Assembly (NCBI RefSeq): GCF_001697185.1
Contig: NZ_CP014224.1
Coordinates: forward strand, 372,001 to 436,000
Reading direction: 5' to 3'
DNA from: Wenyingzhuangia fucanilytica
GTDB lineage: Bacteria; Bacteroidota; Bacteroidia; Flavobacteriales; Flavobacteriaceae
Length of the DNA: 64,000 bases
The notes under the pieces: model-generated
What the model was told of the DNA's origin: nothing
The model's database searches: none
The model's input: only the letters and a program-made list of their open reading frames with translations
In this document: positions 1 to 64,000 of the stretch, in pieces
Layout: every line of letters begins with the position of its first letter
Numbering within the stretch: the first letter of the stretch is position 1
Translations under genes and position numbers: made by a program

Positions 1-1
1 C

Positions 2-1906
2 ATGTCAGAGATTCTAGAGGATGGAACTACAGCTATTGGAGGAGTTAAATTTAGAAAAAGAGTAGAACCAAACGAAACGCTAACAACACATATAAATAAT
101 GTAGTGGTGCCTTCTGGAGCTGGAGAAGTTACATTGCGTATTGCTGGTAGGTTTTGGGAAAGTGGTATGCAGCCAAAAGAAATAACATTCAATGGACATT
201 CACTTCCGTTAACAACAGATTGGAGAGGAGAAACTCGTGATTCTAGAAATGTATGGTTTGGAGTCTATGAATTAGATGTTCCTATCGAGTATTTAGAAAC
301 TAATAATACTGTTACATGTACAGCTAAAGGAAATTACGCAGAGTATACAACTGTTATGATTCAGGTTTTTGATTTTAGTAAAGAGCCAAAACGATCTGAT
401 AAAATAGCTTCGGTTGCAGTTACATCACTTGCGATTGATGAAGCGTCTTTAGATCTTATGGTAGATGAAAATAAGGCTTTGAATGCACATGTAGTTCCAG
501 AAAACGCAACGAATACTGCGGTTACTTGGTCTTCGTCAAATGAAGGAGTAGCTACGGTAGATGAGTTTGGAATAGTGACAGGTGTTTCTGAGGGAACAGT
601 AACCATTACTGCAACTTCTGTAGATGGAAGTTTTACAGATTCAGCAACGGTAAATGTATCTGCTTTTTCTGCAACAGCTGTATCTAGTATATCGATTAAC
701 GAAGGGGATACTATGTCTATTGAGTATTACAAAACGACACCGCTTCAAGTAAATATTAACCCAATAAACGCTACAGAACAAAATGTTAGCTGGTCATCTT
801 CAGATACGAGTATTGTTGAGGTAGATTCAAATACAGGAAAAGTAGTAGGGAAAGTAATATATGGAACGGCAACTATTACCGCTACGCTTACAGATCCTAA
901 CAACGGCGGAATGGTTCACTCTGCAAGTACTTTGATTACTGTAGATCCTCCTGCAGATTTTGTTTCTGTAACAGGTGTAAGTATTACTCCAGATGAGAAA
1001 ACATTAACGGCTATTGGAGAAAAGGTGCAGTTAACAGAAGTTGTGCTTCCTTCTAATGCAACTATAAAAACACATACTTGGTCGTCTAGTGATACTAATG
1101 TTGCTACGGTTACAGAGAATGGATTGGTAACGGCTGTGGCGAATGGTACTGCACAAATAACAGTGGTTACTACCGATGGTGATTTTAGTGCTAGTTGTAA
1201 TTTAATAGTAGAGATCAGTACTGATACAGGGAATAAGATAGTGATTGAAGCAGAGGAGTTTAATACAACAGGTGGAACTTTTGATGATGGATACGTTGCT
1301 GCTCCTTATGGAGTAAATAAAGGGTCAACTGCTATTAATTATGTAAACTCAGGCGATTGGGTAACTTATGAAAATGTTAATGTAGAAGATGCCGCAGAAT
1401 ATAACATTGTTTACTTTATTTCAACACCTGTGGCAAATGCTCAAGTACAGATATCAGTAGATGGGAATATTGTTTCAACAGACAATGTTACAAATACTGG
1501 TGGATGGGATAGTTATGGGGCTTTAACTGCTTCACAATCCATAGAATTAACTTCTGGAATGCATACAGTTAAAGTTGTAGCATCAGGTTCTAATGCTTGG
1601 CAATGGAATCTAGATAAGATAGAGTTTCAGCAAAAAACATTAAGTACAAAGGCGTTTAAGAAAACGGTATCGAGTGCTTATATCTATCCAAATCCAGTTG
1701 TAAATAGTTTAACAATAAATGGAGAAAATTCTCAAGAGGCTTTTGTCGTTAGAATTTTAACTCCACAAGGAAGTTTGTTAAAGGTTCTTAAAATTGATGG
1801 AATTCCTAGCACTATTGATGTATCTGATTTAGATACTGGAGTATATTTATTAAATGTTGGAAATACAACAGTTAACAAAACGCTAAAAATGGTAAAAACT
1901 AAATAA
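2..1906 (+). CDS. Secreted multidomain protein, 5' truncated: three Ig-like (Big_2) repeats, CBM6, T9SS sorting tail
   Basis: The gene is cut by the window edge, so the ATG at base 2 is probably internal. About residues 1-130 form a beta-rich region. Three bacterial Ig-like repeats follow (about 135-220, 225-315, 320-403), each with the TWSSS/SWSSSD core and the ATV..G.VT pattern. A CBM6-like module starts at EAEEFN (about 410-540) and has the W/NLDKIEF end typical of that family. The tail has the YPNPV motif and a T9SS type A sorting region (about 560-634). The protein is therefore exported and carbohydrate-binding. The first 130 residues faintly resemble the beta-sandwich that follows the catalytic barrel in GH86 agarases and porphyranases, from memory only. 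The neighbouring agar-type operon fits that reading, but the catalytic domain lies outside the window. Confidence 0.8.
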   Translation: MSEILEDGTTAIGGVKFRKRVEPNETLTTHINNVVVPSGAGEVTLRIAGRFWESGMQPKEITFNGHSLPLTTDWRGETRDSRNVWFGVYELDVPIEYLETNNTVTCTAKGNYAEYTTVMIQVFDFSKEPKRSDKIASVAVTSLAIDEASLDLMVDENKALNAHVVPENATNTAVTWSSSNEGVATVDEFGIVTGVSEGTVTITATSVDGSFTDSATVNVSAFSATAVSSISINEGDTMSIEYYKTTPLQVNINPINATEQNVSWSSSDTSIVEVDSNTGKVVGKVIYGTATITATLTDPNNGGMVHSASTLITVDPPADFVSVTGVSITPDEKTLTAIGEKVQLTEVVLPSNATIKTHTWSSSDTNVATVTENGLVTAVANGTAQITVVTTDGDFSASCNLIVEISTDTGNKIVIEAEEFNTTGGTFDDGYVAAPYGVNKGSTAINYVNSGDWVTYENVNVEDAAEYNIVYFISTPVANAQVQISVDGNIVSTDNVTNTGGWDSYGALTASQSIELTSGMHTVKVVASGSNAWQWNLDKIEFQQKTLSTKAFKKTVSSAYIYPNPVVNSLTINGENSQEAFVVRILTPQGSLLKVLKIDGIPSTIDVSDLDTGVYLLNVGNTTVNKTLKMVKTK

Positions 1907-1932
1907 TGTTTTAAGTACTAATAGATCATTAT

Positions 1933-1965
1933 AAAACCTCGAGTATTCCTCGAGGTTTTTCTTTT
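1933..1965 (+). terminator. Rho-independent terminator of the CBM6/T9SS gene
   Basis: Arms AACCTCGAG and CTCGAGGTT enclose a five-base loop and are followed by a T-rich run. It lies 27 bases after the stop codon at 1906 and separates this gene from the IclR regulator. Confidence 0.85.
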
Positions 1966-2033
1966 ATTTAAAACATCTAGAGGTCTATTGTTTTAGTGTT
2001 AATCAATGTTTTTAGTTTATAAATAAAAAGAAG

Positions 2034-2060
2034 TTGTTCTTATAATTAATCTTATTTTTG
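2034..2060 (+). promoter_or_regulatory. Promoter of the IclR regulator gene
   Basis: A TTG at 2034-2036 and TATTTTTG at 2053-2060, 16 bases apart, match the Bacteroidetes -33/-7 pattern. The start codon follows 20 bases later. The upstream motif CTAGAGGTCT at 1977-1986 recurs before the lipoprotein gene near 16221. Confidence 0.55.
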
Positions 2061-2080
2061 TTTCTATTAAATTAAAACAT

Positions 2081-2872
2081 ATGGGTTTAGAAGAGAAAGC
2101 AGATGGGAAACCAACGTATAATGTCCCTAATTTGGAGCGTGGTTTAATGATTATAGAATTGTTGGCTACTTGCAAACAAGGGTTAACCTTGGCTGAAATT
2201 ATAGAGACATTGTCTATTACTAAAACAACTGCTTTTAGAATTGTTAGTACGTTAATATTTAAAAATTATCTTCAAAAAAATGAGACAACTAAAAAGATTA
2301 CCCTTTCTAGAAAAATGCTAACACTTGGCTTGTCTGCTATTAATGAGCAAAGTATAGCAGAAGTGTCTATAGATATTATGAGAGCTACTAGAGATGAGTT
2401 AAAAGAATCTGTTATGTTAGGTGTTATTTTGGGAGACAAAGGAACTATTTTGGAACAAGTAGCTTCTTCATATCCAGTAAAACTGTTTGTTGAACAAGGA
2501 ACCCAGTTTAGTTTACATAGCTCTGTAGGAGGAAAATCTATTTTGGCATATTTGCCAGATAAAGAAATGAATGCTATTGTTGAGGAAATGGAATTCACTC
2601 CTTTTACAGAAAACACATTAACTTCAAAAGAAGTGTTTAAGGAGCAATTAAAACAAGTTAAAAAATCCGGATACGCTGTAGATAATGGGGAAGATATACA
2701 AGGGATTAATTGTGTAGGAGCTCCTATTTTTAATGAATATGGTGTGCCAGTTGCTGCTATTTGGATTACAGCACCACATGGTAGATTGCCTTCTAAAGAT
2801 TTTCATAAAAAAGGAGAAGTGATAGCAAGATATGCGAAGGAAATTTCTCTAAAATTAGGTTATGTAGGGTAG
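2081..2872 (+). CDS. IclR-family transcriptional regulator
   Basis: The 263-residue protein has the IclR layout. An N-terminal winged helix-turn-helix occupies about residues 15-75 (NLERGLMIIELL, then LTLAEIIETLSITKTTAFRIVSTL). A C-terminal effector domain follows, with the family-typical HSSVGGKSILAYLP and GYAVDNGEDIQGINCVGAPIF segments. IclR proteins usually bind small sugar acids or aromatic acids and control an adjacent catabolic operon. Here the gene lies directly upstream of, and in the same direction as, the anhydrogalactose operon starting at 3114, so control of that operon is inferred. The effector may be 2-keto-3-deoxygalactonate or 2-keto-3-deoxygluconate, by analogy with KdgR. A near-palindrome at 3003-3020 is a candidate binding site. 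Confidence 0.88.
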   Translation: MGLEEKADGKPTYNVPNLERGLMIIELLATCKQGLTLAEIIETLSITKTTAFRIVSTLIFKNYLQKNETTKKITLSRKMLTLGLSAINEQSIAEVSIDIMRATRDELKESVMLGVILGDKGTILEQVASSYPVKLFVEQGTQFSLHSSVGGKSILAYLPDKEMNAIVEEMEFTPFTENTLTSKEVFKEQLKQVKKSGYAVDNGEDIQGINCVGAPIFNEYGVPVAAIWITAPHGRLPSKDFHKKGEVIARYAKEISLKLGYVG

Positions 2873-2899
2873 TTTATTTGAAATTTTTTTAAAATAATG

Positions 2900-2945
2900 A
2901 ACTCATAGATAGTTGTTTAAGCAATTATTTATGAGTTTTTTTTGT
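2900..2945 (+). terminator. Terminator after the IclR gene
   Basis: AACTCATA and TATGAGTT flank an imperfectly paired inner stem and are followed by eight T. It separates the regulator transcript from the downstream operon. Confidence 0.65.
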
Positions 2946-3002
2946 TTATACACTTAGTGTTTATTAGGGGGTAATGTAAATGCTAATTCTGTTTTTGAAA
3001 CT

Positions 3003-3020
3003 AATTTCATATATGGAATT
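3003..3020. promoter_or_regulatory. Candidate operator, near-palindrome upstream of the operon promoter
   Basis: The 18-base AATTTCATATATGGAATT has nine-base arms that match at eight of nine positions. It ends 18 bases before the -33 element of the operon promoter. Its GGAA/TTCC-like half-sites and position after the IclR gene make it a plausible IclR site. This is inference. Confidence 0.4.
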
Positions 3021-3038
3021 TTTTTTCTTGAAAAAGGG

Positions 3039-3066
3039 TTGTTTTTTACAATAAATTGTATATTTG
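3039..3066 (+). promoter_or_regulatory. Promoter of the anhydrogalactose operon
   Basis: TTG at 3039-3041 and TATATTTG at 3059-3066 are separated by 17 bases, a good Bacteroidetes promoter. Transcription would begin near 3073, about 40 bases before the ATG at 3114. This argues against a start inside the promoter at 3039. A GAAAC-AA-GTTTC inverted repeat lies just downstream, at about 3077-3088. Confidence 0.65.
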
Positions 3067-3113
3067 TTTCAAATGAGAAACAAGTTTCTTATTTGGAATT
3101 TAATAAAAAGAAG

Positions 3114-4130
3114 ATGAAAGCAACCATTTATGAAGGTAATAAGACCTTTACTGTAATTGAAAAAGAAATTAATCAGCCAAAAAAAGGTGAAGTAAGAATT
3201 AAAGTAGCTTATGTTGGTGTGTGTGGAACCGATGTGCATATTTATCATGGAATGATGGATAAGCGTGTAAGTATTCCTGTAACAATAGGTCATGAAATGT
3301 CTGGTGTAGTTGATGCTATTGGAGAAGGGGTGACGGATTATGAAGTTGGTGATAAAATAGTTGTTCGTCCATTAGACGACAGAAAAGTAAAGCCATCAGA
3401 TAAAGGTTTTAATCACATTTGTGAAGAGTTAAAATTTGTAGGAATTGATAGCGAAGGGGCTATGCAACAATTTTGGAATGTTCCAACCTTTATTTTACAT
3501 AAGTTAAAACCAGAAACAGATTTAAAATTAGCTGCGTTGATAGAGCCTTTGTCAGTTGCTACACATGATGTGCGTAGAAGTGGATTGGTAAAAGGAGAAA
3601 CTGCAGTCGTTTTAGGAGGTGGGCCTATTGGGTTATTGGTAGCTATGGTTGCTAAAGAAGTTGGAGCTCAGGTAATTATTTCTGAAGTAAACCCTAAACG
3701 TATTGCTAAAGCAAAAGAATTAGGTTTTGATGCCGTAAGTCCTATAGAAGTTGATTTAGTTGAGTATGTAAAAAGCAAGACAGAAGACCGTAGAGCGGAT
3801 GTTGTTTTTGAAGTAGCAGGAGTACAACCAGCATTAGATGTTATGTGTGAAGTAGCTGGGATTAGAGGTAGAATTTTAATGGTGGCTATTCACGGTGTAA
3901 AAAAAGAAGTGGATTTGTTTAAGTTTTTCTGGAAAGAACTAAGCTTAATTGGTGCTCGTGTATATGAGAAAGAAGATTATGAAAAATCAATTGAGTTGAT
4001 TACTGCTAACGAATTGCCATTCGAACAAATGATTACAGATGTACAACCATTGAGTAATATTCAACAAGTTTTCGAAAATATAGATAGTAACCCTGATGGA
4101 CTTAAGGTTTTAATGGATTGTCAATTATAA
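3114..4130 (+). CDS. Zinc-type alcohol dehydrogenase, possible 2,5-diketo-3-deoxygalactonate 5-reductase
   Basis: This medium-chain dehydrogenase (338 residues from the ATG at 3114) resembles threonine/sorbitol/L-galactonate dehydrogenases. It shows the catalytic-zinc region GVCGTDVHIYHG and GHEMSG, an EPLSVATHDVRR segment, and the nucleotide-binding GGGPIGLL. The usual four-cysteine structural zinc loop is absent; only one Cys (HICEE) lies in that region. It is the first gene of the operon, seven bases before GH3. In the reported anhydro-L-galactose route that epimerises 2-keto-3-deoxy-L-galactonate, a dehydrogenase and a reductase act through a 2,5-diketo intermediate. This gene and the SDR at 6335 are candidates for those steps. 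Which does which is not visible. The start at 3114 was preferred because the -7 element lies at 3059-3066. Confidence 0.75.
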   Translation: MKATIYEGNKTFTVIEKEINQPKKGEVRIKVAYVGVCGTDVHIYHGMMDKRVSIPVTIGHEMSGVVDAIGEGVTDYEVGDKIVVRPLDDRKVKPSDKGFNHICEELKFVGIDSEGAMQQFWNVPTFILHKLKPETDLKLAALIEPLSVATHDVRRSGLVKGETAVVLGGGPIGLLVAMVAKEVGAQVIISEVNPKRIAKAKELGFDAVSPIEVDLVEYVKSKTEDRRADVVFEVAGVQPALDVMCEVAGIRGRILMVAIHGVKKEVDLFKFFWKELSLIGARVYEKEDYEKSIELITANELPFEQMITDVQPLSNIQQVFENIDSNPDGLKVLMDCQL

Positions 4131-4137
4131 GATAAGG

Positions 4138-6318
4138 ATGTTAAAAAGAGCAATACTATTATTATGCATTCCGTTCATCGGTTTCAGTCAATCCTCAGAC
4201 AGGAAATGGTTTGATTCATCGCTTACTTTTGAGCAAAGAATTGATTTCTTGATTTCAGAAATGACCTTGGAAGAAAAAACAAATCAACTTCTAAGTGAAA
4301 GTCCTGAAATTAAACGATTGGGTATTCCTGAATATAATTGGTGGAATGAAGCTTTACATGGTGTTGCAAGAAATGGTAAAGCAACAGTTTTTCCACAGGC
4401 TATTGGTTTAGCGGCAACTTTTGATACTGATTTAGCATTTCAAGTAGCTAGCGCAATTTCTGATGAAGCTCGAGCAAAATTCAATATTTCTCAATCTATT
4501 GGGAATAGAGGCCAATATGCTGGTTTAACTTTTTGGACGCCAAACGTAAATATTTTTAGAGATCCTAGATGGGGAAGAGGTCAAGAAACCTATGGAGAAG
4601 ATCCTTATTTAACTTCTAAAATGGGAGTTGCTTTTGTAAAGGGATTACAAGGAAATCATAAAAAATATTTAAAAACGGCGGCTTGTGCTAAACATTTTGC
4701 AGTGCATTCAGGACCCGAAGAGTTGAGACATCATTTTAACGCCTCTCCATCAAAAAAAGATTTGAATGAAACATATTTGCCTGCTTTTGAAGCGTTGGTA
4801 AAAGATGCGGATGTTGAGGGAGTTATGTCTGCTTATAATTCAGTATATGGTTCTCCTGCTAGTAGCAGTAAATTGTTATTAAAGGATGTCTTGAGAGATC
4901 AATGGGGATTCAATGGATATATTGTATCCGATTGTGGTGCCTTGAGTGATATTTATAAAGGTCACAAAGTTGTAAAAACTCAAACAGAAGCTGCGGCGTT
5001 GGCTTTAGAAACAGGTTTGAATTTAAATTGTGGATATGTTTATGGTGTTCTTGAAAAAGCAATTAAGGAAGGGTTAACTTCAGAGAAAACAGTAGACAAG
5101 AGGTTAAAAGAACTTTTGATGACTCGTTTTAAATTAGGATTTTTTGACTCGGTAGAAGATAATCCATACAATGCAATTTCTCCAACAGAAATTCACTCAG
5201 AAAAGCATGTTGCTTTGGCAAGAGAAACGGCTTTAAAGTCTATTGTGTTGTTAAAAAACAACAACAATACCTTACCACTAAGTAAAGATATTAAAGCACC
5301 ATATATAACGGGTCCTTTTGCTGCGTCTAACGATGTGTTGTTAGGAAGTTATTACGGAATGACGACCAATTTAGTTTCTGTTTTAGAGGGAATTTCTGAA
5401 AAAGTTTCTTTAGGGACCTCTTTAAATTATAGAATGGGAGCTTTGCCATTTACAAAAAATGTAAATCCTAAAAATTGGGCTCCAAATGTAGCAAAAACAG
5501 CTGATGCAGTAATTGTTGTAGTTGGATTGTCTGCTGATTTTGAAGGTGAAGAGGTAGATGCAATTGCTTCTCCAAACAAAGGAGATAAAAAAGATTTAAA
5601 GTTGCCACAAAATCAAATTGATTATGTAAAAAAACTAGGGGCTAATAAAAAAGGACCGTTAATCTTAGTAGTGGCTTCTGGTAGTGCAGTTTCTTTAGGA
5701 GAATTATACGATTTGGCAGATGCTATTGTTTTGATGTGGTACCCTGGAGAGCAAGGAGGTCATGCTGTTGCTGATGTCTTGTTTGGAGATGAATCTCCAT
5801 CAGGTCACTTGCCAATTACTTTTCCAAAATCGATAGATCAATTGCCTGCTTTTGAAGATTATAGTATGAGAGGTAGAACTTATAAATATATGGAAAAAGA
5901 ACCCTTGTTTCCATTTGGTTTTGGCTTGTCATACACTAGGTTTAAATATGATTCAATAAAAATATCTCAAACCAAAATTAGAAAAAATGATAAAGTAACA
6001 ATTTCATGTAGGGTGACTAATACAGGTGGAATTAATAGTGAAGATGTAGCTCAATTGTATTTGGTGTCAGAAAACGATGATAATGAATTGCCCTTGTATA
6101 AGTTGTTGAGATTTAAAAGGTTGAATTTAAATTCAAATTCATCAACAATGATCTCTTTTGAATTGCCTGCTGAAGAACTGTATCAAATTAATAAAGAGGG
6201 TGAAAAAGAGTGGATAAAAGGAAAATACAAATTAGTAATAGCAAATGCTCTACCAAGTAAAAGAAGTAAAGATTTAGGAGCAACGACCCCAGTAATAAAA
6301 CATATAGAATTGAAATAA
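4138..6318 (+). CDS. GH3 family glycoside hydrolase, exported
   Basis: The 726-residue protein has an N-terminal signal peptide (about residues 1-18, ending GFSQS). The GH3 N-terminal barrel shows WWNEALHGVAR, RDPRWGRGQETYGEDPYL and CAKHFAVHSGPE. The nucleophile motif is GYIVSDCGAL. The GH3 C-terminal domain and a fibronectin III-like end follow. The WWNEALHGVAR form is shared with the beta-xylosidase/arabinosidase branch, but GH3 specificity cannot be read from motifs. In this operon, with two sulfatases and GH117, removal of a beta-linked side sugar or terminal galactose/xylose from red-algal oligosaccharides in the periplasm is plausible. It is preceded by the zinc dehydrogenase and followed after 16 bases by an SDR. 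Confidence 0.88.
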   Translation: MLKRAILLLCIPFIGFSQSSDRKWFDSSLTFEQRIDFLISEMTLEEKTNQLLSESPEIKRLGIPEYNWWNEALHGVARNGKATVFPQAIGLAATFDTDLAFQVASAISDEARAKFNISQSIGNRGQYAGLTFWTPNVNIFRDPRWGRGQETYGEDPYLTSKMGVAFVKGLQGNHKKYLKTAACAKHFAVHSGPEELRHHFNASPSKKDLNETYLPAFEALVKDADVEGVMSAYNSVYGSPASSSKLLLKDVLRDQWGFNGYIVSDCGALSDIYKGHKVVKTQTEAAALALETGLNLNCGYVYGVLEKAIKEGLTSEKTVDKRLKELLMTRFKLGFFDSVEDNPYNAISPTEIHSEKHVALARETALKSIVLLKNNNNTLPLSKDIKAPYITGPFAASNDVLLGSYYGMTTNLVSVLEGISEKVSLGTSLNYRMGALPFTKNVNPKNWAPNVAKTADAVIVVVGLSADFEGEEVDAIASPNKGDKKDLKLPQNQIDYVKKLGANKKGPLILVVASGSAVSLGELYDLADAIVLMWYPGEQGGHAVADVLFGDESPSGHLPITFPKSIDQLPAFEDYSMRGRTYKYMEKEPLFPFGFGLSYTRFKYDSIKISQTKIRKNDKVTISCRVTNTGGINSEDVAQLYLVSENDDNELPLYKLLRFKRLNLNSNSSTMISFELPAEELYQINKEGEKEWIKGKYKLVIANALPSKRSKDLGATTPVIKHIELK

Positions 6319-6334
6319 CATAAAAATTAAAAAG

Positions 6335-7105
6335 ATGAGTATTTTAAATACATTTAGTTTAGAAGGAAAAACAGCTTTAGTAACAGGTTGTAAACGTGGA
6401 ATTGGAAAAGCCATGGCTATTGGTTTAGCAGAAGCTGGTGCTAATGTTATTGGAGTGTCTGCTTCTTTAGAGTTAAGCGGAAGTGATGTTGAAAAAGAAG
6501 TACAAGCTGTAGGTAAAAATTTTAGTGCTTATCAATGTGATTTTTCAGATAGAAAATCATTGTATGCATTTATTGCTGCGGTAAAAAAAGATCATCCACA
6601 AATTGATATTTTGGTAAACAACGCAGGAACCATTTTAAGAACTCCAGCAGCGGAACATCCAGATGAAATGTGGGATAAAGTAATTGAAGTAAATCAAAAT
6701 GCCCAATTTATCTTAACAAGAGAAATTGGAAAAGAAATGATTAAAAGAGGATCTGGAAAAGTAATTTTTACAGCATCATTATTAACATTCCAAGGAGGGA
6801 TCACTGTGCCAGGTTATGCAGCAAGTAAGGGAGCAATTGGTCAGTTAACAATGGCTTTTGCTAACGAATGGGCTGGTAAAGGAGTAAATGTAAATGCAAT
6901 TGCACCAGGTTATATTGCTACAGATAATACAGAAGCATTAAGAAATGATGCAGATAGATCAGCATCTATTTTAGCTCGTATTCCTGCAGGTAGATGGGGA
7001 GAGGCACAAGATTTTGCAGGACCTACAGTGTTCTTAGCGTCAGAGGCAGCTTCATATATGCATGGTAGTATTATGCTAGTTGACGGTGGATGGATGGGAC
7101 GTTAA
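6335..7105 (+). CDS. SDR oxidoreductase, KduD-like; possible 2-keto-3-deoxygalactonate 5-dehydrogenase
   Basis: The 256-residue short-chain dehydrogenase has TGCKRGIGKA for NAD(P) binding, NNAG around residue 96, and the YAASK catalytic pair. It ends in a family-typical VDGGWMGR. Overall it resembles 2-deoxy-D-gluconate 3-dehydrogenase / KduD, which interconverts 2-keto-3-deoxygluconate and 5-keto-4-deoxyuronate. In an anhydrogalactose operon, oxidation of 2-keto-3-deoxygalactonate at C5 is the likely job, with the zinc dehydrogenase at 3114 making the partner reduction. The fold and class are clear; the substrate is inferred from neighbours. Confidence 0.82.
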   Translation: MSILNTFSLEGKTALVTGCKRGIGKAMAIGLAEAGANVIGVSASLELSGSDVEKEVQAVGKNFSAYQCDFSDRKSLYAFIAAVKKDHPQIDILVNNAGTILRTPAAEHPDEMWDKVIEVNQNAQFILTREIGKEMIKRGSGKVIFTASLLTFQGGITVPGYAASKGAIGQLTMAFANEWAGKGVNVNAIAPGYIATDNTEALRNDADRSASILARIPAGRWGEAQDFAGPTVFLASEAASYMHGSIMLVDGGWMGR

Positions 7106-7126
7106 TTTTTCCACAATAAGGTAAGT

Positions 7127-8530
7127 ATGAAAAAAACTCTAAACATAATATCACATAAATATCCAACTTTAATAGTGTTTATTTTTGGAGTGTTTTCATA
7201 TGTATATAGCCAAAATCAGCCTAATATTATATTCATTTTATCGGATGATGCAGGTTATGCCGATTTTGGTTTTCAAGGTAGTAAGGAATTTAAAACGCCA
7301 AATTTAGATAAACTAGCTACACAAAGCATTCGTTTTACGCAAGCTTATGTATCTGCGGCTGTTTGTGGTCCTTCAAGAGCAGGAATTTTAACCGGTAAGT
7401 ACCAACAACGATTTGGTTACGAAGAAAACAATGTTCCAGGTTACATGAGTGCTTCAGGAACTATAGGTGATGACATGGGCTTACCACTTGATCAAAAATT
7501 AATTTCGGAATACCTTCAAGAACAAGGTTATAAAACGGCTTTGTTTGGAAAATGGCACATGGGTAATGCCGACCGTTTTCATCCTACTAAAAGAGGTTTC
7601 GATATCTTTTACGGATTTAGAGGTGGTGCTAGAAGTTATTACGAGTTTGACGAGAATAATATAAGTTCTAGAAAAGAAGACAATATGGAACGTGGTTTTG
7701 GCACTTTTGAAGAGTCTAAACAGTATCTAACCGATGCCTTGGCTAATGAAACCGTTCGTTTTATTGAAGAAAATAAAACACAACCATTTTTTGTGTATTT
7801 ATCTTTTAATGCGGTACATACACCTATGGAAGCGCAACCAAAAGATTTGAAAAAATTTCCAAGCTTAAAAGGTAAACGAAAAATTTTAGCGGCTATGGCC
7901 TTGGCTTTAGATCGTGCATGTGGAAAGGTAATAGATAAATTAGATGAACTGGAGTTAAGAGAAAACACCATTATTGTATTTACAAATGATAATGGAGGTC
8001 CTTCGGATACGAATGCATCATTAAATAAACCTTTAGGAGGTACAAAAGCGAATCATCTAGAAGGAGGTATTCGTGTACCGTTTTTAATGTCTTTGCCAAA
8101 TCAGTATTTGAAAAATACGGTTTATGAAGATCCTATAAGCACCTTGGATTTGTTTCCAACCTTCTATCATTTAGCTGGAGGAGATGAAAAGCAAATAGCA
8201 GGTTTAGATGGTGTTAATTTATTACCATACGTAACAGGAAAAAACAAATCTAGGCCACACGAAACATTGTATTGGAAGAAGGAAGTTAGAGGTGCGATTA
8301 GACATCATGATTGGAAATTAATTCGTTACCCAGATCGTCCAGCAGAACTATATAATTTGGCAGAAGATGAAGCTGAAATTAACAATTTAGCGACAGCACA
8401 TCCAAACATTGTAAAGGAATTGTATAAACAATTTTTTGAATGGGAAGTGTCTTTAGAACGCCCACGATGGATGTTAAAACATCAATATGAAAAAGACGCC
8501 ATAGAGCGACTAGATAAATACAGAAACTAA
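7127..8530 (+). CDS. Exported sulfatase (S1 family, formylglycine type)
   Basis: The 467-residue protein has an N-terminal hydrophobic export segment (about residues 12-29, ending VYSQ). The sulfatase start [16 protein letters not shown] carries the metal-binding aspartates. The active-site motif C-G-P-S-R, in [16 protein letters not shown], has Cys for conversion to formylglycine. Further family marks are GKWHMG and NDNGGPS. It should hydrolyse sulfate esters of algal galactans in the periplasm. No sulfatase-maturing enzyme is present in this window. It sits within the operon, 21 bases after the SDR and 18 bases before the aldehyde dehydrogenase. The position of the sulfate removed cannot be told from the sequence. 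Confidence 0.9.
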
Positions 8531-8548
8531 TAATTAAAACGATTAATT

Positions 8549-10003
8549 ATGTCACAAATAAAAGAATATAAGCTGTTCATTAACGGCGAATGGAAAACAT
8601 CAACTTCAGGTGAAACTATAGATATTATAAATCCATCTACAGAAGAAGTAACAGCTAGAGTACAAAATGGTACTGCAGAAGAAGCTTTAGAAGCATTAGA
8701 AGCAGCTGATAAAGCTCAAAAAGAATGGAAAAAATTACCTGCTCGTCAGCGCGCTGAATTACTGTATAAATTAGCGGATGAAATAGATGCTAATACCGAA
8801 TATTTAGCAGAATTATTAACTAAGGAGCAAGGAAAACTTTTAAAAGTAGCACGTTTTGAAGTTGCTGTTACCGCATCATTTATTAGATATGCTTGCGAGG
8901 GAGCTCGTAGAATAGAAGGAGATATTATTCCTTCTGACAATCATAATGAACAAATTTGGATTCAAAAAGTACCTCGTGGGGTAATTGTTGCCATTACTGC
9001 GTGGAACTTTCCATTGGCTTTGGCAGGTCGTAAATTAGGACCAGCATTGGTTGCAGGTAACACTATTGTAATTAAACCTACATCAGAAACGCCATTGGCA
9101 ACTTTAGAGTTAGGAAACTTGGCAAACAAAGTTGGAATTCCAGCTGGGGTAATCAATATTTTAACAGGGCCAGGTAGAGCAATGGGGAATGCATTGGTAG
9201 AAAGCCCTATTACTAAAATGGTAACAATGACTGGTTCTACACCTGTAGGACAGCAAATTGCACGTAATGCAGCAACAAACTTAACGCATGTACAATTAGA
9301 ACTAGGAGGTAAAGCACCATTTATTGTTTTTGAAGATGCAGACATTGATGCAGCAGTAGCAGCAGCTTTACATTCTCGTTTTGACAACTGTGGGCAGGTT
9401 TGTACTTGTAATGAACGTATGTATGTACACGAAGGAATTTACGATGTGTTTATGGAGAAATTCATCAAAGCTACAAAAGCATTAAAAGTTGGAGATCCAA
9501 TGTTAGAAGAAACAGACATGGGGCCTAAAGTAAATGCTGCTGAATTAAAACACATGGAAGAATTAGTTGCCATTAGTGTTAAAGAAGGAGCAACAGTTGC
9601 AACTGGAGGTAAAAGACCAGAAGGAGCTGAGTTTGATAAAGGTTATTGGTTTGAGCCAACAGTTTTAACCAATGTAACTCAAGACATGACTATTGTACAC
9701 GAAGAATCTTTTGGGCCTATTTTGCCTGTTTTAAAGTTTAGTTCTTTTGATGAGGTAATTGGGTATGCAAATGATTGTGAGTACGGATTGGCTGCTATGG
9801 TGTTTACGAATGATATGAACACTATTATGAAATGTAATGATGAATTGGAGTTTGGAGAAATATATGTAAACAGAGGTCATGGTGAGCAACACCAAGGATT
9901 CCATAATGGATACAAATTGTCTGGTTCTGGAGGAGAAGATGGAAAATATGGATTTGAACAATATTTAGAAAAGAAAACTTTCTACATCAAACATAAAGTC
10001 TAA
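8549..10003 (+). CDS. Aldehyde dehydrogenase, probable 3,6-anhydrogalactose dehydrogenase
   Basis: The 484-residue cytosolic NAD(P)-dependent aldehyde dehydrogenase has an AldA/lactaldehyde dehydrogenase-like sequence. It shows AWNFPLAL, the nucleotide-site MTGSTPVGQ, the general-base region LELGGKAPF, and the catalytic Cys in NCGQVCTCNE. Its place between two sulfatases and two genes before the cycloisomerase matches the first intracellular step of anhydrogalactose use: oxidation of the free aldehyde to 3,6-anhydrogalactonate. Known anhydrogalactose dehydrogenases belong to this family. Whether the L form (agar) or D form (carrageenan) is used cannot be decided here, but GH117 downstream favours agar or porphyran. 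Confidence 0.8.
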   Translation: MSQIKEYKLFINGEWKTSTSGETIDIINPSTEEVTARVQNGTAEEALEALEAADKAQKEWKKLPARQRAELLYKLADEIDANTEYLAELLTKEQGKLLKVARFEVAVTASFIRYACEGARRIEGDIIPSDNHNEQIWIQKVPRGVIVAITAWNFPLALAGRKLGPALVAGNTIVIKPTSETPLATLELGNLANKVGIPAGVINILTGPGRAMGNALVESPITKMVTMTGSTPVGQQIARNAATNLTHVQLELGGKAPFIVFEDADIDAAVAAALHSRFDNCGQVCTCNERMYVHEGIYDVFMEKFIKATKALKVGDPMLEETDMGPKVNAAELKHMEELVAISVKEGATVATGGKRPEGAEFDKGYWFEPTVLTNVTQDMTIVHEESFGPILPVLKFSSFDEVIGYANDCEYGLAAMVFTNDMNTIMKCNDELEFGEIYVNRGHGEQHQGFHNGYKLSGSGGEDGKYGFEQYLEKKTFYIKHKV

Positions 10004-10019
10004 TTAAAAGCTAATCTTC

Positions 10020-11594
10020 ATGATTTTTATCAAACGTAATATGTATAAATATCTAATTTTAGTAGTCTTTAGTGTCGCTTTTATGAACTGTAAAGGTCAA
10101 GAAAAGAGTACTGAAAATAAAAATCTAAAGGAGTCAATAAAGCCCAATGTTGTGGTTATTTATTTAGATGATTTAGGTTATGGTGATTTAAGTTGTTATA
10201 ATTCAACAGCTTTAAAAACACCAAACATAGATAAATTGGCTAATGGTGGTGTAAGATTTACTAATGGTTATGCAACCTCTGCAACGTGTACGCCAAGTAG
10301 GTATGCTATTTTAACTGGAAAATATCCTTGGAGAAACAAGGATGCTAAAATTCTTCCAGGAACTGCTCCTTTAATCATTTCAACATCTCAAGAAACATTA
10401 CCAAAATTATTTAAATCAAAGGGTTATGCAACAGGGGTTGTGGGTAAATGGCATTTAGGTTTAGGGTCAGGACATGTAAATTGGAATGAACACATTTCTC
10501 CAAGTCCTAACGAAGTTGGTTTTGACTATTCTTACATTATGGCAGCAACACAAGATCGTGTACCAACGGTTTATATTAAAAATGGAAATGTTGTAGGATT
10601 AGATCTAAAGGACCCTATAAAAGTAAATTATCAAAAAAACTTTGAAGGAGAACCAACAGCTATTAGTAATCCAGAAATGTTAACGATGAAATGGCATCAC
10701 GGACATAACAATAGTATTGTAAATGGTATTCCAAGAATTGGTTTTATGAAAGGTGGTGAAGCTGCAAAGTGGAAAGATGTAGATATGGCCGATCATTTTT
10801 TAGAAAAAGCGAAAGCTTATGTTAAAAAAGAGAAAGAGCATCCTTTTTTCTTGTATTATGCACTTCAACAGCCTCATGTACCTAGAACGCCTCATCCACG
10901 TTTTGCTGGAAAATCAGGTTTAGGACCTCGTGGAGACGTAATTTTAGAAGCTGATTGGGTGATTGGTGAGTTTATAAAAACTTTAGAAACTGAAGGGCTT
11001 TTAGAAAACACGATGATTATATTTTCAAGTGATAATGGTCCTGTTTTAAATGATGGTTACGAGGATGATGCTGTTGAAAAAATAGGTGATCACGATCCTA
11101 AAGGAGGCTTACGTGGAGGAAAATATAGCTTGTTTGATGCCGGAACACATGTCCCATTTATTACTTATTGGAAAGGGAAAATAAAACCACAAGTATCAGA
11201 TGCCTTAGTTTGTCAGGTTGATTTATTGGCTTCATTAGCTAGTCTTATTGATGGTAAAATAAAAACTTCTGATAGTGAAAATATTTTACCAGCGTTTTTA
11301 GGGCAAAGCAAAGAAGGTCGTAAGTCATTAGTTTTGGAGGCAAATACCAAAACAGCTTATCGTGAAGGAAATTGGATGATGATTCCTCCTTACTCAGGTG
11401 AGGCTATAAATACTTTAGTTAATATAGAATTAGGAAACTCTAGTGAGTATCAATTATATCATTTAAAAGACGATAAAGGACAGCAAAATAATTTAGCTCA
11501 TTCAAACCCAAAGAAATTACAAGAAATGATTAAAAATTTCGAAGCAATTCGTGGAGAGAATGATGCAAATACTGAAGAATTAGAGTTGAAATAA
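10020..11594 (+). CDS. Second sulfatase, lipoprotein type
   Basis: The 524-residue sulfatase carries a lipobox-like signal (VFSVAFMNC, Cys near residue 22), so it is probably anchored to a membrane. Sulfatase landmarks are NVVVIYLDDLGYGDLSCY, the active-site C-T-P-S-R in ATCTPSRYAILTGKYPW, GKWHLGLG, and SSDNGPV. It is about 57 residues longer than the first sulfatase and clearly diverged from it, so the two probably remove different sulfate groups. An in-frame ATG at 10041 would give a slightly shorter signal peptide and is an equally good start. Spacing is 16 bases after the aldehyde dehydrogenase and 9 bases before the cycloisomerase. Confidence 0.9.
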   Translation: MIFIKRNMYKYLILVVFSVAFMNCKGQEKSTENKNLKESIKPNVVVIYLDDLGYGDLSCYNSTALKTPNIDKLANGGVRFTNGYATSATCTPSRYAILTGKYPWRNKDAKILPGTAPLIISTSQETLPKLFKSKGYATGVVGKWHLGLGSGHVNWNEHISPSPNEVGFDYSYIMAATQDRVPTVYIKNGNVVGLDLKDPIKVNYQKNFEGEPTAISNPEMLTMKWHHGHNNSIVNGIPRIGFMKGGEAAKWKDVDMADHFLEKAKAYVKKEKEHPFFLYYALQQPHVPRTPHPRFAGKSGLGPRGDVILEADWVIGEFIKTLETEGLLENTMIIFSSDNGPVLNDGYEDDAVEKIGDHDPKGGLRGGKYSLFDAGTHVPFITYWKGKIKPQVSDALVCQVDLLASLASLIDGKIKTSDSENILPAFLGQSKEGRKSLVLEANTKTAYREGNWMMIPPYSGEAINTLVNIELGNSSEYQLYHLKDDKGQQNNLAHSNPKKLQEMIKNFEAIRGENDANTEELELK

Positions 11595-11603
11595 GAATAA
11601 ATT

Positions 11604-12698
11604 ATGAGCACGAAAATTTCAAATATTAAAACACGTCTGTTTACAGTGCCTTTACCAGAGGTAATGTCAGATGCAAAGCATGGAGATCACTATCATTTTG
11701 AGTTGGTAACAGTAACTGTTACGTTAGAAGATGGTAGCGAAGGAACTGGTTATACTTATACAGGAGGTAAAGGAGGTTACGCTATTAAGGCAATGGTAGA
11801 ACACGATTTTACCAATGTATTAATTGGTAAAGACGGAACAGATATAGAAGGGATTTATGACTTTTTAGAGTGGCATATTCACTATGTAGGTCGTGGAGGG
11901 ATTGCTTCTTTTGCAATTTCTGCAGTAGATATTGCATTGTGGGACATCCGTTGTAAAAAAGCAGGACAGCCTTTATGGAAAATGGCTGGTGGAGCAGGAA
12001 ATACTTGTAAAGCTTACTGTGGAGGAATTGATTTAATGTTTCCAATAGAGAAACTTTTAAATAATATGAAAGGTTATTTAGAAAGTGGATTTAATGCAGT
12101 GAAAATTAAAATTGGACGCGAAAATTTAGAAGAAGATTTAGAGCGTATCAAAGCAGTTAGAGAATATATTGGACCTGATGTTACTTTTATGGTAGATGCC
12201 AATTACTCTATGACAGTAGAAAAAGCTATCAAAGCAATTGAAGGATTTAAAGATCAAAATATTACTTGGTTTGAAGAGCCGATTATTCCAGATAATTACA
12301 AAGGATTTGCAGAAATTGTAGAAGCGACTGGTTTTCCATTAGCTATGGGAGAAAACTTACACACAATTCATGAATTTGAATATGCGTTTGACCAGGCAAA
12401 ATTATCATTTATTCAACCAGATGCTTCTAATTGTGGAGGGGTTACAGGATGGTTGGCAGCTGCAAGATTAGCAGACAAGCATGGAATTCCTGCTTGTTCT
12501 CATGGAATGCAAGAGTTACATGTAAGCTTGGTATCTGCACAACCAAATTCAGGATGGTTAGAAGTTCATAGTTTTCCTATAGATCAATATACTACTAGAC
12601 CTTTGGTGGTAGAAAATTACAGAGCTGTAGCACCAGATTATCCAGGAGTTGGAGTCATTTTTGATTGGCAAAAATTAAATCCATACGAACAAAAATAA
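11604..12698 (+). CDS. Enolase-superfamily enzyme, probable 3,6-anhydrogalactonate cycloisomerase
   Basis: The 364-residue mandelate racemase/enolase-family protein has the KxK base motif in VKIKIG (about residue 166). Metal ligands are seen at VDANYS, FEEPIIP and GENLH, and a candidate second catalytic His in CSHGMQE. Anhydrogalactonate cycloisomerases of agar and carrageenan degraders belong to this superfamily. They open the 3,6-anhydro ring to give 2-keto-3-deoxygalactonate. The next-but-one position to an aldehyde dehydrogenase, plus GH117 in the same operon, supports that role over a plain sugar-acid dehydratase. The kinase and aldolase that would complete the route are not in the window. 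Confidence 0.8.
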
Positions 12699-12706
12699 AT
12701 ATATTT

Positions 12707-13753
12707 ATGAGCATAAAACAATCAATCTTTGGAACCCATAATAACCAAGATATTTATTTGTATTCGATTAAGAATGCGAATGGAGTTGAGGTAAAAATCA
12801 CAAATTATGGAGCAACTATTACCGCTATAAAAGTACCTAATTCAAACGGAGAGATAGAAAATATAGCTTGTGGCTTTGATACTTTAGAAGGATATTTCTC
12901 AGAAGAGTATAAAAACAATTCTCCTTATTTTGGAGGAACAGTAGGTAGATATTGTTCTCAAATAAAAAACGCAAGTTTTGAGTTGAATGGTAAAGTTTAT
13001 CAGCTAGAAAATAATTGTGGTGATAATAATTTACACGGAGGTGTTGTTGGGTTTGATAAAAAAGTTTGGAATGTTTTAGTCATAGATACAGAACAAGGAA
13101 AAGGAGTTGAAATGTCTTTGCTTAGTAAAGATATGGAAGAAGGATTTCCAGGAAATGTAAATGTAAAAGTTACTTTTTTATTGAATGATGAAAATGAGTT
13201 GTCTATAAACTATTATGCTGTTCCCGATGCGGATACACCATTGTCGTTAACCAATCATACTTATTTCAATTTATCAGGATTTTCAGAAGGAGTTGAAAAT
13301 CATACGGCTACAGTTCATACAAATCAAAGATTAGCTCTTGATACTACAGGAGCTGCTACAGGTGAAATTGTAAATGTTACAGGAAAAGAAGACGATTTAC
13401 GTGATGGTAAACACATTGGAGATGTTCATGATTTAATGGAAGATGGATTTGAGCATTTTTATGTTTTTGACAATGCAAAAGAAATAGTAAAGCACACAGC
13501 ATCTGTTACATTTAAAGAAAGTGGTAGAAGTTTAGAGGTGTTTACCACAGAGCCTTGTATGCTTTTTTATACAGGAAAATATACTTCTGATGCATTAAAA
13601 AGAGAGAATGGAGAGCAATATGGTAAATACCGTGGATTTTGTTGTGAAACACATAGATATCCTAATGGGCCAAATATTAAAAATTCTCCAAAATCAATTA
13701 CCAAAGCAGGAGAAGAATTTAACAGTACCACCATTTTTAAATTTGGATGGTAG
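12707..13753 (+). CDS. galM: Aldose 1-epimerase (galactose mutarotase)
   Basis: The 348-residue protein matches the galactose mutarotase family. It has ITNYGATITAIKVPN at the N-terminus, GGTVGRYCSQIKNA, NNLHGGVVGFDKKVW, the catalytic-His region SLTNHTYFNLSG, and the C-terminal CCETHRYPNGPN. It interconverts alpha and beta anomers of D-galactose released from algal galactan. No signal peptide is visible from the ATG at 12707, so it is cytosolic. An upstream in-frame ATG at 12665 lies inside the preceding gene and adds residues unlike the family, so 12707 was chosen. It leaves an eight-base gap after the cycloisomerase. Confidence 0.88.
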   Translation: MSIKQSIFGTHNNQDIYLYSIKNANGVEVKITNYGATITAIKVPNSNGEIENIACGFDTLEGYFSEEYKNNSPYFGGTVGRYCSQIKNASFELNGKVYQLENNCGDNNLHGGVVGFDKKVWNVLVIDTEQGKGVEMSLLSKDMEEGFPGNVNVKVTFLLNDENELSINYYAVPDADTPLSLTNHTYFNLSGFSEGVENHTATVHTNQRLALDTTGAATGEIVNVTGKEDDLRDGKHIGDVHDLMEDGFEHFYVFDNAKEIVKHTASVTFKESGRSLEVFTTEPCMLFYTGKYTSDALKRENGEQYGKYRGFCCETHRYPNGPNIKNSPKSITKAGEEFNSTTIFKFGW

Positions 13754-13782
13754 TATATTTTTAACTTAAATAACTAGAAAAA

Positions 13783-14796
13783 ATGATAGAAGGAATATTA
13801 TTAGCTATTGGGGCTGGATTAATGTTAGGGCTGTACGCACTACCAGAAAAATTTACCAAAGATTTTAAATTTGAAAATACTTGGGGGTTGTTTTTTATGA
13901 TGACTATGTTTTTAGTACCAATAATCGCATCATTTGTATTGATTAAAGATTTTAAAGATGTTTTTGCAGCCATTCCTACAGAGGTAATTGTAAAAATGGG
14001 AGTTGCTAGTTTCTTATGGGGAATTGGAGTTATGATGTGGGGAAAAGCAATTAGCCATATAGGATTGTCTTTAGGTTTTTCATTATTTATTGGAACAGTA
14101 ATTTTAGTAGGATCTATTTTGCCTTTTGTAGTAGATGGATTACCAGAAAGTAATGTGTTTTTTACTATTTTGGGAGGAATTTTTATTGTGTTGTTAGGAG
14201 TGTTATTCAATGGTCAAGCTGGGTTTACTAGAGAGCTAGATGAATTGGAGTCTGGAAACAGTAAAAAAGAAAAAGGTTCTATGGTAAAAGGAGTTTCTAT
14301 TGCTGTAATTGGAGGTTTGTTGGCTACAGGGTTTAGTTATGCAAATGCAGTAGGGCGACCATTAATTCACGAAGCTTGTCAAGCAGCAGGAAATGCAGAA
14401 TGGGTAACAGCAGTTGCAGTTATGTTTCCTATTTTTATTAGTGGTGGAATTGTAATGGCAGCATATTTTGCTTATGAATTAACCATCAAAAAATCATGGG
14501 GAGATTTTAAAACACCTCATTTTACTAAAAATTTATGGTTAATTTTAGTGATGGCAGTATTCCATTACGCAGCTTCGGCATTGTTTGCTTTTGCAGCATT
14601 TAAGTTAGGAGAAGTAGGAAATACCGTAGGATATGCTATTTTTAACACCTCGTGTGTAGCTACTGCTATTGTGAGTGGTATTGTAACCAAAGAATGGATA
14701 GATGCCTCTAGCAAAGCTAAAAATTATTTATACTTAAGTTTGGTTTGTATGATAGGTGGTATTTTATTGATTGCTTATTCTAATAGCATAAGTTAA
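13783..14796 (+). CDS. RhaT/GRP-like sugar-proton symporter
   Basis: The 337-residue integral membrane protein has about ten hydrophobic segments. The N-terminal pattern GILLAIGAGLMLGLYALPEKF resembles the L-rhamnose-H+ symporter RhaT and related drug/metabolite-superfamily sugar permeases. In this operon it is the only inner-membrane transporter. It probably brings anhydrogalactose, galactose or a disaccharide into the cytoplasm for the downstream dehydrogenase and cycloisomerase. No SusC/SusD pair is present in the window, so outer-membrane uptake must be encoded elsewhere, perhaps just left of base 1. Substrate is inferred from context only. Confidence 0.78.
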   Translation: MIEGILLAIGAGLMLGLYALPEKFTKDFKFENTWGLFFMMTMFLVPIIASFVLIKDFKDVFAAIPTEVIVKMGVASFLWGIGVMMWGKAISHIGLSLGFSLFIGTVILVGSILPFVVDGLPESNVFFTILGGIFIVLLGVLFNGQAGFTRELDELESGNSKKEKGSMVKGVSIAVIGGLLATGFSYANAVGRPLIHEACQAAGNAEWVTAVAVMFPIFISGGIVMAAYFAYELTIKKSWGDFKTPHFTKNLWLILVMAVFHYAASALFAFAAFKLGEVGNTVGYAIFNTSCVATAIVSGIVTKEWIDASSKAKNYLYLSLVCMIGGILLIAYSNSIS

Positions 14797-14853
14797 ATAT
14801 TATTAAGAAAAGATATAGAAGAAATAATTCTAAAATTTAAACACTAAAAGAAG

Positions 14854-16095
14854 ATGAAAAAAATAAAATTTTTAATTCCAATTGTATTAGGAGTTACTTT
14901 GTTCTCTTGTCAACAATCAAAAGAAGAGGTGAATAATTGTGATAAAAAAATAGTTCCAACAGAAGATCAAATGGATTTTTTAGGAATTACAAATAAAGAT
15001 AAATTAAGTGCAGCCTCTAAAAGAGCTTTGTTATGGGATGAAGAATTAGTTAAAGGGAATGATTGGTTTTTTTCTTACGAAACATATGATTTAAAAGGAG
15101 ACTTAGCATATGAAGAAGGTGTGGTAAGAAGAGATCCAAGTGCTATGATAAAGCATGATGGGAAATATTATGTATGGTATTCAAAGAGTGTTGGTCCTAC
15201 AGATGGTTTTGGAGGAGATATAGAAAATGATAAAGTTTTTCCTTGGGATAGATGTGATATTTGGTATGCTACCTCTAAAGATGGTTTAACGTGGAAAGAA
15301 GAAGGTTTGGCAGTAGCTAGAGGAGAAAAAGGTACTTACGATGATCGTTCTGTGTTTACGGTAGAAATTATGGAAAATGATGGGTTATACTACTTATGTT
15401 ATCAAACAATTGGTGGTTTATATAATGTTAGAACTAAAAATCAAATAGGATTGGCTTGGTCAACATCACCAAATGGACCTTGGACAAAAAGTGAAGAGCC
15501 TATTTTAAGCCCTGCAGATAATGGGATTTGGAAAGGAGAGGAGCAAGATAGATTTGCAGTTATCAAAAAAGGAGATTTTGATAGCCACAAAGTACACGAT
15601 CCATGTATTTTACCATATAAAGGAAAATTTTATTTGTACTATAAAGGAGAGCAAATGGGAGAAGCTATTACATTTGGTGGTCGTCAAATTAGACATGGAG
15701 TTGCGATTGCAGACAATCCAAAAGGGCCTTATGTAAAATCTGAATACAACCCAATTTCTAACAGTGGACACGAAATTTGTGTTTGGCCTTATAATGGAGG
15801 AATTGCTTCGTTAATTACTACAGATGGTCCAGAAAAGAATACAGTTCAATGGTCACCTGATGGGATTAACTTTGATATTAAAGCTGTTGTAAAAGGAGCT
15901 CCACATGCAATTGGTTTAAACAGAACTGCAGATAACGAAAAAGAACCAACTGAAATTTTACGTTGGGGATTGACACATGAATACAGAACTTACAATTACC
16001 AATATATTCGTGGGTTTAAAACTGCTAGAATGATCCGTCATACAGCAAAAGGTGTGGTAAAAGGAAAAGAAGTAAAAGTAGGAGATCAAAAATAG
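14854..16095 (+). CDS. GH117 family alpha-1,3-(3,6-anhydro)galactosidase, lipoprotein
   Basis: The 413-residue protein has a lipobox (VTLFSC, Cys19). The N-terminal SAASKR at residues 52-57 matches the SxAxxR motif that marks GH117. It has five-bladed-propeller style repeats, including RRDPSAMIKHDGKYYVWYS and KVHDPCILPYKGKFYLYYKG. The GHEICVWPYNG segment may carry the unusual catalytic His described for GH117. GH117 enzymes remove the terminal 3,6-anhydro-alpha-L-galactose from neoagaro-oligosaccharides; some members have other substrates. It is the last gene of the operon and feeds the aldehyde dehydrogenase and cycloisomerase. The family call is strong; exact substrate is inferred. Confidence 0.87.
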   Translation: MKKIKFLIPIVLGVTLFSCQQSKEEVNNCDKKIVPTEDQMDFLGITNKDKLSAASKRALLWDEELVKGNDWFFSYETYDLKGDLAYEEGVVRRDPSAMIKHDGKYYVWYSKSVGPTDGFGGDIENDKVFPWDRCDIWYATSKDGLTWKEEGLAVARGEKGTYDDRSVFTVEIMENDGLYYLCYQTIGGLYNVRTKNQIGLAWSTSPNGPWTKSEEPILSPADNGIWKGEEQDRFAVIKKGDFDSHKVHDPCILPYKGKFYLYYKGEQMGEAITFGGRQIRHGVAIADNPKGPYVKSEYNPISNSGHEICVWPYNGGIASLITTDGPEKNTVQWSPDGINFDIKAVVKGAPHAIGLNRTADNEKEPTEILRWGLTHEYRTYNYQYIRGFKTARMIRHTAKGVVKGKEVKVGDQK

Positions 16096-16116
16096 ATTTT
16101 AATGCTTTAAATATAA

Positions 16117-16150
16117 AAGAGACTATATACCTATATAGTCTCTTTTTTTT
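16117..16150 (+). terminator. Terminator of the anhydrogalactose operon
   Basis: AAAGAGACTATATA and TATATAGTCTCTTT pair almost perfectly around two bases and are followed by a T run. It closes the ten-gene operon. Confidence 0.9.
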
Positions 16151-16314
16151 ATGGTCAGTTTTAATTTTGATGAGTTAAAATAAAATGTTGGATATGAAAC
16201 TGAATTAGGTACTATAAAACCTAGAGGTCTTTAGTTTTATAAAATAATTGTAAAAGACTGGGCTTTATTAATTTATGCGTATCTTATAAGATGTCATTTT
16301 TAAAAAATGAAATC

Positions 16315-17055
16315 ATGAAAAATAAAACATTAGGAATTATTTGTATTTTACTTATTTCAGTATCTGCATGTAAAAAAGATAGTGATCCTGAAAATAACGA
16401 ACCTCAATCTGTAGTTGGTGTTTGGGCAATTAAAAACGGGGTAGAGTTTTCTTATTTAACATTGTTGTCAAACAATACGTTTATGTATGCAGAAAACGAT
16501 GCAGACATTGAATCGGAGGCAGAGAATGGGTTGGAGCTAGGTACGTATTCTTATAATTCAGACAAGGAACAAATAACCTTTAATATTGTGTATGATGATA
16601 ACGATCCTGGGAATGAATCTGGTATTGGTGATGCTGGAACGCCAGCAATATTTGAAGCTTCAGTTTTAGAAAGTGGAGCTAAATTAAGCCTTTTAAATGG
16701 AGAGTTAATTTTTAATAAGAAGGAATTCACAGATTCATCTCCTATTACAGGGGTTTGGGGTGTAGAAAATGGGACTGAATTTTCTTATTTAACATTGTTG
16801 TCAGACAATACATTTTTGTATGGAGAAAATGATTTAGACACAACATCTGATTTAGAGAATGGAATAGAAGTTGGTACCTATGTATATAACTCAACTAATG
16901 GAACGATAACTTTTACAATTGTGTATGATGATAACGATTCTGGAAATGATTCTGGTATTGGTGATATTGGAACAGATAGTACGATTGATGTAGTATTATC
17001 TAATGGGAACAACACATTAACCATTTCTGGTTTAGTGCTTACAAAAGCCTTGTAG
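16315..17055 (+). CDS. Lipoprotein with two tandem homologous domains, function unknown
   Basis: The 246-residue protein begins at the ATG at 16315, which puts a standard lipoprotein signal first (ICILLISVSAC). An earlier ATG at 16291 only adds eight residues. The mature part is an internal duplication. Each copy has VVGVWAIKNG or ITGVWGVENG, then EFSYLTLLS.NTF.Y.END, then LE.GTY.YNS, then TF.IVYDDND..N.SGIGD. The acidic DDNDxGNxSGIGD segment could bind calcium. The family is not recognised. It lies alone behind the polysaccharide operon with its own leader, which shares CTAGAGGTCT with the leader of the IclR gene, and ends at a strong bidirectional terminator. A surface-binding role for the locus is possible but unsupported. 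Confidence 0.7.
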   Translation: MKNKTLGIICILLISVSACKKDSDPENNEPQSVVGVWAIKNGVEFSYLTLLSNNTFMYAENDADIESEAENGLELGTYSYNSDKEQITFNIVYDDNDPGNESGIGDAGTPAIFEASVLESGAKLSLLNGELIFNKKEFTDSSPITGVWGVENGTEFSYLTLLSDNTFLYGENDLDTTSDLENGIEVGTYVYNSTNGTITFTIVYDDNDSGNDSGIGDIGTDSTIDVVLSNGNNTLTISGLVLTKAL

Positions 17056-17070
17056 ATAGATAAATAAAAT

Positions 17071-17103
17071 AAAAAAGCTCGAGAAATTTCTCGAGCTTTT
17101 TTA
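17071..17103. terminator. Bidirectional terminator between convergent genes
   Basis: AAAAAAGCTCGAGAAA and its exact complement TTTCTCGAGCTTTTTT lie back to back, so the hairpin ends in a T run on both strands. It serves the lipoprotein gene (plus) and the binding-protein gene ending at 17104 (minus). Confidence 0.9.
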
Positions 17104-17916
17104 TTATTTAAAAGTACTAATTGTAATTCTTTCTCTTAAAGATTTAAAGTAATCAAAAGATTTGATGAGTCTAGAACCAAACCAACTAAACATTTCGCCA
17201 TCTACATAAACAGCGCTTGCATGATGGGTAAATCTTCCCATTTCAAAAACGTGTTTGTCTTTAAAAGGAAAAGGTTCCGAAGAAAAGAATACATAATCAG
17301 GATCTCCCTCTAATCTTATTCTTTTAGCCTCTATAGTTGGGTATATTTCTTTTTTGTTTTTATAAATATTGTCAAACTTATTAAGGGTTAACAAAGAGTT
17401 GATAAAGGTATTGTTCCCTGCTGCCATCCATGGGTTATACCAAATAAAATAAGCCGATTTTTTAACTTCAAAATCTTTAATAAACCATTTAAAATCGTCT
17501 AGTTTTAAGTTGATTTTATGGTTAATTAATTGTGCATCAACTCTACGGTTTAACATCAATCCCATTTTTTGAATCATACGAACTGCATCATCAACACTGT
17601 TTACTACTGTTACATAAACTTGGGTAAATTCTTGTAATTGTTTTACAATTTCGGGAGTGTTTTCTTCTTTGTTACAAAAAACAATATCAGGTTGAAGTTC
17701 TTTTATTTTTTCAATTTTAGCATCTTTAGTACCACCAACAATGGTTTTTGTATGTCTAAAATGAACAGGATGAACACAGAATTTTGTGATTCCTACAATG
17801 TTTTCTTCTAGGTTTAAATCGTATAAAGTTTCGGTAATAGAAGGCACTAAAGAAACTATTTTCTTAGGTGTTTTTTCAAACGTCAATTCATTTCCTAAAT
17901 CATCAAAATAAGTCAT
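17104..17916 (-). CDS. Cytosolic BtuF-like helical-backbone metal receptor protein
   Basis: The 270-residue protein matches periplasmic substrate-binding proteins for cobalamin or iron complexes. It has KIVSLVPSITETLYDLNLEENIVGITKFC, followed by KELQPDIVFCNKEEN. It lacks any signal peptide, and this cytoplasmic-looking version is common in Bacteroidetes. The start codon overlaps the pyrF stop by one base (TAATG), so the two are co-translated. No ABC permease or ATPase lies nearby. It may bind a corrinoid or metal complex, but a transport role is doubtful without an export signal. Confidence 0.75.
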   Translation of the reverse strand: MTYFDDLGNELTFEKTPKKIVSLVPSITETLYDLNLEENIVGITKFCVHPVHFRHTKTIVGGTKDAKIEKIKELQPDIVFCNKEENTPEIVKQLQEFTQVYVTVVNSVDDAVRMIQKMGLMLNRRVDAQLINHKINLKLDDFKWFIKDFEVKKSAYFIWYNPWMAAGNNTFINSLLTLNKFDNIYKNKKEIYPTIEAKRIRLEGDPDYVFFSSEPFPFKDKHVFEMGRFTHHASAVYVDGEMFSWFGSRLIKSFDYFKSLRERITISTFK

Positions 17917-18749
17917 TAGGCAATATTGTTATCAGCTAAAATTTTAGCCATTTGTGCTTGTAGTTTTTGTGCTTCTATTTGTGCTGCATTGGCAAAATCT
18001 TCTCCTTTACTAGCATAAATAATTCCTCTTGATGAGTTGATTAACAATCCTATGTTTTCTTTGTTTAAACCAAACTCACAAACTCCTTCTAAACTACCTC
18101 CTTGAGCACCCACTCCAGGAACTAGTAAAAAACTATTTGGAGCAATTTCTCTAATTCCTTTAAAGTATTCTGCTTTGGTAGCACCAACCACAAACATTAA
18201 GTTTTCTGAGTTGTTCCAAGTTAAAGAAGTTTTAATTACTTCTTTATACAAAGGTTTGTTATTGATTAAATCTTTTCCTTGAAAGTCTAATCCTCCTTTA
18301 TTAGATGTTAAAGCTAACATAATGGTGAATTTATCCTTAAAGGCTAAAAAAGGCTCTACCGAATCGCTTCCCATGTAAGGAGCAACAGTAACAGAATCAA
18401 AATTTAAATCTTCAAAAAAAGCTTTAGCATACATGGTAGAAGTGTTTCCAATGTCTCCACGTTTAGCATCGGCAATAGTAAAAATTTCAGGATAATTTTG
18501 GTTGATATAATTGATGGTTTTGTCTAAAGATTGCCAACCTTTAATTCCATATGCTTCGTAAAAAGCAGTGTTAGGTTTGTAGGCAACGGCAAGGTGATGA
18601 GTAGCATCAATAATTTGTTTGTTGAATTCAAAAATAGGATCTTCTGTGTTTAATAAATGTGATGGTGTTTTAGTGAGATCAACATCTAAACCTACACATA
18701 AAAAAGATTTTTTCTTTTTAATTTCTCCAACCAATTCTGTAATTGTCAT
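17916..18749 (-). CDS. pyrF: Orotidine 5'-phosphate decarboxylase
   Basis: The 277-residue protein is the long (type 2) form of OMP decarboxylase, the last step of UMP synthesis. It has [14 protein letters not shown], then the catalytic [10 protein letters not shown], and later [12 protein letters not shown] with the [10 protein letters not shown] phosphate-binding end. It is translated just ahead of the BtuF-like gene. The upstream neighbour, rodA, ends about 67 bases before its start, and both are on the minus strand. Confidence 0.95.
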
Positions 18750-18816
18750 CTGTATATTTTTTACTGTTTTTCTAAGCTGTAAAAATACAGATATCCTTAG
18801 AAATAAACACGATTAA

Positions 18817-20094
18817 TTATAGTTCGTAATTTTTAGACGCATCTAATTTTATAAAAACAAATAGCAGCATGGTAAATCCCCATAATGATGAACCTCCATA
18901 GCTAAAAAAGGGTAGTGGAATACCAATGGTTGGAAACAAACCAATAACCATGGCTATGTTTATCAATACATGAAAAAAGAACACACAAGCCACTCCATAA
19001 CCGTAAATTCTACTGAATTTAGATTTTTGTTTTTCTGCTAAGTATAAAATTCTTAGAATAAAGGTCATAAATAATACAACCACTAAAGCAGAACCCCAAA
19101 ATCCCCATTCTTCTCCTATGGTACTAAAAATATAATCGGTGTCTTGTTCTGGAACAAATTTACCTTGGGTTCTATCTCCTTGTAAATATCCTTTACCCCA
19201 AAATCCACCAGAAGAAATGGTTTTAATAGATTGATAAGTGTTGTATCCAATATCGCTAGTATCATCACTTAATCCTAATAAAATATTAAATCTATCTCTG
19301 TGTCTTTGCTGAAAAACATAATGGAACAAAAAGTATACACTATAAATATAACCACTAATAAGAATTAGTATTCCTATAATTTTAGGCCAAACAAAGCGAA
19401 GTATTTTTTTTCGAACTTTAGAAATATACCAAAGTATGACAGCAGTGATGATACAAGCGCCAGAAATAACATATATGTATCCAAAAACAAGAGTAGTTAC
19501 AAAAAGGATGATAGCCAATGTTCCTACGATTAAAATGTTTGAATGTAGTCCTTCTCTATAGAACAAAAGGATAAAAGAAATATAAACCAATGCAGAACCT
19601 GGATCGGGTTGTAGGGTAATTAATATGGCAGGAATCATAATAATTACAAAGGTTTTTACTTTGTTTTTAAATGGCTTAAAACTAAACTGACGTTCGTTTA
19701 AAAGTCTTGCCAATGCCAATACAGTTCCTGTTTTGGCAAATTCTGTGGGTTGAATACTAAAACTACCAATGGCATACCAAGAAGTAGCTCCATTAATGTT
19801 TTTACCAACAATAAAAAGTCCTGCAAGTAAAATCATACAGGCCAAATAAATATAGGCTGCAAATTTTTCGTAAAAGCTACTTTCTATAAAAAGGAAAAAA
19901 ATAGCAATAACTACTGATAGTCCCATCCAAATAATTTGCTTTCCGTAACGCGTACTAAAGTCTAATAATTCTTGATGGTTTTCGGAACTGGATGCCGCAT
20001 ATATATTCATCCATCCAAAACAGATAAGGATTAAATATATAAAGACTAATAGCCAGTCTATATGTGGTAATAAATTAATTCTGTGATTTCTCAA
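18817..20094 (-). CDS. rodA: Rod shape-determining peptidoglycan polymerase RodA
   Basis: The 425-residue SEDS-family membrane protein has about ten transmembrane segments. Landmarks are the QPTEFAKTGTVLALA region, the LQPDPGSALVY loop (carrying the functional Asp), and GIPLPFFSYGGSS near the C-terminus. It polymerises lipid II glycan strands with its partner PBP2, the preceding gene. Its start overlaps the end of that gene by 20 bases. It is last in the mreB-mreC-mreD-mrdA-rodA order that is typical of rod-shaped bacteria. Confidence 0.95.
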   Translation of the reverse strand: MRNHRINLLPHIDWLLVFIYLILICFGWMNIYAASSSENHQELLDFSTRYGKQIIWMGLSVVIAIFFLFIESSFYEKFAAYIYLACMILLAGLFIVGKNINGATSWYAIGSFSIQPTEFAKTGTVLALARLLNERQFSFKPFKNKVKTFVIIMIPAILITLQPDPGSALVYISFILLFYREGLHSNILIVGTLAIILFVTTLVFGYIYVISGACIITAVILWYISKVRKKILRFVWPKIIGILILISGYIYSVYFLFHYVFQQRHRDRFNILLGLSDDTSDIGYNTYQSIKTISSGGFWGKGYLQGDRTQGKFVPEQDTDYIFSTIGEEWGFWGSALVVVLFMTFILRILYLAEKQKSKFSRIYGYGVACVFFFHVLINIAMVIGLFPTIGIPLPFFSYGGSSLWGFTMLLFVFIKLDASKNYEL

Positions 20095-21964
20095 GTAATT
20101 GTATTGAAAGTTGTTTTTTATATTCTGCTTCTAACGAGGTATTGATAATTCTCTCTTCCCACCATTTTAATGAGGTAGAAGTTCCTTTTAAATATTTTTC
20201 TATCATTAAACTTGCTATTGGGGCAGCAATGGTAGAACCAAATCCTCCATTTTCTACAAAAATAGCCAAAGCAATTTTAGGATTGTCTTTTGGAGCAAAA
20301 GCCACAAATATAGAGTGGTCTGCTACTTCATATCTAACCCCATTTTTACGGATGTAATTCTGTACAGTTCCCGTTTTTCCACAAATATCTATGTCTTTTA
20401 TTTTTACATGTTTTGCAGTTCCACTTTGGTATACATCAAACATACCGTTAATCACCGGTTCAAAATTTTCTGGATCGATGGTAGTTTGTTTCTTAGTTGT
20501 ATATTTTTCTATTTCAATAGGATTTCCATTTACTTTTTTTAGAATGTGAGGTGTAAAATAATAACCTCTATTGGCAATGGCAGCAATCATATTGGCTAGT
20601 TGAATTGGAGTGGTTAAAATTTCTCCCTGTCCAATTGCGTTTGAAATGATGGTGCTATACCTCCAAGTTTTTCGTGGATAAACTTTGTCATAATAATCTG
20701 CAGTAGGAATAAATCCTTTGGCACCAATAGGTAAATCATATCCCAAATAATTTCCTAAACCAAAACTGTGTAAATGTTCTACCCAGTGTGTTAAACTTTC
20801 TTGAGATGAAGAATATTTTTCGATCAATAATTTATAAACGTTAGAGAAATAACTGTTACAAGATTTTGCAATTCCTAATCTTAAATCAATTGGTCTGCCT
20901 GTAATTCCACAGTGGCAACCCATAAAAGCACCATTTCTACTTCCGTATCTGTAACCATGATGACAATAAAATCCTGTTTTTGGTGTGATGACATTTTCTT
21001 GCAGTCCAATTAAACCTTGAATAAGTTTAAAAGGAGAACCTGGAGCATATGTTGATTGCAACCCTCTATCAAACATGGGTTTACTGATGGTGTCGTTAAA
21101 TAGTTTTACTGAATTTTTAGACCTTTCTCTACCCACCATTAAATTAGGATCGTAGTTTGGGGCAGTTACCAAGGCTAAAATTTCTCCAGTACTAGGTTCA
21201 ATAGCAACAATTCCACCTCTTTTGTTGTTCATTAACAATTCTCCGTAGGCCTGTAAATCTAAATCAATAGTTAAGGATAAATCTTTACCAGGTTTAGGAA
21301 GTGTGTCGTAAATTCCCTCTTTGTATGGACCAATAACTTTGTTTAACCTGTTTCTAAGTTTGTATGATACTCCTTTGGTTCCTCTAAGAATGTTTTCGTA
21401 TTCCTTTTCAATTCCTTGAGTTCCTACCAATTCTCCTTGTTCGTAATAAGGGTTTTTTCTAGCCAGTTCCTCATTTACTTCATTGATATATCCTAAAACA
21501 TTGGCAGCAGATTTATGAGGATATTTTCGCAAAGATTTACGTTGAATAGAAAAGCCTTTGTATTTGTGTATTTTTTCTTGTAGATAAGCGTAATCTTCTT
21601 TAGATAATTGACTTAAAAAAACAGAAGGTAACCAAGGAGAATATACTCTCGATTTAGCCAGTTTTTCAATCAGATAATTTTTGTCAATTTTTAATAAATC
21701 ACAAAATTCTAAAGTATCAAAAGGTTTTACCTCGTTAGGAATTACTTTAACATCATAAGTTTGCTCATTTGCTACGAGTAATTTTCCATTTCTATCGTAA
21801 ACAAAACCTCTCTCAGGATAGGTATAGATACGCTTAATTGCAGATCCTTTTAAGGAAATGTCATTATCATCGTGATGAACAACTTGTAAGAAAAAAAGTC
21901 TTGCAACAAATATAAATCCTGTGATTACTACTAGTATAGGGAATAACAGGTTTCTTTTTTTCAT
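20075..21964 (-). CDS. mrdA: Penicillin-binding protein 2 (elongation transpeptidase)
   Basis: The 629-residue class B penicillin-binding protein has one N-terminal membrane anchor, the PBP dimer domain (about 45-230) and a transpeptidase domain. The active-site SxxK is in YAPGSPFKLIQ, SxN in AKSCNSYF, and KTG in CGKTGTVQNY. It crosslinks side-wall peptidoglycan with RodA. The start overlaps mreD by four bases, a sign of translational coupling. Confidence 0.95.
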   Translation of the reverse strand: MKKRNLLFPILVVITGFIFVARLFFLQVVHHDDNDISLKGSAIKRIYTYPERGFVYDRNGKLLVANEQTYDVKVIPNEVKPFDTLEFCDLLKIDKNYLIEKLAKSRVYSPWLPSVFLSQLSKEDYAYLQEKIHKYKGFSIQRKSLRKYPHKSAANVLGYINEVNEELARKNPYYEQGELVGTQGIEKEYENILRGTKGVSYKLRNRLNKVIGPYKEGIYDTLPKPGKDLSLTIDLDLQAYGELLMNNKRGGIVAIEPSTGEILALVTAPNYDPNLMVGRERSKNSVKLFNDTISKPMFDRGLQSTYAPGSPFKLIQGLIGLQENVITPKTGFYCHHGYRYGSRNGAFMGCHCGITGRPIDLRLGIAKSCNSYFSNVYKLLIEKYSSSQESLTHWVEHLHSFGLGNYLGYDLPIGAKGFIPTADYYDKVYPRKTWRYSTIISNAIGQGEILTTPIQLANMIAAIANRGYYFTPHILKKVNGNPIEIEKYTTKKQTTIDPENFEPVINGMFDVYQSGTAKHVKIKDIDICGKTGTVQNYIRKNGVRYEVADHSIFVAFAPKDNPKIALAIFVENGGFGSTIAAPIASLMIEKYLKGTSTSLKWWEERIINTSLEAEYKKQLSIQLLEKSQN

Positions 21965-22473
21965 TGCTTTTTAGTTGAGGTAAATATGGATAAGAAAATT
22001 ACGACCACAAAGGTAGTAAATAAACTATTAGTGAAAGTTTTGAAAAGGATACTTCCAGCGTATGAAACGCTAAAATATTCTAAAACGTATACTATAAATT
22101 GATGTATAAATGCTAAAGTTAAAATTAGCATGATTTTAGGCATAGTTCCATAATTGCTGTACCTAAAAAGTTTTAAGTTTAAATCTTTATCATTAAAAAT
22201 AAATTTAATGATTGGCAATCTGATATAACAAATAAATAGAAGTGCTGCGGTATTTACACCTCCAGAGTTGCTAAAAGAATCTAGTATAATTCCAAAAAAG
22301 AAAACATTAATTAGCATACTAGTAATGTCTTTTCTAAGCGGATACCACAATACAAATAACAAGGAAATTTGTGGATTGATGTATCCAAAAATACGCATAT
22401 GGTTTGCTATGAGTACCTGTAAAGGAATCAATAATAAAAACCGACCTAATATTTTAAAAGAGTCACTATTCAT
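21961..22473 (-). CDS. mreD: Rod shape-determining protein MreD
   Basis: The 170-residue protein is almost all hydrophobic, with about five membrane segments, and is placed between mreC and mrdA as in most bacteria. MreD sequences are poorly conserved, so the identification rests on position, length and topology. It overlaps mreC by eight bases and mrdA by four bases. Confidence 0.88.
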   Translation of the reverse strand: MNSDSFKILGRFLLLIPLQVLIANHMRIFGYINPQISLLFVLWYPLRKDITSMLINVFFFGIILDSFSNSGGVNTAALLFICYIRLPIIKFIFNDKDLNLKLFRYSNYGTMPKIMLILTLAFIHQFIVYVLEYFSVSYAGSILFKTFTNSLFTTFVVVIFLSIFTSTKKQ

Positions 22474-23287
22474 TTCTTCGGTTTTCTAGGTTCTCTATTT
22501 CAGTTTTATGTAAATTTTTAATAATATAAACGTTGGTTACGTTTCTAATATCATTAAATAAAGACACGTCTATTTGTTCATATCTGTTGTTACGATATGT
22601 GATGTTAGATACACTACCAATTAAAATTCCTGCAGGAAAAATACTAGATCTACCTCCAGTTATAATGGTGTCTCCTACTTTTAAAACAGCTTGTCTAGGA
22701 ATATCTTTAAGTTGCGCTTCTTTAGTAGATTTTCCATTCCATGAAAGTGTTCCAAAATAATCTGCATTTTTTAATTTTGCATTAACTTTAAAGTTGGTGT
22801 TTAACACAGAAATAGCAGAAACATAATTACTAGATACATTTGTTGTAATCCCTATAATTCCTTTAGGATTCACAACAGCCATATCTACATTAACACTATC
22901 ATTTAACCCTTTGTCTATGGTAATGAAATTGTTGTTTTTATGAAAATCATTATTGATGATTTTTGCTGGAGTGTATTTATATTTTTGCTGATTTAAAGCA
23001 TCTACACTATCTAAAAAAACTGTTTTTTTAGGAGTACTAGCAATAATATAATTGATAAGTTTAGTATTTTCTTCTGCTAACAACTTATTTTCTTCCTTAA
23101 GGTGCAAATAATCTCTAAATGATGTGACATTATTATACAATCCTCCTGAAATTGCGTTTGCAGAATTGATAAACTTACTTTTTCTATAAGAGTGAAATTG
23201 AATGGTTAAAAACAATGCAATCAATTCTAAAACAAAAAATAAGAGGAAGCTCCTGTTTTTTTGAATTAAATATAAAATGAATTGCAT
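22466..23287 (-). CDS. mreC: Rod shape-determining protein MreC
   Basis: The 273-residue protein has one N-terminal transmembrane helix (about 11-30), a coiled-coil stretch (about 60-90), and the beta-barrel MreC domain with the NDFHKNNNFITIDKG and DTIITGGRSSIFPAGILIG signatures. It links cytoplasmic MreB filaments to periplasmic wall synthases. It begins four bases after mreB ends. Confidence 0.94.
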   Translation of the reverse strand: MQFILYLIQKNRSFLLFFVLELIALFLTIQFHSYRKSKFINSANAISGGLYNNVTSFRDYLHLKEENKLLAEENTKLINYIIASTPKKTVFLDSVDALNQQKYKYTPAKIINNDFHKNNNFITIDKGLNDSVNVDMAVVNPKGIIGITTNVSSNYVSAISVLNTNFKVNAKLKNADYFGTLSWNGKSTKEAQLKDIPRQAVLKVGDTIITGGRSSIFPAGILIGSVSNITYRNNRYEQIDVSLFNDIRNVTNVYIIKNLHKTEIENLENRRNE

Positions 23288-23291
23288 GCGC

Positions 23292-24320
23292 CTAGCTTAA
23301 TAAAACAGATTTGTATTTTTCTAATTCTTTTAAAGCGATTCCTGTACCTCTTACAACTGCTCTTAAAGGATCTTCGGCAATGTACACCGGTAAGTCTGTT
23401 TTTCTAGATAAACGTTTGTCTAAACCCCTTAACATAGATCCACCTCCGGCTAAATAAATTCCTGTATTATAAATATCAGCAGCTAATTCTGGTGGAGTAG
23501 AAGATAAACACTCCATCACCGCATCTTCAATTCTAAGAATAGATTTGTCTAAAGCTTTGGCAATTTCTCTGTAAGATACTTGCACTTGTTTTGGCTTACC
23601 ACTTAATAAGTCACGACCTTGCACCAGCATATCATCTGGAGGTGTTTCTAAATCTTCGGTAGCAGCACCAATTTGTATTTTAATTTTTTCGGCAGTCGTT
23701 TCTCCAACGTGTAAGTTGTGTTGGGTACGCATGTAGTACATAATGTCATTGGTAAATAAATCACCAGCAACTTTTACAGATTTATCACAAACAATTCCTG
23801 CAAGAGCAATTACGGCAATTTCTGTAGTACCACCACCTATATCAATAATCATGTTACCACGTGGTTCCATAATATCAATACCTACACCAATGGCCGCAGC
23901 CATTGGTTCGTAGATAAGGTATATTTCTTTTGCATTCATATGAATGGCAGAGTCTCTAACGGCTCTTTTTTCAACTTCTGTAATTCCAGATGGAATACAA
24001 ATAACCATTCTTAATGAAGGAGCAAAAACTTTCTTTTTAATAGAAGGAATGCTTTTTACAAACTCTTTAATCATTTCTTCTGATGCTTGGAAATCTGCAA
24101 TAACTCCATCTTTTAACGGACGGATAGTTTTAATGTTTTCATGTGTTTTTCCTTGCATCAAACTAGCATCTCTACCAGTAGCGATAATTTTCCCAGTGGT
24201 CCTATCTCTTGCTACAATAGAGGGTGAGTCAATCACTACTTTTCCATCGTGAATGATAAGTGTGTTGGCTGTACCTAAATCAATAGCAATGTCTTCGGTC
24301 CAAAAGTCAAAAAATCCCAT
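23292..24320 (-). CDS. mreB: Actin-like shape protein MreB
   Basis: The 342-residue protein has the actin-fold nucleotide motifs IAIDLGTANTLI, the phosphate-2 loop IDIGGGTTEIAVIAL, and the adenosine-binding GIYLAGGGSMLRGLD. It polymerises under the inner membrane and directs wall synthesis. A minus-strand TACATTTG at 24360-24367 lies about 40 bases upstream, so the operon probably has its own promoter in the purH-mreB gap rather than depending on purH. Confidence 0.97.
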   Translation of the reverse strand: MGFFDFWTEDIAIDLGTANTLIIHDGKVVIDSPSIVARDRTTGKIIATGRDASLMQGKTHENIKTIRPLKDGVIADFQASEEMIKEFVKSIPSIKKKVFAPSLRMVICIPSGITEVEKRAVRDSAIHMNAKEIYLIYEPMAAAIGVGIDIMEPRGNMIIDIGGGTTEIAVIALAGIVCDKSVKVAGDLFTNDIMYYMRTQHNLHVGETTAEKIKIQIGAATEDLETPPDDMLVQGRDLLSGKPKQVQVSYREIAKALDKSILRIEDAVMECLSSTPPELAADIYNTGIYLAGGGSMLRGLDKRLSRKTDLPVYIAEDPLRAVVRGTGIALKELEKYKSVLLS

Positions 24321-24373
24321 GTTTCTAGTTTGTGTTTTTTAATTCCTACGTAGTCTAAACAAATGTAATCAAA

Positions 24374-25900
24374 TTAATGTTTGAAATGACGAGTTCCTGT
24401 CATTACCATTCCAATTCCATTTTCGTTACAATAATCGATAGACAATTGATCTTTTATTGATCCTCCAGGCTGAATTACAGCTTCGATTCCTGCTTTGTGA
24501 GCAATTTCTACACAGTCAGGGAAAGGGAAAAAAGCATCACTTGCCATCACAGCACCTTTTAAATCAAACTTAAAGTGATTTGCTTTTGCAATGGCTTGCT
24601 CTAAAGCATCTACACGAGAAGTTTGTCCGGTACCACCTGCACATAACGTTTTATTCTTTACTAATATTATAGTATTAGACTTGGTATGTTTACAAATTTT
24701 AGAAGCGAACAATAAATCTTCGATTTGAGCATCGGTAACTACTTTTTCTGTTACGTTTTTCAAATCTTCTTTTTTATCTGTAATTAAGTTTGCATCTTGG
24801 AATAACACTCCGTTTAATGCAGTACGGTAAGAAATTTTTGGTAACTCAACATCTTTTAAAATTAAGATGACTCTGTTTTTCTTTCCTTTTAATACTTCTA
24901 AAGCATCAGCATCATAAGCTGGAGCAATTACAACTTCACAGAATAATTTGTGAATTTCTTCGGCAGTAGCTAAATCAATAGTTTTGTTGGCAATTAATAC
25001 TCCACCAAAAGCAGAAGTAGGATCACCAGCCAAAGCATCAACATAAGCATCTTTTAAATTATCTCTTTGTGCAAAACCACAAGCATTGTTGTGTTTTAAA
25101 ATAGCAAAAGTAGGAGCTTCTCCTTTAAATTCGTTAATTAAATTAACCGCAGCATCAACATCTAATAAGTTGTTAAAAGATAATTCTTTACCGTGTAATT
25201 TTTCGAACATAGCTTCTAAGTCACCATAGAAAGCACCTTTTTGATGAGGGTTTTCTCCGTAACGTAAAGGAGTTACTTTGTCAAAAGATTGACGGAAGTT
25301 GTTTTCCTCTTCGTTCATGTAGTTATAGATAGCAGAATCGTAGTGAGAAGAAACAGCAAATGCTTTTGCTGAAAAACGCTTACGATCTTCTATAGTTGTA
25401 TTTCCATTATCTGCAGAAATAATATTTAAAAACTCATCGTATTGTTCCATAGAAGAAACACAGATTACGTCTTTAAAGTTTTTAGCAGCAGCTCTAATTA
25501 AAGAAATTCCACCGATATCAATCTTTTCGATAATATCTTGTTCAGGAGCACCACTTGCTACTGTTTTTTCAAAAGGGTATAAGTCAACAATCACAATATC
25601 CATTTCTGGAATTTCAAACTCAGCCAATTGTGCTTTGTCTCCATCGTTGTCTCTACGGCTTAAAATACCTCCAAAAACTTTTGGATGTAAAGTTTTAACA
25701 CGTCCCCCTAAAATTGATGGATATGAAGTAATGTCTTCAACAGCCACACAATCAATACCTAAGTCTCTAATGAATTTTTCAGTTCCACCAGTTGTGTAAA
25801 TAGTAATTCCTAACTCGTTAAATTTTCTAACAATTGGCTCTAAACCATCTTTGTGAAATACTGAAATTAAAGCTGATTTAGCTTGCTTAGTAGTGCTCAT
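24374..25900 (-). CDS. purH: Bifunctional purine biosynthesis protein PurH
   Basis: The 508-residue protein has the IMP cyclohydrolase (MGS-like) domain first, with SVFHKDGLEPIVRKF and TTGGTEKFI. The AICAR formyltransferase domain follows, with RYGENPHQKGAFYG, LKHNNACGFA and the C-terminal SDAFFPFPDCVE. It performs the last two steps of IMP synthesis. A minus-strand TAATTTTG lies at 25925-25932, only about 25 bases before the start. The gene is divergent from the exosortase pair. Confidence 0.97.
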   Translation of the reverse strand: MSTTKQAKSALISVFHKDGLEPIVRKFNELGITIYTTGGTEKFIRDLGIDCVAVEDITSYPSILGGRVKTLHPKVFGGILSRRDNDGDKAQLAEFEIPEMDIVIVDLYPFEKTVASGAPEQDIIEKIDIGGISLIRAAAKNFKDVICVSSMEQYDEFLNIISADNGNTTIEDRKRFSAKAFAVSSHYDSAIYNYMNEEENNFRQSFDKVTPLRYGENPHQKGAFYGDLEAMFEKLHGKELSFNNLLDVDAAVNLINEFKGEAPTFAILKHNNACGFAQRDNLKDAYVDALAGDPTSAFGGVLIANKTIDLATAEEIHKLFCEVVIAPAYDADALEVLKGKKNRVILILKDVELPKISYRTALNGVLFQDANLITDKKEDLKNVTEKVVTDAQIEDLLFASKICKHTKSNTIILVKNKTLCAGGTGQTSRVDALEQAIAKANHFKFDLKGAVMASDAFFPFPDCVEIAHKAGIEAVIQPGGSIKDQLSIDYCNENGIGMVMTGTRHFKH

Positions 25901-26045
25901 TTTTATGAATTTCGATTAAAAGGGCAAAATTACTAAAAGTCCCTCAAACCCTAAACTATTGAACTGTTTAATTATTAAACTTTTATTTATTTTTTCTTTA
26001 TTTGTTTTTATAAGTTTAAATTTGGTCTAAAATTGTTGCTTAGCT

Positions 26046-26588
26046 ATGAAGAATAAAAAAATATGGTGGTTCTTATTGCGTTTTTTTGGAACCTATTTTT
26101 TATTTTTTTTAGGGTATTCAATATTTTTGATGAGCACCGAGACTAAGGTGCCAAATTTTAAATCTGACCCCATAACACACCATGTTGCCGCTAGTACAAA
26201 TTGGCTTTTAAATGTTTGGGATGCTAACGCTCAGATTGAGCAACATACAGAAGAATTGTCTATAAAACTTTTTGTTGATAATAATTATGTAGCTAGAGTT
26301 ATAGAAGGATGTAATTCTATGAGTATTATTATTTTATTTATTGCTTTTATAGTTGCTTTTAAAGGAGATTGGAAAAAAACATGCTTGTTTGCTATTATAG
26401 GTGGATTTACTATTTATTTGGTAAATATTATTAGGATTGCCATGTTAGCATATGGGATGGTGTATTTTAAGAAATACGAAATCATTTTACATGATTTATT
26501 ATTTCCTGCTGTTATTTATGGCTATGTATTTTTATTATGGGTAATTTGGGTAAACAGATTTTCTAATTTAAAAAAGAGAACCTCATGA
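26046..26588 (+). CDS. xrtF: Exosortase family protein XrtF
   Basis: The 180-residue membrane protein has the exosortase/archaeosortase arrangement. A putative catalytic Cys lies in VIEGCNSMSIIILF, a conserved Arg in NIIRIAMLAYGM, and a His in ILHDLLFPAVIYG, each next to a membrane segment. It is half the length of proteobacterial exosortases, as expected for the flavobacterial XrtF type. It overlaps the next gene by four bases (ATGA). Exosortases are thought to cut and transfer proteins with C-terminal anchor signals. No obvious target gene is present in this window. Confidence 0.85.
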   Translation: MKNKKIWWFLLRFFGTYFLFFLGYSIFLMSTETKVPNFKSDPITHHVAASTNWLLNVWDANAQIEQHTEELSIKLFVDNNYVARVIEGCNSMSIIILFIAFIVAFKGDWKKTCLFAIIGGFTIYLVNIIRIAMLAYGMVYFKKYEIILHDLLFPAVIYGYVFLLWVIWVNRFSNLKKRTS

Positions 26589-27025
26589 AAAGGTGGATGC
26601 GATTTATATTGATATCACTTTTGTTTTTTCTTTTGATTCTTGTTAGAGCATATGAAAAAACATTGTTTTACGATCCGTTAGAAAAGTATTATGAGCATGA
26701 TTACTTGTATTTGCCATTGCCAGAGGTAAATACCTATCAGTTGTTTGTTTCTTATTTTTTTAGATATTTTATCAACTCAATCATTTCTTTTGCCATTCTA
26801 AAAGTAGCTTTTCCACATAGATCTTTTATTAGAACCATTGCAAGTTTTTATGCATTGGCCTTTATATTATTATCAACGGTTCTTTTTAGTTTGATAATAT
26901 TTAATATTGATGTTGGGTATTTGTTCCCATTTTACATCAGAAGGTTTATTGTTCACCCAGTATTTATTATTGTACTACTGCCATTTATGTATTTGATGAG
27001 AAAGCGTTATAGGCTTAATTTATAA
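26585..27025 (+). CDS. Exosortase F-associated membrane protein
   Basis: The 146-residue protein has about four hydrophobic segments and a basic C-terminus (RKRYRLNL). It is translationally coupled to xrtF by a four-base overlap, which is the hallmark of the exosortase F-associated family. The biochemical role is unknown; it may help the sortase recognise or place its substrate. Confidence 0.75.
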   Translation: MKRWMRFILISLLFFLLILVRAYEKTLFYDPLEKYYEHDYLYLPLPEVNTYQLFVSYFFRYFINSIISFAILKVAFPHRSFIRTIASFYALAFILLSTVLFSLIIFNIDVGYLFPFYIRRFIVHPVFIIVLLPFMYLMRKRYRLNL

Positions 27026-27074
27026 TTCATTGTATTAATATGATTTAGTTAACCTTTAACTGTTTTTCAAATTG

Positions 27075-27082
27075 TATTTTTG
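27075..27082 (+). promoter_or_regulatory. -7 element of the DMT permease gene
   Basis: TATTTTTG at 27075-27082 lies 17 bases before the ATG at 27100, so the leader would be only about ten bases. Confidence 0.45.
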
Positions 27083-27099
27083 CCGCTTAATTATTTTTT

Positions 27100-28002
27100 A
27101 TGTGGATTTACTTTGGTTTATTGGCAGCCTTATTTTTAAGTGTTAATGCTATATGCAGAAAAAGAAGTGTAAAGGGAAACGCACTTTTTCCTGTGCTATT
27201 CATTAGTAATGGAATTAGTACTTTGGTTATTGCACCTATTTTTATCGGTTCGTTTTTTTATCCAGAGTTATTACAAAAAGCAGGAATGTATATTTCTGAT
27301 ATTGCAATCCAAGATCATTTTTTTATAGGTATAAAGTCGTTGATTATGACTTGTTCTTGGGTGTTAACCTTTTACGCTTTAAAACATTTACCCATTACAA
27401 TTGTTGCTCCTATTAGAGCAGCGGGGCCTTTCTTTACTTTTTTAGGCGCAATCATTATATATAGAGAAAATCCTAGTTTGTTACAATGGATTGGTTTCTT
27501 TTTAATTGTAATTTCAATGTTAGCCTATTCACGAGTAGGGAAAAAAGAAGGGATTATTTTTAAAAATAACAAAGGAATATTTGCCATTGTTGGTGCAACT
27601 TTTTTGGGAGCTAGTAGTGGTTTGTATGATAAGTTTTTATTTCAATATCAACATTACGAAGTACTTACAGTACAATGGTGGTTTTTCTTTTATGTAACCC
27701 TTTTTATGTTTTTACTGGTTTACTTTGTTTATCTGCCTAGAAAAAAGGAAATGGGAGAATTTAAGTGGCATTGGTCTATTGCTGCCATAGGGGTTTTAAT
27801 GATTTTGGCTGATTACTTTTACTTTAGAGGATTACAAGATCCTGAGGTTTTAATTATGCTGATGTCTGCTTTAAAACGAAGTCAAATTTTGTTTACTGTT
27901 GTAATTGGAGGTTTTATATTTAAAGAAAAGAATAAAAAACTTAAACTAATTCCATTGTTAGGTGTAATGCTAGGAGTTTTGTGTTTAATGTATAGTGCTT
28001 AA
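27100..28002 (+). CDS. EamA-type (DMT superfamily) permease
   Basis: The 300-residue protein has ten predicted membrane segments in two EamA halves. The first ends with APIRAAGPFFTFLGAIIIYRENPSLLQWIGFFLI and the second with LKRSQILFTVVIGGFIFKEKNKKLKLIPLLGVMLG, the helix 3-4-5 pattern of drug/metabolite transporters. The substrate cannot be predicted. Its stop codon overlaps that of the convergent small permease gene. Confidence 0.82.
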   Translation: MWIYFGLLAALFLSVNAICRKRSVKGNALFPVLFISNGISTLVIAPIFIGSFFYPELLQKAGMYISDIAIQDHFFIGIKSLIMTCSWVLTFYALKHLPITIVAPIRAAGPFFTFLGAIIIYRENPSLLQWIGFFLIVISMLAYSRVGKKEGIIFKNNKGIFAIVGATFLGASSGLYDKFLFQYQHYEVLTVQWWFFFYVTLFMFLLVYFVYLPRKKEMGEFKWHWSIAAIGVLMILADYFYFRGLQDPEVLIMLMSALKRSQILFTVVIGGFIFKEKNKKLKLIPLLGVMLGVLCLMYSA

Positions 28003-28397
28003 ATAGACACTAAAATAACAGCAATTAAGCCTAGAATAATTCCAATCGTTTTTAACAAAGTTAATTTCTCTGCTAAAAAAATAACACCCAAAGCAATAGT
28101 TACTAATAAGGCCAAATTTCGGATAGGTACTACCGTACTTAATTTTCCGTTTTTTAAAGCTAAAAACCAACATACTTGAGCTAGTCCGCCTAGTACACCA
28201 CCAATCACTAAAAATTTAAGGTGTTTATAATCTAGTTTAGTTTTTTCAATAATTGCTAAAACCGCTAAAACAATCATGTGACTCATGATGAATATAGAGG
28301 CTCCTAAACCTGTTGAAAAAAATGGCGTTCCTTGTTTGTAAAAAAACACACAAGAACCAAAAAGAATCATAGCTAAAAAAGCGTAGACGATAGACAT
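27999..28397 (-). CDS. Small half-length EamA-like membrane protein
   Basis: The 132-residue protein has four to five hydrophobic segments and the EamA half pattern VVPIRNLALLVTIALGVIFLAEKLTLLKTIGIILGLIAVILV. It is a single repeat, so it would need to dimerise, as small multidrug-resistance-like proteins do. It sits 10 bases downstream of mgtE on the same strand and ends in a four-base convergent overlap with the full-length EamA permease. Confidence 0.72.
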   Translation of the reverse strand: MSIVYAFLAMILFGSCVFFYKQGTPFFSTGLGASIFIMSHMIVLAVLAIIEKTKLDYKHLKFLVIGGVLGGLAQVCWFLALKNGKLSTVVPIRNLALLVTIALGVIFLAEKLTLLKTIGIILGLIAVILVSI

Positions 28398-28407
28398 AAG
28401 GTTTTAT

Positions 28408-29760
28408 TTATATGGGTAATATTATTTTGGCAATGGTGAAATAAATAAAAATCCCTAAGATATCATTACTAGTGGTAATAAAAGGCCCAGTTGCTAAGGC
28501 AGGATCAATACCTCTTTTATCTAAAATTAAAGGCACAAAAGTTCCTATCAAAGCGGCCATAATAATAACAACAATTAATGAGGAAGCAATAGTGATGCTT
28601 AATAATATATCAGAGTCTTGAATAAATCCGTAAGCAATTACCAAACAACCCAATACGGTACCATTAATAAGACTTAATCCTATTTCTTTAAATAAACGAT
28701 TCCATAAACTTCCTTTAATATTGTCATTAGCCAAACCTTGTACAATAATAGCAGAAGATTGTACTCCTACATTTCCACCTACAGCAGCAATTAAAGGAGT
28801 AAAAAAGAATAATTCGGAATAGTCTCTTAATAAGTGACTATCAAAACTCCCCATAATGGCAGCAGCACATAAACTTCCAAATAAACCTAAAATTAACCAA
28901 GGTAACCTAGCTTTGGTAAGTTCTAAAATACTAGCATCTGCTTCTACATCATCTGTTAAACCAGAAGCTAATTGGTAATCTTTTTCTGCTTCATCTTTAA
29001 TTAAATCAATAATATCATCAACAGAAATTTGTCCAACCAATCTTCCCATTTCATCAACAACAGCAACCACAACAAGGTCGTATTTTTGCATAATTCTTGC
29101 TACCTGATCTCCTTTTTCATTGGCTTTTACAGAAGTGATAGAAGGACTGTAAACATCTTTTACTGGTGTTTTTGTAGAAGTTGTTAGTAAACTTTTTAAA
29201 GAAAGTCTTCCTTTTAAAACATCGTCGTCATCTACAACATATACGGTGTAAACTTTTTCAATGTCTTCGGCTTGCAATCGCATTTCTTTAATACTTTGCA
29301 TACAAGTCCAGTTCTCTTTTACCTTTATAAGTTCTTTCCCCATTAACCCCCCAGCAGTATCCTCATCATAACGTAAAAGGTCTACAATATCTTTGGCGTG
29401 TTCAATATCTTCTATTTGAGAAATTACCTCATGCATTTGTTGATCCGAAAGTTCAGAAATCATATCTGCGGCATCGTCAGATTCTAATTCATTTACTTCG
29501 TTAGCAATTTCTTGAGAAGACATTCCTTTTAAAATCTCTTCACGAACATCTTCATCTAACTCAACAATAGCATCCGATGTTTTATCAGTATCAACAATTT
29601 TAATGATAGCAATAGCTAATTCGGGCTCTATTTCTTCAAATAGTTCCGCTAAATCGGCGTAGTGTACATCTTTAAAAACTTCTACAATCTGTTCTGTATT
29701 GTTTTCGGCAATAAGTTCAGTTAAGAAGTTGATAAATTCTTTATTGATTTGAAATTCCAT
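28408..29760 (-). CDS. mgtE: Magnesium transporter MgtE
   Basis: The 450-residue protein has the three-part MgtE structure: an N-terminal superhelical domain rich in acidic residues (about 10-130), a pair of CBS domains (about 135-255), and a C-terminal five-helix channel with the family signature [19 protein letters not shown]. It gates Mg2+ entry in response to cytosolic Mg2+. Its start lies within the end of rsmA (20-base overlap), so the two share a transcript. Confidence 0.95.
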
Positions 29761-30526
29761 CTTTTTCTATTAATGCAGTTAATTCAATAAACCCTTCTAC
29801 AGAAACTTGTTCGGGTCTTTTATTAAATATGTCTTGAGCTCTTAACTCATCAGAAAGATTTAGACTTTTTAGACTACTACGCATCATTTTTCTACGTTGA
29901 CCAAAAGCTGTTTTAACCACTTGTTTAAACAATTTATCAGAAACGGGTAAAAACAAATCTTTTTTACGTTTCATAATCATCACTCCAGAATCTACTTTTG
30001 GAGGAGGATTAAAAACTGTTGGAGGTACGGTAAATAAATATTCTGTATCGTAATAGGCTTGAGTTAACACAGAAATAATTCCATAGGTTTTACTACCTGG
30101 AGCAGCACAAATTCTTTGAGCAACTTCCTTTTGAAACATTCCTCCAAACTCAGGTATTAAAGCTCTAAAATCAATAGTTCTAAAAACAATTTGACTAGAA
30201 ATATTATAAGGAAAGTTTCCTATAATAGCAAATTGTTGATCTTTAAAAACATCGTTTAAATCAATTTTTAAAAAATCTTTTCCATAAATTCTAGGTCCTA
30301 AATGTAGATAATGCGCCTGTAAATATTCTACAGATTCATCATCTATTTCTATAACATGAGTAGTATATTTTTTTTGTAATAGGTACTTGGTCATCATTCC
30401 CATACCGGGCCCTATTTCTAAGACATTTTCGTAACCTTTTTCTGATAAAATATCAGCAATTTGCTCGGCAATACTCTCATCTGTTAAAAAGTGTTGACCT
30501 AAATGTTTTTTTGCTCTTACTGACAT
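29741..30526 (-). CDS. rsmA: 16S rRNA dimethyladenosine transferase RsmA (KsgA)
   Basis: The start was placed at 30526 because the protein then begins [16 protein letters not shown], the conserved beginning of the family. An upstream in-frame ATG at 30571 adds 15 atypical residues and overlaps the preceding small gene. The SAM-binding [11 protein letters not shown] and the catalytic NFPYNIS (a variant of NLPY) are present. It dimethylates the two adjacent adenines near the 3' end of 16S rRNA in 30S assembly. It overlaps mgtE by 20 bases. Confidence 0.95.
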
Positions 30527-30527
30527 G

Positions 30528-30743
30528 TTATATGTTTTTTTTATAGTACCTAAAAATAATAAAGGCAACAATGGCTACTAAAATATATGGGATAATCATT
30601 AAAGTTACAATTCCATCATTTAGTCCTTTTGCATAAGAACTATCACCACTCTCAACCACTGCTTTACACATAGCACATTGGCTATAGTTAGCTACGGATG
30701 ATAAGCAGAGTGCTAAAAATAATATGAATTGTAATTTTTTCAT
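30528..30743 (-). CDS. Small membrane protein with CxxC motif, unknown function
   Basis: The 71-residue protein starts at the ATG at 30743, giving a normal signal peptide ([21 protein letters not shown]). After cleavage a short CAMCKAVVE motif follows, then a C-terminal transmembrane helix ([20 protein letters not shown]) and a lysine-rich tail. The CxxC close to the new N-terminus could bind metal or haem or exchange disulfides outside the membrane. Its neighbours are the cytochrome oxidase assembly genes upstream and rsmA downstream, so a role in oxidase maturation is possible but unproven. Confidence 0.65.
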
Positions 30744-30827
30744 TTTTTTCGTTTTCCGAAGATCAACAATCAAACATCGTTTTTCGACTATATGGGCTAC
30801 TTATTGTAAATTGTTTACTGTTAATTG

Positions 30828-31355
30828 CTAGCTAACAATATAATAAGGGTTTATCATAATATAAACAATCACTCCTGTAACAGCAACATACAACCAAATA
30901 GGAAAAGTGTATTTGGCTATTTTTCTGTGTTTTTCTATATCGTTATTAATTCCTCTTACAAAGGTAGTTAGTACTAATGGAATGACAGCGATAGATAAAA
31001 TAATATGAGAAATTAAAATAAAAAAGTAAACAGTTCTGATAGCTCCTGTTCCTTTAAATTCAGTTGAATCACTAGTCATATGATATAAAACATACATGAC
31101 TAAAAACAAGGCTGAACAAACCATAGCGGTTTTAATTAAAAACTCATGTCTTTTGATGTTTCCGTTTTTTACAGCTATTACAGCAGCTACTAATAAAATA
31201 GCTGTAATACCATTAATAGTTGCATAAATAGGAGGTAAGAAAATAGGTAAGGTGACGTCTATTTTTACCCCAAATAAAATAGCAACTGCTAGTGGAATGG
31301 CAATTGAAAGTAAGGTGATTAATTTTTTATAATTGTTTGTTTTCATACTATTCAT
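30828..31355 (-). CDS. DUF420 membrane protein, cytochrome oxidase associated
   Basis: The 175-residue protein has five membrane segments and the DUF420 pattern INGITAILLVAAVIAVKNGNIKRHEFLIKTAM with conserved His residues (KRHEF, YHMTS, ISHI, EKHR). DUF420 proteins, such as CtaM of Firmicutes, are needed for haem-copper oxidase assembly. It overlaps SCO1 by eight bases at the end of the oxidase block, which supports that role. Confidence 0.8.
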   Translation of the reverse strand: MNSMKTNNYKKLITLLSIAIPLAVAILFGVKIDVTLPIFLPPIYATINGITAILLVAAVIAVKNGNIKRHEFLIKTAMVCSALFLVMYVLYHMTSDSTEFKGTGAIRTVYFFILISHIILSIAVIPLVLTTFVRGINNDIEKHRKIAKYTFPIWLYVAVTGVIVYIMINPYYIVS

Positions 31356-32043
31356 TTAATAATAAATCTATGTCTTCTTTTAATAGTTCTACTTCTTCGG
31401 TTTCTGTTCCTTGATAGAAAATTTTAGGATTTCCAAACTTATCAGTTCTAGATCTTAAATATCCATTTCTGTCTACCAAAGCAAAATAACCTTGATGTTC
31501 AAAACCTCCTGCAACCTCCGGATTTATACCAGCAAAAATATTTAAACCTTTATTAGCCATTTCGTAAATAGCCTCTCTATCTCCTGTTAAAAAGTGCCAG
31601 TTTAAACTAGTTACGCCATAACTTTCTGCGTATTCTTTTAGTTTTAATGGAGTATCAACACTTGGGTTAATGGTAAATGATGCAATTCCAAAATCATCTC
31701 TTTCTCCAAACTCTTCTTCTAAAAGCAACATGTTTCTATTCATAATAGGGCAGATAGAAGGACAGGTAGTAAAAAAGAATTCGGCAACAAAAACTTTATT
31801 GCTGTAGTCTATATTAGAAATAATTTGGTTGTTTTGATCTGTAAAGGTAAACTCGGGCATTTTTCTAGCCTCGTTATTAATTACTAAATAACTTAATCCA
31901 CTTGCATCTGGCAAGTTATTTGGTTTTATATTTTTTAAACTAGTGCTTTTGGTGTTAGCGTGATATTTAAAATTTCTAGCTACATAAGTTCCAAATAGCA
32001 AAACAATAAAAGCGATTCCGATGTATGAATATTTATTTTTCAT
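31348..32043 (-). CDS. SCO1/SenC family copper chaperone
   Basis: The 231-residue protein has an N-terminal membrane anchor and a thioredoxin fold carrying the copper-binding FFTTCPSICPIMNRN (CxxxC). The distal His lies in FEHQGYFALVD. SCO proteins deliver copper to the CuA site of cytochrome oxidase subunit II. It lies between a thioredoxin-like gene and DUF420, each overlapping by 8-11 bases. Confidence 0.92.
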   Translation of the reverse strand: MKNKYSYIGIAFIVLLFGTYVARNFKYHANTKSTSLKNIKPNNLPDASGLSYLVINNEARKMPEFTFTDQNNQIISNIDYSNKVFVAEFFFTTCPSICPIMNRNMLLLEEEFGERDDFGIASFTINPSVDTPLKLKEYAESYGVTSLNWHFLTGDREAIYEMANKGLNIFAGINPEVAGGFEHQGYFALVDRNGYLRSRTDKFGNPKIFYQGTETEEVELLKEDIDLLLNE

Positions 32044-32686
32044 CTTTTCCTAATCTTTCTTTTCTTGAGGTGGTAGATACTTCTTGCTCGTAAAACACGT
32101 TTTCGGTATCGGTTAATAGTTTGTTTTTTAAATCGTTTACAGATGATAAGTCGTAAGCAAATACGTCTTCACCAATTTTATCATCATCCGTTCTTCCTCG
32201 TTGATTGTTGTTTTTATCTATAATAAAAGCTTTGTTAGAGGATAGTGATGCGTCTAAATCATTAATAGTTTTTAATGATTGATAAATCTTTAAAGTTTCT
32301 AAAGAATCTAAGTGAATAAATTTCCACTTGTAAAATTTATCACCAGCTGTTTTAGATAGTTTTTCTTTAATACTAATAATTTCAGGATTGTTTTTATTTG
32401 TGTAAAAAGAAATCATCTGAAACTTTTTATACTTATCTAATTTTTTAAAAACAACCTCGTTTAAATTAAACAATTGTGTCTCTTTTAAATTAGGATGTTT
32501 TCCCAAGAAAGTAATCACATTAATATTGTCTTTAAAAGAGATAGTATCTTTTTTAAAAGTGGCTACATCTATAATATTTTCTTTAAAGATTTCGCAAGGC
32601 TTAAAGTTTACATCTCCTAAGGATAAAAAAATAAAGAACCCTAATGGACCTATAAATAATAAGATTAAAATGATTTTTTTCTTCAT
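32033..32686 (-). CDS. Membrane-anchored thioredoxin-fold-like protein of the oxidase cluster
   Basis: The 217-residue protein (ATG at 32686) has one N-terminal membrane anchor (KKIILILLFIGPLGFFIFLSLGD). A soluble domain follows with NVITFLGKHPNLKETQLFNLNEVVFKKLDKYKKF, which resembles the SCO/thioredoxin strand-helix pattern. No CxxC or CxxxC is visible; the only clear Cys is in KPCEIF. It may therefore be a SCO-like protein that has lost its metal site. It overlaps SCO1 by 11 bases. The family is not recognised with certainty. Confidence 0.6.
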   Translation of the reverse strand: MKKKIILILLFIGPLGFFIFLSLGDVNFKPCEIFKENIIDVATFKKDTISFKDNINVITFLGKHPNLKETQLFNLNEVVFKKLDKYKKFQMISFYTNKNNPEIISIKEKLSKTAGDKFYKWKFIHLDSLETLKIYQSLKTINDLDASLSSNKAFIIDKNNNQRGRTDDDKIGEDVFAYDLSSVNDLKNKLLTDTENVFYEQEVSTTSRKERLGKDEK

Positions 32687-32758
32687 AATCACTGATAATT
32701 AAGTACTAAAAAAGGCGGAATAAATCCACCTTTTTATATAAGTTATAATTCAAAAGAA

Positions 32759-33103
32759 TTAGTATTTCCAGTTAATGTAAGGTGCCATTACATCGTGTAT
32801 ATAACCCCCTTCAATTAATAATAATGTTACTAAATAAGGAATTAAAATAATTAATGGTAATATGATTGAATTAACAAAGTTTTTACGTTCGTGATTCATG
32901 TGCATAAAGTACCACATAATTCCAGCTGCTTTAACCAAAGTTAAAATGATGAAAATCCAGTTTAATAAAGAAGTTCCTAAAAAGTTGGTAAAGTGTAAGC
33001 TATGAGGTTTGATAATACCTAAGATTACTTCAACAATAGTTACTAATGATAAGAATCCGAATACTTGCCAGATTAACTTAGTGTTTGATTCGTGTTGTCC
33101 CAT
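32759..33103 (-). CDS. Cytochrome c oxidase subunit IV (caa3 type)
   Basis: The 114-residue protein has three membrane segments and the subunit IV pattern TLVKAAGIMWYFMHMNHERKNF. It is an accessory subunit of the aa3/caa3 haem-copper oxidase. It follows the subunit III genes in the usual flavobacterial order. Subunits I and II are not in this window. Confidence 0.85.
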   Translation of the reverse strand: MGQHESNTKLIWQVFGFLSLVTIVEVILGIIKPHSLHFTNFLGTSLLNWIFIILTLVKAAGIMWYFMHMNHERKNFVNSIILPLIILIPYLVTLLLIEGGYIHDVMAPYINWKY

Positions 33104-33136
33104 AATATATGATGTGAATGCTATCGTTTTTAAAAA

Positions 33137-34111
33137 TTATACTAAGTAGAAGAATGTAAATACAAATACCCACACTAAATCTACAAAGTGCCAGTACAAT
33201 CCTACTTTTTCTACCATCTCGTAGTGTCCTCTTTTTTCGTAAGTTCCTAACAATACGTTAGCAAAAATAATAATATTTAAGACAATACCAGAACAAACGT
33301 GGAAACCGTGGAAACCAGTAATAAAGAAAAAGAAATCTGCAAATTGGCTAGAACCATATTCGTTTACTTCTAAGTTAGCTCCTTCTACAACTCTTGCCGA
33401 TTGCTCTAAGTATTTTAAAGCTTCTGCTTTATTAAGGATAACTATTTTTTGTTTAGTTTCTGGGTTTATTTTTTCTAAACGGATTCCAATTTCTGGATTG
33501 TGTTTAAAAGATTCAATAATTCCTTCGGTAGTATATTCTGATGTAGTTGCTCCTTTTTCATTCCACAATCCGTTGTTACGAGTGTGTTGAACAATAGGAT
33601 TGTTTTTCTCAGCAAAATCAGCTAAAGCAATTTGTTTTCCTTCTTGGTTAACAAACTGTATGATTTTTCCATCTTTTAATTGAACAGCTCCAAATTCACC
33701 GTTGATAAAGTTTTTCCATTCCCAAGCTTGAGAACCAACGAAAACAAGACCTCCAATAATGGTTAAGAACATGTAAAGAATTACCTTATTACGTTTCATT
33801 TGGTGACCTGCATCTACAGCCAATACCATGGTAACAGATGAAAAGATTAATATAAAGGTCATTAATGCAACATAGTACATTGGGTAAGTTCCGTGGATTC
33901 CTGGAAAGTGAGTAAATACTTCATCTGCAATTGGCCATACATCGATGAATTTAAAACGAGTAAGTCCGTAAGCGGCTAAAAATCCTGCAAAAGTTAAGGC
34001 ATCTGATAAGATGAAAAACCACATCATCATTTTACCATAACTTGCACCTAATGGTCTAGTAGCTCCACCTTCCCATACATTTGTGTTCTGATCAGCAGTT
34101 GTTGCTTTCAT
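33137..34111 (-). CDS. Cytochrome c oxidase subunit III, long form with insertion
   Basis: The 324-residue protein has the heme-copper oxidase subunit III fold, with WFFILSDALTFAGFLAAYG at the start and FFFFITGFHGFHVCSGIVLN near the end. Between them, about residues 135-245 form a hydrophilic insertion with no membrane segments. This larger periplasmic or cytosolic loop is also seen in other Bacteroidetes, as far as I recall. It follows a second, shorter subunit III gene on the same strand. Confidence 0.88.
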   Translation of the reverse strand: MKATTADQNTNVWEGGATRPLGASYGKMMMWFFILSDALTFAGFLAAYGLTRFKFIDVWPIADEVFTHFPGIHGTYPMYYVALMTFILIFSSVTMVLAVDAGHQMKRNKVILYMFLTIIGGLVFVGSQAWEWKNFINGEFGAVQLKDGKIIQFVNQEGKQIALADFAEKNNPIVQHTRNNGLWNEKGATTSEYTTEGIIESFKHNPEIGIRLEKINPETKQKIVILNKAEALKYLEQSARVVEGANLEVNEYGSSQFADFFFFITGFHGFHVCSGIVLNIIIFANVLLGTYEKRGHYEMVEKVGLYWHFVDLVWVFVFTFFYLV

Positions 34112-34172
34112 AAGTGTTATAATTGATTGTTTTGTTCTGTTTTGTTCAAAAAGGCAAATTTATAAATTTACA

Positions 34173-34760
34173 TTAAGTATTAAAATAAAAGAAGCAAAAT
34201 AGTATTATCCATAGTAAATCTAAAAAGTGCCAAAAAATACTTCCTAATTCAAAACCTAATGTATTGCCATTGTTGTATTTACCTAATAATTGTCTAATTG
34301 TCATAACCACTAAAACAATTAAAGCGGCAAATATATGCAACAAATGTGTAAATACAATAACCATTAACATGGATGATGAGATCAAACTTTTAGGTCCAGT
34401 AAAAAATAAACCGTATTGTTTAAGCTCCGAAAAACTATTTACTTGTGATAATACAAATCCAATTCCTAAAAGTAGGGTAATTACTAACAATATTGATGAA
34501 ATATTGCTTTTTTGTTTTTTAACAGCAATTAATGCTGCATGCATTGTTAAACTACTTACTAAAATTAATATAGTACTTGTAACTAACGAAGTAGGTAACT
34601 CAAAACTAACCCAATCTTCGCGATTACTACTAATTACATAAGCACTTACCAAACCAGCAAACATCATGGTCATACTTACCATAGAAATCCACAACATTGG
34701 TTTTGCTGTTTTTCTTCTAGCTACATTTAATTCTTGATCTAAAGTCATTTTGTTTTCCAT
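34173..34760 (-). CDS. Cytochrome c oxidase subunit III, short paralogue
   Basis: The 195-residue protein has five membrane segments and the subunit III end FELGSIFWHFLDLLWIILFCFFYF. It lacks the insertion of the next gene. Two adjacent subunit III-type genes of different length are normal in flavobacterial oxidase clusters. It starts one base before ctaB ends. Confidence 0.85.
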   Translation of the reverse strand: MENKMTLDQELNVARRKTAKPMLWISMVSMTMMFAGLVSAYVISSNREDWVSFELPTSLVTSTILILVSSLTMHAALIAVKKQKSNISSILLVITLLLGIGFVLSQVNSFSELKQYGLFFTGPKSLISSSMLMVIVFTHLLHIFAALIVLVVMTIRQLLGKYNNGNTLGFELGSIFWHFLDLLWIILFCFFYFNT

Positions 34761-34761
34761 T

Positions 34762-35661
34762 TTAGTGGAGAAATTTATCTATGATATATATAATTTGAAT
34801 GGCTGTAATATAAAATACACTAGCCAACATTAACTTTTTTGCTGTTTGTTTACTTAAATCCTTATAAAGTTGTACCCCGTAATAAAAAATAATAGCACCA
34901 CTCATAAAAATAACAATGGCAGTTATAGGATAAATGTAAAACACACCTGTTAGTTTAAATACAGGAATAATAGACACAAATATTAAAAGTACTGTATATA
35001 ATAGTATTTGTATAACTGTTTTTCTATCTCTTTTACCAGTTGGTAATAAGTTGTATCCGGCTTTTAAATATTCATCATGTCCTAACCAACCAATTGCCCA
35101 AAAGTGAGGGAATTGCCAAAAGAATTGAATCATAAAAAAGATACCAGCTTCAATCCCAAATCTATCCGTAGCGGCTACCCATCCTAGCATAAAAGGTATT
35201 GCACCAGGAAAAGCACCTACAAATACAGCAAGTGGAGTTACTCCTTTTAAAGGGGTGTAAGCACAAGTGTATAAAAATATAGATACCGCTCCAAGTAGGG
35301 CGCTTTTTTCATTAATAGTATAAAGAATAAATAATCCTAATATGGTAAAAACAATAGCGATAACCATTGCGGTATTGGTATTATATCTACCTGTTGGCAA
35401 AGGTCTATTCATTGTTCTTTGCATCAATTTATCGGCATCTATCTCAATAATCTGATTAAAGGCATTAGAAGCTCCTACCATTAAGTAACCTCCAATAGCT
35501 AATAATGATACTATTGTGTAGTCGATGGTGTCTGCTGCAAGTAAATAACCAGCTATTGCCGAAAATACGACACTTAGTGAAAGTCCAAATTTGGTAAGTT
35601 GTTTAAAGTCGCTTAAAAAGGTGCCTTTATTAATTACCAGTGTTTTATCTTTATTTGGCAT
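34762..35661 (-). CDS. ctaB: Protoheme IX farnesyltransferase (heme O synthase)
   Basis: The 299-residue UbiA-family membrane protein has the prenyl-diphosphate binding NAFNQIIEIDADKLMQRTMNRPLPTGR and the second motif GWLGHDEYLKAGYNLLPTGKRDRKT. It converts heme B to heme O for the oxidase encoded by the following genes. A minus-strand TATCTTTG at 35689-35696 gives a promoter about 25 bases upstream, so this is the first gene of the oxidase block. Confidence 0.95.
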   Translation of the reverse strand: MPNKDKTLVINKGTFLSDFKQLTKFGLSLSVVFSAIAGYLLAADTIDYTIVSLLAIGGYLMVGASNAFNQIIEIDADKLMQRTMNRPLPTGRYNTNTAMVIAIVFTILGLFILYTINEKSALLGAVSIFLYTCAYTPLKGVTPLAVFVGAFPGAIPFMLGWVAATDRFGIEAGIFFMIQFFWQFPHFWAIGWLGHDEYLKAGYNLLPTGKRDRKTVIQILLYTVLLIFVSIIPVFKLTGVFYIYPITAIVIFMSGAIIFYYGVQLYKDLSKQTAKKLMLASVFYITAIQIIYIIDKFLH

Positions 35662-35801
35662 TGGGTTTTTGTACTTCTAAAATTTGTGCAAAGATAGAGA
35701 TATTATTTTCTTAGGAATTGAACTTCTAGATTTTATTATACCTAAGTTTTAATAGTTATTTATACGGATGAAAAAAAAATAAAAAAAAAGCACTTTTATT
35801 T

Positions 35802-35831
35802 TTTGGTGAACAGAAATATCTCTTATATTTG
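35802..35831 (+). promoter_or_regulatory. Promoter of the tandem tRNA-Leu genes
   Basis: TTTG at 35802-35805 and TATATTTG at 35824-35831 are 18 bases apart, close to the Bacteroidetes consensus. The first tRNA starts 77 bases downstream. Confidence 0.65.
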
Positions 35832-35907
35832 CACTCGCATTTAAAGAAATGCATACGTTCAAAATAACATTGTATTAAACATACCAAATATTTAGTGTAA
35901 ACTAAAT

Positions 35908-35993
35908 GCTCAAGTGGTGGAATTGGTAGACACGCTGGACTTAAAATCCAGTGGGCAGAAATGCCCGTATGGGTTCAAGTCCCATCTTGAGTA
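35908..35993 (+). tRNA. tRNA-Leu (anticodon UAA), copy 1
   Basis: The 86-base sequence folds as a class II tRNA: acceptor GCTCAAG pairs with CTTGAGT (first pair G-U), D-arm AATTGGTAGAC, anticodon loop CTTAAAA (UAA), long variable arm TGGGCAGAAATGCCC, and T-arm ATGGGTTCAAGTCCCAT. CCA is not encoded. Confidence 0.97.
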
Positions 35994-36021
35994 CAAAGTT
36001 TTAAAGAATAGGTTTACACAC

Positions 36022-36107
36022 GCTCAAGTGGTGGAATTGGTAGACACGCTGGACTTAAAATCCAGTGGGCAGAAATGCCCGTATGGGTTCAAGTCCCATC
36101 TTGAGTA
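36022..36107 (+). tRNA. tRNA-Leu (anticodon UAA), copy 2
   Basis: This copy is identical to copy 1 over its full length and lies 28 bases downstream. The shared transcript ends at the hairpin starting at 36111. Confidence 0.97.
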
Positions 36108-36110
36108 CGA

Positions 36111-36147
36111 AAGGGAACAAATCTAATGATTTGTTCCCTTTTTTTTA
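36111..36147 (+). terminator. Terminator of the tRNA-Leu pair
   Basis: AAGGGAACAAATC and GATTTGTTCCCTT surround a four-base loop and are followed by a T run. Confidence 0.9.
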
Positions 36148-36152
36148 TGTCC

Positions 36153-37559
36153 TTATTTTAGATAATTTTTAATTCCATAACTGGCTAATACACCTTCTCC
36201 TGTAGCAGCAGCAACTTGAGCAATGGCTCCTTCTCTGCAATCTCCAGCCGCAAAAATTCCTTTTACAGAGGTTTCAGCTAAATTTTTGGTAGTAATAAAT
36301 CCTTTGTCATTTAAATCAACAATATTTTTAAAACTTTTGGTGTTTGGAATTAAACCAATAAATATAAAAGCTCCATCAGCCTTAATTTCTTTAGACTCTT
36401 GTGTTTCGTTGTTTTTTATAATTACTCCTTTAAATAAATCTTTATCATTTTTGGTGAATTCAACTGGAGAACTATCGATGTGTACTTCAATGTTTTTAAT
36501 ACTGTTTAGTTTTTCTATATAGGTTTTAGAAGCCTTAAATTCTTTTGATCTGTTAATGATTTTTACTGTTTTGCAGAATCCTGCTAGGAAAATTCCTTCT
36601 TCTAAAGCGGAGTTTCCTCCTCCAATAACTATTACTTCTTTATCTCTGTAAAAAGCCCCATCACAGGTAGCACAAAAGTGTACTCCAGAACCAATTAAAT
36701 CGTTCTCGTTTGGGATTCCTAATTTTCTGTAAGTAGAACCTGTAGACAATACAACTGTTTTGGTTAAATAAGTTCCCATAATAGTGGTTAACTTAAATAA
36801 GTCTCCTTTTTTTTCTATAGCAGAAACCTCTTCGCCTGTTTTAATTTCTGCACCATACGTTTTGGCTTGATGCTCCATTCGTTCCATCAGTTTGGGTCCA
36901 GAAATTTCATTAAATCCAGGGTAGTTTTCAATTTTTTCTGTTAAAAAGGCATTTCCTCCAATGTTCTTTTTTTCTAAAATTAAAGTACTAAATCTGTCTC
37001 TTTGTGCATAAATAGCTGTTGTTAAACCAGCAGCTCCACCGCCAATAATAATACTATCGTATACTTTATGTTCTTTATTACTATCAATGTTTAATAATTC
37101 TTTAAGCTTCGCATTGTTAGGGTTTGTATAGGGAGTATCGTTTAGAATAATGGTTGGAATTATTCTCTTTCCGTTGTTAATAGATTCAACTTTTTCCGTA
37201 GCCCAATCGTGTTTGTCAACATCAATAAATTGATAATTAATGTTATTGTCGTCTAAGTAGCTTTTAGCTCTTCTACAATCAGGGCACCAATCAGCTCCAA
37301 ACAATGTTAGTTTTCCTTCGGGGTTAATACCTAAAACATTTGCAAGTTTTGCGTTGTTTGGGTTTGTGTAAGGTTTGTTGTTGATGATAACTGTAGGAAT
37401 AATTCTTTTTCCATTATTGATGGTTTCTACTTTTTGAGTGGCTGCCTCGTCAAGATCAACATCTATAAATTCAAAATTAATATTGTTCTCTTTTAAATAT
37501 GATTTTGCTCTACTGCAATCAGGGCACCAATCGGCACCGTATAATATAATTTCAGTCAT
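36153..37559 (-). CDS. Fusion protein: two glutaredoxin-like domains plus thioredoxin reductase
   Basis: The 468-residue protein starts with two copies of a glutaredoxin-like domain. Each has YGADWCPDC or FGADWCPDC (C12/C15 and C92/C95), FIDVD, INNGKRIIPT and PYTNPNNAKL. From about residue 160 it is a complete thioredoxin reductase: the FAD motif IIIGGGAAGLTTAIYAQ, redox CATC in HFCATCDGAFY (about residue 300), the NADPH motif VIGGGNSALEEG, and GIFAAGDCR. The enzyme would pass electrons from NADPH through the FAD and CATC to its own glutaredoxin domains. The final partner is unknown. It is a standalone gene downstream of a 350-base repeat-rich spacer. Confidence 0.88.
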   Translation of the reverse strand: MTEIILYGADWCPDCSRAKSYLKENNINFEFIDVDLDEAATQKVETINNGKRIIPTVIINNKPYTNPNNAKLANVLGINPEGKLTLFGADWCPDCRRAKSYLDDNNINYQFIDVDKHDWATEKVESINNGKRIIPTIILNDTPYTNPNNAKLKELLNIDSNKEHKVYDSIIIGGGAAGLTTAIYAQRDRFSTLILEKKNIGGNAFLTEKIENYPGFNEISGPKLMERMEHQAKTYGAEIKTGEEVSAIEKKGDLFKLTTIMGTYLTKTVVLSTGSTYRKLGIPNENDLIGSGVHFCATCDGAFYRDKEVIVIGGGNSALEEGIFLAGFCKTVKIINRSKEFKASKTYIEKLNSIKNIEVHIDSSPVEFTKNDKDLFKGVIIKNNETQESKEIKADGAFIFIGLIPNTKSFKNIVDLNDKGFITTKNLAETSVKGIFAAGDCREGAIAQVAAATGEGVLASYGIKNYLK

Positions 37560-37723
37560 TTTATGTTTTTGTTTGATGTAGTCGAGGATATGACGTGTTT
37601 TTTACAAATTAATATTCATACTTACTTAAATGCTAATTACTGGTCTTTTTAAAATATGAAATGCTCATTGTAATTGAGGGAATTACTAAAAAAGGAAAGT
37701 TTTTATTAAGTAGAAGGAAAATA

Positions 37724-37905
37724 AGTTCTCGATACTTGATTTGTTTCCGTTACACTACAGCAAATCAAACTCGAACTGACATAGGATTTAAAATGTCACT
37801 TCGAGTGCCCTGAACTTGTTTCAGGGTGTATCGAGAAGTGCTACGAGTGATGATGAAAAATACTCATTTCACTCGTAAAATACACTTGAACTGAAAAATT
37901 AGGTT
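37724..37905. repeat. Dispersed palindromic (REP-like) element in a 353-base gene-free gap
   Basis: The gap 37560-37912 holds no gene. From 37724 it contains nested inverted repeats. AGTTCTCGATAC is mirrored by GTATCGAGAAGT near 37828, CCCTGAA and TTCAGGG (37808-37825) form a strong hairpin, and ACGAGTGA and TCACTCGT (37843-37876) form another. The wording CACTTCGAGTG...TATCGAGAAGTG is familiar from intergenic repeats spread through flavobacterial genomes, from memory. The first 160 bases of the gap show nothing clear. Confidence 0.6.
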
Positions 37906-37912
37906 TTACCTT

Positions 37913-38638
37913 TTAAAGCATTTTATATACAACTGTTAGGTTTTTGGTATAGGTAATGGTTCCTGCGTTAACATCAACCATAGAAGAATTTACGTCCATT
38001 ACTTCGTAGTTAGCAGAAGCTTTGTACATAGGTCTTGGTGTTGGAGTAGGGGTTTCTCCATTATTGCTTATTGATTCAATAACGATCTTAGGTTCTTTAC
38101 TAAGATGAAAAGATTTAGATTTTGTTTCGTTAAATAATTTTTCAGCTAATACATTTGCGTTGTTTAATGCTTTAATATAAGCTTCGTTTTCTGCTTCTTC
38201 TTTTTTGCTATAATCATAATGAAGACCGTTTAAGGTAATATCTTCGTTGTCTAATAAATCGGCATATATTTTTTCTAAACCTTTAAGATTTCTAAAAATT
38301 ACTTTAGTGTTAATATTAGCACGGTAACCTTTAAAAACTTTTTCGTTATTTACCCAATTGTATTCTTTGTTGATTTGAAGATTACTAGTTTGGATATCTT
38401 TTTTATCTATATCTAATTTTGAGAATCTTTTATTTAACTCTTCAGATATTTTAATAATTTCTTTTCTTAAGATAGTAGCATCTTTGTTGGTTTTTGTAAT
38501 GCTAATATTTGTTGATACAATGTCTGGAATAACTTCTACTTCTCCTTTAGTTGTTAATGAAATCATTTGAGCATTGATGGTTGATAAACCACAAGCAATA
38601 AATAATATGGCTGCAAATATGATGTTATTTTTTTTCAT
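37913..38638 (-). CDS. SIMPL domain (DUF541) protein, exported
   Basis: The 241-residue protein has a signal peptide (NNIIFAAILFIACGLSTINAQ). The SIMPL/DUF541 fold follows with MISLTTKGEVEVIPDIVSTNISITKTNKDA, KKDIQTSNLQINKEYNW, and a C-terminal strand ending TKNLTVVYKML. The family is periplasmic or outer-membrane, widely distributed, and its molecular role is poorly known. The sequence gives no partner. It follows the cupin gene on the same strand, with a 59-base gap. Confidence 0.85.
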   Translation of the reverse strand: MKKNNIIFAAILFIACGLSTINAQMISLTTKGEVEVIPDIVSTNISITKTNKDATILRKEIIKISEELNKRFSKLDIDKKDIQTSNLQINKEYNWVNNEKVFKGYRANINTKVIFRNLKGLEKIYADLLDNEDITLNGLHYDYSKKEEAENEAYIKALNNANVLAEKLFNETKSKSFHLSKEPKIVIESISNNGETPTPTPRPMYKASANYEVMDVNSSMVDVNAGTITYTKNLTVVYKML

Positions 38639-38697
38639 GTTTTTTTGTTTTAATAATACTTGATGTATTAAAGAGTAAAAGTCGTGCCAAAATAATA

Positions 38698-39561
38698 TTA
38701 AGCAAGATTATTTAGTTTGTGAGTGTCACTAATGGCTTTTTTATATTTCCAATTCATCCATTTTTCGCCTAATGTTTTTCGCATTAAGTTTTCTATATTT
38801 CTCATCACAACGATGTTGTAAACAGCTTTGGCTAGATTTTTTGGTTTTTTGGGAATGGTTCGTAAACTCATAGAAAAACCAGGGGTGATATATTTCATAT
38901 AATGCCAATATCCTTCAGGAATATAAAGCATATCTCCGTGTTCTAAATCGGTAATATATCCTGATGCGTTTTTTAAGGCAGGCCATTTTTCTAAGTTTGG
39001 ATTAGAAAAATCAATATCTCTTAGTGTTAAAAGTGAATTAGGTACTTTATATAAGTAGTTGTTTTGATTTTGATCAAATAGTATACACTGTTTTTTACCA
39101 TCAAAATGGTAATGGAAAATATTGGCTAAATCAATATCATAATGCATAAAGGTAAAAGAATTGGTTCCTCCAAAAAATAAGGTGGGAATACTTTTTAAAA
39201 AAGTCAGTCCATAGTCAGGATACTTAAAATCATTTTGTAGTTCTGGAACAGCTTTAAGAATGTTCCACAAAAAGATTCGGTATTCTGTTGGTTCTTTTTT
39301 TAGCAAATCAATATAATCACTCATTTTCATTTCTGCATGAGGAGAATTAAATTTTGATTTTGGATCGATAGGTCTGTTATCATAAAGCGGTACAACTTTA
39401 TCACCAGCAATCTCTTTCATAAAATTTAAATCCCATTTTTGATTTGCAGGCCAGTTTTTGGATGCATTTTTTATAACTACAGGTTTTTGAGGAATAAAAT
39501 ATTTTTCAATAAATTCTTCTTTTGTTAAATCCGTTGTAGTTTCTATTTTTTGTAAATTCAT
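38698..39561 (-). CDS. Cupin-like (JmjC-related) protein, putative Fe(II)/2-oxoglutarate oxygenase
   Basis: The 287-residue protein resembles the cupin_8/JmjC group. The N-terminal KPVVIKNASKNWPANQKWD and NSFTFMHYDIDLANIFHYHFDGKKQCILFDQ carry the metal-binding HxD. The distal His lies in IPEGYWHYMKY. Such enzymes hydroxylate protein or small-molecule targets. No substrate is apparent. It is cytosolic (no signal peptide) and precedes the SIMPL gene. Confidence 0.8.
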   Translation of the reverse strand: MNLQKIETTTDLTKEEFIEKYFIPQKPVVIKNASKNWPANQKWDLNFMKEIAGDKVVPLYDNRPIDPKSKFNSPHAEMKMSDYIDLLKKEPTEYRIFLWNILKAVPELQNDFKYPDYGLTFLKSIPTLFFGGTNSFTFMHYDIDLANIFHYHFDGKKQCILFDQNQNNYLYKVPNSLLTLRDIDFSNPNLEKWPALKNASGYITDLEHGDMLYIPEGYWHYMKYITPGFSMSLRTIPKKPKNLAKAVYNIVVMRNIENLMRKTLGEKWMNWKYKKAISDTHKLNNLA

Positions 39562-39727
39562 ACTTATCTAAGTAATCAAATCACCATTAGGTGTTGTTTA
39601 AATATTGTTTCTAGTGCTAAAGTAAGAGCCGCAATTTATATACCGTTCACTACTGTAATAGAAATTTAAATTTACTTTTTTTCTACAATCTATAAAACAC
39701 CTAAATAAAATTCCTTAGCACAGGTGG

Positions 39728-40684
39728 TTAATGATTGTTGAATTTTGATGGAATAGGAGCTTCTATTAAAAAAGGTTCGTTTTGGTAAGTAAAAGAAAGT
39801 TTCCAGGCATGTAGGAACAAACAATCCGTATCGTATGTAAGAGGATTGTTTTTAAAGTAGTTGATGTCCTTGTATCCATAATCACCAACTATGGGATGGT
39901 TTAAGTCGGCTAAATGTAGTCTAATTTGATTAGTTCTACCAGTATAAGGAATCACCTCTAGCAATGTGGTATTTTTATTAGGATATCTTTCTAAAACCTT
40001 AAACTCTGTGTAGGCTTCTATTCCGTGGTTAGAACTAGCTCTTCCTCCTCCGGCGGTTTTCTGAATTCCTATTTTTGTATTAGTGTTAAAAGAATCTTTT
40101 TTAGGAATTCCTTCAACCAAGGCTAAATAAGTTTTTTGGGCTGATTTGTTTTCAAACTGTTCTCCTATACTTTTTACAATTTCTTTGTTTCTAGCCAAAA
40201 TAACAATTCCTGTGGTGTTGGCATCTAATCTATGGATGATTTTTAAATCTTCTTCGGGTAGTGCTAATTTTAAAATTTCGGTTAAACTATTCTTGTTAAA
40301 CCTTCCGCTAGGGTGCATTGGGAGTGGAGCGGGTTTGTTAATAATAATGATGTTTTCATCACTAAACAATAAGTCTATTTTATTATTTACCCAAGGTTCT
40401 GTTTTAGGTTCTGAGGTGTGTTGAGTAATATCTCCTCCTTTTACTATGGTTGATGTTGTTGCGGGTTTTCCGTTAATCAATAAAGTTTGATTCTGTATTT
40501 TTTCTAGCCAAATATCTTTGTTCGAACGTGGGACTAGTTCAAGAAAAAAATCAATAATATTTAATCCTTCATATTTTTTTTTAACAGGAAGTTTATACTG
40601 AGTAGGGTAGGCAACAGCGCCAGGTAAAGGTTCTGTAATAGCCTTTATTTGCTGATTAAAATACGTTGTAGAAATAGCGCTCAT
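39728..40684 (-). CDS. RluA-family RNA pseudouridine synthase
   Basis: The 318-residue protein has an S4-like N-terminal part (QTLLINGKPATTSTIVKGGD) and the RluA catalytic block IIHRLDANTTGIVILARN, with the active Asp in HRLDANT. Late marks are TGRTNQIRLHLADLNHPIVGDYGY. It isomerises uridine in rRNA or tRNA; the exact site is not predictable. A minus-strand TACTTTTG lies at 40692-40699, so the transcript would start almost at the ATG. Confidence 0.92.
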   Translation of the reverse strand: MSAISTTYFNQQIKAITEPLPGAVAYPTQYKLPVKKKYEGLNIIDFFLELVPRSNKDIWLEKIQNQTLLINGKPATTSTIVKGGDITQHTSEPKTEPWVNNKIDLLFSDENIIIINKPAPLPMHPSGRFNKNSLTEILKLALPEEDLKIIHRLDANTTGIVILARNKEIVKSIGEQFENKSAQKTYLALVEGIPKKDSFNTNTKIGIQKTAGGGRASSNHGIEAYTEFKVLERYPNKNTTLLEVIPYTGRTNQIRLHLADLNHPIVGDYGYKDINYFKNNPLTYDTDCLFLHAWKLSFTYQNEPFLIEAPIPSKFNNH

Positions 40685-40707
40685 AGTGTTGCAAAAGTAA
40701 TAAAAAA

Positions 40708-40745
40708 CAAAAGCTCGTAGAGGTGTGTTTCTACGAGCTTTTGTG
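40708..40745 (-). terminator. Terminator of the PhnA gene
   Basis: On the minus strand ACAAAAGCTCGTAG pairs with CTACGAGCTTTTGT around a seven-base loop and is followed by TTTTTT. It ends the PhnA transcript just before the RluA promoter. Confidence 0.8.
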
Positions 40746-40760
40746 AAATAAAGTTGTTAT

Positions 40761-41360
40761 TTATGATTGCTGCGGAGCATTTGCTTTTTTAACAAACTTG
40801 GTTAAAATAACAATGTGTGTTCCTTCTACACGTCCTTCAATATGTTCTGCATTGTCGTGGACTAAAGAAATGTTTCTTACTGCTGTTCCTCTTTTAGCAG
40901 TAAAGTTCCCTCCACCTTTAACATCTAAATCTTTAATTAAAGTAACAGTGTCTCCGTTTTCTAAAATAGCTCCATTAGAATCTCTGTGGATAATTTTTTC
41001 ATCATCGCTTAAATGATCTCCTGTAGCTTCGGCAAAACGTAAATCAGCATCTTCAAAATACATCATATCGATTAAATCTTGTGGCCAACCTTCTGTTTTT
41101 AATCTGTTTAACATTCTCCAAGCTGTAATTTGTACGGCTTTGTGTTCGCTCCACATAGAGTCGTTTAAACATCTCCAGTGGTTGGTGTCCATGTTTTCAG
41201 GGTTATCAATCTGGTCTTTGCAGGTATCACAGATTAATATATTAGTATCTAAAGTGTCTGTTAAGCTTGGTTTTAATCTAAGGTCGTTTAAGTTTCCTGT
41301 AGCAGTACAAAGCTCACATTGGTTTCCACTTCTTTTTTCTAATTCTTCTCTAATATTCAT
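40761..41360 (-). CDS. PhnA-domain zinc-ribbon protein
   Basis: The 199-residue protein starts with a zinc ribbon (GNQCELC ... ICDTCKDQ). It ends with the PhnA domain ITHRDSNGAILENGDTVTLIKDLDVKGGG-like pattern (about residues 125-190). Despite the historic name linked to alkylphosphonate use, PhnA proteins have no proven phosphonate role. The gene is followed by a terminator and preceded by a heptanucleotide repeat array, and there are no phosphonate genes nearby. Confidence 0.85.
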   Translation of the reverse strand: MNIREELEKRSGNQCELCTATGNLNDLRLKPSLTDTLDTNILICDTCKDQIDNPENMDTNHWRCLNDSMWSEHKAVQITAWRMLNRLKTEGWPQDLIDMMYFEDADLRFAEATGDHLSDDEKIIHRDSNGAILENGDTVTLIKDLDVKGGGNFTAKRGTAVRNISLVHDNAEHIEGRVEGTHIVILTKFVKKANAPQQS

Positions 41361-41415
41361 TTTTGATGTTTATTTGCTGAATTTTTTAATCGTTTAACTG
41401 AGAATTCTTTTTTTT

Positions 41416-41534
41416 GCTAATCGCTAATCGCTAATCGCTAATCGCTAATCGCTAATCGCTAATCGCTAATCGCTAATCGCTAATCGCTAATCGCTAATCG
41501 CTAATCGCTAATCGCTAATCGCTAATCGCTAATC
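41416..41534. repeat. GCTAATC tandem array, 17 copies
   Basis: Seventeen exact, uninterrupted copies of the seven-base unit fill the gap between rlmB and the PhnA gene and run up to the rlmB stop codon. About 50 bases on the PhnA side match the flank of the array at 42412, so the whole spacer module appears duplicated. Confidence 0.97.
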
Positions 41535-41535
41535 G

Positions 41536-42282
41536 CTACTTGTTCATTCTCTGTCTTACGGTTTCATATAAAAAAGCCCCACAAGCAACTGATACATTTA
41601 AAGAACTAATTTTTCCTAATAAAGGAAGTTTTACTTTAACATCGACTATTTTAAGAATAGAAGGATTGATTCCTCTGTCTTCTGATCCCATAATGATTGC
41701 AGTAGGTTTTGTGAAATCAGCATCATAAACTGTTTCTTCCGTTTTTTCTGTAGCACATACTATTTGGATGTCTGCAGCTTGCAACATAAAAATAGCGTCT
41801 TTAATATGATCTACTTTACAAATAGGTACATTAAATGCAGCACCTGCAGATGTTTTTACGGTTTCTCCGTTTATAGGAGCGTTTCCTGTTTTAGGAATAA
41901 TTACTCCGTGGGCACCAGTACATTCCGCAGTACGGATAATAGCTCCAAAGTTTCTTACATCAGAAATTTGATCTAAAAGTATAAATAAAGGAGTTTCTCC
42001 TTTTTCAATAGTACTTGTAATTAAAGCATCTAAGTCGTAAAAAGAAATAGGAGCAATTAAAGCAGCAGCACCTTGGTGATTATTGTCTCTAGACATTCTG
42101 TCTAGTTTTTCAACAGGTACAATGCTAGAGGTAATATTGTTGTTTTTTATCAATTGTTTTAGCTCGGTCATTAAAGCACCGTTAACATCTTTTTGTAAAA
42201 AAACTTTGTCGATAGAGTTACCAGCGTTGATTGCTTCTATAATAGCTCTAATTCCGAATATTTTTGATGATTGTTTTTCCAT
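41536..42282 (-). CDS. rlmB: 23S rRNA 2'-O-methyltransferase, TrmH/RlmB family (SpoU)
   Basis: The 248-residue protein has a substrate-binding N-terminal part (KIFGIRAIIEAINAGNSIDKVFLQKD). The SPOUT knot motifs are ILLDQISDVRNFGAIIRTAECTGAHGVIIPK, AIIMGSEDRGINPSI and SLNVSVACGAFLYETVRQR. It 2'-O-methylates a guanosine in 23S rRNA or tRNA. A minus-strand TACATTTG at 42287-42294 lies five bases before the ATG, suggesting a leaderless or nearly leaderless mRNA. The stop codon abuts the GCTAATC array. Confidence 0.92.
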   Translation of the reverse strand: MEKQSSKIFGIRAIIEAINAGNSIDKVFLQKDVNGALMTELKQLIKNNNITSSIVPVEKLDRMSRDNNHQGAAALIAPISFYDLDALITSTIEKGETPLFILLDQISDVRNFGAIIRTAECTGAHGVIIPKTGNAPINGETVKTSAGAAFNVPICKVDHIKDAIFMLQAADIQIVCATEKTEETVYDADFTKPTAIIMGSEDRGINPSILKIVDVKVKLPLLGKISSLNVSVACGAFLYETVRQRMNK

Positions 42283-42411
42283 GCTGCAAATGTAATGTTT
42301 TGGTTTTAAGAATTAGTTATTAGAAATCAAGAAACTATAAAACAGGAATCAATATTTTTTAATGTTTATTTGTTGAATTGTTTAATCGTTTAACTGAGAA
42401 TTTCTTTTTTC

Positions 42412-42488
42412 GCTAATCGCTAATCGCTAATCGCTAATCGCTAATCGCTAATCGCTAATCGCTAATCGCTAATCGCTAATCGCTAATC
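42412..42488. repeat. GCTAATC tandem array, 11 copies, overlapping arsS
   Basis: Eleven exact copies of the same heptamer as at 41416. The array overlaps the 3' end of arsS: on the minus strand the repeat supplies the last codons and the TAG stop. The 42365-42411 flank (TTTAATCGTTTAACTGAGAA) matches the flank of the first array near 41385. Confidence 0.97.
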
Positions 42489-43528
42489 GCTCCTTGGCAA
42501 CTACTCCCAGCTCCAGCTGTACAACCATAACAATGTTGAGAGACTACAATTTGCCTGTTGTTTAATTCATTCATATTAAATTCAGAGATATGTTTTCCTT
42601 TTGTCGCTACTTTTAAATCTAGTTGTTGATTAAAATCACAATCAAATAAATTACCATTCCAATCTATAGAAATGGTGTTTTTACACATAACGTTTTCTAC
42701 TGCTGATGGATTGTAAGCATCAACCAACTCATCCATATAATCTTCGTAATTTTCAGATGCAACTAAAAATTCTAGAAAGCGACTAATGGGTAAATTAGTG
42801 ATTGAGAATAAGTTGTTAAAAGTGATGTTGAAATCTTCCTTAAGTGCCTTTTTAAATTCTTGTTCTAGTTCCAATTGATTTCCTGGTAAAAAAGCTCCAG
42901 ATGGATTGTAAACTAAATCTAATTTTAAGCCTGTTCCTGGTATTCCATATCCTACTTTATTTAGTTCTTTTAAAGCTTCAATAGAAGCATCAAAAACACC
43001 ATCGCCTCTTTGTTTGTCCGTTTTTCCACGTTTGTAAAAAGGCAAAGAAGAAACCACATGAACATTATGTTTCTTAAAGAATTCTGGCAGGTCATAATAC
43101 TTTTTATTGGCCCTAAGAATGGTAAGGTTAGAGCGAACAATAAAATCTTGAATTCCAATTTTACTAGCTTCTTCTACAAACCATCTAAAATTAGGATTCA
43201 TTTCTGGCGCACCACCAGTTAAATCTAAAGTTGTAGCGCCAGATTCTTTAAGTTTATTTAAACACAGCTGCATGGTTTCTGTGGTCATAATTTCTTTTCT
43301 GTCTGGCCCAGCATCTACATGGCAATGTGTACAAACTTGATTGCACATATATCCCAAATTCACTTGGAATATTTCAAGTTTATTAGGCTTTAAAGGATAT
43401 TGATTGCTTTCAGAAACTTTTTGTTTAAAAGTAGGAAGCTCTCCATTGGCAAAAATCCCATTATTAAATAAGGCTAATTGATTTTTTGGATTTGCTAAAC
43501 TATCTTTTCTTTTTGCAAGTGATTTCAT
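42476..43528 (-). CDS. arsS: Arsenosugar biosynthesis radical SAM protein ArsS
   Basis: The 350-residue radical SAM enzyme has the cluster motif MCNQVCTHCHVDAGPDR (CxxxCxxC), the GGAPEMNP segment and YNPSGAFLPGNQLELEQEFK. The Cys-rich C-terminus QHCYGCTAGAGSSC is typical of ArsS. ArsS adds the 5'-deoxyadenosyl group to dimethylarsenite, leading to arsenosugars, which are common in marine organisms. The partner methyltransferase ArsM is not in this window. The last residues (AISD) are encoded by the heptanucleotide repeat. The next upstream gene is the cluster's peroxidase-like protein. Confidence 0.9.
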   Translation of the reverse strand: MKSLAKRKDSLANPKNQLALFNNGIFANGELPTFKQKVSESNQYPLKPNKLEIFQVNLGYMCNQVCTHCHVDAGPDRKEIMTTETMQLCLNKLKESGATTLDLTGGAPEMNPNFRWFVEEASKIGIQDFIVRSNLTILRANKKYYDLPEFFKKHNVHVVSSLPFYKRGKTDKQRGDGVFDASIEALKELNKVGYGIPGTGLKLDLVYNPSGAFLPGNQLELEQEFKKALKEDFNITFNNLFSITNLPISRFLEFLVASENYEDYMDELVDAYNPSAVENVMCKNTISIDWNGNLFDCDFNQQLDLKVATKGKHISEFNMNELNNRQIVVSQHCYGCTAGAGSSCQGAISD

Positions 43529-43614
43529 TTTTAATAGTATTAAGTAGTAAGTATTGAGTGTTGAGTTTTACAGGAGCTACTTTTAGCTCTGTACTCGTTA
43601 CTTTGTACTCTGTA

Positions 43615-43950
43615 CTAAAACGATAGTTTATCGTATTTTTTCATCATTTGAACACCGTGAACCAAAGTTGCTCCAGATTTTATAGCAGCAGCTACATGTA
43701 CGGCTTCCATCATTTCTTCTCTTTCCAATCCACGTTTTAATCCGTCTGATGTATAAGCATCAATGCAGTAAGCACATTGTACGGTGTGAGATACAGCTAA
43801 GGCTATTAAAGATTTTTCACGAGCAGTTAGGGCTCCTTCTTCAAATACTTTTCCGTAGTATTCAAAAAACTTATCTCCTAATTCTTGATCCCATTCGCTA
43901 ATTTTTCCAAAATCTTTTAAGTCTTTTGGATCGTAATATGTTTTTTGCAT
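43615..43950 (-). CDS. Arsenosugar-associated AhpD-like (carboxymuconolactone decarboxylase family) protein
   Basis: The 111-residue all-helical protein has the CMD/AhpD redox motif in HTVQCAYCIDAYTSDGLKRG, with CxxC and the downstream acid/His pattern (EAVHVAAAI). A version of this family is fixed next to arsS in many bacteria and annotated as a peroxidase-like arsenosugar protein. Its placement 86 bases before arsS supports that. The reaction is unknown. Confidence 0.85.
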   Translation of the reverse strand: MQKTYYDPKDLKDFGKISEWDQELGDKFFEYYGKVFEEGALTAREKSLIALAVSHTVQCAYCIDAYTSDGLKRGLEREEMMEAVHVAAAIKSGATLVHGVQMMKKYDKLSF

Positions 43951-43955
43951 GCTTG

Positions 43956-44666
43956 TTATTTTTGATTGTTTAAGTTCCAGTTATATTCTTTATAATCAAT
44001 AGTTGCACCATTATTTATGGTAATGTTGCTGTATTGGTTGATAAAAGTAATTAAATCGGTTTGTTGGGTAAAATCATCTTTAAACCAGTTAAAAATTTGA
44101 GATAATTCTACTTTGTTTAAGGATATATTGTTTCGGTTACTATCGTTGATAAAACTATTCATTTGTGTGGTCAATAGCGAGTCTATATTTTTTTCAGTAA
44201 AAGCAATGTTAGGGAGTTGTGGGCAAGATATAGAAGCACAATTTACTCCTACATGAATTCTAGGATCTTTATATTTTTTTCTAAGAATTTTATGTTCAAC
44301 ATCATTTAAAGTATAGGTTTTACTTCCAATTTTTACAAAAGGAATTTCCCAAGCGTTTTTATCATCTTTTTTAATTTCTAAAATAGATTTTAATGGGTAA
44401 TGCTTTAGGATTAGCTTAATCGTGTAAGCGTTGTAAGCATTTATCCAAAAAGCTTTTTGTTTACTATCACTCCAATGATCATCCGGTTGTGTGTTTGCTA
44501 AATAAGATAAATATTGATTTAGTTTGATGTTATCATTTTTAAAACCATCATAGTTTACCCATCCTTTTTGATCAACGTGTTTTTGTAATAATTGATTCCA
44601 CAGGGTTGATTGAGAAAAGCTAGTAAAACTGATAAATAAGATAAAAAGGAGTATTATTTGTTTCAT
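43956..44666 (-). CDS. DUF547 protein, exported
   Basis: The 236-residue protein has a signal peptide (KQIILLFILFISFTSFSQ). The DUF547 core follows with KAFWINAYNAYTIKLILKHYPLKSI, HKILRKKYKDPRIHVGVNCASISCPQLP and ELSQIFNWFKDDF. The CASxSCP segment gives a conserved Cys pair. Function is unknown. It ends five bases before the AhpD-like gene, so it is likely in the same transcript as the arsenosugar pair. Confidence 0.85.
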   Translation of the reverse strand: MKQIILLFILFISFTSFSQSTLWNQLLQKHVDQKGWVNYDGFKNDNIKLNQYLSYLANTQPDDHWSDSKQKAFWINAYNAYTIKLILKHYPLKSILEIKKDDKNAWEIPFVKIGSKTYTLNDVEHKILRKKYKDPRIHVGVNCASISCPQLPNIAFTEKNIDSLLTTQMNSFINDSNRNNISLNKVELSQIFNWFKDDFTQQTDLITFINQYSNITINNGATIDYKEYNWNLNNQK

Positions 44667-44721
44667 AAAAGTTAAATGAGAATAATTAGACAGTAGCTTA
44701 GTTGAGCGTTACCTTAAATCA

Positions 44722-45417
44722 TTACAGAACTAATTTTTTTATTTCTTGATTCTCGTCTAAATTAAATTTTCTTCTCATGTAGTAAACAATTAAATAAAGT
44801 ATTGGCGTATCTAATAAAGCGATGATTATTTTAAATAAAAATCCACTAATTACAAAAGGTATAAAAGAACTCCATGGGAAAACTTTAAAGAGGCAAAGTA
44901 AACCAACAACTAAGGAGGTGTCTATTAATTGAGAGGTAAAAGTCGAAAAATTATTACGTAACCATAAATGTTTTCCTTTGGTGTAGTTTTTCCAAAAATG
45001 ATAAATTTTGATATCAATAAATTGAGCAGTTAAATAGGCCAACATAGAAGCCAATACACCTAAGGGAGATAAACCAAAAACTTTATTAAAAGTATTGTCG
45101 TTAATAGCAGAACTTTCAATAGCGGGTACTTGACTAGCTATATAGATAATAAACATGGAAAATACGGAAGCAAAAATCCCGACAATCACCACTTGATTGG
45201 CTTTTTTCTTTCCGTAAATTTCAGAAATAGTATCTGTAATTAAAAAAGTAATGGGGTAAGGTAAAATTCCTACAGAAATTTCAAATCGATACCATCCAAA
45301 AGGTTCCCAATAAAAAAACTTTTGAAATATTAAATTAGAAACCACCAACGAAGTAATAAATAGGGTTGCGAGAATTAAATAAATAAAGGTTGCTAGTTTC
45401 TCTTTTTTTGTAATCAT
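44722..45417 (-). CDS. Queuosine precursor transporter (YhhQ/VUT family)
   Basis: The 231-residue membrane protein has about six segments. It shows the family signature LPYPITFLITDTISEIYGKKKANQVV, plus LTAQFIDIKIYHFWKNYTKGKHLWLRNNFSTFTSQLIDT. It imports queuine-pathway bases (preQ0/preQ1), which are then used for tRNA wobble modification. It is divergent from fabD. Confidence 0.9.
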   Translation of the reverse strand: MITKKEKLATFIYLILATLFITSLVVSNLIFQKFFYWEPFGWYRFEISVGILPYPITFLITDTISEIYGKKKANQVVIVGIFASVFSMFIIYIASQVPAIESSAINDNTFNKVFGLSPLGVLASMLAYLTAQFIDIKIYHFWKNYTKGKHLWLRNNFSTFTSQLIDTSLVVGLLCLFKVFPWSSFIPFVISGFLFKIIIALLDTPILYLIVYYMRRKFNLDENQEIKKLVL

Positions 45418-45490
45418 ACAGTATTTATGTTATCTTCCTTAAAAATACTACACTTTACACAAAACAAAGATTCTTTTAGGGCTTTTTTGT

Positions 45491-45498
45491 TATTTTTG
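45491..45498 (+). promoter_or_regulatory. -7 element of fabD
   Basis: TATTTTTG at 45491-45498, followed by the ATG 30 bases later, matches the Bacteroidetes -7 form. A T-rich -33 region is less clear. Confidence 0.5.
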
Positions 45499-45527
45499 CC
45501 CCACAAAATTTAGAAAAACTAATTTTT

Positions 45528-46409
45528 ATGAAAGCATATGTATTTCCTGGACAAGGAGCACAGTTTACAGGAATGGGGAAAGATTTATATGATAACTCTC
45601 CATTGGCTAAAGAATTATTTGAACAAGCAAATGAGATTTTAGGATTTGAAATTACTAAAATTATGTTTGAAGGTTCTGCAGATGATTTAAAGCAAACCAA
45701 CGTAACTCAACCAGCAGTATTTTTACATTCTGTAATTTTAGCAAAAGTTTTAGGAGATGATTTTAAAGCTGATATGGTAGCAGGACATTCTTTAGGAGAA
45801 TTATCTGCCTTGGTTGCTAACGGAACTTTATCTTTTGAAGATGGATTAAAATTAGTTGCTAAACGTGCTGATGCTATGCAAAAAGCTTGTGAATTACAAG
45901 CAGGGACCATGGCTGCTGTTTTAGGATTAGAAGATGCAGTGGTAGAAGAAATTTGTGCAGCAATTGATGGAGATGTGGTAGCAGCAAATTATAACTGCCC
46001 AGGACAATTAGTGATTTCTGGTGAATTAGAAGCAGTAAAAGCAGCTTGCGAATTGGCTACAGAAAAAGGAGCTCGTAGAGCATTATTATTGCCTGTAGGT
46101 GGAGCATTTCACTCACCATTAATGGCACCAGCAAAAGAAGAGTTGGCCGCGGCTATAGAAGCTACTCAGTTTAATGAGCCTTCTTGCCCAGTATATCAAA
46201 ATGTGGTAGCAAAAGCAGTTACTAACCCAGCGGAAATTAAAGAAAACTTAATTGCTCAATTAACAGGAGCTGTTAAGTGGACACAATGTGCACAAGCTAT
46301 GATTGCTGATGGAGCAACAGAAGTTATTGAAGTTGGACCAGGTAAAGTATTACAAGGTTTATTTGCAAAAATTGATAGATCTGTAGCTAGAAGTAGTGCA
46401 GAAATTTAA
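45528..46409 (+). CDS. fabD: Malonyl-CoA:ACP transacylase
   Basis: The 293-residue protein has the nucleophile elbow AGHSLGELSALVANG with the catalytic Ser, the N-terminal FPGQGAQFTGMGKDLYD, and the catalytic-His segment GGAFHSPLMAPA. It loads malonate on acyl carrier protein for fatty acid synthesis. It stands alone between its promoter and a clear terminator at 46429. Confidence 0.97.
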   Translation: MKAYVFPGQGAQFTGMGKDLYDNSPLAKELFEQANEILGFEITKIMFEGSADDLKQTNVTQPAVFLHSVILAKVLGDDFKADMVAGHSLGELSALVANGTLSFEDGLKLVAKRADAMQKACELQAGTMAAVLGLEDAVVEEICAAIDGDVVAANYNCPGQLVISGELEAVKAACELATEKGARRALLLPVGGAFHSPLMAPAKEELAAAIEATQFNEPSCPVYQNVVAKAVTNPAEIKENLIAQLTGAVKWTQCAQAMIADGATEVIEVGPGKVLQGLFAKIDRSVARSSAEI

Positions 46410-46428
46410 GAGATAAAACTTTAAGTTT

Positions 46429-46458
46429 AAAAGCCCTTGTGAAAGCAAGGGCTTTTTT
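46429..46458 (+). terminator. Terminator of fabD
   Basis: AAAAGCCCTTG and CAAGGGCTTTT flank a short loop and are followed by T's. The gap 46459-46743 contains AT-rich DNA, including two copies of TAGTTTTTTTAGGT and a loose ATACTCT...AGAGTAT inverted repeat, but no gene or clear promoter is seen. Confidence 0.9.
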
Positions 46459-46743
46459 GTTTTATTAATTTTAAGTGTTTTTTTTATGAAATTAGTTTTT
46501 TTAGGTAGTTAATAATGTATTATTGGTAGTTTTTTTAGGTTCTTAAGTGTTTTTTTATACTCTATTCATGTGTTAGTTAAATTAGAGTATGAGTGTTTTG
46601 TGGAGTGAGCCTTTACTGTATGGGAAAAGTCATTTTTATTTTTTAATGCATTAAATCAGCAAATTGATTTTAAGAAAAGAAATTACATTGTTAAGGCATT
46701 TTTTTAAATGTGTAAACTTAATTTCTAACTAAAAATCATATTT

Positions 46744-48555
46744 ATGATGAATAAACTAAAATTATTAAAGGACTATTTTCTCAAAACAAATTTTTATTCC
46801 ATTTGTTTTAAGTGTTTAACTGTTTTGCTAATCGTAATGTCAAGCCAGAGTTATGCTCAGGTTGTAGGTACAGGAGATTGGTCCTCGGTAAGGTTGTATG
46901 GACATGCTTATAATCAAGATGGTTTTAGTCAAGCTGAATATAGCTGGATAGCCAATCACAACTTTTTGTTTACTATTGAAAAACGTCACGCGAGAAATAT
47001 TTACGGAAATCCAACATCGGAATTTGCGTCCAATCTAGCAGCTCAACAGATTAATACAAATAACTCAGTCTGTAAACCTTTGTTTTATTGGAATTCGTCA
47101 AAAATATTTGATGATATTTATGCTACTGTTCAAGATGCCGTTACCAGTAATCCTTCATGGGTAAGACCTGATGATAGATGGGATTATACAAATTCAAATT
47201 TTAGAAACTGGTGGGTAAGTATTGCAGAGGATCAAGTAAATAATGCTTGGCATGAGGGAGTTTTTGTAGATGCTGTTCCTAATGTAGTAGGTATACAAGG
47301 AGCGACAGCACTGTCGGAGTTGGAGAATATGATGGATCAATTACCAGGGCTTGTTATCTATAATGGGTTTTATACACCGGTTAATGGAGGAAGTTTGTTA
47401 GCGGGTTTATCAACTCTAAATCATGCGGATGGTGTATTTGTGGAGAAATTTATGAATAGTACTTGCGATACAAAGGAGAAAGGAAAAGTTTTACTTGATG
47501 AATTGCTATTAGTTCCAGGAGAAAAATATATTATTGCAAATTCAGAGCATGAACCAGCATGGAATTCAACAGATCATAAGTTTAGTTTGGCTTGTTATCT
47601 TATTATAGCAAATAATAGAAGTTTTTATCGTTACGTAGATCAAGAAGGAATTGATTATAGTTCAAATGCACTTACTTATTGGCATGAAGACTTTGGTAAA
47701 AATATTGGGGCTCCACTAGGAAAAGCAACAGTAAATGGTTATGTCTATACGAGAACATTCGAAAATGCATCAGTAACGGTGGATTTAGAAAATAAAACTT
47801 CTTCTATCATATGGGGTTCTACTACCAACCTAGCCTTGTCTGGTACTGCTAGTCAATCGAGTACAGGGGCAGGAGGGGTTGCCTCTAGGGCTATTGATGG
47901 TAATACGGATGGATATTGGGCTAATGGATCTGTAAGTTTTGCTAATGCATCATCAAATAAAGCATGGTGGGAAGTAGATTTAGGAGCGGAGTATAGTATT
48001 GGGGATATTAATATATATGGTAGGATGGATAGTGTTCATCAAGCTTCTTTGTCAAATTTTACAGTATTAATTTACGATGCTAGCAATACTAGAATTTTTT
48101 ATCAGACATTTACATCTTATCCAAACCCTTCAGTAACTCTTAACTTAGGAGGGATGAATGTAAAAAGAGTAAGAATTAGGCAAAATGATACTACTAAACC
48201 CTTAGCTTTAGCAGAGGTTCAAGTTTTTAAAAATATTGTAAATTCTTCTATGAAAAAAGATCCGAAGAGTGTATTGGATACTAGTCAAGGGGTGTTTATA
48301 AATGAAATCTCAAATGTAGGAGATTTAGAATGTAATATTTATCCAAATCCAGTAGAAAATGAACTGTTGATAGGTACTAGAGATCATTTAGAAACAACTT
48401 ATGAGGTTATTAATTTTAAAGGTCAAACAGTACTTTCAGGTCATTTAATAGGGAAAACTACACCTGTTGATTTTAGTAGTTTGTTTTCAGGAAATTATAT
48501 TGTTAAAGTTTCAAATATCTCAGGAGTATATACTCAAAAGATTATAAAAAAATAA
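46744..48555 (+). CDS. Secreted glycosidase-like TIM-barrel protein with F5/8C (CBM32-type) domain and T9SS tail
   Basis: The 603-residue protein has a signal peptide ending near SSQSYAQ (about residue 38). About residues 45-355 resemble a putative glycosidase barrel family (GHL-type): SWIANHNFLFTIEKRHARN, SIAEDQVNNAWHEGVFVDAVPN and EKYIIANSEHEPAWN. No catalytic pair is proven. Residues 362-500 form a discoidin/F5-8C domain (NLALSGTASQSSTGAGGVASRAIDGNTDGYWANG, KRVRIRQND). The C-terminus has YPNPVENELLIG and a T9SS tail. It is a standalone gene between two terminators, probably a polysaccharide-active surface enzyme outside the main operon. Confidence 0.75.
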   Translation: MMNKLKLLKDYFLKTNFYSICFKCLTVLLIVMSSQSYAQVVGTGDWSSVRLYGHAYNQDGFSQAEYSWIANHNFLFTIEKRHARNIYGNPTSEFASNLAAQQINTNNSVCKPLFYWNSSKIFDDIYATVQDAVTSNPSWVRPDDRWDYTNSNFRNWWVSIAEDQVNNAWHEGVFVDAVPNVVGIQGATALSELENMMDQLPGLVIYNGFYTPVNGGSLLAGLSTLNHADGVFVEKFMNSTCDTKEKGKVLLDELLLVPGEKYIIANSEHEPAWNSTDHKFSLACYLIIANNRSFYRYVDQEGIDYSSNALTYWHEDFGKNIGAPLGKATVNGYVYTRTFENASVTVDLENKTSSIIWGSTTNLALSGTASQSSTGAGGVASRAIDGNTDGYWANGSVSFANASSNKAWWEVDLGAEYSIGDINIYGRMDSVHQASLSNFTVLIYDASNTRIFYQTFTSYPNPSVTLNLGGMNVKRVRIRQNDTTKPLALAEVQVFKNIVNSSMKKDPKSVLDTSQGVFINEISNVGDLECNIYPNPVENELLIGTRDHLETTYEVINFKGQTVLSGHLIGKTTPVDFSSLFSGNYIVKVSNISGVYTQKIIKK

Positions 48556-48572
48556 ACAATATCTATATAAAC

Positions 48573-48608
48573 AAAAACCATCTGAAAATGATCAGATGGT
48601 TTTTTATA
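48573..48608 (+). terminator. Terminator of the GHL-type gene
   Basis: AAAACCATCTGA and TCAGATGGTTTT pair around a short loop and are followed by T's. Confidence 0.88.
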
Positions 48609-48662
48609 TTACTTTAATGATAGAGTTTTTTAGTGACTATAAAATTTAAAATAGGTAATTAT

Positions 48663-50552
48663 TTAATCAAACTTCTCCCATTCAAATTCATCTTCTTCAT
48701 ATTTAAGTTCTGCATCTTTTTCCCAAATTTCCATTTCACAAGGTTTGCAGTTAAATTTTAGTTTGTATTCTGTTTCACCATGAGAAAGAGTTAATGGTTC
48801 TTTTAGTTTTTCTCCCATAGTAGCACGTTGGAATCTTGCGCATTTACCCAATTCGTATTTTACACAATACTTGGTAGTCATAACTCTTGCTTTTCCAGGT
48901 TCCCACTGTAATTCAAAAGCTTTTTCAATTTCCTCTACACCATGTCTTTTGTAAAATTGTCTTGCTAATTTATTAGATACGTTGTATGTAAAGTCTAATG
49001 TTTTTTCAGGATAAGGATGATCTGTTTTTACAATAGCTTGCTCATCTCTATGGTATTCCTCAATTCGAATATCTATTAGTTTGTCTAAAACTGTTCTTCT
49101 AATCTCATTAATTTTAGAGATAGGCACAAACCAATTGTCTTTTACATCAATAGTAATATCATCAACAATAAAAGGAGTGTTTCCTGTTTTAACTAAGTTT
49201 TTTTCTAGGTTACCTTTTAAGAAACCTTCTTTTTTAGCTAATTCTTTGGTGATTTTAAATCCTTCGGAGCTAACATGACCATCTTCATCGGTAGCGGTTA
49301 ATAAAAATCCATATTGAGTTTCTTCAAACTTTAGTTCCACTCCAATTTTTCTGATAGCACTGTTGTCTTTTTCAACTTGCTTGTTAAAGTTAGCATCAGA
49401 GTTTCTAGAAATTAAGGTTCCTACAGGAATGTTTTTATAGTTGTTTGGAGTAATCCACCCGTTTTCTACAGTGTTGATTTGTACTCCATCAGCTTCGTTT
49501 TCCTCATTAATAAAGTAAAGTCCATCACCGTTGTTTAGCTTTTCAGCATTTTCAATCAGATATTTTCCGTTTTTAACTTCAACTACTTTACCTATAATTT
49601 GCCCTTTAGATTTAGGACTTTCCCATGATCCTATTTTTGCAATACGTTTGTTTACAAAATAGTCTGTATATCCACGGTTAAAACTTCTGTCCATTTCGGC
49701 ATCAAAAGTGTAGAAAGTTCTACCCGAAGAAGCTTTTTGAAATCTTTCTTTTCCATCACCATTTAAGAAATCATCTAATCTCTTTCTTAGGTAAGACACA
49801 TTGTTTTTAACATAAACAACATCTTTTAAACGACCTTCAATTTTAAAAGACATTACCCCAGCTTCAATCATTTGAGGTAATTGATCACTTAAATCTAAAT
49901 CTTTGATAGATAGTAAATGACTGCTTTCTATTAAAGTTTCGTTGTTTCCATCAGTAAGTTTGTAGGGTAATCTACAGTTTTGTGCGCATGAACCACGGTT
50001 GGCACTACGTTCTCCACCAGCAACACTCATATAACAGTTTCCACTAAAAGAAACACATAAAGCACCGGATACAAAGAATTCTAACTCAACATCACAAGCT
50101 TCGTTAATCTCTTTTATCTGATCTAGATTTAATTCTCTAGCCAAAACCACACGCTTCATTCCAGCTTTTCGTAAAAACTCTACTTGTTTAGGTTCTCTGT
50201 TGTTGGCTTGTGTGCTTGCGTGAATTACGATAGGAGGCAAGTTCATTTCAAAAATGGCCATGTCTTGCACAATTAAAGCATCAACACCTATGTGGTATAA
50301 TTCGTGAATTAATTTTTCACAAGTTTCAAGTTCATCATCATATAAAATGGTGTTGATAACTACAAAAACTTGTGCTTTAAACAAGTGAGCATATCTAACC
50401 ATTTCGGCAATATCTGCCACCGAATTGTTTGCATTTGTTCTTGCTCCAAACTGAGGAGCTCCAATATAAACTGCATCTGCTCCTGCATTAATGGCTGCCA
50501 TTCCTTGAATAAGATTTTTGGCAGGTGCTAAAATTTCAACCTTTTTTTTCAT
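48663..50552 (-). CDS. U32-family peptidase/RNA-hydroxylation-type protein
   Basis: The 629-residue protein starts MKKKVEILAPAKNLIQGMAAINAGADAVYIG. The U32 signature ELEFFVSGALCVSFSGNCYMS follows, then NRGSCAQNCRLPY. The C-terminal part carries further Cys (TTKYCVKYELGKCARF, NCKPCE), suggesting an iron-sulfur cluster. U32 members are labelled collagenase-like peptidases, but several (TrhP, RlhA, UbiU/V) act in tRNA/rRNA or quinone hydroxylation. Which group this long form belongs to cannot be resolved by reading. Its promoter is likely TAACTTTG (minus) at 50665-50672. Confidence 0.88.
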   Translation of the reverse strand: MKKKVEILAPAKNLIQGMAAINAGADAVYIGAPQFGARTNANNSVADIAEMVRYAHLFKAQVFVVINTILYDDELETCEKLIHELYHIGVDALIVQDMAIFEMNLPPIVIHASTQANNREPKQVEFLRKAGMKRVVLARELNLDQIKEINEACDVELEFFVSGALCVSFSGNCYMSVAGGERSANRGSCAQNCRLPYKLTDGNNETLIESSHLLSIKDLDLSDQLPQMIEAGVMSFKIEGRLKDVVYVKNNVSYLRKRLDDFLNGDGKERFQKASSGRTFYTFDAEMDRSFNRGYTDYFVNKRIAKIGSWESPKSKGQIIGKVVEVKNGKYLIENAEKLNNGDGLYFINEENEADGVQINTVENGWITPNNYKNIPVGTLISRNSDANFNKQVEKDNSAIRKIGVELKFEETQYGFLLTATDEDGHVSSEGFKITKELAKKEGFLKGNLEKNLVKTGNTPFIVDDITIDVKDNWFVPISKINEIRRTVLDKLIDIRIEEYHRDEQAIVKTDHPYPEKTLDFTYNVSNKLARQFYKRHGVEEIEKAFELQWEPGKARVMTTKYCVKYELGKCARFQRATMGEKLKEPLTLSHGETEYKLKFNCKPCEMEIWEKDAELKYEEDEFEWEKFD

Positions 50553-50819
50553 AAGTAGTATAAATTCTTTAGCTATTCCTTAGTACCTCTGTACTTGTGC
50601 GATAAAATGCTTTTTATCAAAGGATTAGACATAGAATGTTATTTGTTTTAAAAATTGGGGACTGCAAAGTTACTATTTTTAGTTGGTAAAATAATTAATA
50701 ATCAAAGGTTTAAGATGATTTTCTCTTTGCTTTGTAGATTGATGAAAACAGAGAATGAAATAAAATTAAAATGATAACTTTACCAGCTGTTATTAAAAAC
50801 AAAAAGAAACATAGAGCGC

Positions 50820-51659
50820 ATGTCAACAATCAACTGGAAAACAGCTAAGGAATACGAAGATATTACTTATAAAAAATGCAATGGGGTAGCAAGAATTGCT
50901 TTTAATAGACCTGATGTTAGGAATGCTTTTAGACCTAAAACAACTTCGGAATTATATGATGCTTTTTACGATGCACAAGAAGATACTTCTATTGGAGTCA
51001 TTTTATTGTCTGCAGAAGGGCCTAGTAGTAAAGATGGAGTGTATTCTTTCTGTTCAGGAGGAGATCAAAAAGCAAGAGGTCATCAAGGATATGTGGGTGA
51101 AGATGGAATGCATCGTTTAAACATTTTAGAAGTACAACGATTAATTCGTTTTATGCCTAAAGTAGTGATTGCTGTTGTACCAGGTTGGGCTGTTGGTGGC
51201 GGGCATAGTTTACATGTAGTATGTGATATGACTTTGGCGAGTAAAGAACACGCTATTTTTAAACAAACAGATGCTGATGTAACTAGTTTTGATGGTGGTT
51301 ATGGTTCTGCTTATTTGGCTAAAATGGTAGGGCAGAAAAAAGCCAGAGAAATTTTCTTTTTAGGTAGAAATTATTCTGCTCAAGAAGCTTTTGAAATGGG
51401 AATGGTAAATGCTGTTATTCCTCATGATGAGTTAGAAGATACTGCTTACGAATGGGCTCAAGAGGTTTTAGGAAAATCTCCTTTATCAATAAAAATGTTA
51501 AAGTTTGCAATGAACTTAACGGATGATGGAATGGTAGGGCAACAAGTTTTTGCAGGAGAAGCAACACGTTTGGCTTATATGACAGATGAAGCTAAAGAAG
51601 GAAGAAACGCCTTTTTAGAAAAGCGTAAACCAAATTTTGATAAAAAATATATAGTATAA
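50820..51659 (+). CDS. menB: 1,4-dihydroxy-2-naphthoyl-CoA synthase
   Basis: The 279-residue crotonase-fold protein has the MenB pattern ARIAFNRPDVRNAFRPKTTSELYDAF, CSGGDQKARGHQGYVGEDG, and VPGWAVGGGHSLHVVCDMTLAS. Ring closure of o-succinylbenzoyl-CoA makes the menaquinone naphthoquinone core. It stands apart from other men genes in the window. The next gene, purU, begins about 105 bases downstream after a repeat-like spacer. Confidence 0.95.
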   Translation: MSTINWKTAKEYEDITYKKCNGVARIAFNRPDVRNAFRPKTTSELYDAFYDAQEDTSIGVILLSAEGPSSKDGVYSFCSGGDQKARGHQGYVGEDGMHRLNILEVQRLIRFMPKVVIAVVPGWAVGGGHSLHVVCDMTLASKEHAIFKQTDADVTSFDGGYGSAYLAKMVGQKKAREIFFLGRNYSAQEAFEMGMVNAVIPHDELEDTAYEWAQEVLGKSPLSIKMLKFAMNLTDDGMVGQQVFAGEATRLAYMTDEAKEGRNAFLEKRKPNFDKKYIV

Positions 51660-51764
51660 ATAAGTTTAAAGTTGAAAAGTTATCAAGATCAAAGGTTTTA
51701 TAATTTAAGGTAGAACTAAGAACTTTATAGACTTTCCAACATGATGACTTTACAAACTTAAAGA

Positions 51765-52637
51765 ATGAAACCACAAATCATAACTTTTTTAATAAAGTGT
51801 CCCGATCAAAAAGGGATTGTATCTAAATTAACCCATTTTTTTTATCAGGAAGGGTTTAATTTGGTAAGTGCACAACAATATACCAATTCAATTGACGGAA
51901 TGTTTTTTATGCGTTTACGAATTGAGTCAGATGATACTGTTCTTATTTCAAAAGAACAATTAGAAGAGCGTTTTGCTCGTTTGGCACCGGCATATGATAT
52001 TGTTTGGAGCGTAGATTACGGAAATAAAAAACAAAAGGTGGCCATAATGGTTTCTCATACCACCCATAATTTATACGATTTATTACAGCGTAATAAAGAG
52101 CAAAAATTGCACTGCGATGTAAAAATGGTGGTAAGTAATCACACCAAGTTAAAGCCAATTGCAGATATGTTTGGTATTCCTTTTTATCATTTACCGGTAA
52201 CTAAGGAAACTAAAAAGGAGCAGGAACAACAATTGATAGATTTATTTGATTCTAATGATATTGATTTAATTGTAATGGCTCGTTATATGCAAATTTTATC
52301 TAATGATTTCATCAATCATTACCCAAATAAAATCATCAACATTCACCATTCTTTTTTACCTGCTTTTCAAGGAGCAAATCCTTATATGAGAGCTTATGAA
52401 AGAGGAGTAAAGTTAATAGGTGCTACTGCACATTACGCTACACAAGATTTAGATGAAGGGCCAATTATTGAGCAAGATGTAGAGCGTGTAACTCATGAGA
52501 GTACCCCAGCTACGTTAAAAGCTATAGGAGCTGATATAGAAACGATGGTGTTGGCTAGAGCGGTTAAATGTCATTTAAACAATCAAATAATTGTAGATAA
52601 CAATAAAGCGATTGTATTTCCAGAAACGGGAGAATAA
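51765..52637 (+). CDS. purU: Formyltetrahydrofolate deformylase
   Basis: The 290-residue protein has an N-terminal ACT domain (FLIKCPDQKGIVSKLTHFFYQEGFNL) and a C-terminal formyltransferase fold. The catalytic NIHHSFLPAFQGANPY and a later DEGPIIEQDV carry the His and Asp expected for hydrolysis of 10-formyl-THF to formate and THF. It balances one-carbon and glycine pools. Confidence 0.95.
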   Translation: MKPQIITFLIKCPDQKGIVSKLTHFFYQEGFNLVSAQQYTNSIDGMFFMRLRIESDDTVLISKEQLEERFARLAPAYDIVWSVDYGNKKQKVAIMVSHTTHNLYDLLQRNKEQKLHCDVKMVVSNHTKLKPIADMFGIPFYHLPVTKETKKEQEQQLIDLFDSNDIDLIVMARYMQILSNDFINHYPNKIINIHHSFLPAFQGANPYMRAYERGVKLIGATAHYATQDLDEGPIIEQDVERVTHESTPATLKAIGADIETMVLARAVKCHLNNQIIVDNNKAIVFPETGE

Positions 52638-52644
52638 AATTTAA

Positions 52645-52729
52645 ATAGTACAAAGTAAAAAGTACGAAGTACATAGTTAGCGTAGCTATAGTACTAAATA
52701 CTCGGTACTCAGTACTTAATACTTAATAG
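52645..52729. repeat. GTACT/ATACT short-word spacer before the FAH gene
   Basis: The gap between purU and the FAH gene is built of GTACT, AGTAC, ATACT and CTCGGTACTC words. The same words occur at 43570-43618 and 56421-56460. No promoter could be recognised. Confidence 0.6.
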
Positions 52730-52730
52730 C

Positions 52731-53342
52731 ATGAAAATCATTTGCATTGGTCAAAATTACGAAGACCATATAAAAGAATTAGGATCCAAAAGACCAGAAG
52801 AACCATTGATTTTTTTAAAACCAGATTCTTCAGTTTTACCTAAAAAAAATCCATTTATCATTCCGCCTTTTTCTAATGAAGTACATTACGAAGTTGAGGT
52901 TTTGGTAAAAATCAATAAAGTAGGAAAATTTATAGGTAAAAGATTTGCTCATAAATATTATGATGAAATTGGTTTGGGTATTGACTTTACTGCAAGAGAT
53001 TTACAAGCCAAATTAAAAAAAGCAGGTCATCCTTGGGAAAAAGCAAAAGGATTTGATGGTAGCGCTGTGATTAGTCCTTTTTTTTCAAAAGAAAACTTTT
53101 CTGACTTAAATGATATCAATTTTTCTTTAGCTAAAAATGATGAAAAGGTACAAATAGGAAATACCAAAGACATGATTTTTAAGATAGATGAATTGATAGC
53201 ATATGTTTCTCAATTCTTTACTCTAAAAAAAGGAGATATTATTTTTACAGGAACGCCTGTAGGAGTAGGAGCAGTTGCTAAAGATGATGTACTTACGGGG
53301 TTTTTAGAAGACGAAAAAGTAATAGATATTAAAGTAAAATAA
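52731..53342 (+). CDS. Fumarylacetoacetate hydrolase family protein
   Basis: The 203-residue protein has the FAH-domain order: KIICIGQNYEDHIKEL, PLIFLKPDSSVL, the metal-binding HYEVEVLVKI, and GLGIDFTARDLQ, then GDIIFTGTPVGVGAV. It probably cleaves or decarboxylates an acylpyruvate or oxaloacetate-type substrate with divalent metal. The substrate is not predictable. A short spacer full of GTACT-like words precedes it. Confidence 0.88.
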   Translation: MKIICIGQNYEDHIKELGSKRPEEPLIFLKPDSSVLPKKNPFIIPPFSNEVHYEVEVLVKINKVGKFIGKRFAHKYYDEIGLGIDFTARDLQAKLKKAGHPWEKAKGFDGSAVISPFFSKENFSDLNDINFSLAKNDEKVQIGNTKDMIFKIDELIAYVSQFFTLKKGDIIFTGTPVGVGAVAKDDVLTGFLEDEKVIDIKVK

Positions 53343-53347
53343 TTTCA

Positions 53348-53372
53348 ACAGAGGCTTTTGCCTCTGTTTTTG
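53348..53372 (+). terminator. Terminator after the FAH gene
   Basis: ACAGAGGC and GCCTCTGT around a short loop are followed by TTTTT. The cinA start follows six bases later, so readthrough would be limited. Confidence 0.82.
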
Positions 53373-53377
53373 TATAT

Positions 53378-54622
53378 ATGAAAGCAAGTGTCATTACCAT
53401 AGGAGATGAAATTTTAATTGGTCAGGTATTAGATACCAATAGCCAGTGGATAGCCAATAAATTACATGTGTTGGGAGTAGAGTTGGTAGAAACAGTTTCT
53501 ATCTCTGATACTCAAGAAGCTATAGTCAACGGAATAGACCATGCGCTTTCTGTTGCAGATTTAATTATTGTTACTGGTGGTTTAGGACCTACAAAAGATG
53601 ATATTACCAAATATACTTTGGTAGATTATTTTAATGATGAGCTGGTGTTGCATTCAGAAGTTTTAGAAGATATCAAAGCTCGATTTAAAAAAAGAGGAAT
53701 CCATTTTTCGGAATTAAATAAAACACAAGCCATGTTGCCCAAAAAGGCAACTATTTTACCTAATAAGTTAGGAACAGCGGCAGGAATGTGGTTTGAAGAA
53801 AATGGAAAAATTGTGATTAGTCTACCTGGAGTTCCTTTTGAAATGAAAGGATTGATAGATGCTGAGGTGTTACCTAGATTAAAAAAAATAGGAGGATTTC
53901 CTTCGCAGGTATACGAAACCTACGTGTTGTACGGGGTTGGAGAAAGTAATGCTGCAGATATGCTTTCTCATTTTGAGAATAACTTGCCAAGCTTCATTAA
54001 ATTGGCTTATCTACCGAGCCCAGGACGTTTAAGGTTAAGACTAACAGGGGTTCATCAAGATAAATTTTTGTTGGAAAAATCTATTCAACAATTAGGAAAA
54101 GAATTAATGCTGGTTTTTAAAGATGAAAGCATTATACAGGGAGATCTAAGTTATGTAGATTTTCTTCATCAATATTTAACAGAGCATAAAGAAACCTTGT
54201 CTGTAGCAGAAAGTTGTACAGGAGGGAGAATAGCGAGTGATTTAACCGAAAAAAGTGGGGCATCAACCTTTTTCTTAGGAGGTGTTGTAGCTTATAATGC
54301 TTTATTAAAGCAGAATATTTTAGGGGTTTCTAAAAACACGATTGCTAAGTTTAGCGTAGTATCTAAAGAAGTGGCTCAAGAAATGGTTTTAGGAATACAA
54401 AGGTTAACAGGTTCTAAATACGCTATTGCTACTACAGGAAATGCAGGTCCGTCAACAGACGATACAGATGAAGAAGTTGGGGTGGTTTTTATAGCAATTG
54501 CTACACAAAATCAAGTAATTGTAGAACAATTTAACTTTGGTCAGCCAAGAGAAAAAGTTGTAGAACAGGCGAAAAATAAGGCTTTTGAGATGTTGAGTAA
54601 AGAAATATTAAAAAATCAGTAA
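53378..54622 (+). CDS. cinA: CinA-like protein (competence/damage-inducible, NMN deamidase)
   Basis: The 414-residue protein has an N-terminal molybdopterin-binding-like domain (SVITIGDEILIGQVLDTNSQWIANKL, TGGLGPTKDDITKY) and a C-terminal CinA deamidase domain (LSVAESCTGGRIASDLTEKSGAS, TTGNAGPSTDDTDEEVG). The C-terminal domain of CinA converts NMN to nicotinic acid mononucleotide in pyridine salvage. The N-terminal role is less clear. Confidence 0.93.
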   Translation: MKASVITIGDEILIGQVLDTNSQWIANKLHVLGVELVETVSISDTQEAIVNGIDHALSVADLIIVTGGLGPTKDDITKYTLVDYFNDELVLHSEVLEDIKARFKKRGIHFSELNKTQAMLPKKATILPNKLGTAAGMWFEENGKIVISLPGVPFEMKGLIDAEVLPRLKKIGGFPSQVYETYVLYGVGESNAADMLSHFENNLPSFIKLAYLPSPGRLRLRLTGVHQDKFLLEKSIQQLGKELMLVFKDESIIQGDLSYVDFLHQYLTEHKETLSVAESCTGGRIASDLTEKSGASTFFLGGVVAYNALLKQNILGVSKNTIAKFSVVSKEVAQEMVLGIQRLTGSKYAIATTGNAGPSTDDTDEEVGVVFIAIATQNQVIVEQFNFGQPREKVVEQAKNKAFEMLSKEILKNQ

Positions 54623-54628
54623 ATTAAT

Positions 54629-54660
54629 TTTGTTTGTACCATTTATTGTTGTTAAATTTG
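54629..54660 (+). promoter_or_regulatory. Promoter of rpmB-rpmG
   Basis: TTTG at 54629-54632 and TAAATTTG at 54653-54660 are 20 bases apart. The leader to the ATG at 54696 is about 30 bases. Confidence 0.6.
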
Positions 54661-54695
54661 CACTCCGTTTAGAATTAAATTAAAACTGTTACGAG

Positions 54696-54935
54696 ATGTC
54701 TAAAGTTTGTGAACTTACTGGTAAAAAAGCAATGGTTGGGAACAATGTTTCTCACGCATTAAATAGAACAAAAAGAAAATTTAACGCTAACCTAATTACA
54801 AAGCGTTTCTATATCCCTGAAGAGGATAAGTGGATTACTTTAAAGTTATCTACTGCTGCGTTAAAAAATATCAATAAAAAAGGTATTTCTGCTGTAATTA
54901 AAGAAGCAAAAGAAAAAGGATTTTTAGTTAAATAA
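54696..54935 (+). CDS. rpmB: 50S ribosomal protein bL28
   Basis: The 79-residue protein has the bL28 start [33 protein letters not shown] and a basic body. It is a component of the large ribosomal subunit. It opens the rpmB-rpmG-DUF4295 transcript that is typical of Bacteroidetes. Confidence 0.97.
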
Positions 54936-54963
54936 TTTTTTCTTATAAAAAGCATATATAGAG

Positions 54964-55146
54964 ATGGCAAAAAAAGGAAACAGAGTACAGGTTATTTTAG
55001 AGTGTACTGAGCATAAGGCTTCTGGGCAACCAGGTACGTCTAGGTACATTACTACTAAAAACAAAAAGAATACTCCAGATAGATTAGAGATTAAGAAATT
55101 TAATCCTATCTTAAAGAAAATGACAGTTCACAAAGAAATTAAATAA
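54964..55146 (+). CDS. rpmG: 50S ribosomal protein bL33
   Basis: The 60-residue protein has the bL33 core [12 protein letters not shown] and [20 protein letters not shown]. The second Cys pair is absent (only one Cys is seen), so it is a zinc-free form. It follows rpmB by 28 bases. Confidence 0.97.
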
Positions 55147-55154
55147 TATAGGAT

Positions 55155-55307
55155 ATGGCAAAGAAATCAGTAGCATCGTTACAGACAGGTTCTAAGAGAT
55201 TGTCTAAAGCTATCAAAATGGTAAAATCTCCAAAATCTGGAGCTTATACTTTTGTTGAAGCTATTATGGACCCAGCACAAGTAAAAGACTTTTTTGCAAA
55301 AAAATAA
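55155..55307 (+). CDS. DUF4295 small protein, proposed ribosomal protein bL38
   Basis: The 50-residue basic protein (MAKKSVASLQTGSKRLSKAI..., ending VKDFFAKK) starts eight bases after rpmG. It matches the DUF4295 family, which is confined to Bacteroidetes and fixed in this position. From memory, cryo-EM of a Flavobacterium ribosome found a new large-subunit protein named bL38 that may be this family. Size, charge and neighbours fit a ribosomal protein. I could not verify the name here. Confidence 0.85.
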   Translation: MAKKSVASLQTGSKRLSKAIKMVKSPKSGAYTFVEAIMDPAQVKDFFAKK

Positions 55308-55328
55308 TTTTTTGTAAAATTTATATAC

Positions 55329-55364
55329 AAAGGCTACTTTCATTCATGAGAGTAGCTTTTTTTG
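55329..55364 (+). terminator. Terminator of the ribosomal protein transcript
   Basis: AAGGCTACTTTCAT is partly complementary to the following GAGAGTAGCTTTTTT, with a T run. It precedes ftsY. Confidence 0.7.
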
Positions 55365-55408
55365 TATTTTAACGCTTTCGTGTTGTAATAAGTGTAAATT
55401 AATAAAAT

Positions 55409-56362
55409 ATGAGTTTTTTTAAGAAAATTTTTTCTTCTGACAAAAAAGAGACCTTAGATAAAGGGTTAGAAAAATCTAAAACTAGTTTTTTTTCAAAACT
55501 GTCTAAAGCAGTTGCAGGAAAATCAAAAGTTGATGATGATGTTTTAGATGATTTAGAAGAAGTGTTAATTTCTTCGGATGTTGGTGTAGATACCACTTTA
55601 AAAATTATCAAAAGAATAGAAGAAAGAGTAGATAGGGATAAGTACTTAGGTACAGATGAATTGAACTTGATTCTTAGAGAAGAAATTGCTGGTTTATTGT
55701 CTGAGACTAGTGGAGAAGATGCAGTAGACTTTGAAATCCCTGCTGATAAAAAACCATATGTATTAATGGTTGTAGGGGTTAATGGTGTAGGAAAAACTAC
55801 TACTATTGGTAAACTTGCTGCGCAATTTAAAAAGAAAGGATTGAATGTAGTTCTTGGTGCAGCGGATACTTTTAGAGCGGCTGCAATTGATCAATTACAA
55901 GTTTGGGCAGATAGAGTTGATGTGCCTCTTGTTAGACAAGATATGGGTTCTGATCCAGCTTCAGTTGCTTTTGATACTTTAAAATCTGCAGTAGCAAAAA
56001 ATGCAGATGTAGTAATTATTGATACAGCAGGACGTTTGCATAATAAAATCAATTTAATGACCGAGTTAACAAAGATAAAACGAGTGATGCAAAAAGTGGT
56101 AGCAGATGCTCCTCATGATGTGTTATTGGTTTTAGATGGTTCTACTGGTCAAAATGCATTTGAACAAGCTAAACAATTTACACTAGCAACAGAGGTAACT
56201 GCTTTAGCGGTAACAAAATTAGATGGAACTGCAAAAGGTGGTGTGGTTATAGGAATTTCAGATCAATTTAAAATTCCTGTAAAGTATATTGGAGTAGGTG
56301 AGGGAATAGATGATTTACAGGTTTTTAATAAAATTGAGTTTGTAGATTCTTTCTTTAAATAA
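55409..56362 (+). CDS. ftsY: Signal recognition particle receptor FtsY
   Basis: The 317-residue protein has the NG domain: DDLEEVLISSDVGVDTTLKI (N), GVNGVGKTTTIGKLA (G1), DTFRAAAIDQL, DTAGRLHNKINLM, and TKLDGTAKGGVV with GVGEGIDDLQVF. It docks SRP-bound ribosomes at the membrane. It lacks the long acidic N-terminal domain of Escherichia coli and has only a short basic lead, as in many Bacteroidetes. Confidence 0.97.
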   Translation: MSFFKKIFSSDKKETLDKGLEKSKTSFFSKLSKAVAGKSKVDDDVLDDLEEVLISSDVGVDTTLKIIKRIEERVDRDKYLGTDELNLILREEIAGLLSETSGEDAVDFEIPADKKPYVLMVVGVNGVGKTTTIGKLAAQFKKKGLNVVLGAADTFRAAAIDQLQVWADRVDVPLVRQDMGSDPASVAFDTLKSAVAKNADVVIIDTAGRLHNKINLMTELTKIKRVMQKVVADAPHDVLLVLDGSTGQNAFEQAKQFTLATEVTALAVTKLDGTAKGGVVIGISDQFKIPVKYIGVGEGIDDLQVFNKIEFVDSFFK

Positions 56363-56464
56363 TAAAAAACAGAACATATAAAAAGAGGCTATTTTATGAA
56401 TGTAGTCTGTCTTTTTTATGTGTACAGTACTAGATACTTTGTACTGAATACTTGATACTATAAA

Positions 56465-57781
56465 ATGCGTACAAAAACAATAAAGCAAAATAAAATAAAC
56501 GTGGTAACGCTAGGGTGTTCTAAAAACGTTTATGATTCTGAAGTCTTAATGGGGCAACTTAAGGCTAGTGGTAAAGATGTTGTTCACGAAGATGAAAATG
56601 ATGATGGGAATATTGTTGTGATTAATACTTGTGGATTCATTGGTAAGGCCAAAGAAGAGTCTGTAAATACTATTTTACATTATGCTAATCAAAAAGAACA
56701 AGGATTGGTTGATAAAGTATATGTTACAGGTTGTTTGTCTGAAAGATATAAACCAGATTTAGAAGCTGAAATTAGTAATGTAGATCAATATTTTGGTACG
56801 CAAGATTTACCTAATTTATTAAAAGTATTAGAGGCAGATTATAAACATGAATTAATTGGGGAACGTTTAACCACTACTCCTAAGCATTATGCTTATTTAA
56901 AAATTGCAGAAGGTTGTGATAGACCTTGTTCGTTTTGTGCAATTCCTTTAATGAGGGGAAAACATCGCTCAACTCCTATAGAGGATTTGGTAACTGAAGC
57001 TGGTAAATTAGCTGCTAACGGAATAAAAGAATTAATCCTAATAGCACAAGATTTAACTTACTATGGTTTAGATTTATATGGGAAAAGAAATTTAGCTGAT
57101 TTGTTAAAAGAATTGGTAAAGGTTGAAGGAATAGAATGGATTCGTTTGCATTATGCTTTTCCAGCTGGTTTTCCTTTGGATGTTTTAGATGTAATGAAAT
57201 CAGAACCTAAGGTTTGTAATTATTTAGATATTCCTTTACAGCATATCAATACGGAGATTTTAAAATCTATGCGTAGAGGTACTACTTATGAAAAAACCAA
57301 TAAATTATTAAAGGAGTTTAGAAATCATGTACCAGAAATGGCGATTAGAACTACTTTAATTGTGGGGTATCCAGGAGAAACAGAAGAAATATTTCAAGAA
57401 TTAAAAGCTTGGGTTCAAGAAATGCGTTTTGAGCGTTTAGGAGTTTTTGCTTATTCTCATGAAGAAGATACGCATGCAGCTACTTTAGTAGATGATGTTC
57501 CTGAAGAAGTAAAGGAAGAAAGAGTTGCCGAAATCATGGAATTACAAGCTCAAATTTCTTGGGAGTTAAATCAAGAAAAAGTAGGGAATACTTATCGATG
57601 TATTTTTGATAGAAAAGAAGGAGAGTATTTTATTGGTAGAACAGAACATGATTCACCAGATGTTGATAATGAGGTGTTGGTCGAAGCGAGTAAATTCTAT
57701 ATTAAAACAGGAGAGTTTGTAGATGTGAAAATATCAGAAGCAGGAGATTTTGATTTATATGGTGAGCCAGTTCGTCCCTAA
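56465..57781 (+). CDS. rimO: Ribosomal protein uS12 methylthiotransferase RimO
   Basis: The 438-residue protein has the MTTase N-terminal domain (NVVTLGCSKNVYDSEVLMGQL, INTCGFIGKAKEESVN), the radical SAM motif AEGCDRPCSFCAIPLMRGKHRS, and a C-terminal TRAM domain. It adds a methylthio group to Asp88 of uS12. A GTACT-type spacer (56421-56460) precedes it. Confidence 0.96.
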   Translation: MRTKTIKQNKINVVTLGCSKNVYDSEVLMGQLKASGKDVVHEDENDDGNIVVINTCGFIGKAKEESVNTILHYANQKEQGLVDKVYVTGCLSERYKPDLEAEISNVDQYFGTQDLPNLLKVLEADYKHELIGERLTTTPKHYAYLKIAEGCDRPCSFCAIPLMRGKHRSTPIEDLVTEAGKLAANGIKELILIAQDLTYYGLDLYGKRNLADLLKELVKVEGIEWIRLHYAFPAGFPLDVLDVMKSEPKVCNYLDIPLQHINTEILKSMRRGTTYEKTNKLLKEFRNHVPEMAIRTTLIVGYPGETEEIFQELKAWVQEMRFERLGVFAYSHEEDTHAATLVDDVPEEVKEERVAEIMELQAQISWELNQEKVGNTYRCIFDRKEGEYFIGRTEHDSPDVDNEVLVEASKFYIKTGEFVDVKISEAGDFDLYGEPVRP

Positions 57782-57806
57782 ACCTAGCTTAGAAGCCTTT
57801 AAAAAT

Positions 57807-57834
57807 AAGGTTTTGTGAATAAACAAACCTTTTT
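57807..57834 (+). terminator. Terminator of rimO
   Basis: AAGGTTT (57807-57813) and AAACCTT (57825-57831) flank a loop and are followed by T's. This separates rimO from the next transcription unit. Confidence 0.7.
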
Positions 57835-57866
57835 AGATTAAATTTTAACTTTTTTTAATTTTTTCA

Positions 57867-57896
57867 TTGCTATAAAAATAATGCTTTGTATATTTG
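57867..57896 (+). promoter_or_regulatory. Promoter of the candidate small RNA
   Basis: TTG at 57867-57869 and TATATTTG at 57889-57896 are exactly 19 bases apart, a near-perfect Bacteroidetes promoter. Transcription would start near 57902. Confidence 0.65.
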
Positions 57897-57901
57897 AAAC
57901 A

Positions 57902-58050
57902 TAAATATTTAGGGGTAGGTATTTATAATTACATTATACATATTAATTTTTAGGGGTAGAAATTAAAATGTTGTTTTAAATAACAAATGATGTTTAAACA
58001 GTTAACCCAGTTCATAAGTTTGTTAGTCTTATGGCTGGGTTTTTTCTTTT
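57902..58050 (+). ncRNA. Candidate small RNA (or leader) of about 145 bases
   Basis: The 343-base gap 57782-58124 holds a strong promoter (57867-57896), a duplicated TAGGGGTAG word (57910-57918 and 57951-57959, 41 bases apart) and a strong terminator: AACCCAG...CATAAG paired with CTTATG...CTGGGTT, followed by T6CT4 (58003-58050). No normal gene lies between. A 22-codon ATG frame at 57990-58055 encodes a hydrophobic peptide (MFKQLTQFISLLVLWLGFFFL), but it overlaps the terminator stem. The unit could be a small RNA, a peptide gene, or a decayed remnant. No known RNA family is recognised. Confidence 0.45.
58003..58050 (+). terminator. Terminator of the candidate small RNA, upstream of dnaX
   Basis: AACCCAG/CTGGGTT and CATAAG/CTTATG form a long stem with one internal mismatch, then T's. 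Confidence 0.85.
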
Positions 58051-58073
58051 TATAACTTTTCTTTATTATCTAC

Positions 58074-58105
58074 TTTGTCTACAAAATATCAAATAGGTAT
58101 ATTTG
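58074..58105 (+). promoter_or_regulatory. Promoter of dnaX
   Basis: TTTG at 58074-58077 and TATATTTG at 58098-58105 are 20 bases apart. The ATG is at 58125, so the leader would be about 13 bases. Confidence 0.6.
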
Positions 58106-58124
58106 CTAACATCAAAAAACGTTT

Positions 58125-59827
58125 ATGAATCCATTTATAGTATCTGCACGAAAATACAGACCTCTTACTTTTGAGGATGTTGTTGGTCAAAAAGCAATTA
58201 CCAATACGCTAGAAAATGCTATAAAAAATGATCATTTAGCTCAAGCATTGTTGTTCACAGGGCCAAGAGGTGTTGGTAAAACAACTTGTGCTCGTATTTT
58301 GGCAAAAAAAATAAATGAACAAGCTACTGGAGCAGAGGTTGAAGATGATTTTGCGTTTAATGTTTTTGAATTAGATGCAGCATCTAACAATTCGGTAGAT
58401 GATATTAGGTCTTTAATAGACCAGGTTCGTATTCCTCCACAAGTAGGAAAATTTAAAGTTTATATTATTGATGAGGTACATATGTTATCTCAAGCTGCTT
58501 TTAATGCTTTTTTAAAAACATTAGAAGAGCCACCTGCTCATGCTATATTTATTTTAGCAACTACAGAAAAACATAAAATCATTCCAACAATTTTATCACG
58601 TTGTCAAATTTTTGATTTTAAAAGAATCACAGTTTTAGATGCAAAAGAGCATTTAAAAAGGATTGCGGATCAAGAAGATGTTACAGCCGAAGACGATGCT
58701 TTACATATTATTGCTCAAAAAGCTGACGGGGCTATGCGTGATGCATTGTCTATTTATGATAGAGTAATCAGTTTTGCAGGAAAAGATTTAACCAGATTGG
58801 CAGTTACCGAAAATTTAAATGTTTTAGATTACGACATTTATTTTAAGGTAACAGATTTAATTATAGATAATAAAATTCCAGAAGTACTTGTAGAGTTTAA
58901 CAATGTTTTGTCAAAAGGTTTTGATGGGCAACATTTTATTAACGGTTTGGCTTCTCATTTTAGAGATTTATTAGTTGCTAAAGACAATACTACTGTTTCT
59001 TTACTTGAAGTAGGTGATAATGCAAAAAGACAATATTTAGACCAGGCCAACAAAGCCGACTTGTCTTTTTTAATGGCTGCTATTGATAAAGCTAATAGTT
59101 GTGATTTACAATATAGAGCTAGCAAAAATCAAAGACTTTTAGTAGAACTTTGCTTAATGCAATTGGCTTCAATTACTTTTAGTGATGTAAAAAAAAAAGC
59201 AGTAACTTCATAATACCCGCTACTTTTTTTAGAAGTCATATTCCAGTTAGTACTCCAAAAAAAGAAGAAAAAGCACAAGTTATATCCGTTCAGCAAAAAC
59301 AGGTAGAACTTAAAAAAGAATCTGTTGCTACTAAACCAGCTCCAACTATTGCCGCTGCAGCAGCAAGACGAAGAAGAGCTTCAGCATTATCTTTAAAAAA
59401 TATACACTCAAAATTAACTGATTTAGATTACAAATCTACAGATGAAGATTTGAGTAGTAAACCTAAAACGCCTTTTTCAGAATTTACCTTGATAGATAAA
59501 TGGTCTGCCTTTGGAAAACTATTGCAATCCGAAGGAGAATTAAATATGGCATCTATTATTAATGCCAATAAACCGGTACTAAAAAACAATCAAATTATTT
59601 TTGCATTACCTAATAAGTTAATGGAAGATCAGTTTGGGCTTGTTAGAGGTAAGTTGTTAAATTATTTAAGAGAAGAATTAAATAATTATGGTATCGTGGT
59701 TAAAACTGAAGTTGTTCAAGAAGAGGTAAAAAAATACATTTATACTCCTCAAGAAAAATTTCAAAAATTAGTAGAGTCTAATCCAGACGTAATGTTATTA
59801 AAAACAAAATTCGGATTAGATATTTAA
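58125..59827 (+). CDS. dnaX: DNA polymerase III subunit gamma/tau, frame broken at an A10 run
   Basis: The clamp-loader ATPase begins MNPFIVSARKYRPLTFEDVVGQ and has Walker A GPRGVGKTTCARILA, Walker B IIDEVHML, and SRC-motif LSRCQIFDF. The usual four-Cys zinc loop after Walker A is replaced by a short acidic segment, as in other flavobacteria from memory. The zero frame runs 58125-59213 (362 codons) and stops 12 bases after ten A at 59189-59198. The frame continues without a stop in -1 (or after one added A) to 59827: KKKSSNFIIPATFFR, a linker, then the tau C-terminus ending FGLDI. Full-length tau would have 567 residues. The genome frame alone gives a gamma-like product. Confidence 0.9.
59189..59198 (+). 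other. A10 slippage site in dnaX
   Basis: Ten consecutive A encode V-KKK in the zero frame. One extra A in the mRNA, or a -1 ribosomal shift, joins the two reading frames. Eleven A would encode the uninterrupted protein. See the finding for alternatives. Confidence 0.75.
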
Positions 59828-59865
59828 AGACACGTAATTAATAATTACAATATAATAAAGTATAT

Positions 59866-60447
59866 ATGTTAGGGCTTAAATTACCAACAGACCCAAGATG
59901 GGTAAATATTGCAGAAAAAAATATTGATGAAATTTTAATAGATCATGCGCACTGTGAACAAAAGGCTGCTTCAACAGCTATTTCTTTAATTGTTAGTTTT
60001 CCAGAATATACAGATTTGGTTACAGAGATGATTGCTTTGGTTAAAGAAGAAATGAGTCATTTTAAATTAGTACACGATAGACTTATTAAAAAAGGAGTTG
60101 TTTTAGGAAGAGATAGAAAAGATGAGTACGTAATGGATTTGATAAAATTCTTTCCTAAAGGAGGAAGTAGAACCATGCAATTAGTACACCGTCTTTTATA
60201 TGCAGCATTGATTGAAGCAAGAAGTTGTGAAAGATTTCGTTTGCTATCCGAAAACTTAGAAGATAAAGAGTTGGCAAAGTTTTATAGAGACCTAATGGTA
60301 TCCGAGGCAAATCATTATACATTGTTTCTAAATTTTGCACGTCAATATGGAAACAGAACAGAAGTAGATCAAAAATGGCAAGAGTTGTTAGAATACGAAG
60401 CCAAGTTGATGAAAAATTTAGGGAATAAAGAATCTATTCACGGTTAA
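59866..60447 (+). CDS. miaE: tRNA 2-methylthio-N6-isopentenyladenosine hydroxylase MiaE
   Basis: The 193-residue four-helix protein has the diiron ligands expected of MiaE: DHAHCEQKAASTA, EEMSHFKLVHDRL, EARSCERFRLLS and SEANHYTLFLNFARQYG (ExxH pairs). It hydroxylates ms2i6A37 in tRNAs reading UNN codons. It is linked to the DUF4268 gene with a one-base gap. Confidence 0.93.
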   Translation: MLGLKLPTDPRWVNIAEKNIDEILIDHAHCEQKAASTAISLIVSFPEYTDLVTEMIALVKEEMSHFKLVHDRLIKKGVVLGRDRKDEYVMDLIKFFPKGGSRTMQLVHRLLYAALIEARSCERFRLLSENLEDKELAKFYRDLMVSEANHYTLFLNFARQYGNRTEVDQKWQELLEYEAKLMKNLGNKESIHG

Positions 60448-60448
60448 T

Positions 60449-60889
60449 ATGTTTAGTAGAGAAGAATCTGCAAGAATTAGAAAAGAGTTTTGGGTAAGTT
60501 ATGGAAAGTCTTTTCCAAGAAAATGGCTTTTGTACAATACCAAAATAAAAGATTTTGGATTCAAATTTGTTGCTGATAGAAAAACTGCCGAAGTTACTTT
60601 AGATATAGAATCTGCAGATGAAGAACAAAGAGAGTTGTTGTTTGATCAAATCTTGTCGTTAAAAAACATATTGGAGTCTGAGTATCTTCCTGAAGTTATT
60701 TTTGATAAGGAGTATGTTTTAGAAAATGGCAAGTTGATTAGTCGTATATATATAGTACACTCAAAAAAGTTTAGCATACATAATAAAGACACTTGGGGAG
60801 AATGTTATGCTTTTTTCAACGAGACAATGTCCCAATTCGAGTTGTTTTGGTACGAGTATGAGGATTACATTCGCCAGGCAGTTGTATAA
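60449..60889 (+). CDS. DUF4268 protein
   Basis: The 146-residue cytosolic protein begins MFSREESARIRKEFWVSYGKSFPRKWLLYNTKIKDFGFKF and is acidic and aromatic at the end (FNETMSQFELFWYEYEDYIRQ). It matches the DUF4268 family, often found alone or at the C-terminus of nuclease-like proteins. No catalytic motif is visible. It is coupled to miaE and is the last protein gene before the rRNA operon. Confidence 0.78.
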   Translation: MFSREESARIRKEFWVSYGKSFPRKWLLYNTKIKDFGFKFVADRKTAEVTLDIESADEEQRELLFDQILSLKNILESEYLPEVIFDKEYVLENGKLISRIYIVHSKKFSIHNKDTWGECYAFFNETMSQFELFWYEYEDYIRQAVV

Positions 60890-61132
60890 TATAAAGAAGG
60901 AGATCTAGAAAAAGTAGATCTCTTTGTTGTTTATGCATATGATGATATTGATATAGATGTATAAAGAGATACCGAATTAGTACAGTTTTTAGAGGTTGTA
61001 TGCGTTAAAAATAGGGTTGAGTTAAAAATAAATTAAGATGTAATAATCGATAAATAAGGATGTTAAGTGTTAGTGTAAAAATAATGTAAAAAATAGTTTA
61101 CAAAAGATTAGGAAATAAAGTTAAAAGGTGCG

Positions 61133-61140
61133 TATCTTTG
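61133..61140 (+). promoter_or_regulatory. rRNA operon promoter P1 (-7 element)
   Basis: TATCTTTG at 61133-61140 is followed by CAGCCGCAACAGCGAGCAG, a GC-rich start region typical of flavobacterial stable-RNA promoters. The -33 element is weak. Confidence 0.6.
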
Positions 61141-61266
61141 CAGCCGCAACAGCGAGCAGGTAACTGCTAAGAGGGGCGAAAAAGTTCAGATACATTAAGG
61201 GTTTTATGAGTGGTTTAGGTCACTATTTTAGGGTAAAAAAAGATTTAAAAAATATTTTAAATTTTA

Positions 61267-61299
61267 TTTGTTTTAGAAGAAATAAAGTTCTTATATTTG
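61267..61299 (+). promoter_or_regulatory. rRNA operon promoter P2
   Basis: TTTG at 61267-61270 and TATATTTG at 61292-61299 are 21 bases apart. CAACCGCTTAGCGAAGCAGC follows, similar to the P1 start region. The leader then contains a CCAC/GTGG hairpin near 61360 and the word GTTCATTGA, also seen before 23S. Confidence 0.65.
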
Positions 61300-61475
61300 C
61301 AACCGCTTAGCGAAGCAGCTAAGTGACTAACTTGTAAAAGAGTTGGTGTTAAAAAAAACCACATAGTGGTTAAGTTCATTGAGAATATTGAAATTGACAG
61401 CGTAAAATTAGAAAGTAAAATTACATGATTATATCATGAGATTTTTTTGAGCATCATCAAAATATTAAAATATTA

Positions 61476-62998
<1,523 letters not shown>

Positions 62999-63084
62999 TA
63001 GAGAAAAGAGATGAATGTTATGAGGAATCTTTTTACTTTTTAATTAGCTGTTAATTTTTATAAAATATATACAATCACATATTG

Positions 63085-63158
63085 AGTCTCGTAGCTCAGC
63101 TGGTTAGAGCGCTACACTGATAATGTAGAGGTCGGCAGTTCGAGTCTGCCCGAGACTA
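63085..63158 (+). tRNA. tRNA-Ile (anticodon GAU)
   Basis: Acceptor AGTCTCG pairs with CGAGACT. The anticodon loop CTGATAA gives GAU and the T-arm is GGCAGTTCGAGTCTGCC. CCA is not encoded. It lies in the 16S-23S spacer. Confidence 0.97.
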
Positions 63159-63415
<257 letters not shown>

Positions 63416-63654
63416 CAAGTCAATTAGCAATTGACAATTAACAATAAGCGATATTATTTGTTGTTCATTGTAAATTGAAAATTGTTCATTGTAAAAGTTC
63501 ATTGACATATTGATAATAATATTGTTTAAAAAATAATATTACTTGAGTAGACATTAGAATCTATCAGCAATGATAGAATTATAATAAAAATAACAACGCA
63601 AGTTGTAAAAACAGAATGGTTTCGACCATTAATGATTAAAGACGCAAAAGTACA

Positions 63655-64000
63655 ATAAGCTAATTAAGGGTGTATGGCGGATGCCTAGGCTCTCAGAGGC
63701 GAAGAAGGACGTGATAAGCTGCGATAAGCTACGGGGATTTGCACATAAGAGTTATATCCGTAGATTTCCGAATGGGGCAACCCACTATGTTGAAGGCATA
63801 GTACCGAAAGGGGCAAACCCGGTGAACTGAAACATCTAAGTAACCGGAGGAAGAGAAAATAATAATGATTTCGTTAGTAGTGGCGAGCGAACGCGAAAGA
63901 GCCCAAACCGATTTTGTTACGGCAAGATCGGGGTTGTAGGACTGAAATATCAAGAAACAATCGAATTAGAATAACCTGGAAAGGTTAACCAAAGAGGGTG
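63655..64000 (+). rRNA. rrl: 23S ribosomal RNA, 5' part
   Basis: TAAGCTAATTAAGGGTGTATGGCGGATGCC and CAGAGGCGAAGAAGGACGTG match the 5' end of bacterial 23S rRNA. The gene continues past the right edge. The spacer 63416-63654 contains CAATTGACAATTAACAA-type words and the leader word GTTCATTGACATATTGA, but no further tRNA. Confidence 0.95.

Follow-up and report, generated by a model that had tools for sequence, protein, structure and literature searches.

The window analyzed here, a 64,000-nucleotide stretch of the Wenyingzhuangia fucanilytica genome (a single contig of 3,427,057 bases, 3.43 Mb), contains a dnaX gene whose gamma-like and tau-only parts are encoded in different reading frames (Table 1). 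The gene starts with the ATG at 58125, and across a run of ten adenines its zero frame reads GTA AAA AAA AAA GCA GTA ACT TCA TAA, so that translation stops at codon 363, 12 bases past the run. The -1 frame is uninterrupted from the A run to its own TAA, and its first residues are KKKSSNFIIPATFFR. The gene comprises 1703 bases, and the addition of one A yields 1704 bases, or 568 codons. The computed masses of the products are 40.4 kDa for the 362-residue zero-frame protein and 63.7 kDa for the 567-residue protein obtained with one extra A, close to the values of about 40 kDa for gamma and about 63 kDa for tau given in the original prediction. The coordinates, codon count, and length arithmetic of that prediction were reproduced on recomputation, and both the letters and the profile matches described below confirm its reading of a zero-frame stop after the A10 with tau in the -1 frame.

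Table 1. Coordinates of dnaX features in the window
Feature	Position	Strand	Remarks
Zero-frame ORF of dnaX	58125..59213	+	Gamma-like product, 362 aa (AAA+ domain, lid, domain III)
A10 slippery run (proposed)	59189..59198	+	At the domain III/tau junction
Zero-frame stop TAA, ends gamma	59211..59213	+	Tau-frame Ile codon ATA (59210–59212) plus the next A
Third-frame (zero +1) stop TAA	59203..59205	+	Reached only with a run change of -1 or +2 A
Tau-only part of dnaX, -1 frame	59189..59827	+	Stop TAA 59825–59827

In profile searches, the zero-frame part matches TIGR02397 (dnaX_nterm) with 378 bits, above the cut-off of 250, as well as PF13177 and PF22608. Its score against the domain III model PF12169 (21.4 bits) lies under the cut-off of 24.4, and the zero-frame half alone scores 629 against the full-length gamma/tau model NF011531, under the cut-off of 685. 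The -1 part matches the gamma/tau C-terminal region of NF011531 (profile positions 428–613, E 1.4e-21) and a tau-tail profile made from 69 intact relatives (E about 1e-49); a Pfam search matched no family to this tail. The window gene is a dnaX gene, with N-terminal clamp-loader domains above the curated cut-off and a tau C-terminal region. It is also of the two-ORF dnaX type of Antonov et al. (2013), in that its ORFs are adjacent, tau lies in the -1 frame relative to the genomic frame, and the transition coincides with an A run that is kept in relatives. The Thermus-type arrangement, in which tau occupies the genomic frame, is absent from the window gene and present in 187 of 280 relatives.

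Conservation of the A run and of the tau frame

An identical A10 and an identical frame occur in all six other Wenyingzhuangia genomes compared here, whose N-terminal dnaX proteins are 86–96% identical to that of the window, and in all seven genomes of the genus the tau frame remains open for 202–208 codons past the run. The tau frame is under purifying selection, with dN/dS values of 0.12–0.30 compared with 0.04–0.07 for the N-terminal part in the six comparisons of a congener with the window. These observations bear on the two alternatives raised with the original prediction. An A10 is an error-prone context for sequencing or assembly, but we give a homopolymer error almost no credence: it is ruled out by the six congeners at this level of divergence and by the wider family, in which 21 of 118 matches from a draw of one per genus (the genome of the window included) have an open frame shorter than 450 aa and a +1 form is common to 13 loci of one genus. 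A recent frameshift mutation is excluded by the same congeners and the same wider family. The further proposal that dnaX has lost tau through a real mutation and that the tail is decaying accords with the closed genomic frame; however, such a loss is made extremely improbable by a tau frame that is under purifying selection and, in seven of seven genomes, has no stop for over 200 codons.

Long A runs are otherwise rare in the W. fucanilytica genome. Runs of at least ten A occur at 20 separate sites on both strands (21 overlapping matches), and A9 is matched five times in the window compared with 24.4 times in shuffled sequences.

For a broader comparison we collected 285 dnaX loci, from which three paralogue hits (leaving 282) and then two exact duplicates were dropped to give 280. 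This set is non-random, being composed of nearest relatives, even draws, and 120 hand-chosen stretches, 12 of which were picked because their frame is short; the counts over the 280 loci come from related species and hence are not independent. We sought the A run over approximately 80 codons (about 330–410) and took codons 1–330 of each gene as a control. A run of at least nine A is present near the gamma/tau junction in 245 of the 280 loci, compared with a single such run in the 277,200 bases of the control, where none of 13 Lys-Lys-Lys triplets is encoded entirely by AAA. The run is found in 57 of 60 loci with a GC content below 35%, 127 of 132 at 35–45%, 44 of 60 at 45–55%, and 17 of 28 at 55% or above; at a GC content of at least 50%, 30 of 51 loci carry it, whereas independent choice of Lys codons predicts 5.8. 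Uninterrupted relatives without a conserved run, which the original prediction had named as evidence against itself, are not the pattern observed, given that 158 of the 187 intact relatives keep the run. Among the 35 loci lacking a run of at least nine A, 21 are distant (42–48% identity). We considered whether short A_AAA_AAG sites replace the long runs in these loci and rejected the idea, since only 8 of the 35 have an A6–A8 stretch in the 90 codons scanned.

Further arrangements occur in family f29 and in one reduced genome. In family f29, the distant relatives L241, L246, L247, L249, L250, and L252–L257 keep an A9 or A10 and have both intact and interrupted frames; in pairs such as L255/L256 the state differs through changes 3′ of the run and not through run length. 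The 0.3-Mb genome G051 encodes a 345-codon dnaX (L195) with no long A run and no recognized tau tail, and gamma-only replication may be possible in this reduced genome.

Genomic frame states among relatives

Among the 280 loci, the tau part is in the zero frame of the genome in 187, in the -1 frame in 75, and in the +1 frame in 9; of the nine loci without an assigned frame, seven have no tau hit and two are cut by contig ends. In this set, -1 states exceed +1 states by about eight or nine to one. The run-bearing loci comprise 158 intact, 72 -1-state, and 8 +1-state genes, and within each state A10 is more frequent than any other run length (122, 57, and 5 loci, respectively). Four interrupted loci (L108, L174, L192, and L259) lack a run of at least nine A and fall outside the slippage model presented below; they may be assembly errors or reflect another mechanism. 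Of the +1 loci, L177 is doubtful because it contains an N and a 77-codon zero-frame tail, and L049 and L059 are represented by single genomes each.

Three genera document the +1 state within closer relationships. In the genus of genome G031, 19 loci have a readable run, of which 13 have tau in the +1 frame, four are intact (L304, L307, L309, and L313), and two have no tau hit. The sequence GGC AAA AAA AAA ATC TAA/TAG occurs in 14 loci of this genus, including L017, and 13 of these have the tau tail in the +1 frame; L306, on a contig of 3,081 bases, has the +1 motif and no tau hit. The +1 tau frame of this genus has a pN/pS of 0.23–0.36 in seven comparisons; we entered 12 of the 14 motif-bearing loci, and the motif search missed 4 of these, which were therefore left out. 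In the genus of G216, the two genomes are each in the +1 state. In the genus of G145, for which 56 genomes were matched and 31 loci read, 28 loci are intact, two are -1 (L333 and L345), and one is +1 (L114), so that all three frame states occur in one genus.

A FastTree phylogeny of the 280 N-terminal proteins requires a minimum of 36 changes between intact and interrupted states. Shuffling the labels on the tree (200 sets) gave a mean of 69 changes and a least value of 59, which indicates that the trait is also inherited. The minimum depends on the branch support demanded, decreasing from 36 with no cut to 33, 33, 26, and 15 at support cuts of 50, 80, 90, and 95, respectively. We think it reasonably likely that much of Bacteroidota has a frame-indifferent dnaX, in which an A9–A11 run would give rise to mRNAs in all three frames, two of them closed by kept stops and the third encoding tau, while the genomic phase would drift almost neutrally among 0, -1, and +1, with at least 15 to 36 flips in the sampled loci and the run as the conserved element.

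Stops outside the tau frame and the mechanism of tau synthesis

The frames that do not encode tau are closed soon after the run. As a control we used the N-terminal portion of each gene, the composition of which may differ from that of the linker. Among the 158 intact run-bearing genes, 157 have their -1 frame closed by a stop within 10 codons (control 65–66%) and 143–144 their +1 frame (control about 50%; the two counts reflect slightly different start points), and the third frame of the 72 run-bearing -1-state genes, the window gene included, has such a stop in 70 cases (control 49%). Codon choice just 3′ of the run provides a sharper test. An aromatic/His-Ile-Ile/Val/Leu/Met motif is present at this position in 62 of the 158 intact genes and absent from the other 96, and the first Ile of the motif is encoded by ATA in 60 of the 62 genes, whereas 14.8 would be expected from the codon usage of the individual genes; at the next Ile, ATA is used in 11 of 59 genes, compared with 13.7 expected. 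In intact genes, ATA at the first Ile followed by a codon starting with A creates a TAA in the +1 frame. The corresponding Ile is ATA in 33 of the 35 -1-state genes that have the motif (37 more do not), and in the window this same Ile codon supplies the gamma stop. Past flips could account for part of the ATA signal in intact genes. Slippage of RNA polymerase on the run would produce mRNAs in each of the three frames, and with such mRNAs both the third-frame stops and the choice of ATA would be expected.

We therefore favor transcriptional slippage, at a probability of roughly 85%, as the means by which this dnaX would make both gamma and tau from one DNA sequence. RNA polymerase would add or drop A residues on the A10, so that mRNAs of several run lengths would coexist. 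Transcripts with 10 (or 13) A would be in the genomic frame and would yield gamma of approximately 40 kDa; those with 9 or 12 A would enter the third frame and yield gamma with a slightly different tail; and those with 11 (or 8 or 14) A would enter the tau frame and yield tau of approximately 64 kDa. Gamma would thus come from two mRNA frames and tau from the third. Because slippage would mix the frames, there would be little constraint on one-base shifts of the genomic frame, while selection would preserve the run length and both stops. What the sequences show is the run with its conservation, the frames and their flips, the stops, and selection acting on the tau frame; from these data we infer slippage in this organism, its efficiency, and the use of both products. 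Antonov et al. (2013; PMC3711429), in the passages available to us, regard it as a criterion for slippage that genes sharing a function undergo frame transitions of either direction, and both -1 and +1 dnaX genes occur here. The claim of the original prediction that tau requires slippage at the A10 thus gains comparative support from the +1 relatives and from the third-frame stops.

The principal rival is programmed -1 ribosomal frameshifting on A_AAA_AAA/G within the run, which would resemble the E. coli system with reversed polarity. Several features agree with it: a zero-frame A_AAA_AAR heptamer is present in all 72 run-bearing -1-state genes (A_AAA_AAA in the window), tRNA-Lys(UUU) is the sole lysine tRNA among the tRNA genes found, the excess of -1 over +1 states is one that a ribosomal shift would also favor, and Atkins et al. 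(2016; PMC5009743), in the part of that review consulted, name ribosomal frameshifting for such genes. However, a -1 shift leads only from the zero frame to the -1 frame, so that no tau could be made from +1-state genes; it leaves the conserved third-frame stops and the choice of ATA in intact genes unexplained; and an A_AAA_AAG heptamer would suffice for it, yet runs of 9–11 A are kept. The +1-state relatives, together with stops kept in a frame inaccessible to a -1 shift, lead us to prefer slippage by RNA polymerase, and we regard ribosomal frameshifting as an unlikely source of tau.

The tRNA survey identified 50 tRNA genes (RF00005; 150 of 309 candidates scored), including three for tRNA-Lys, all with a UUU anticodon; anticodons were assigned by ARAGORN for 25 of 30 loci, with neighbors covering the other five, and for 19 further stretches. 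The argument for slippage from two tRNA-Lys species, which Atkins et al. (2016) give for Thermus, finds no counterpart here, given that only UUU was seen among these 50 genes. With the zero-frame heptamer in every -1-state gene and tRNA-Lys(UUU) alone, ribosomal slippage may add to the mix. Slippage of both RNA polymerase and the ribosome on the same run has some precedent in the statement, in the portion of PMC3711429 examined, that transitions at poly-A/T may arise in transcription or translation, but nothing in the data requires a second layer, and we consider this combination still more doubtful than ribosomal frameshifting alone.

Downstream of the run, strong folds (z < -1.5) occur in 15% of -1-state genes compared with 6% of controls, a difference in the direction expected for ribosomal frameshifting; however, mean z is -0.19 for the 72 -1-state genes compared with -0.17 for their control, and is -0.42 for intact genes compared with -0.15. 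Given no clear excess of structure and a z of 0.13 in the window, we rejected a downstream hairpin stimulator, although one may be present in some -1-state relatives. In a 121-nt fold around the window's run, the A run pairs with a U run farther along (z -0.94), and 33 of 200 shuffled sequences do as well. No Shine-Dalgarno-like stimulator was seen by eye upstream of the run in the window.

Known dnaX systems and other A runs in the genome

Two-ORF dnaX genes that depend on recoding are already known as a kind. The GeneTack survey of Antonov et al. (2013; PMC3711429), as far as seen, describes 17 genes in 12 genera, Chloroherpeton and Chlorobium being named, in which tau needs recoding; all 17 are -1, nine have an A10, and slippage is suggested. 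The window gene is like these in having gamma in the genomic frame, tau reached by a -1 transition, and an A10, whereas +1 genes, frame flips, and third-frame stops are absent from the survey passages seen, and Bacteroidota may be among its nine A10 species. The dnaX gene of Thermus thermophilus (Larsen et al. 2000, as described in the parts seen of PMC1088944 and PMC5009743) also combines an A run with stops in both other frames and slippage to two products, as proposed here. In Thermus, tau is encoded in the genomic frame and gamma arises by slippage, whereas the window gene is reversed; intact relatives in the phylum resemble Thermus dnaX. The original prediction was correct about this reversed polarity, with the genomic frame giving gamma, which Antonov et al. 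(2013) had already described.

According to the portions of PMC5009743 and PMC3711429 at hand, E. coli dnaX is similar in its Lys codons, A_AAA_AA heptamer, tRNA-Lys(UUU) alone, and a gamma end soon past the site; it differs in having six A and a G where 9–11 A are found here, and the present genes differ from it in their reversed polarity, in their third-frame stops, and in downstream structure that does not clearly exceed that of controls. In Blochmannia (PMC3017870, seen in part), dnaX is likewise broken in a homopolymer and slippage is suggested, but this gene belongs to an endosymbiont and its break lies inside the tau-only region, unlike the window's break at the gamma/tau junction. In a literature search for which subscription papers were mostly out of reach, and with sources seen in part, we found no description of the +1 state, of a run kept throughout the phylum, of repeated flips, or of third-frame stops, and nothing on the dnaX of this phylum.

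If our reading is correct, an essential replication gene would routinely depend on transcriptional slippage, and in many genomes gene callers would list dnaX as truncated or broken. Genes that occur naturally in the 0, -1, and +1 states offer a ready means of distinguishing slippage from ribosomal frameshifting and of testing why the short gamma persists; the reason for the short gamma of E. coli is described as controversial in the part seen of Atkins et al. (2016; PMC5009743).

Other A runs in the W. fucanilytica genome provide a few additional observations. A second A10, near position 83746 of G000:C1 (L286:833-1699 and 633-842, minus strand), lies between an ORF for a SASA esterase (PF03629) and a T9SS type A sorting tail (TIGR04183, E 1.3e-9) in a different frame from the esterase ORF. 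Slippage or phase variation at this site could decide whether the esterase carries a secretion signal; within the genus, only relatives of 41–47% identity were found for it. We read the other 18 of the 20 sites with at least ten A from stop to stop. One (L294) is inside a 118-aa ORF with weak, sub-threshold similarity to BacA, and two more (L295 and L301) lie just past the beginning of open stretches, of 297 and 300 codons, so that the run probably precedes the start codon; the remaining sites among the 18 have no open stretch longer than 100 codons. Finally, an A9 run at 40574–40582 of the window (minus strand) lies inside a minus-strand ORF (39728–40684, 318 aa) and is a possible further slippage site.
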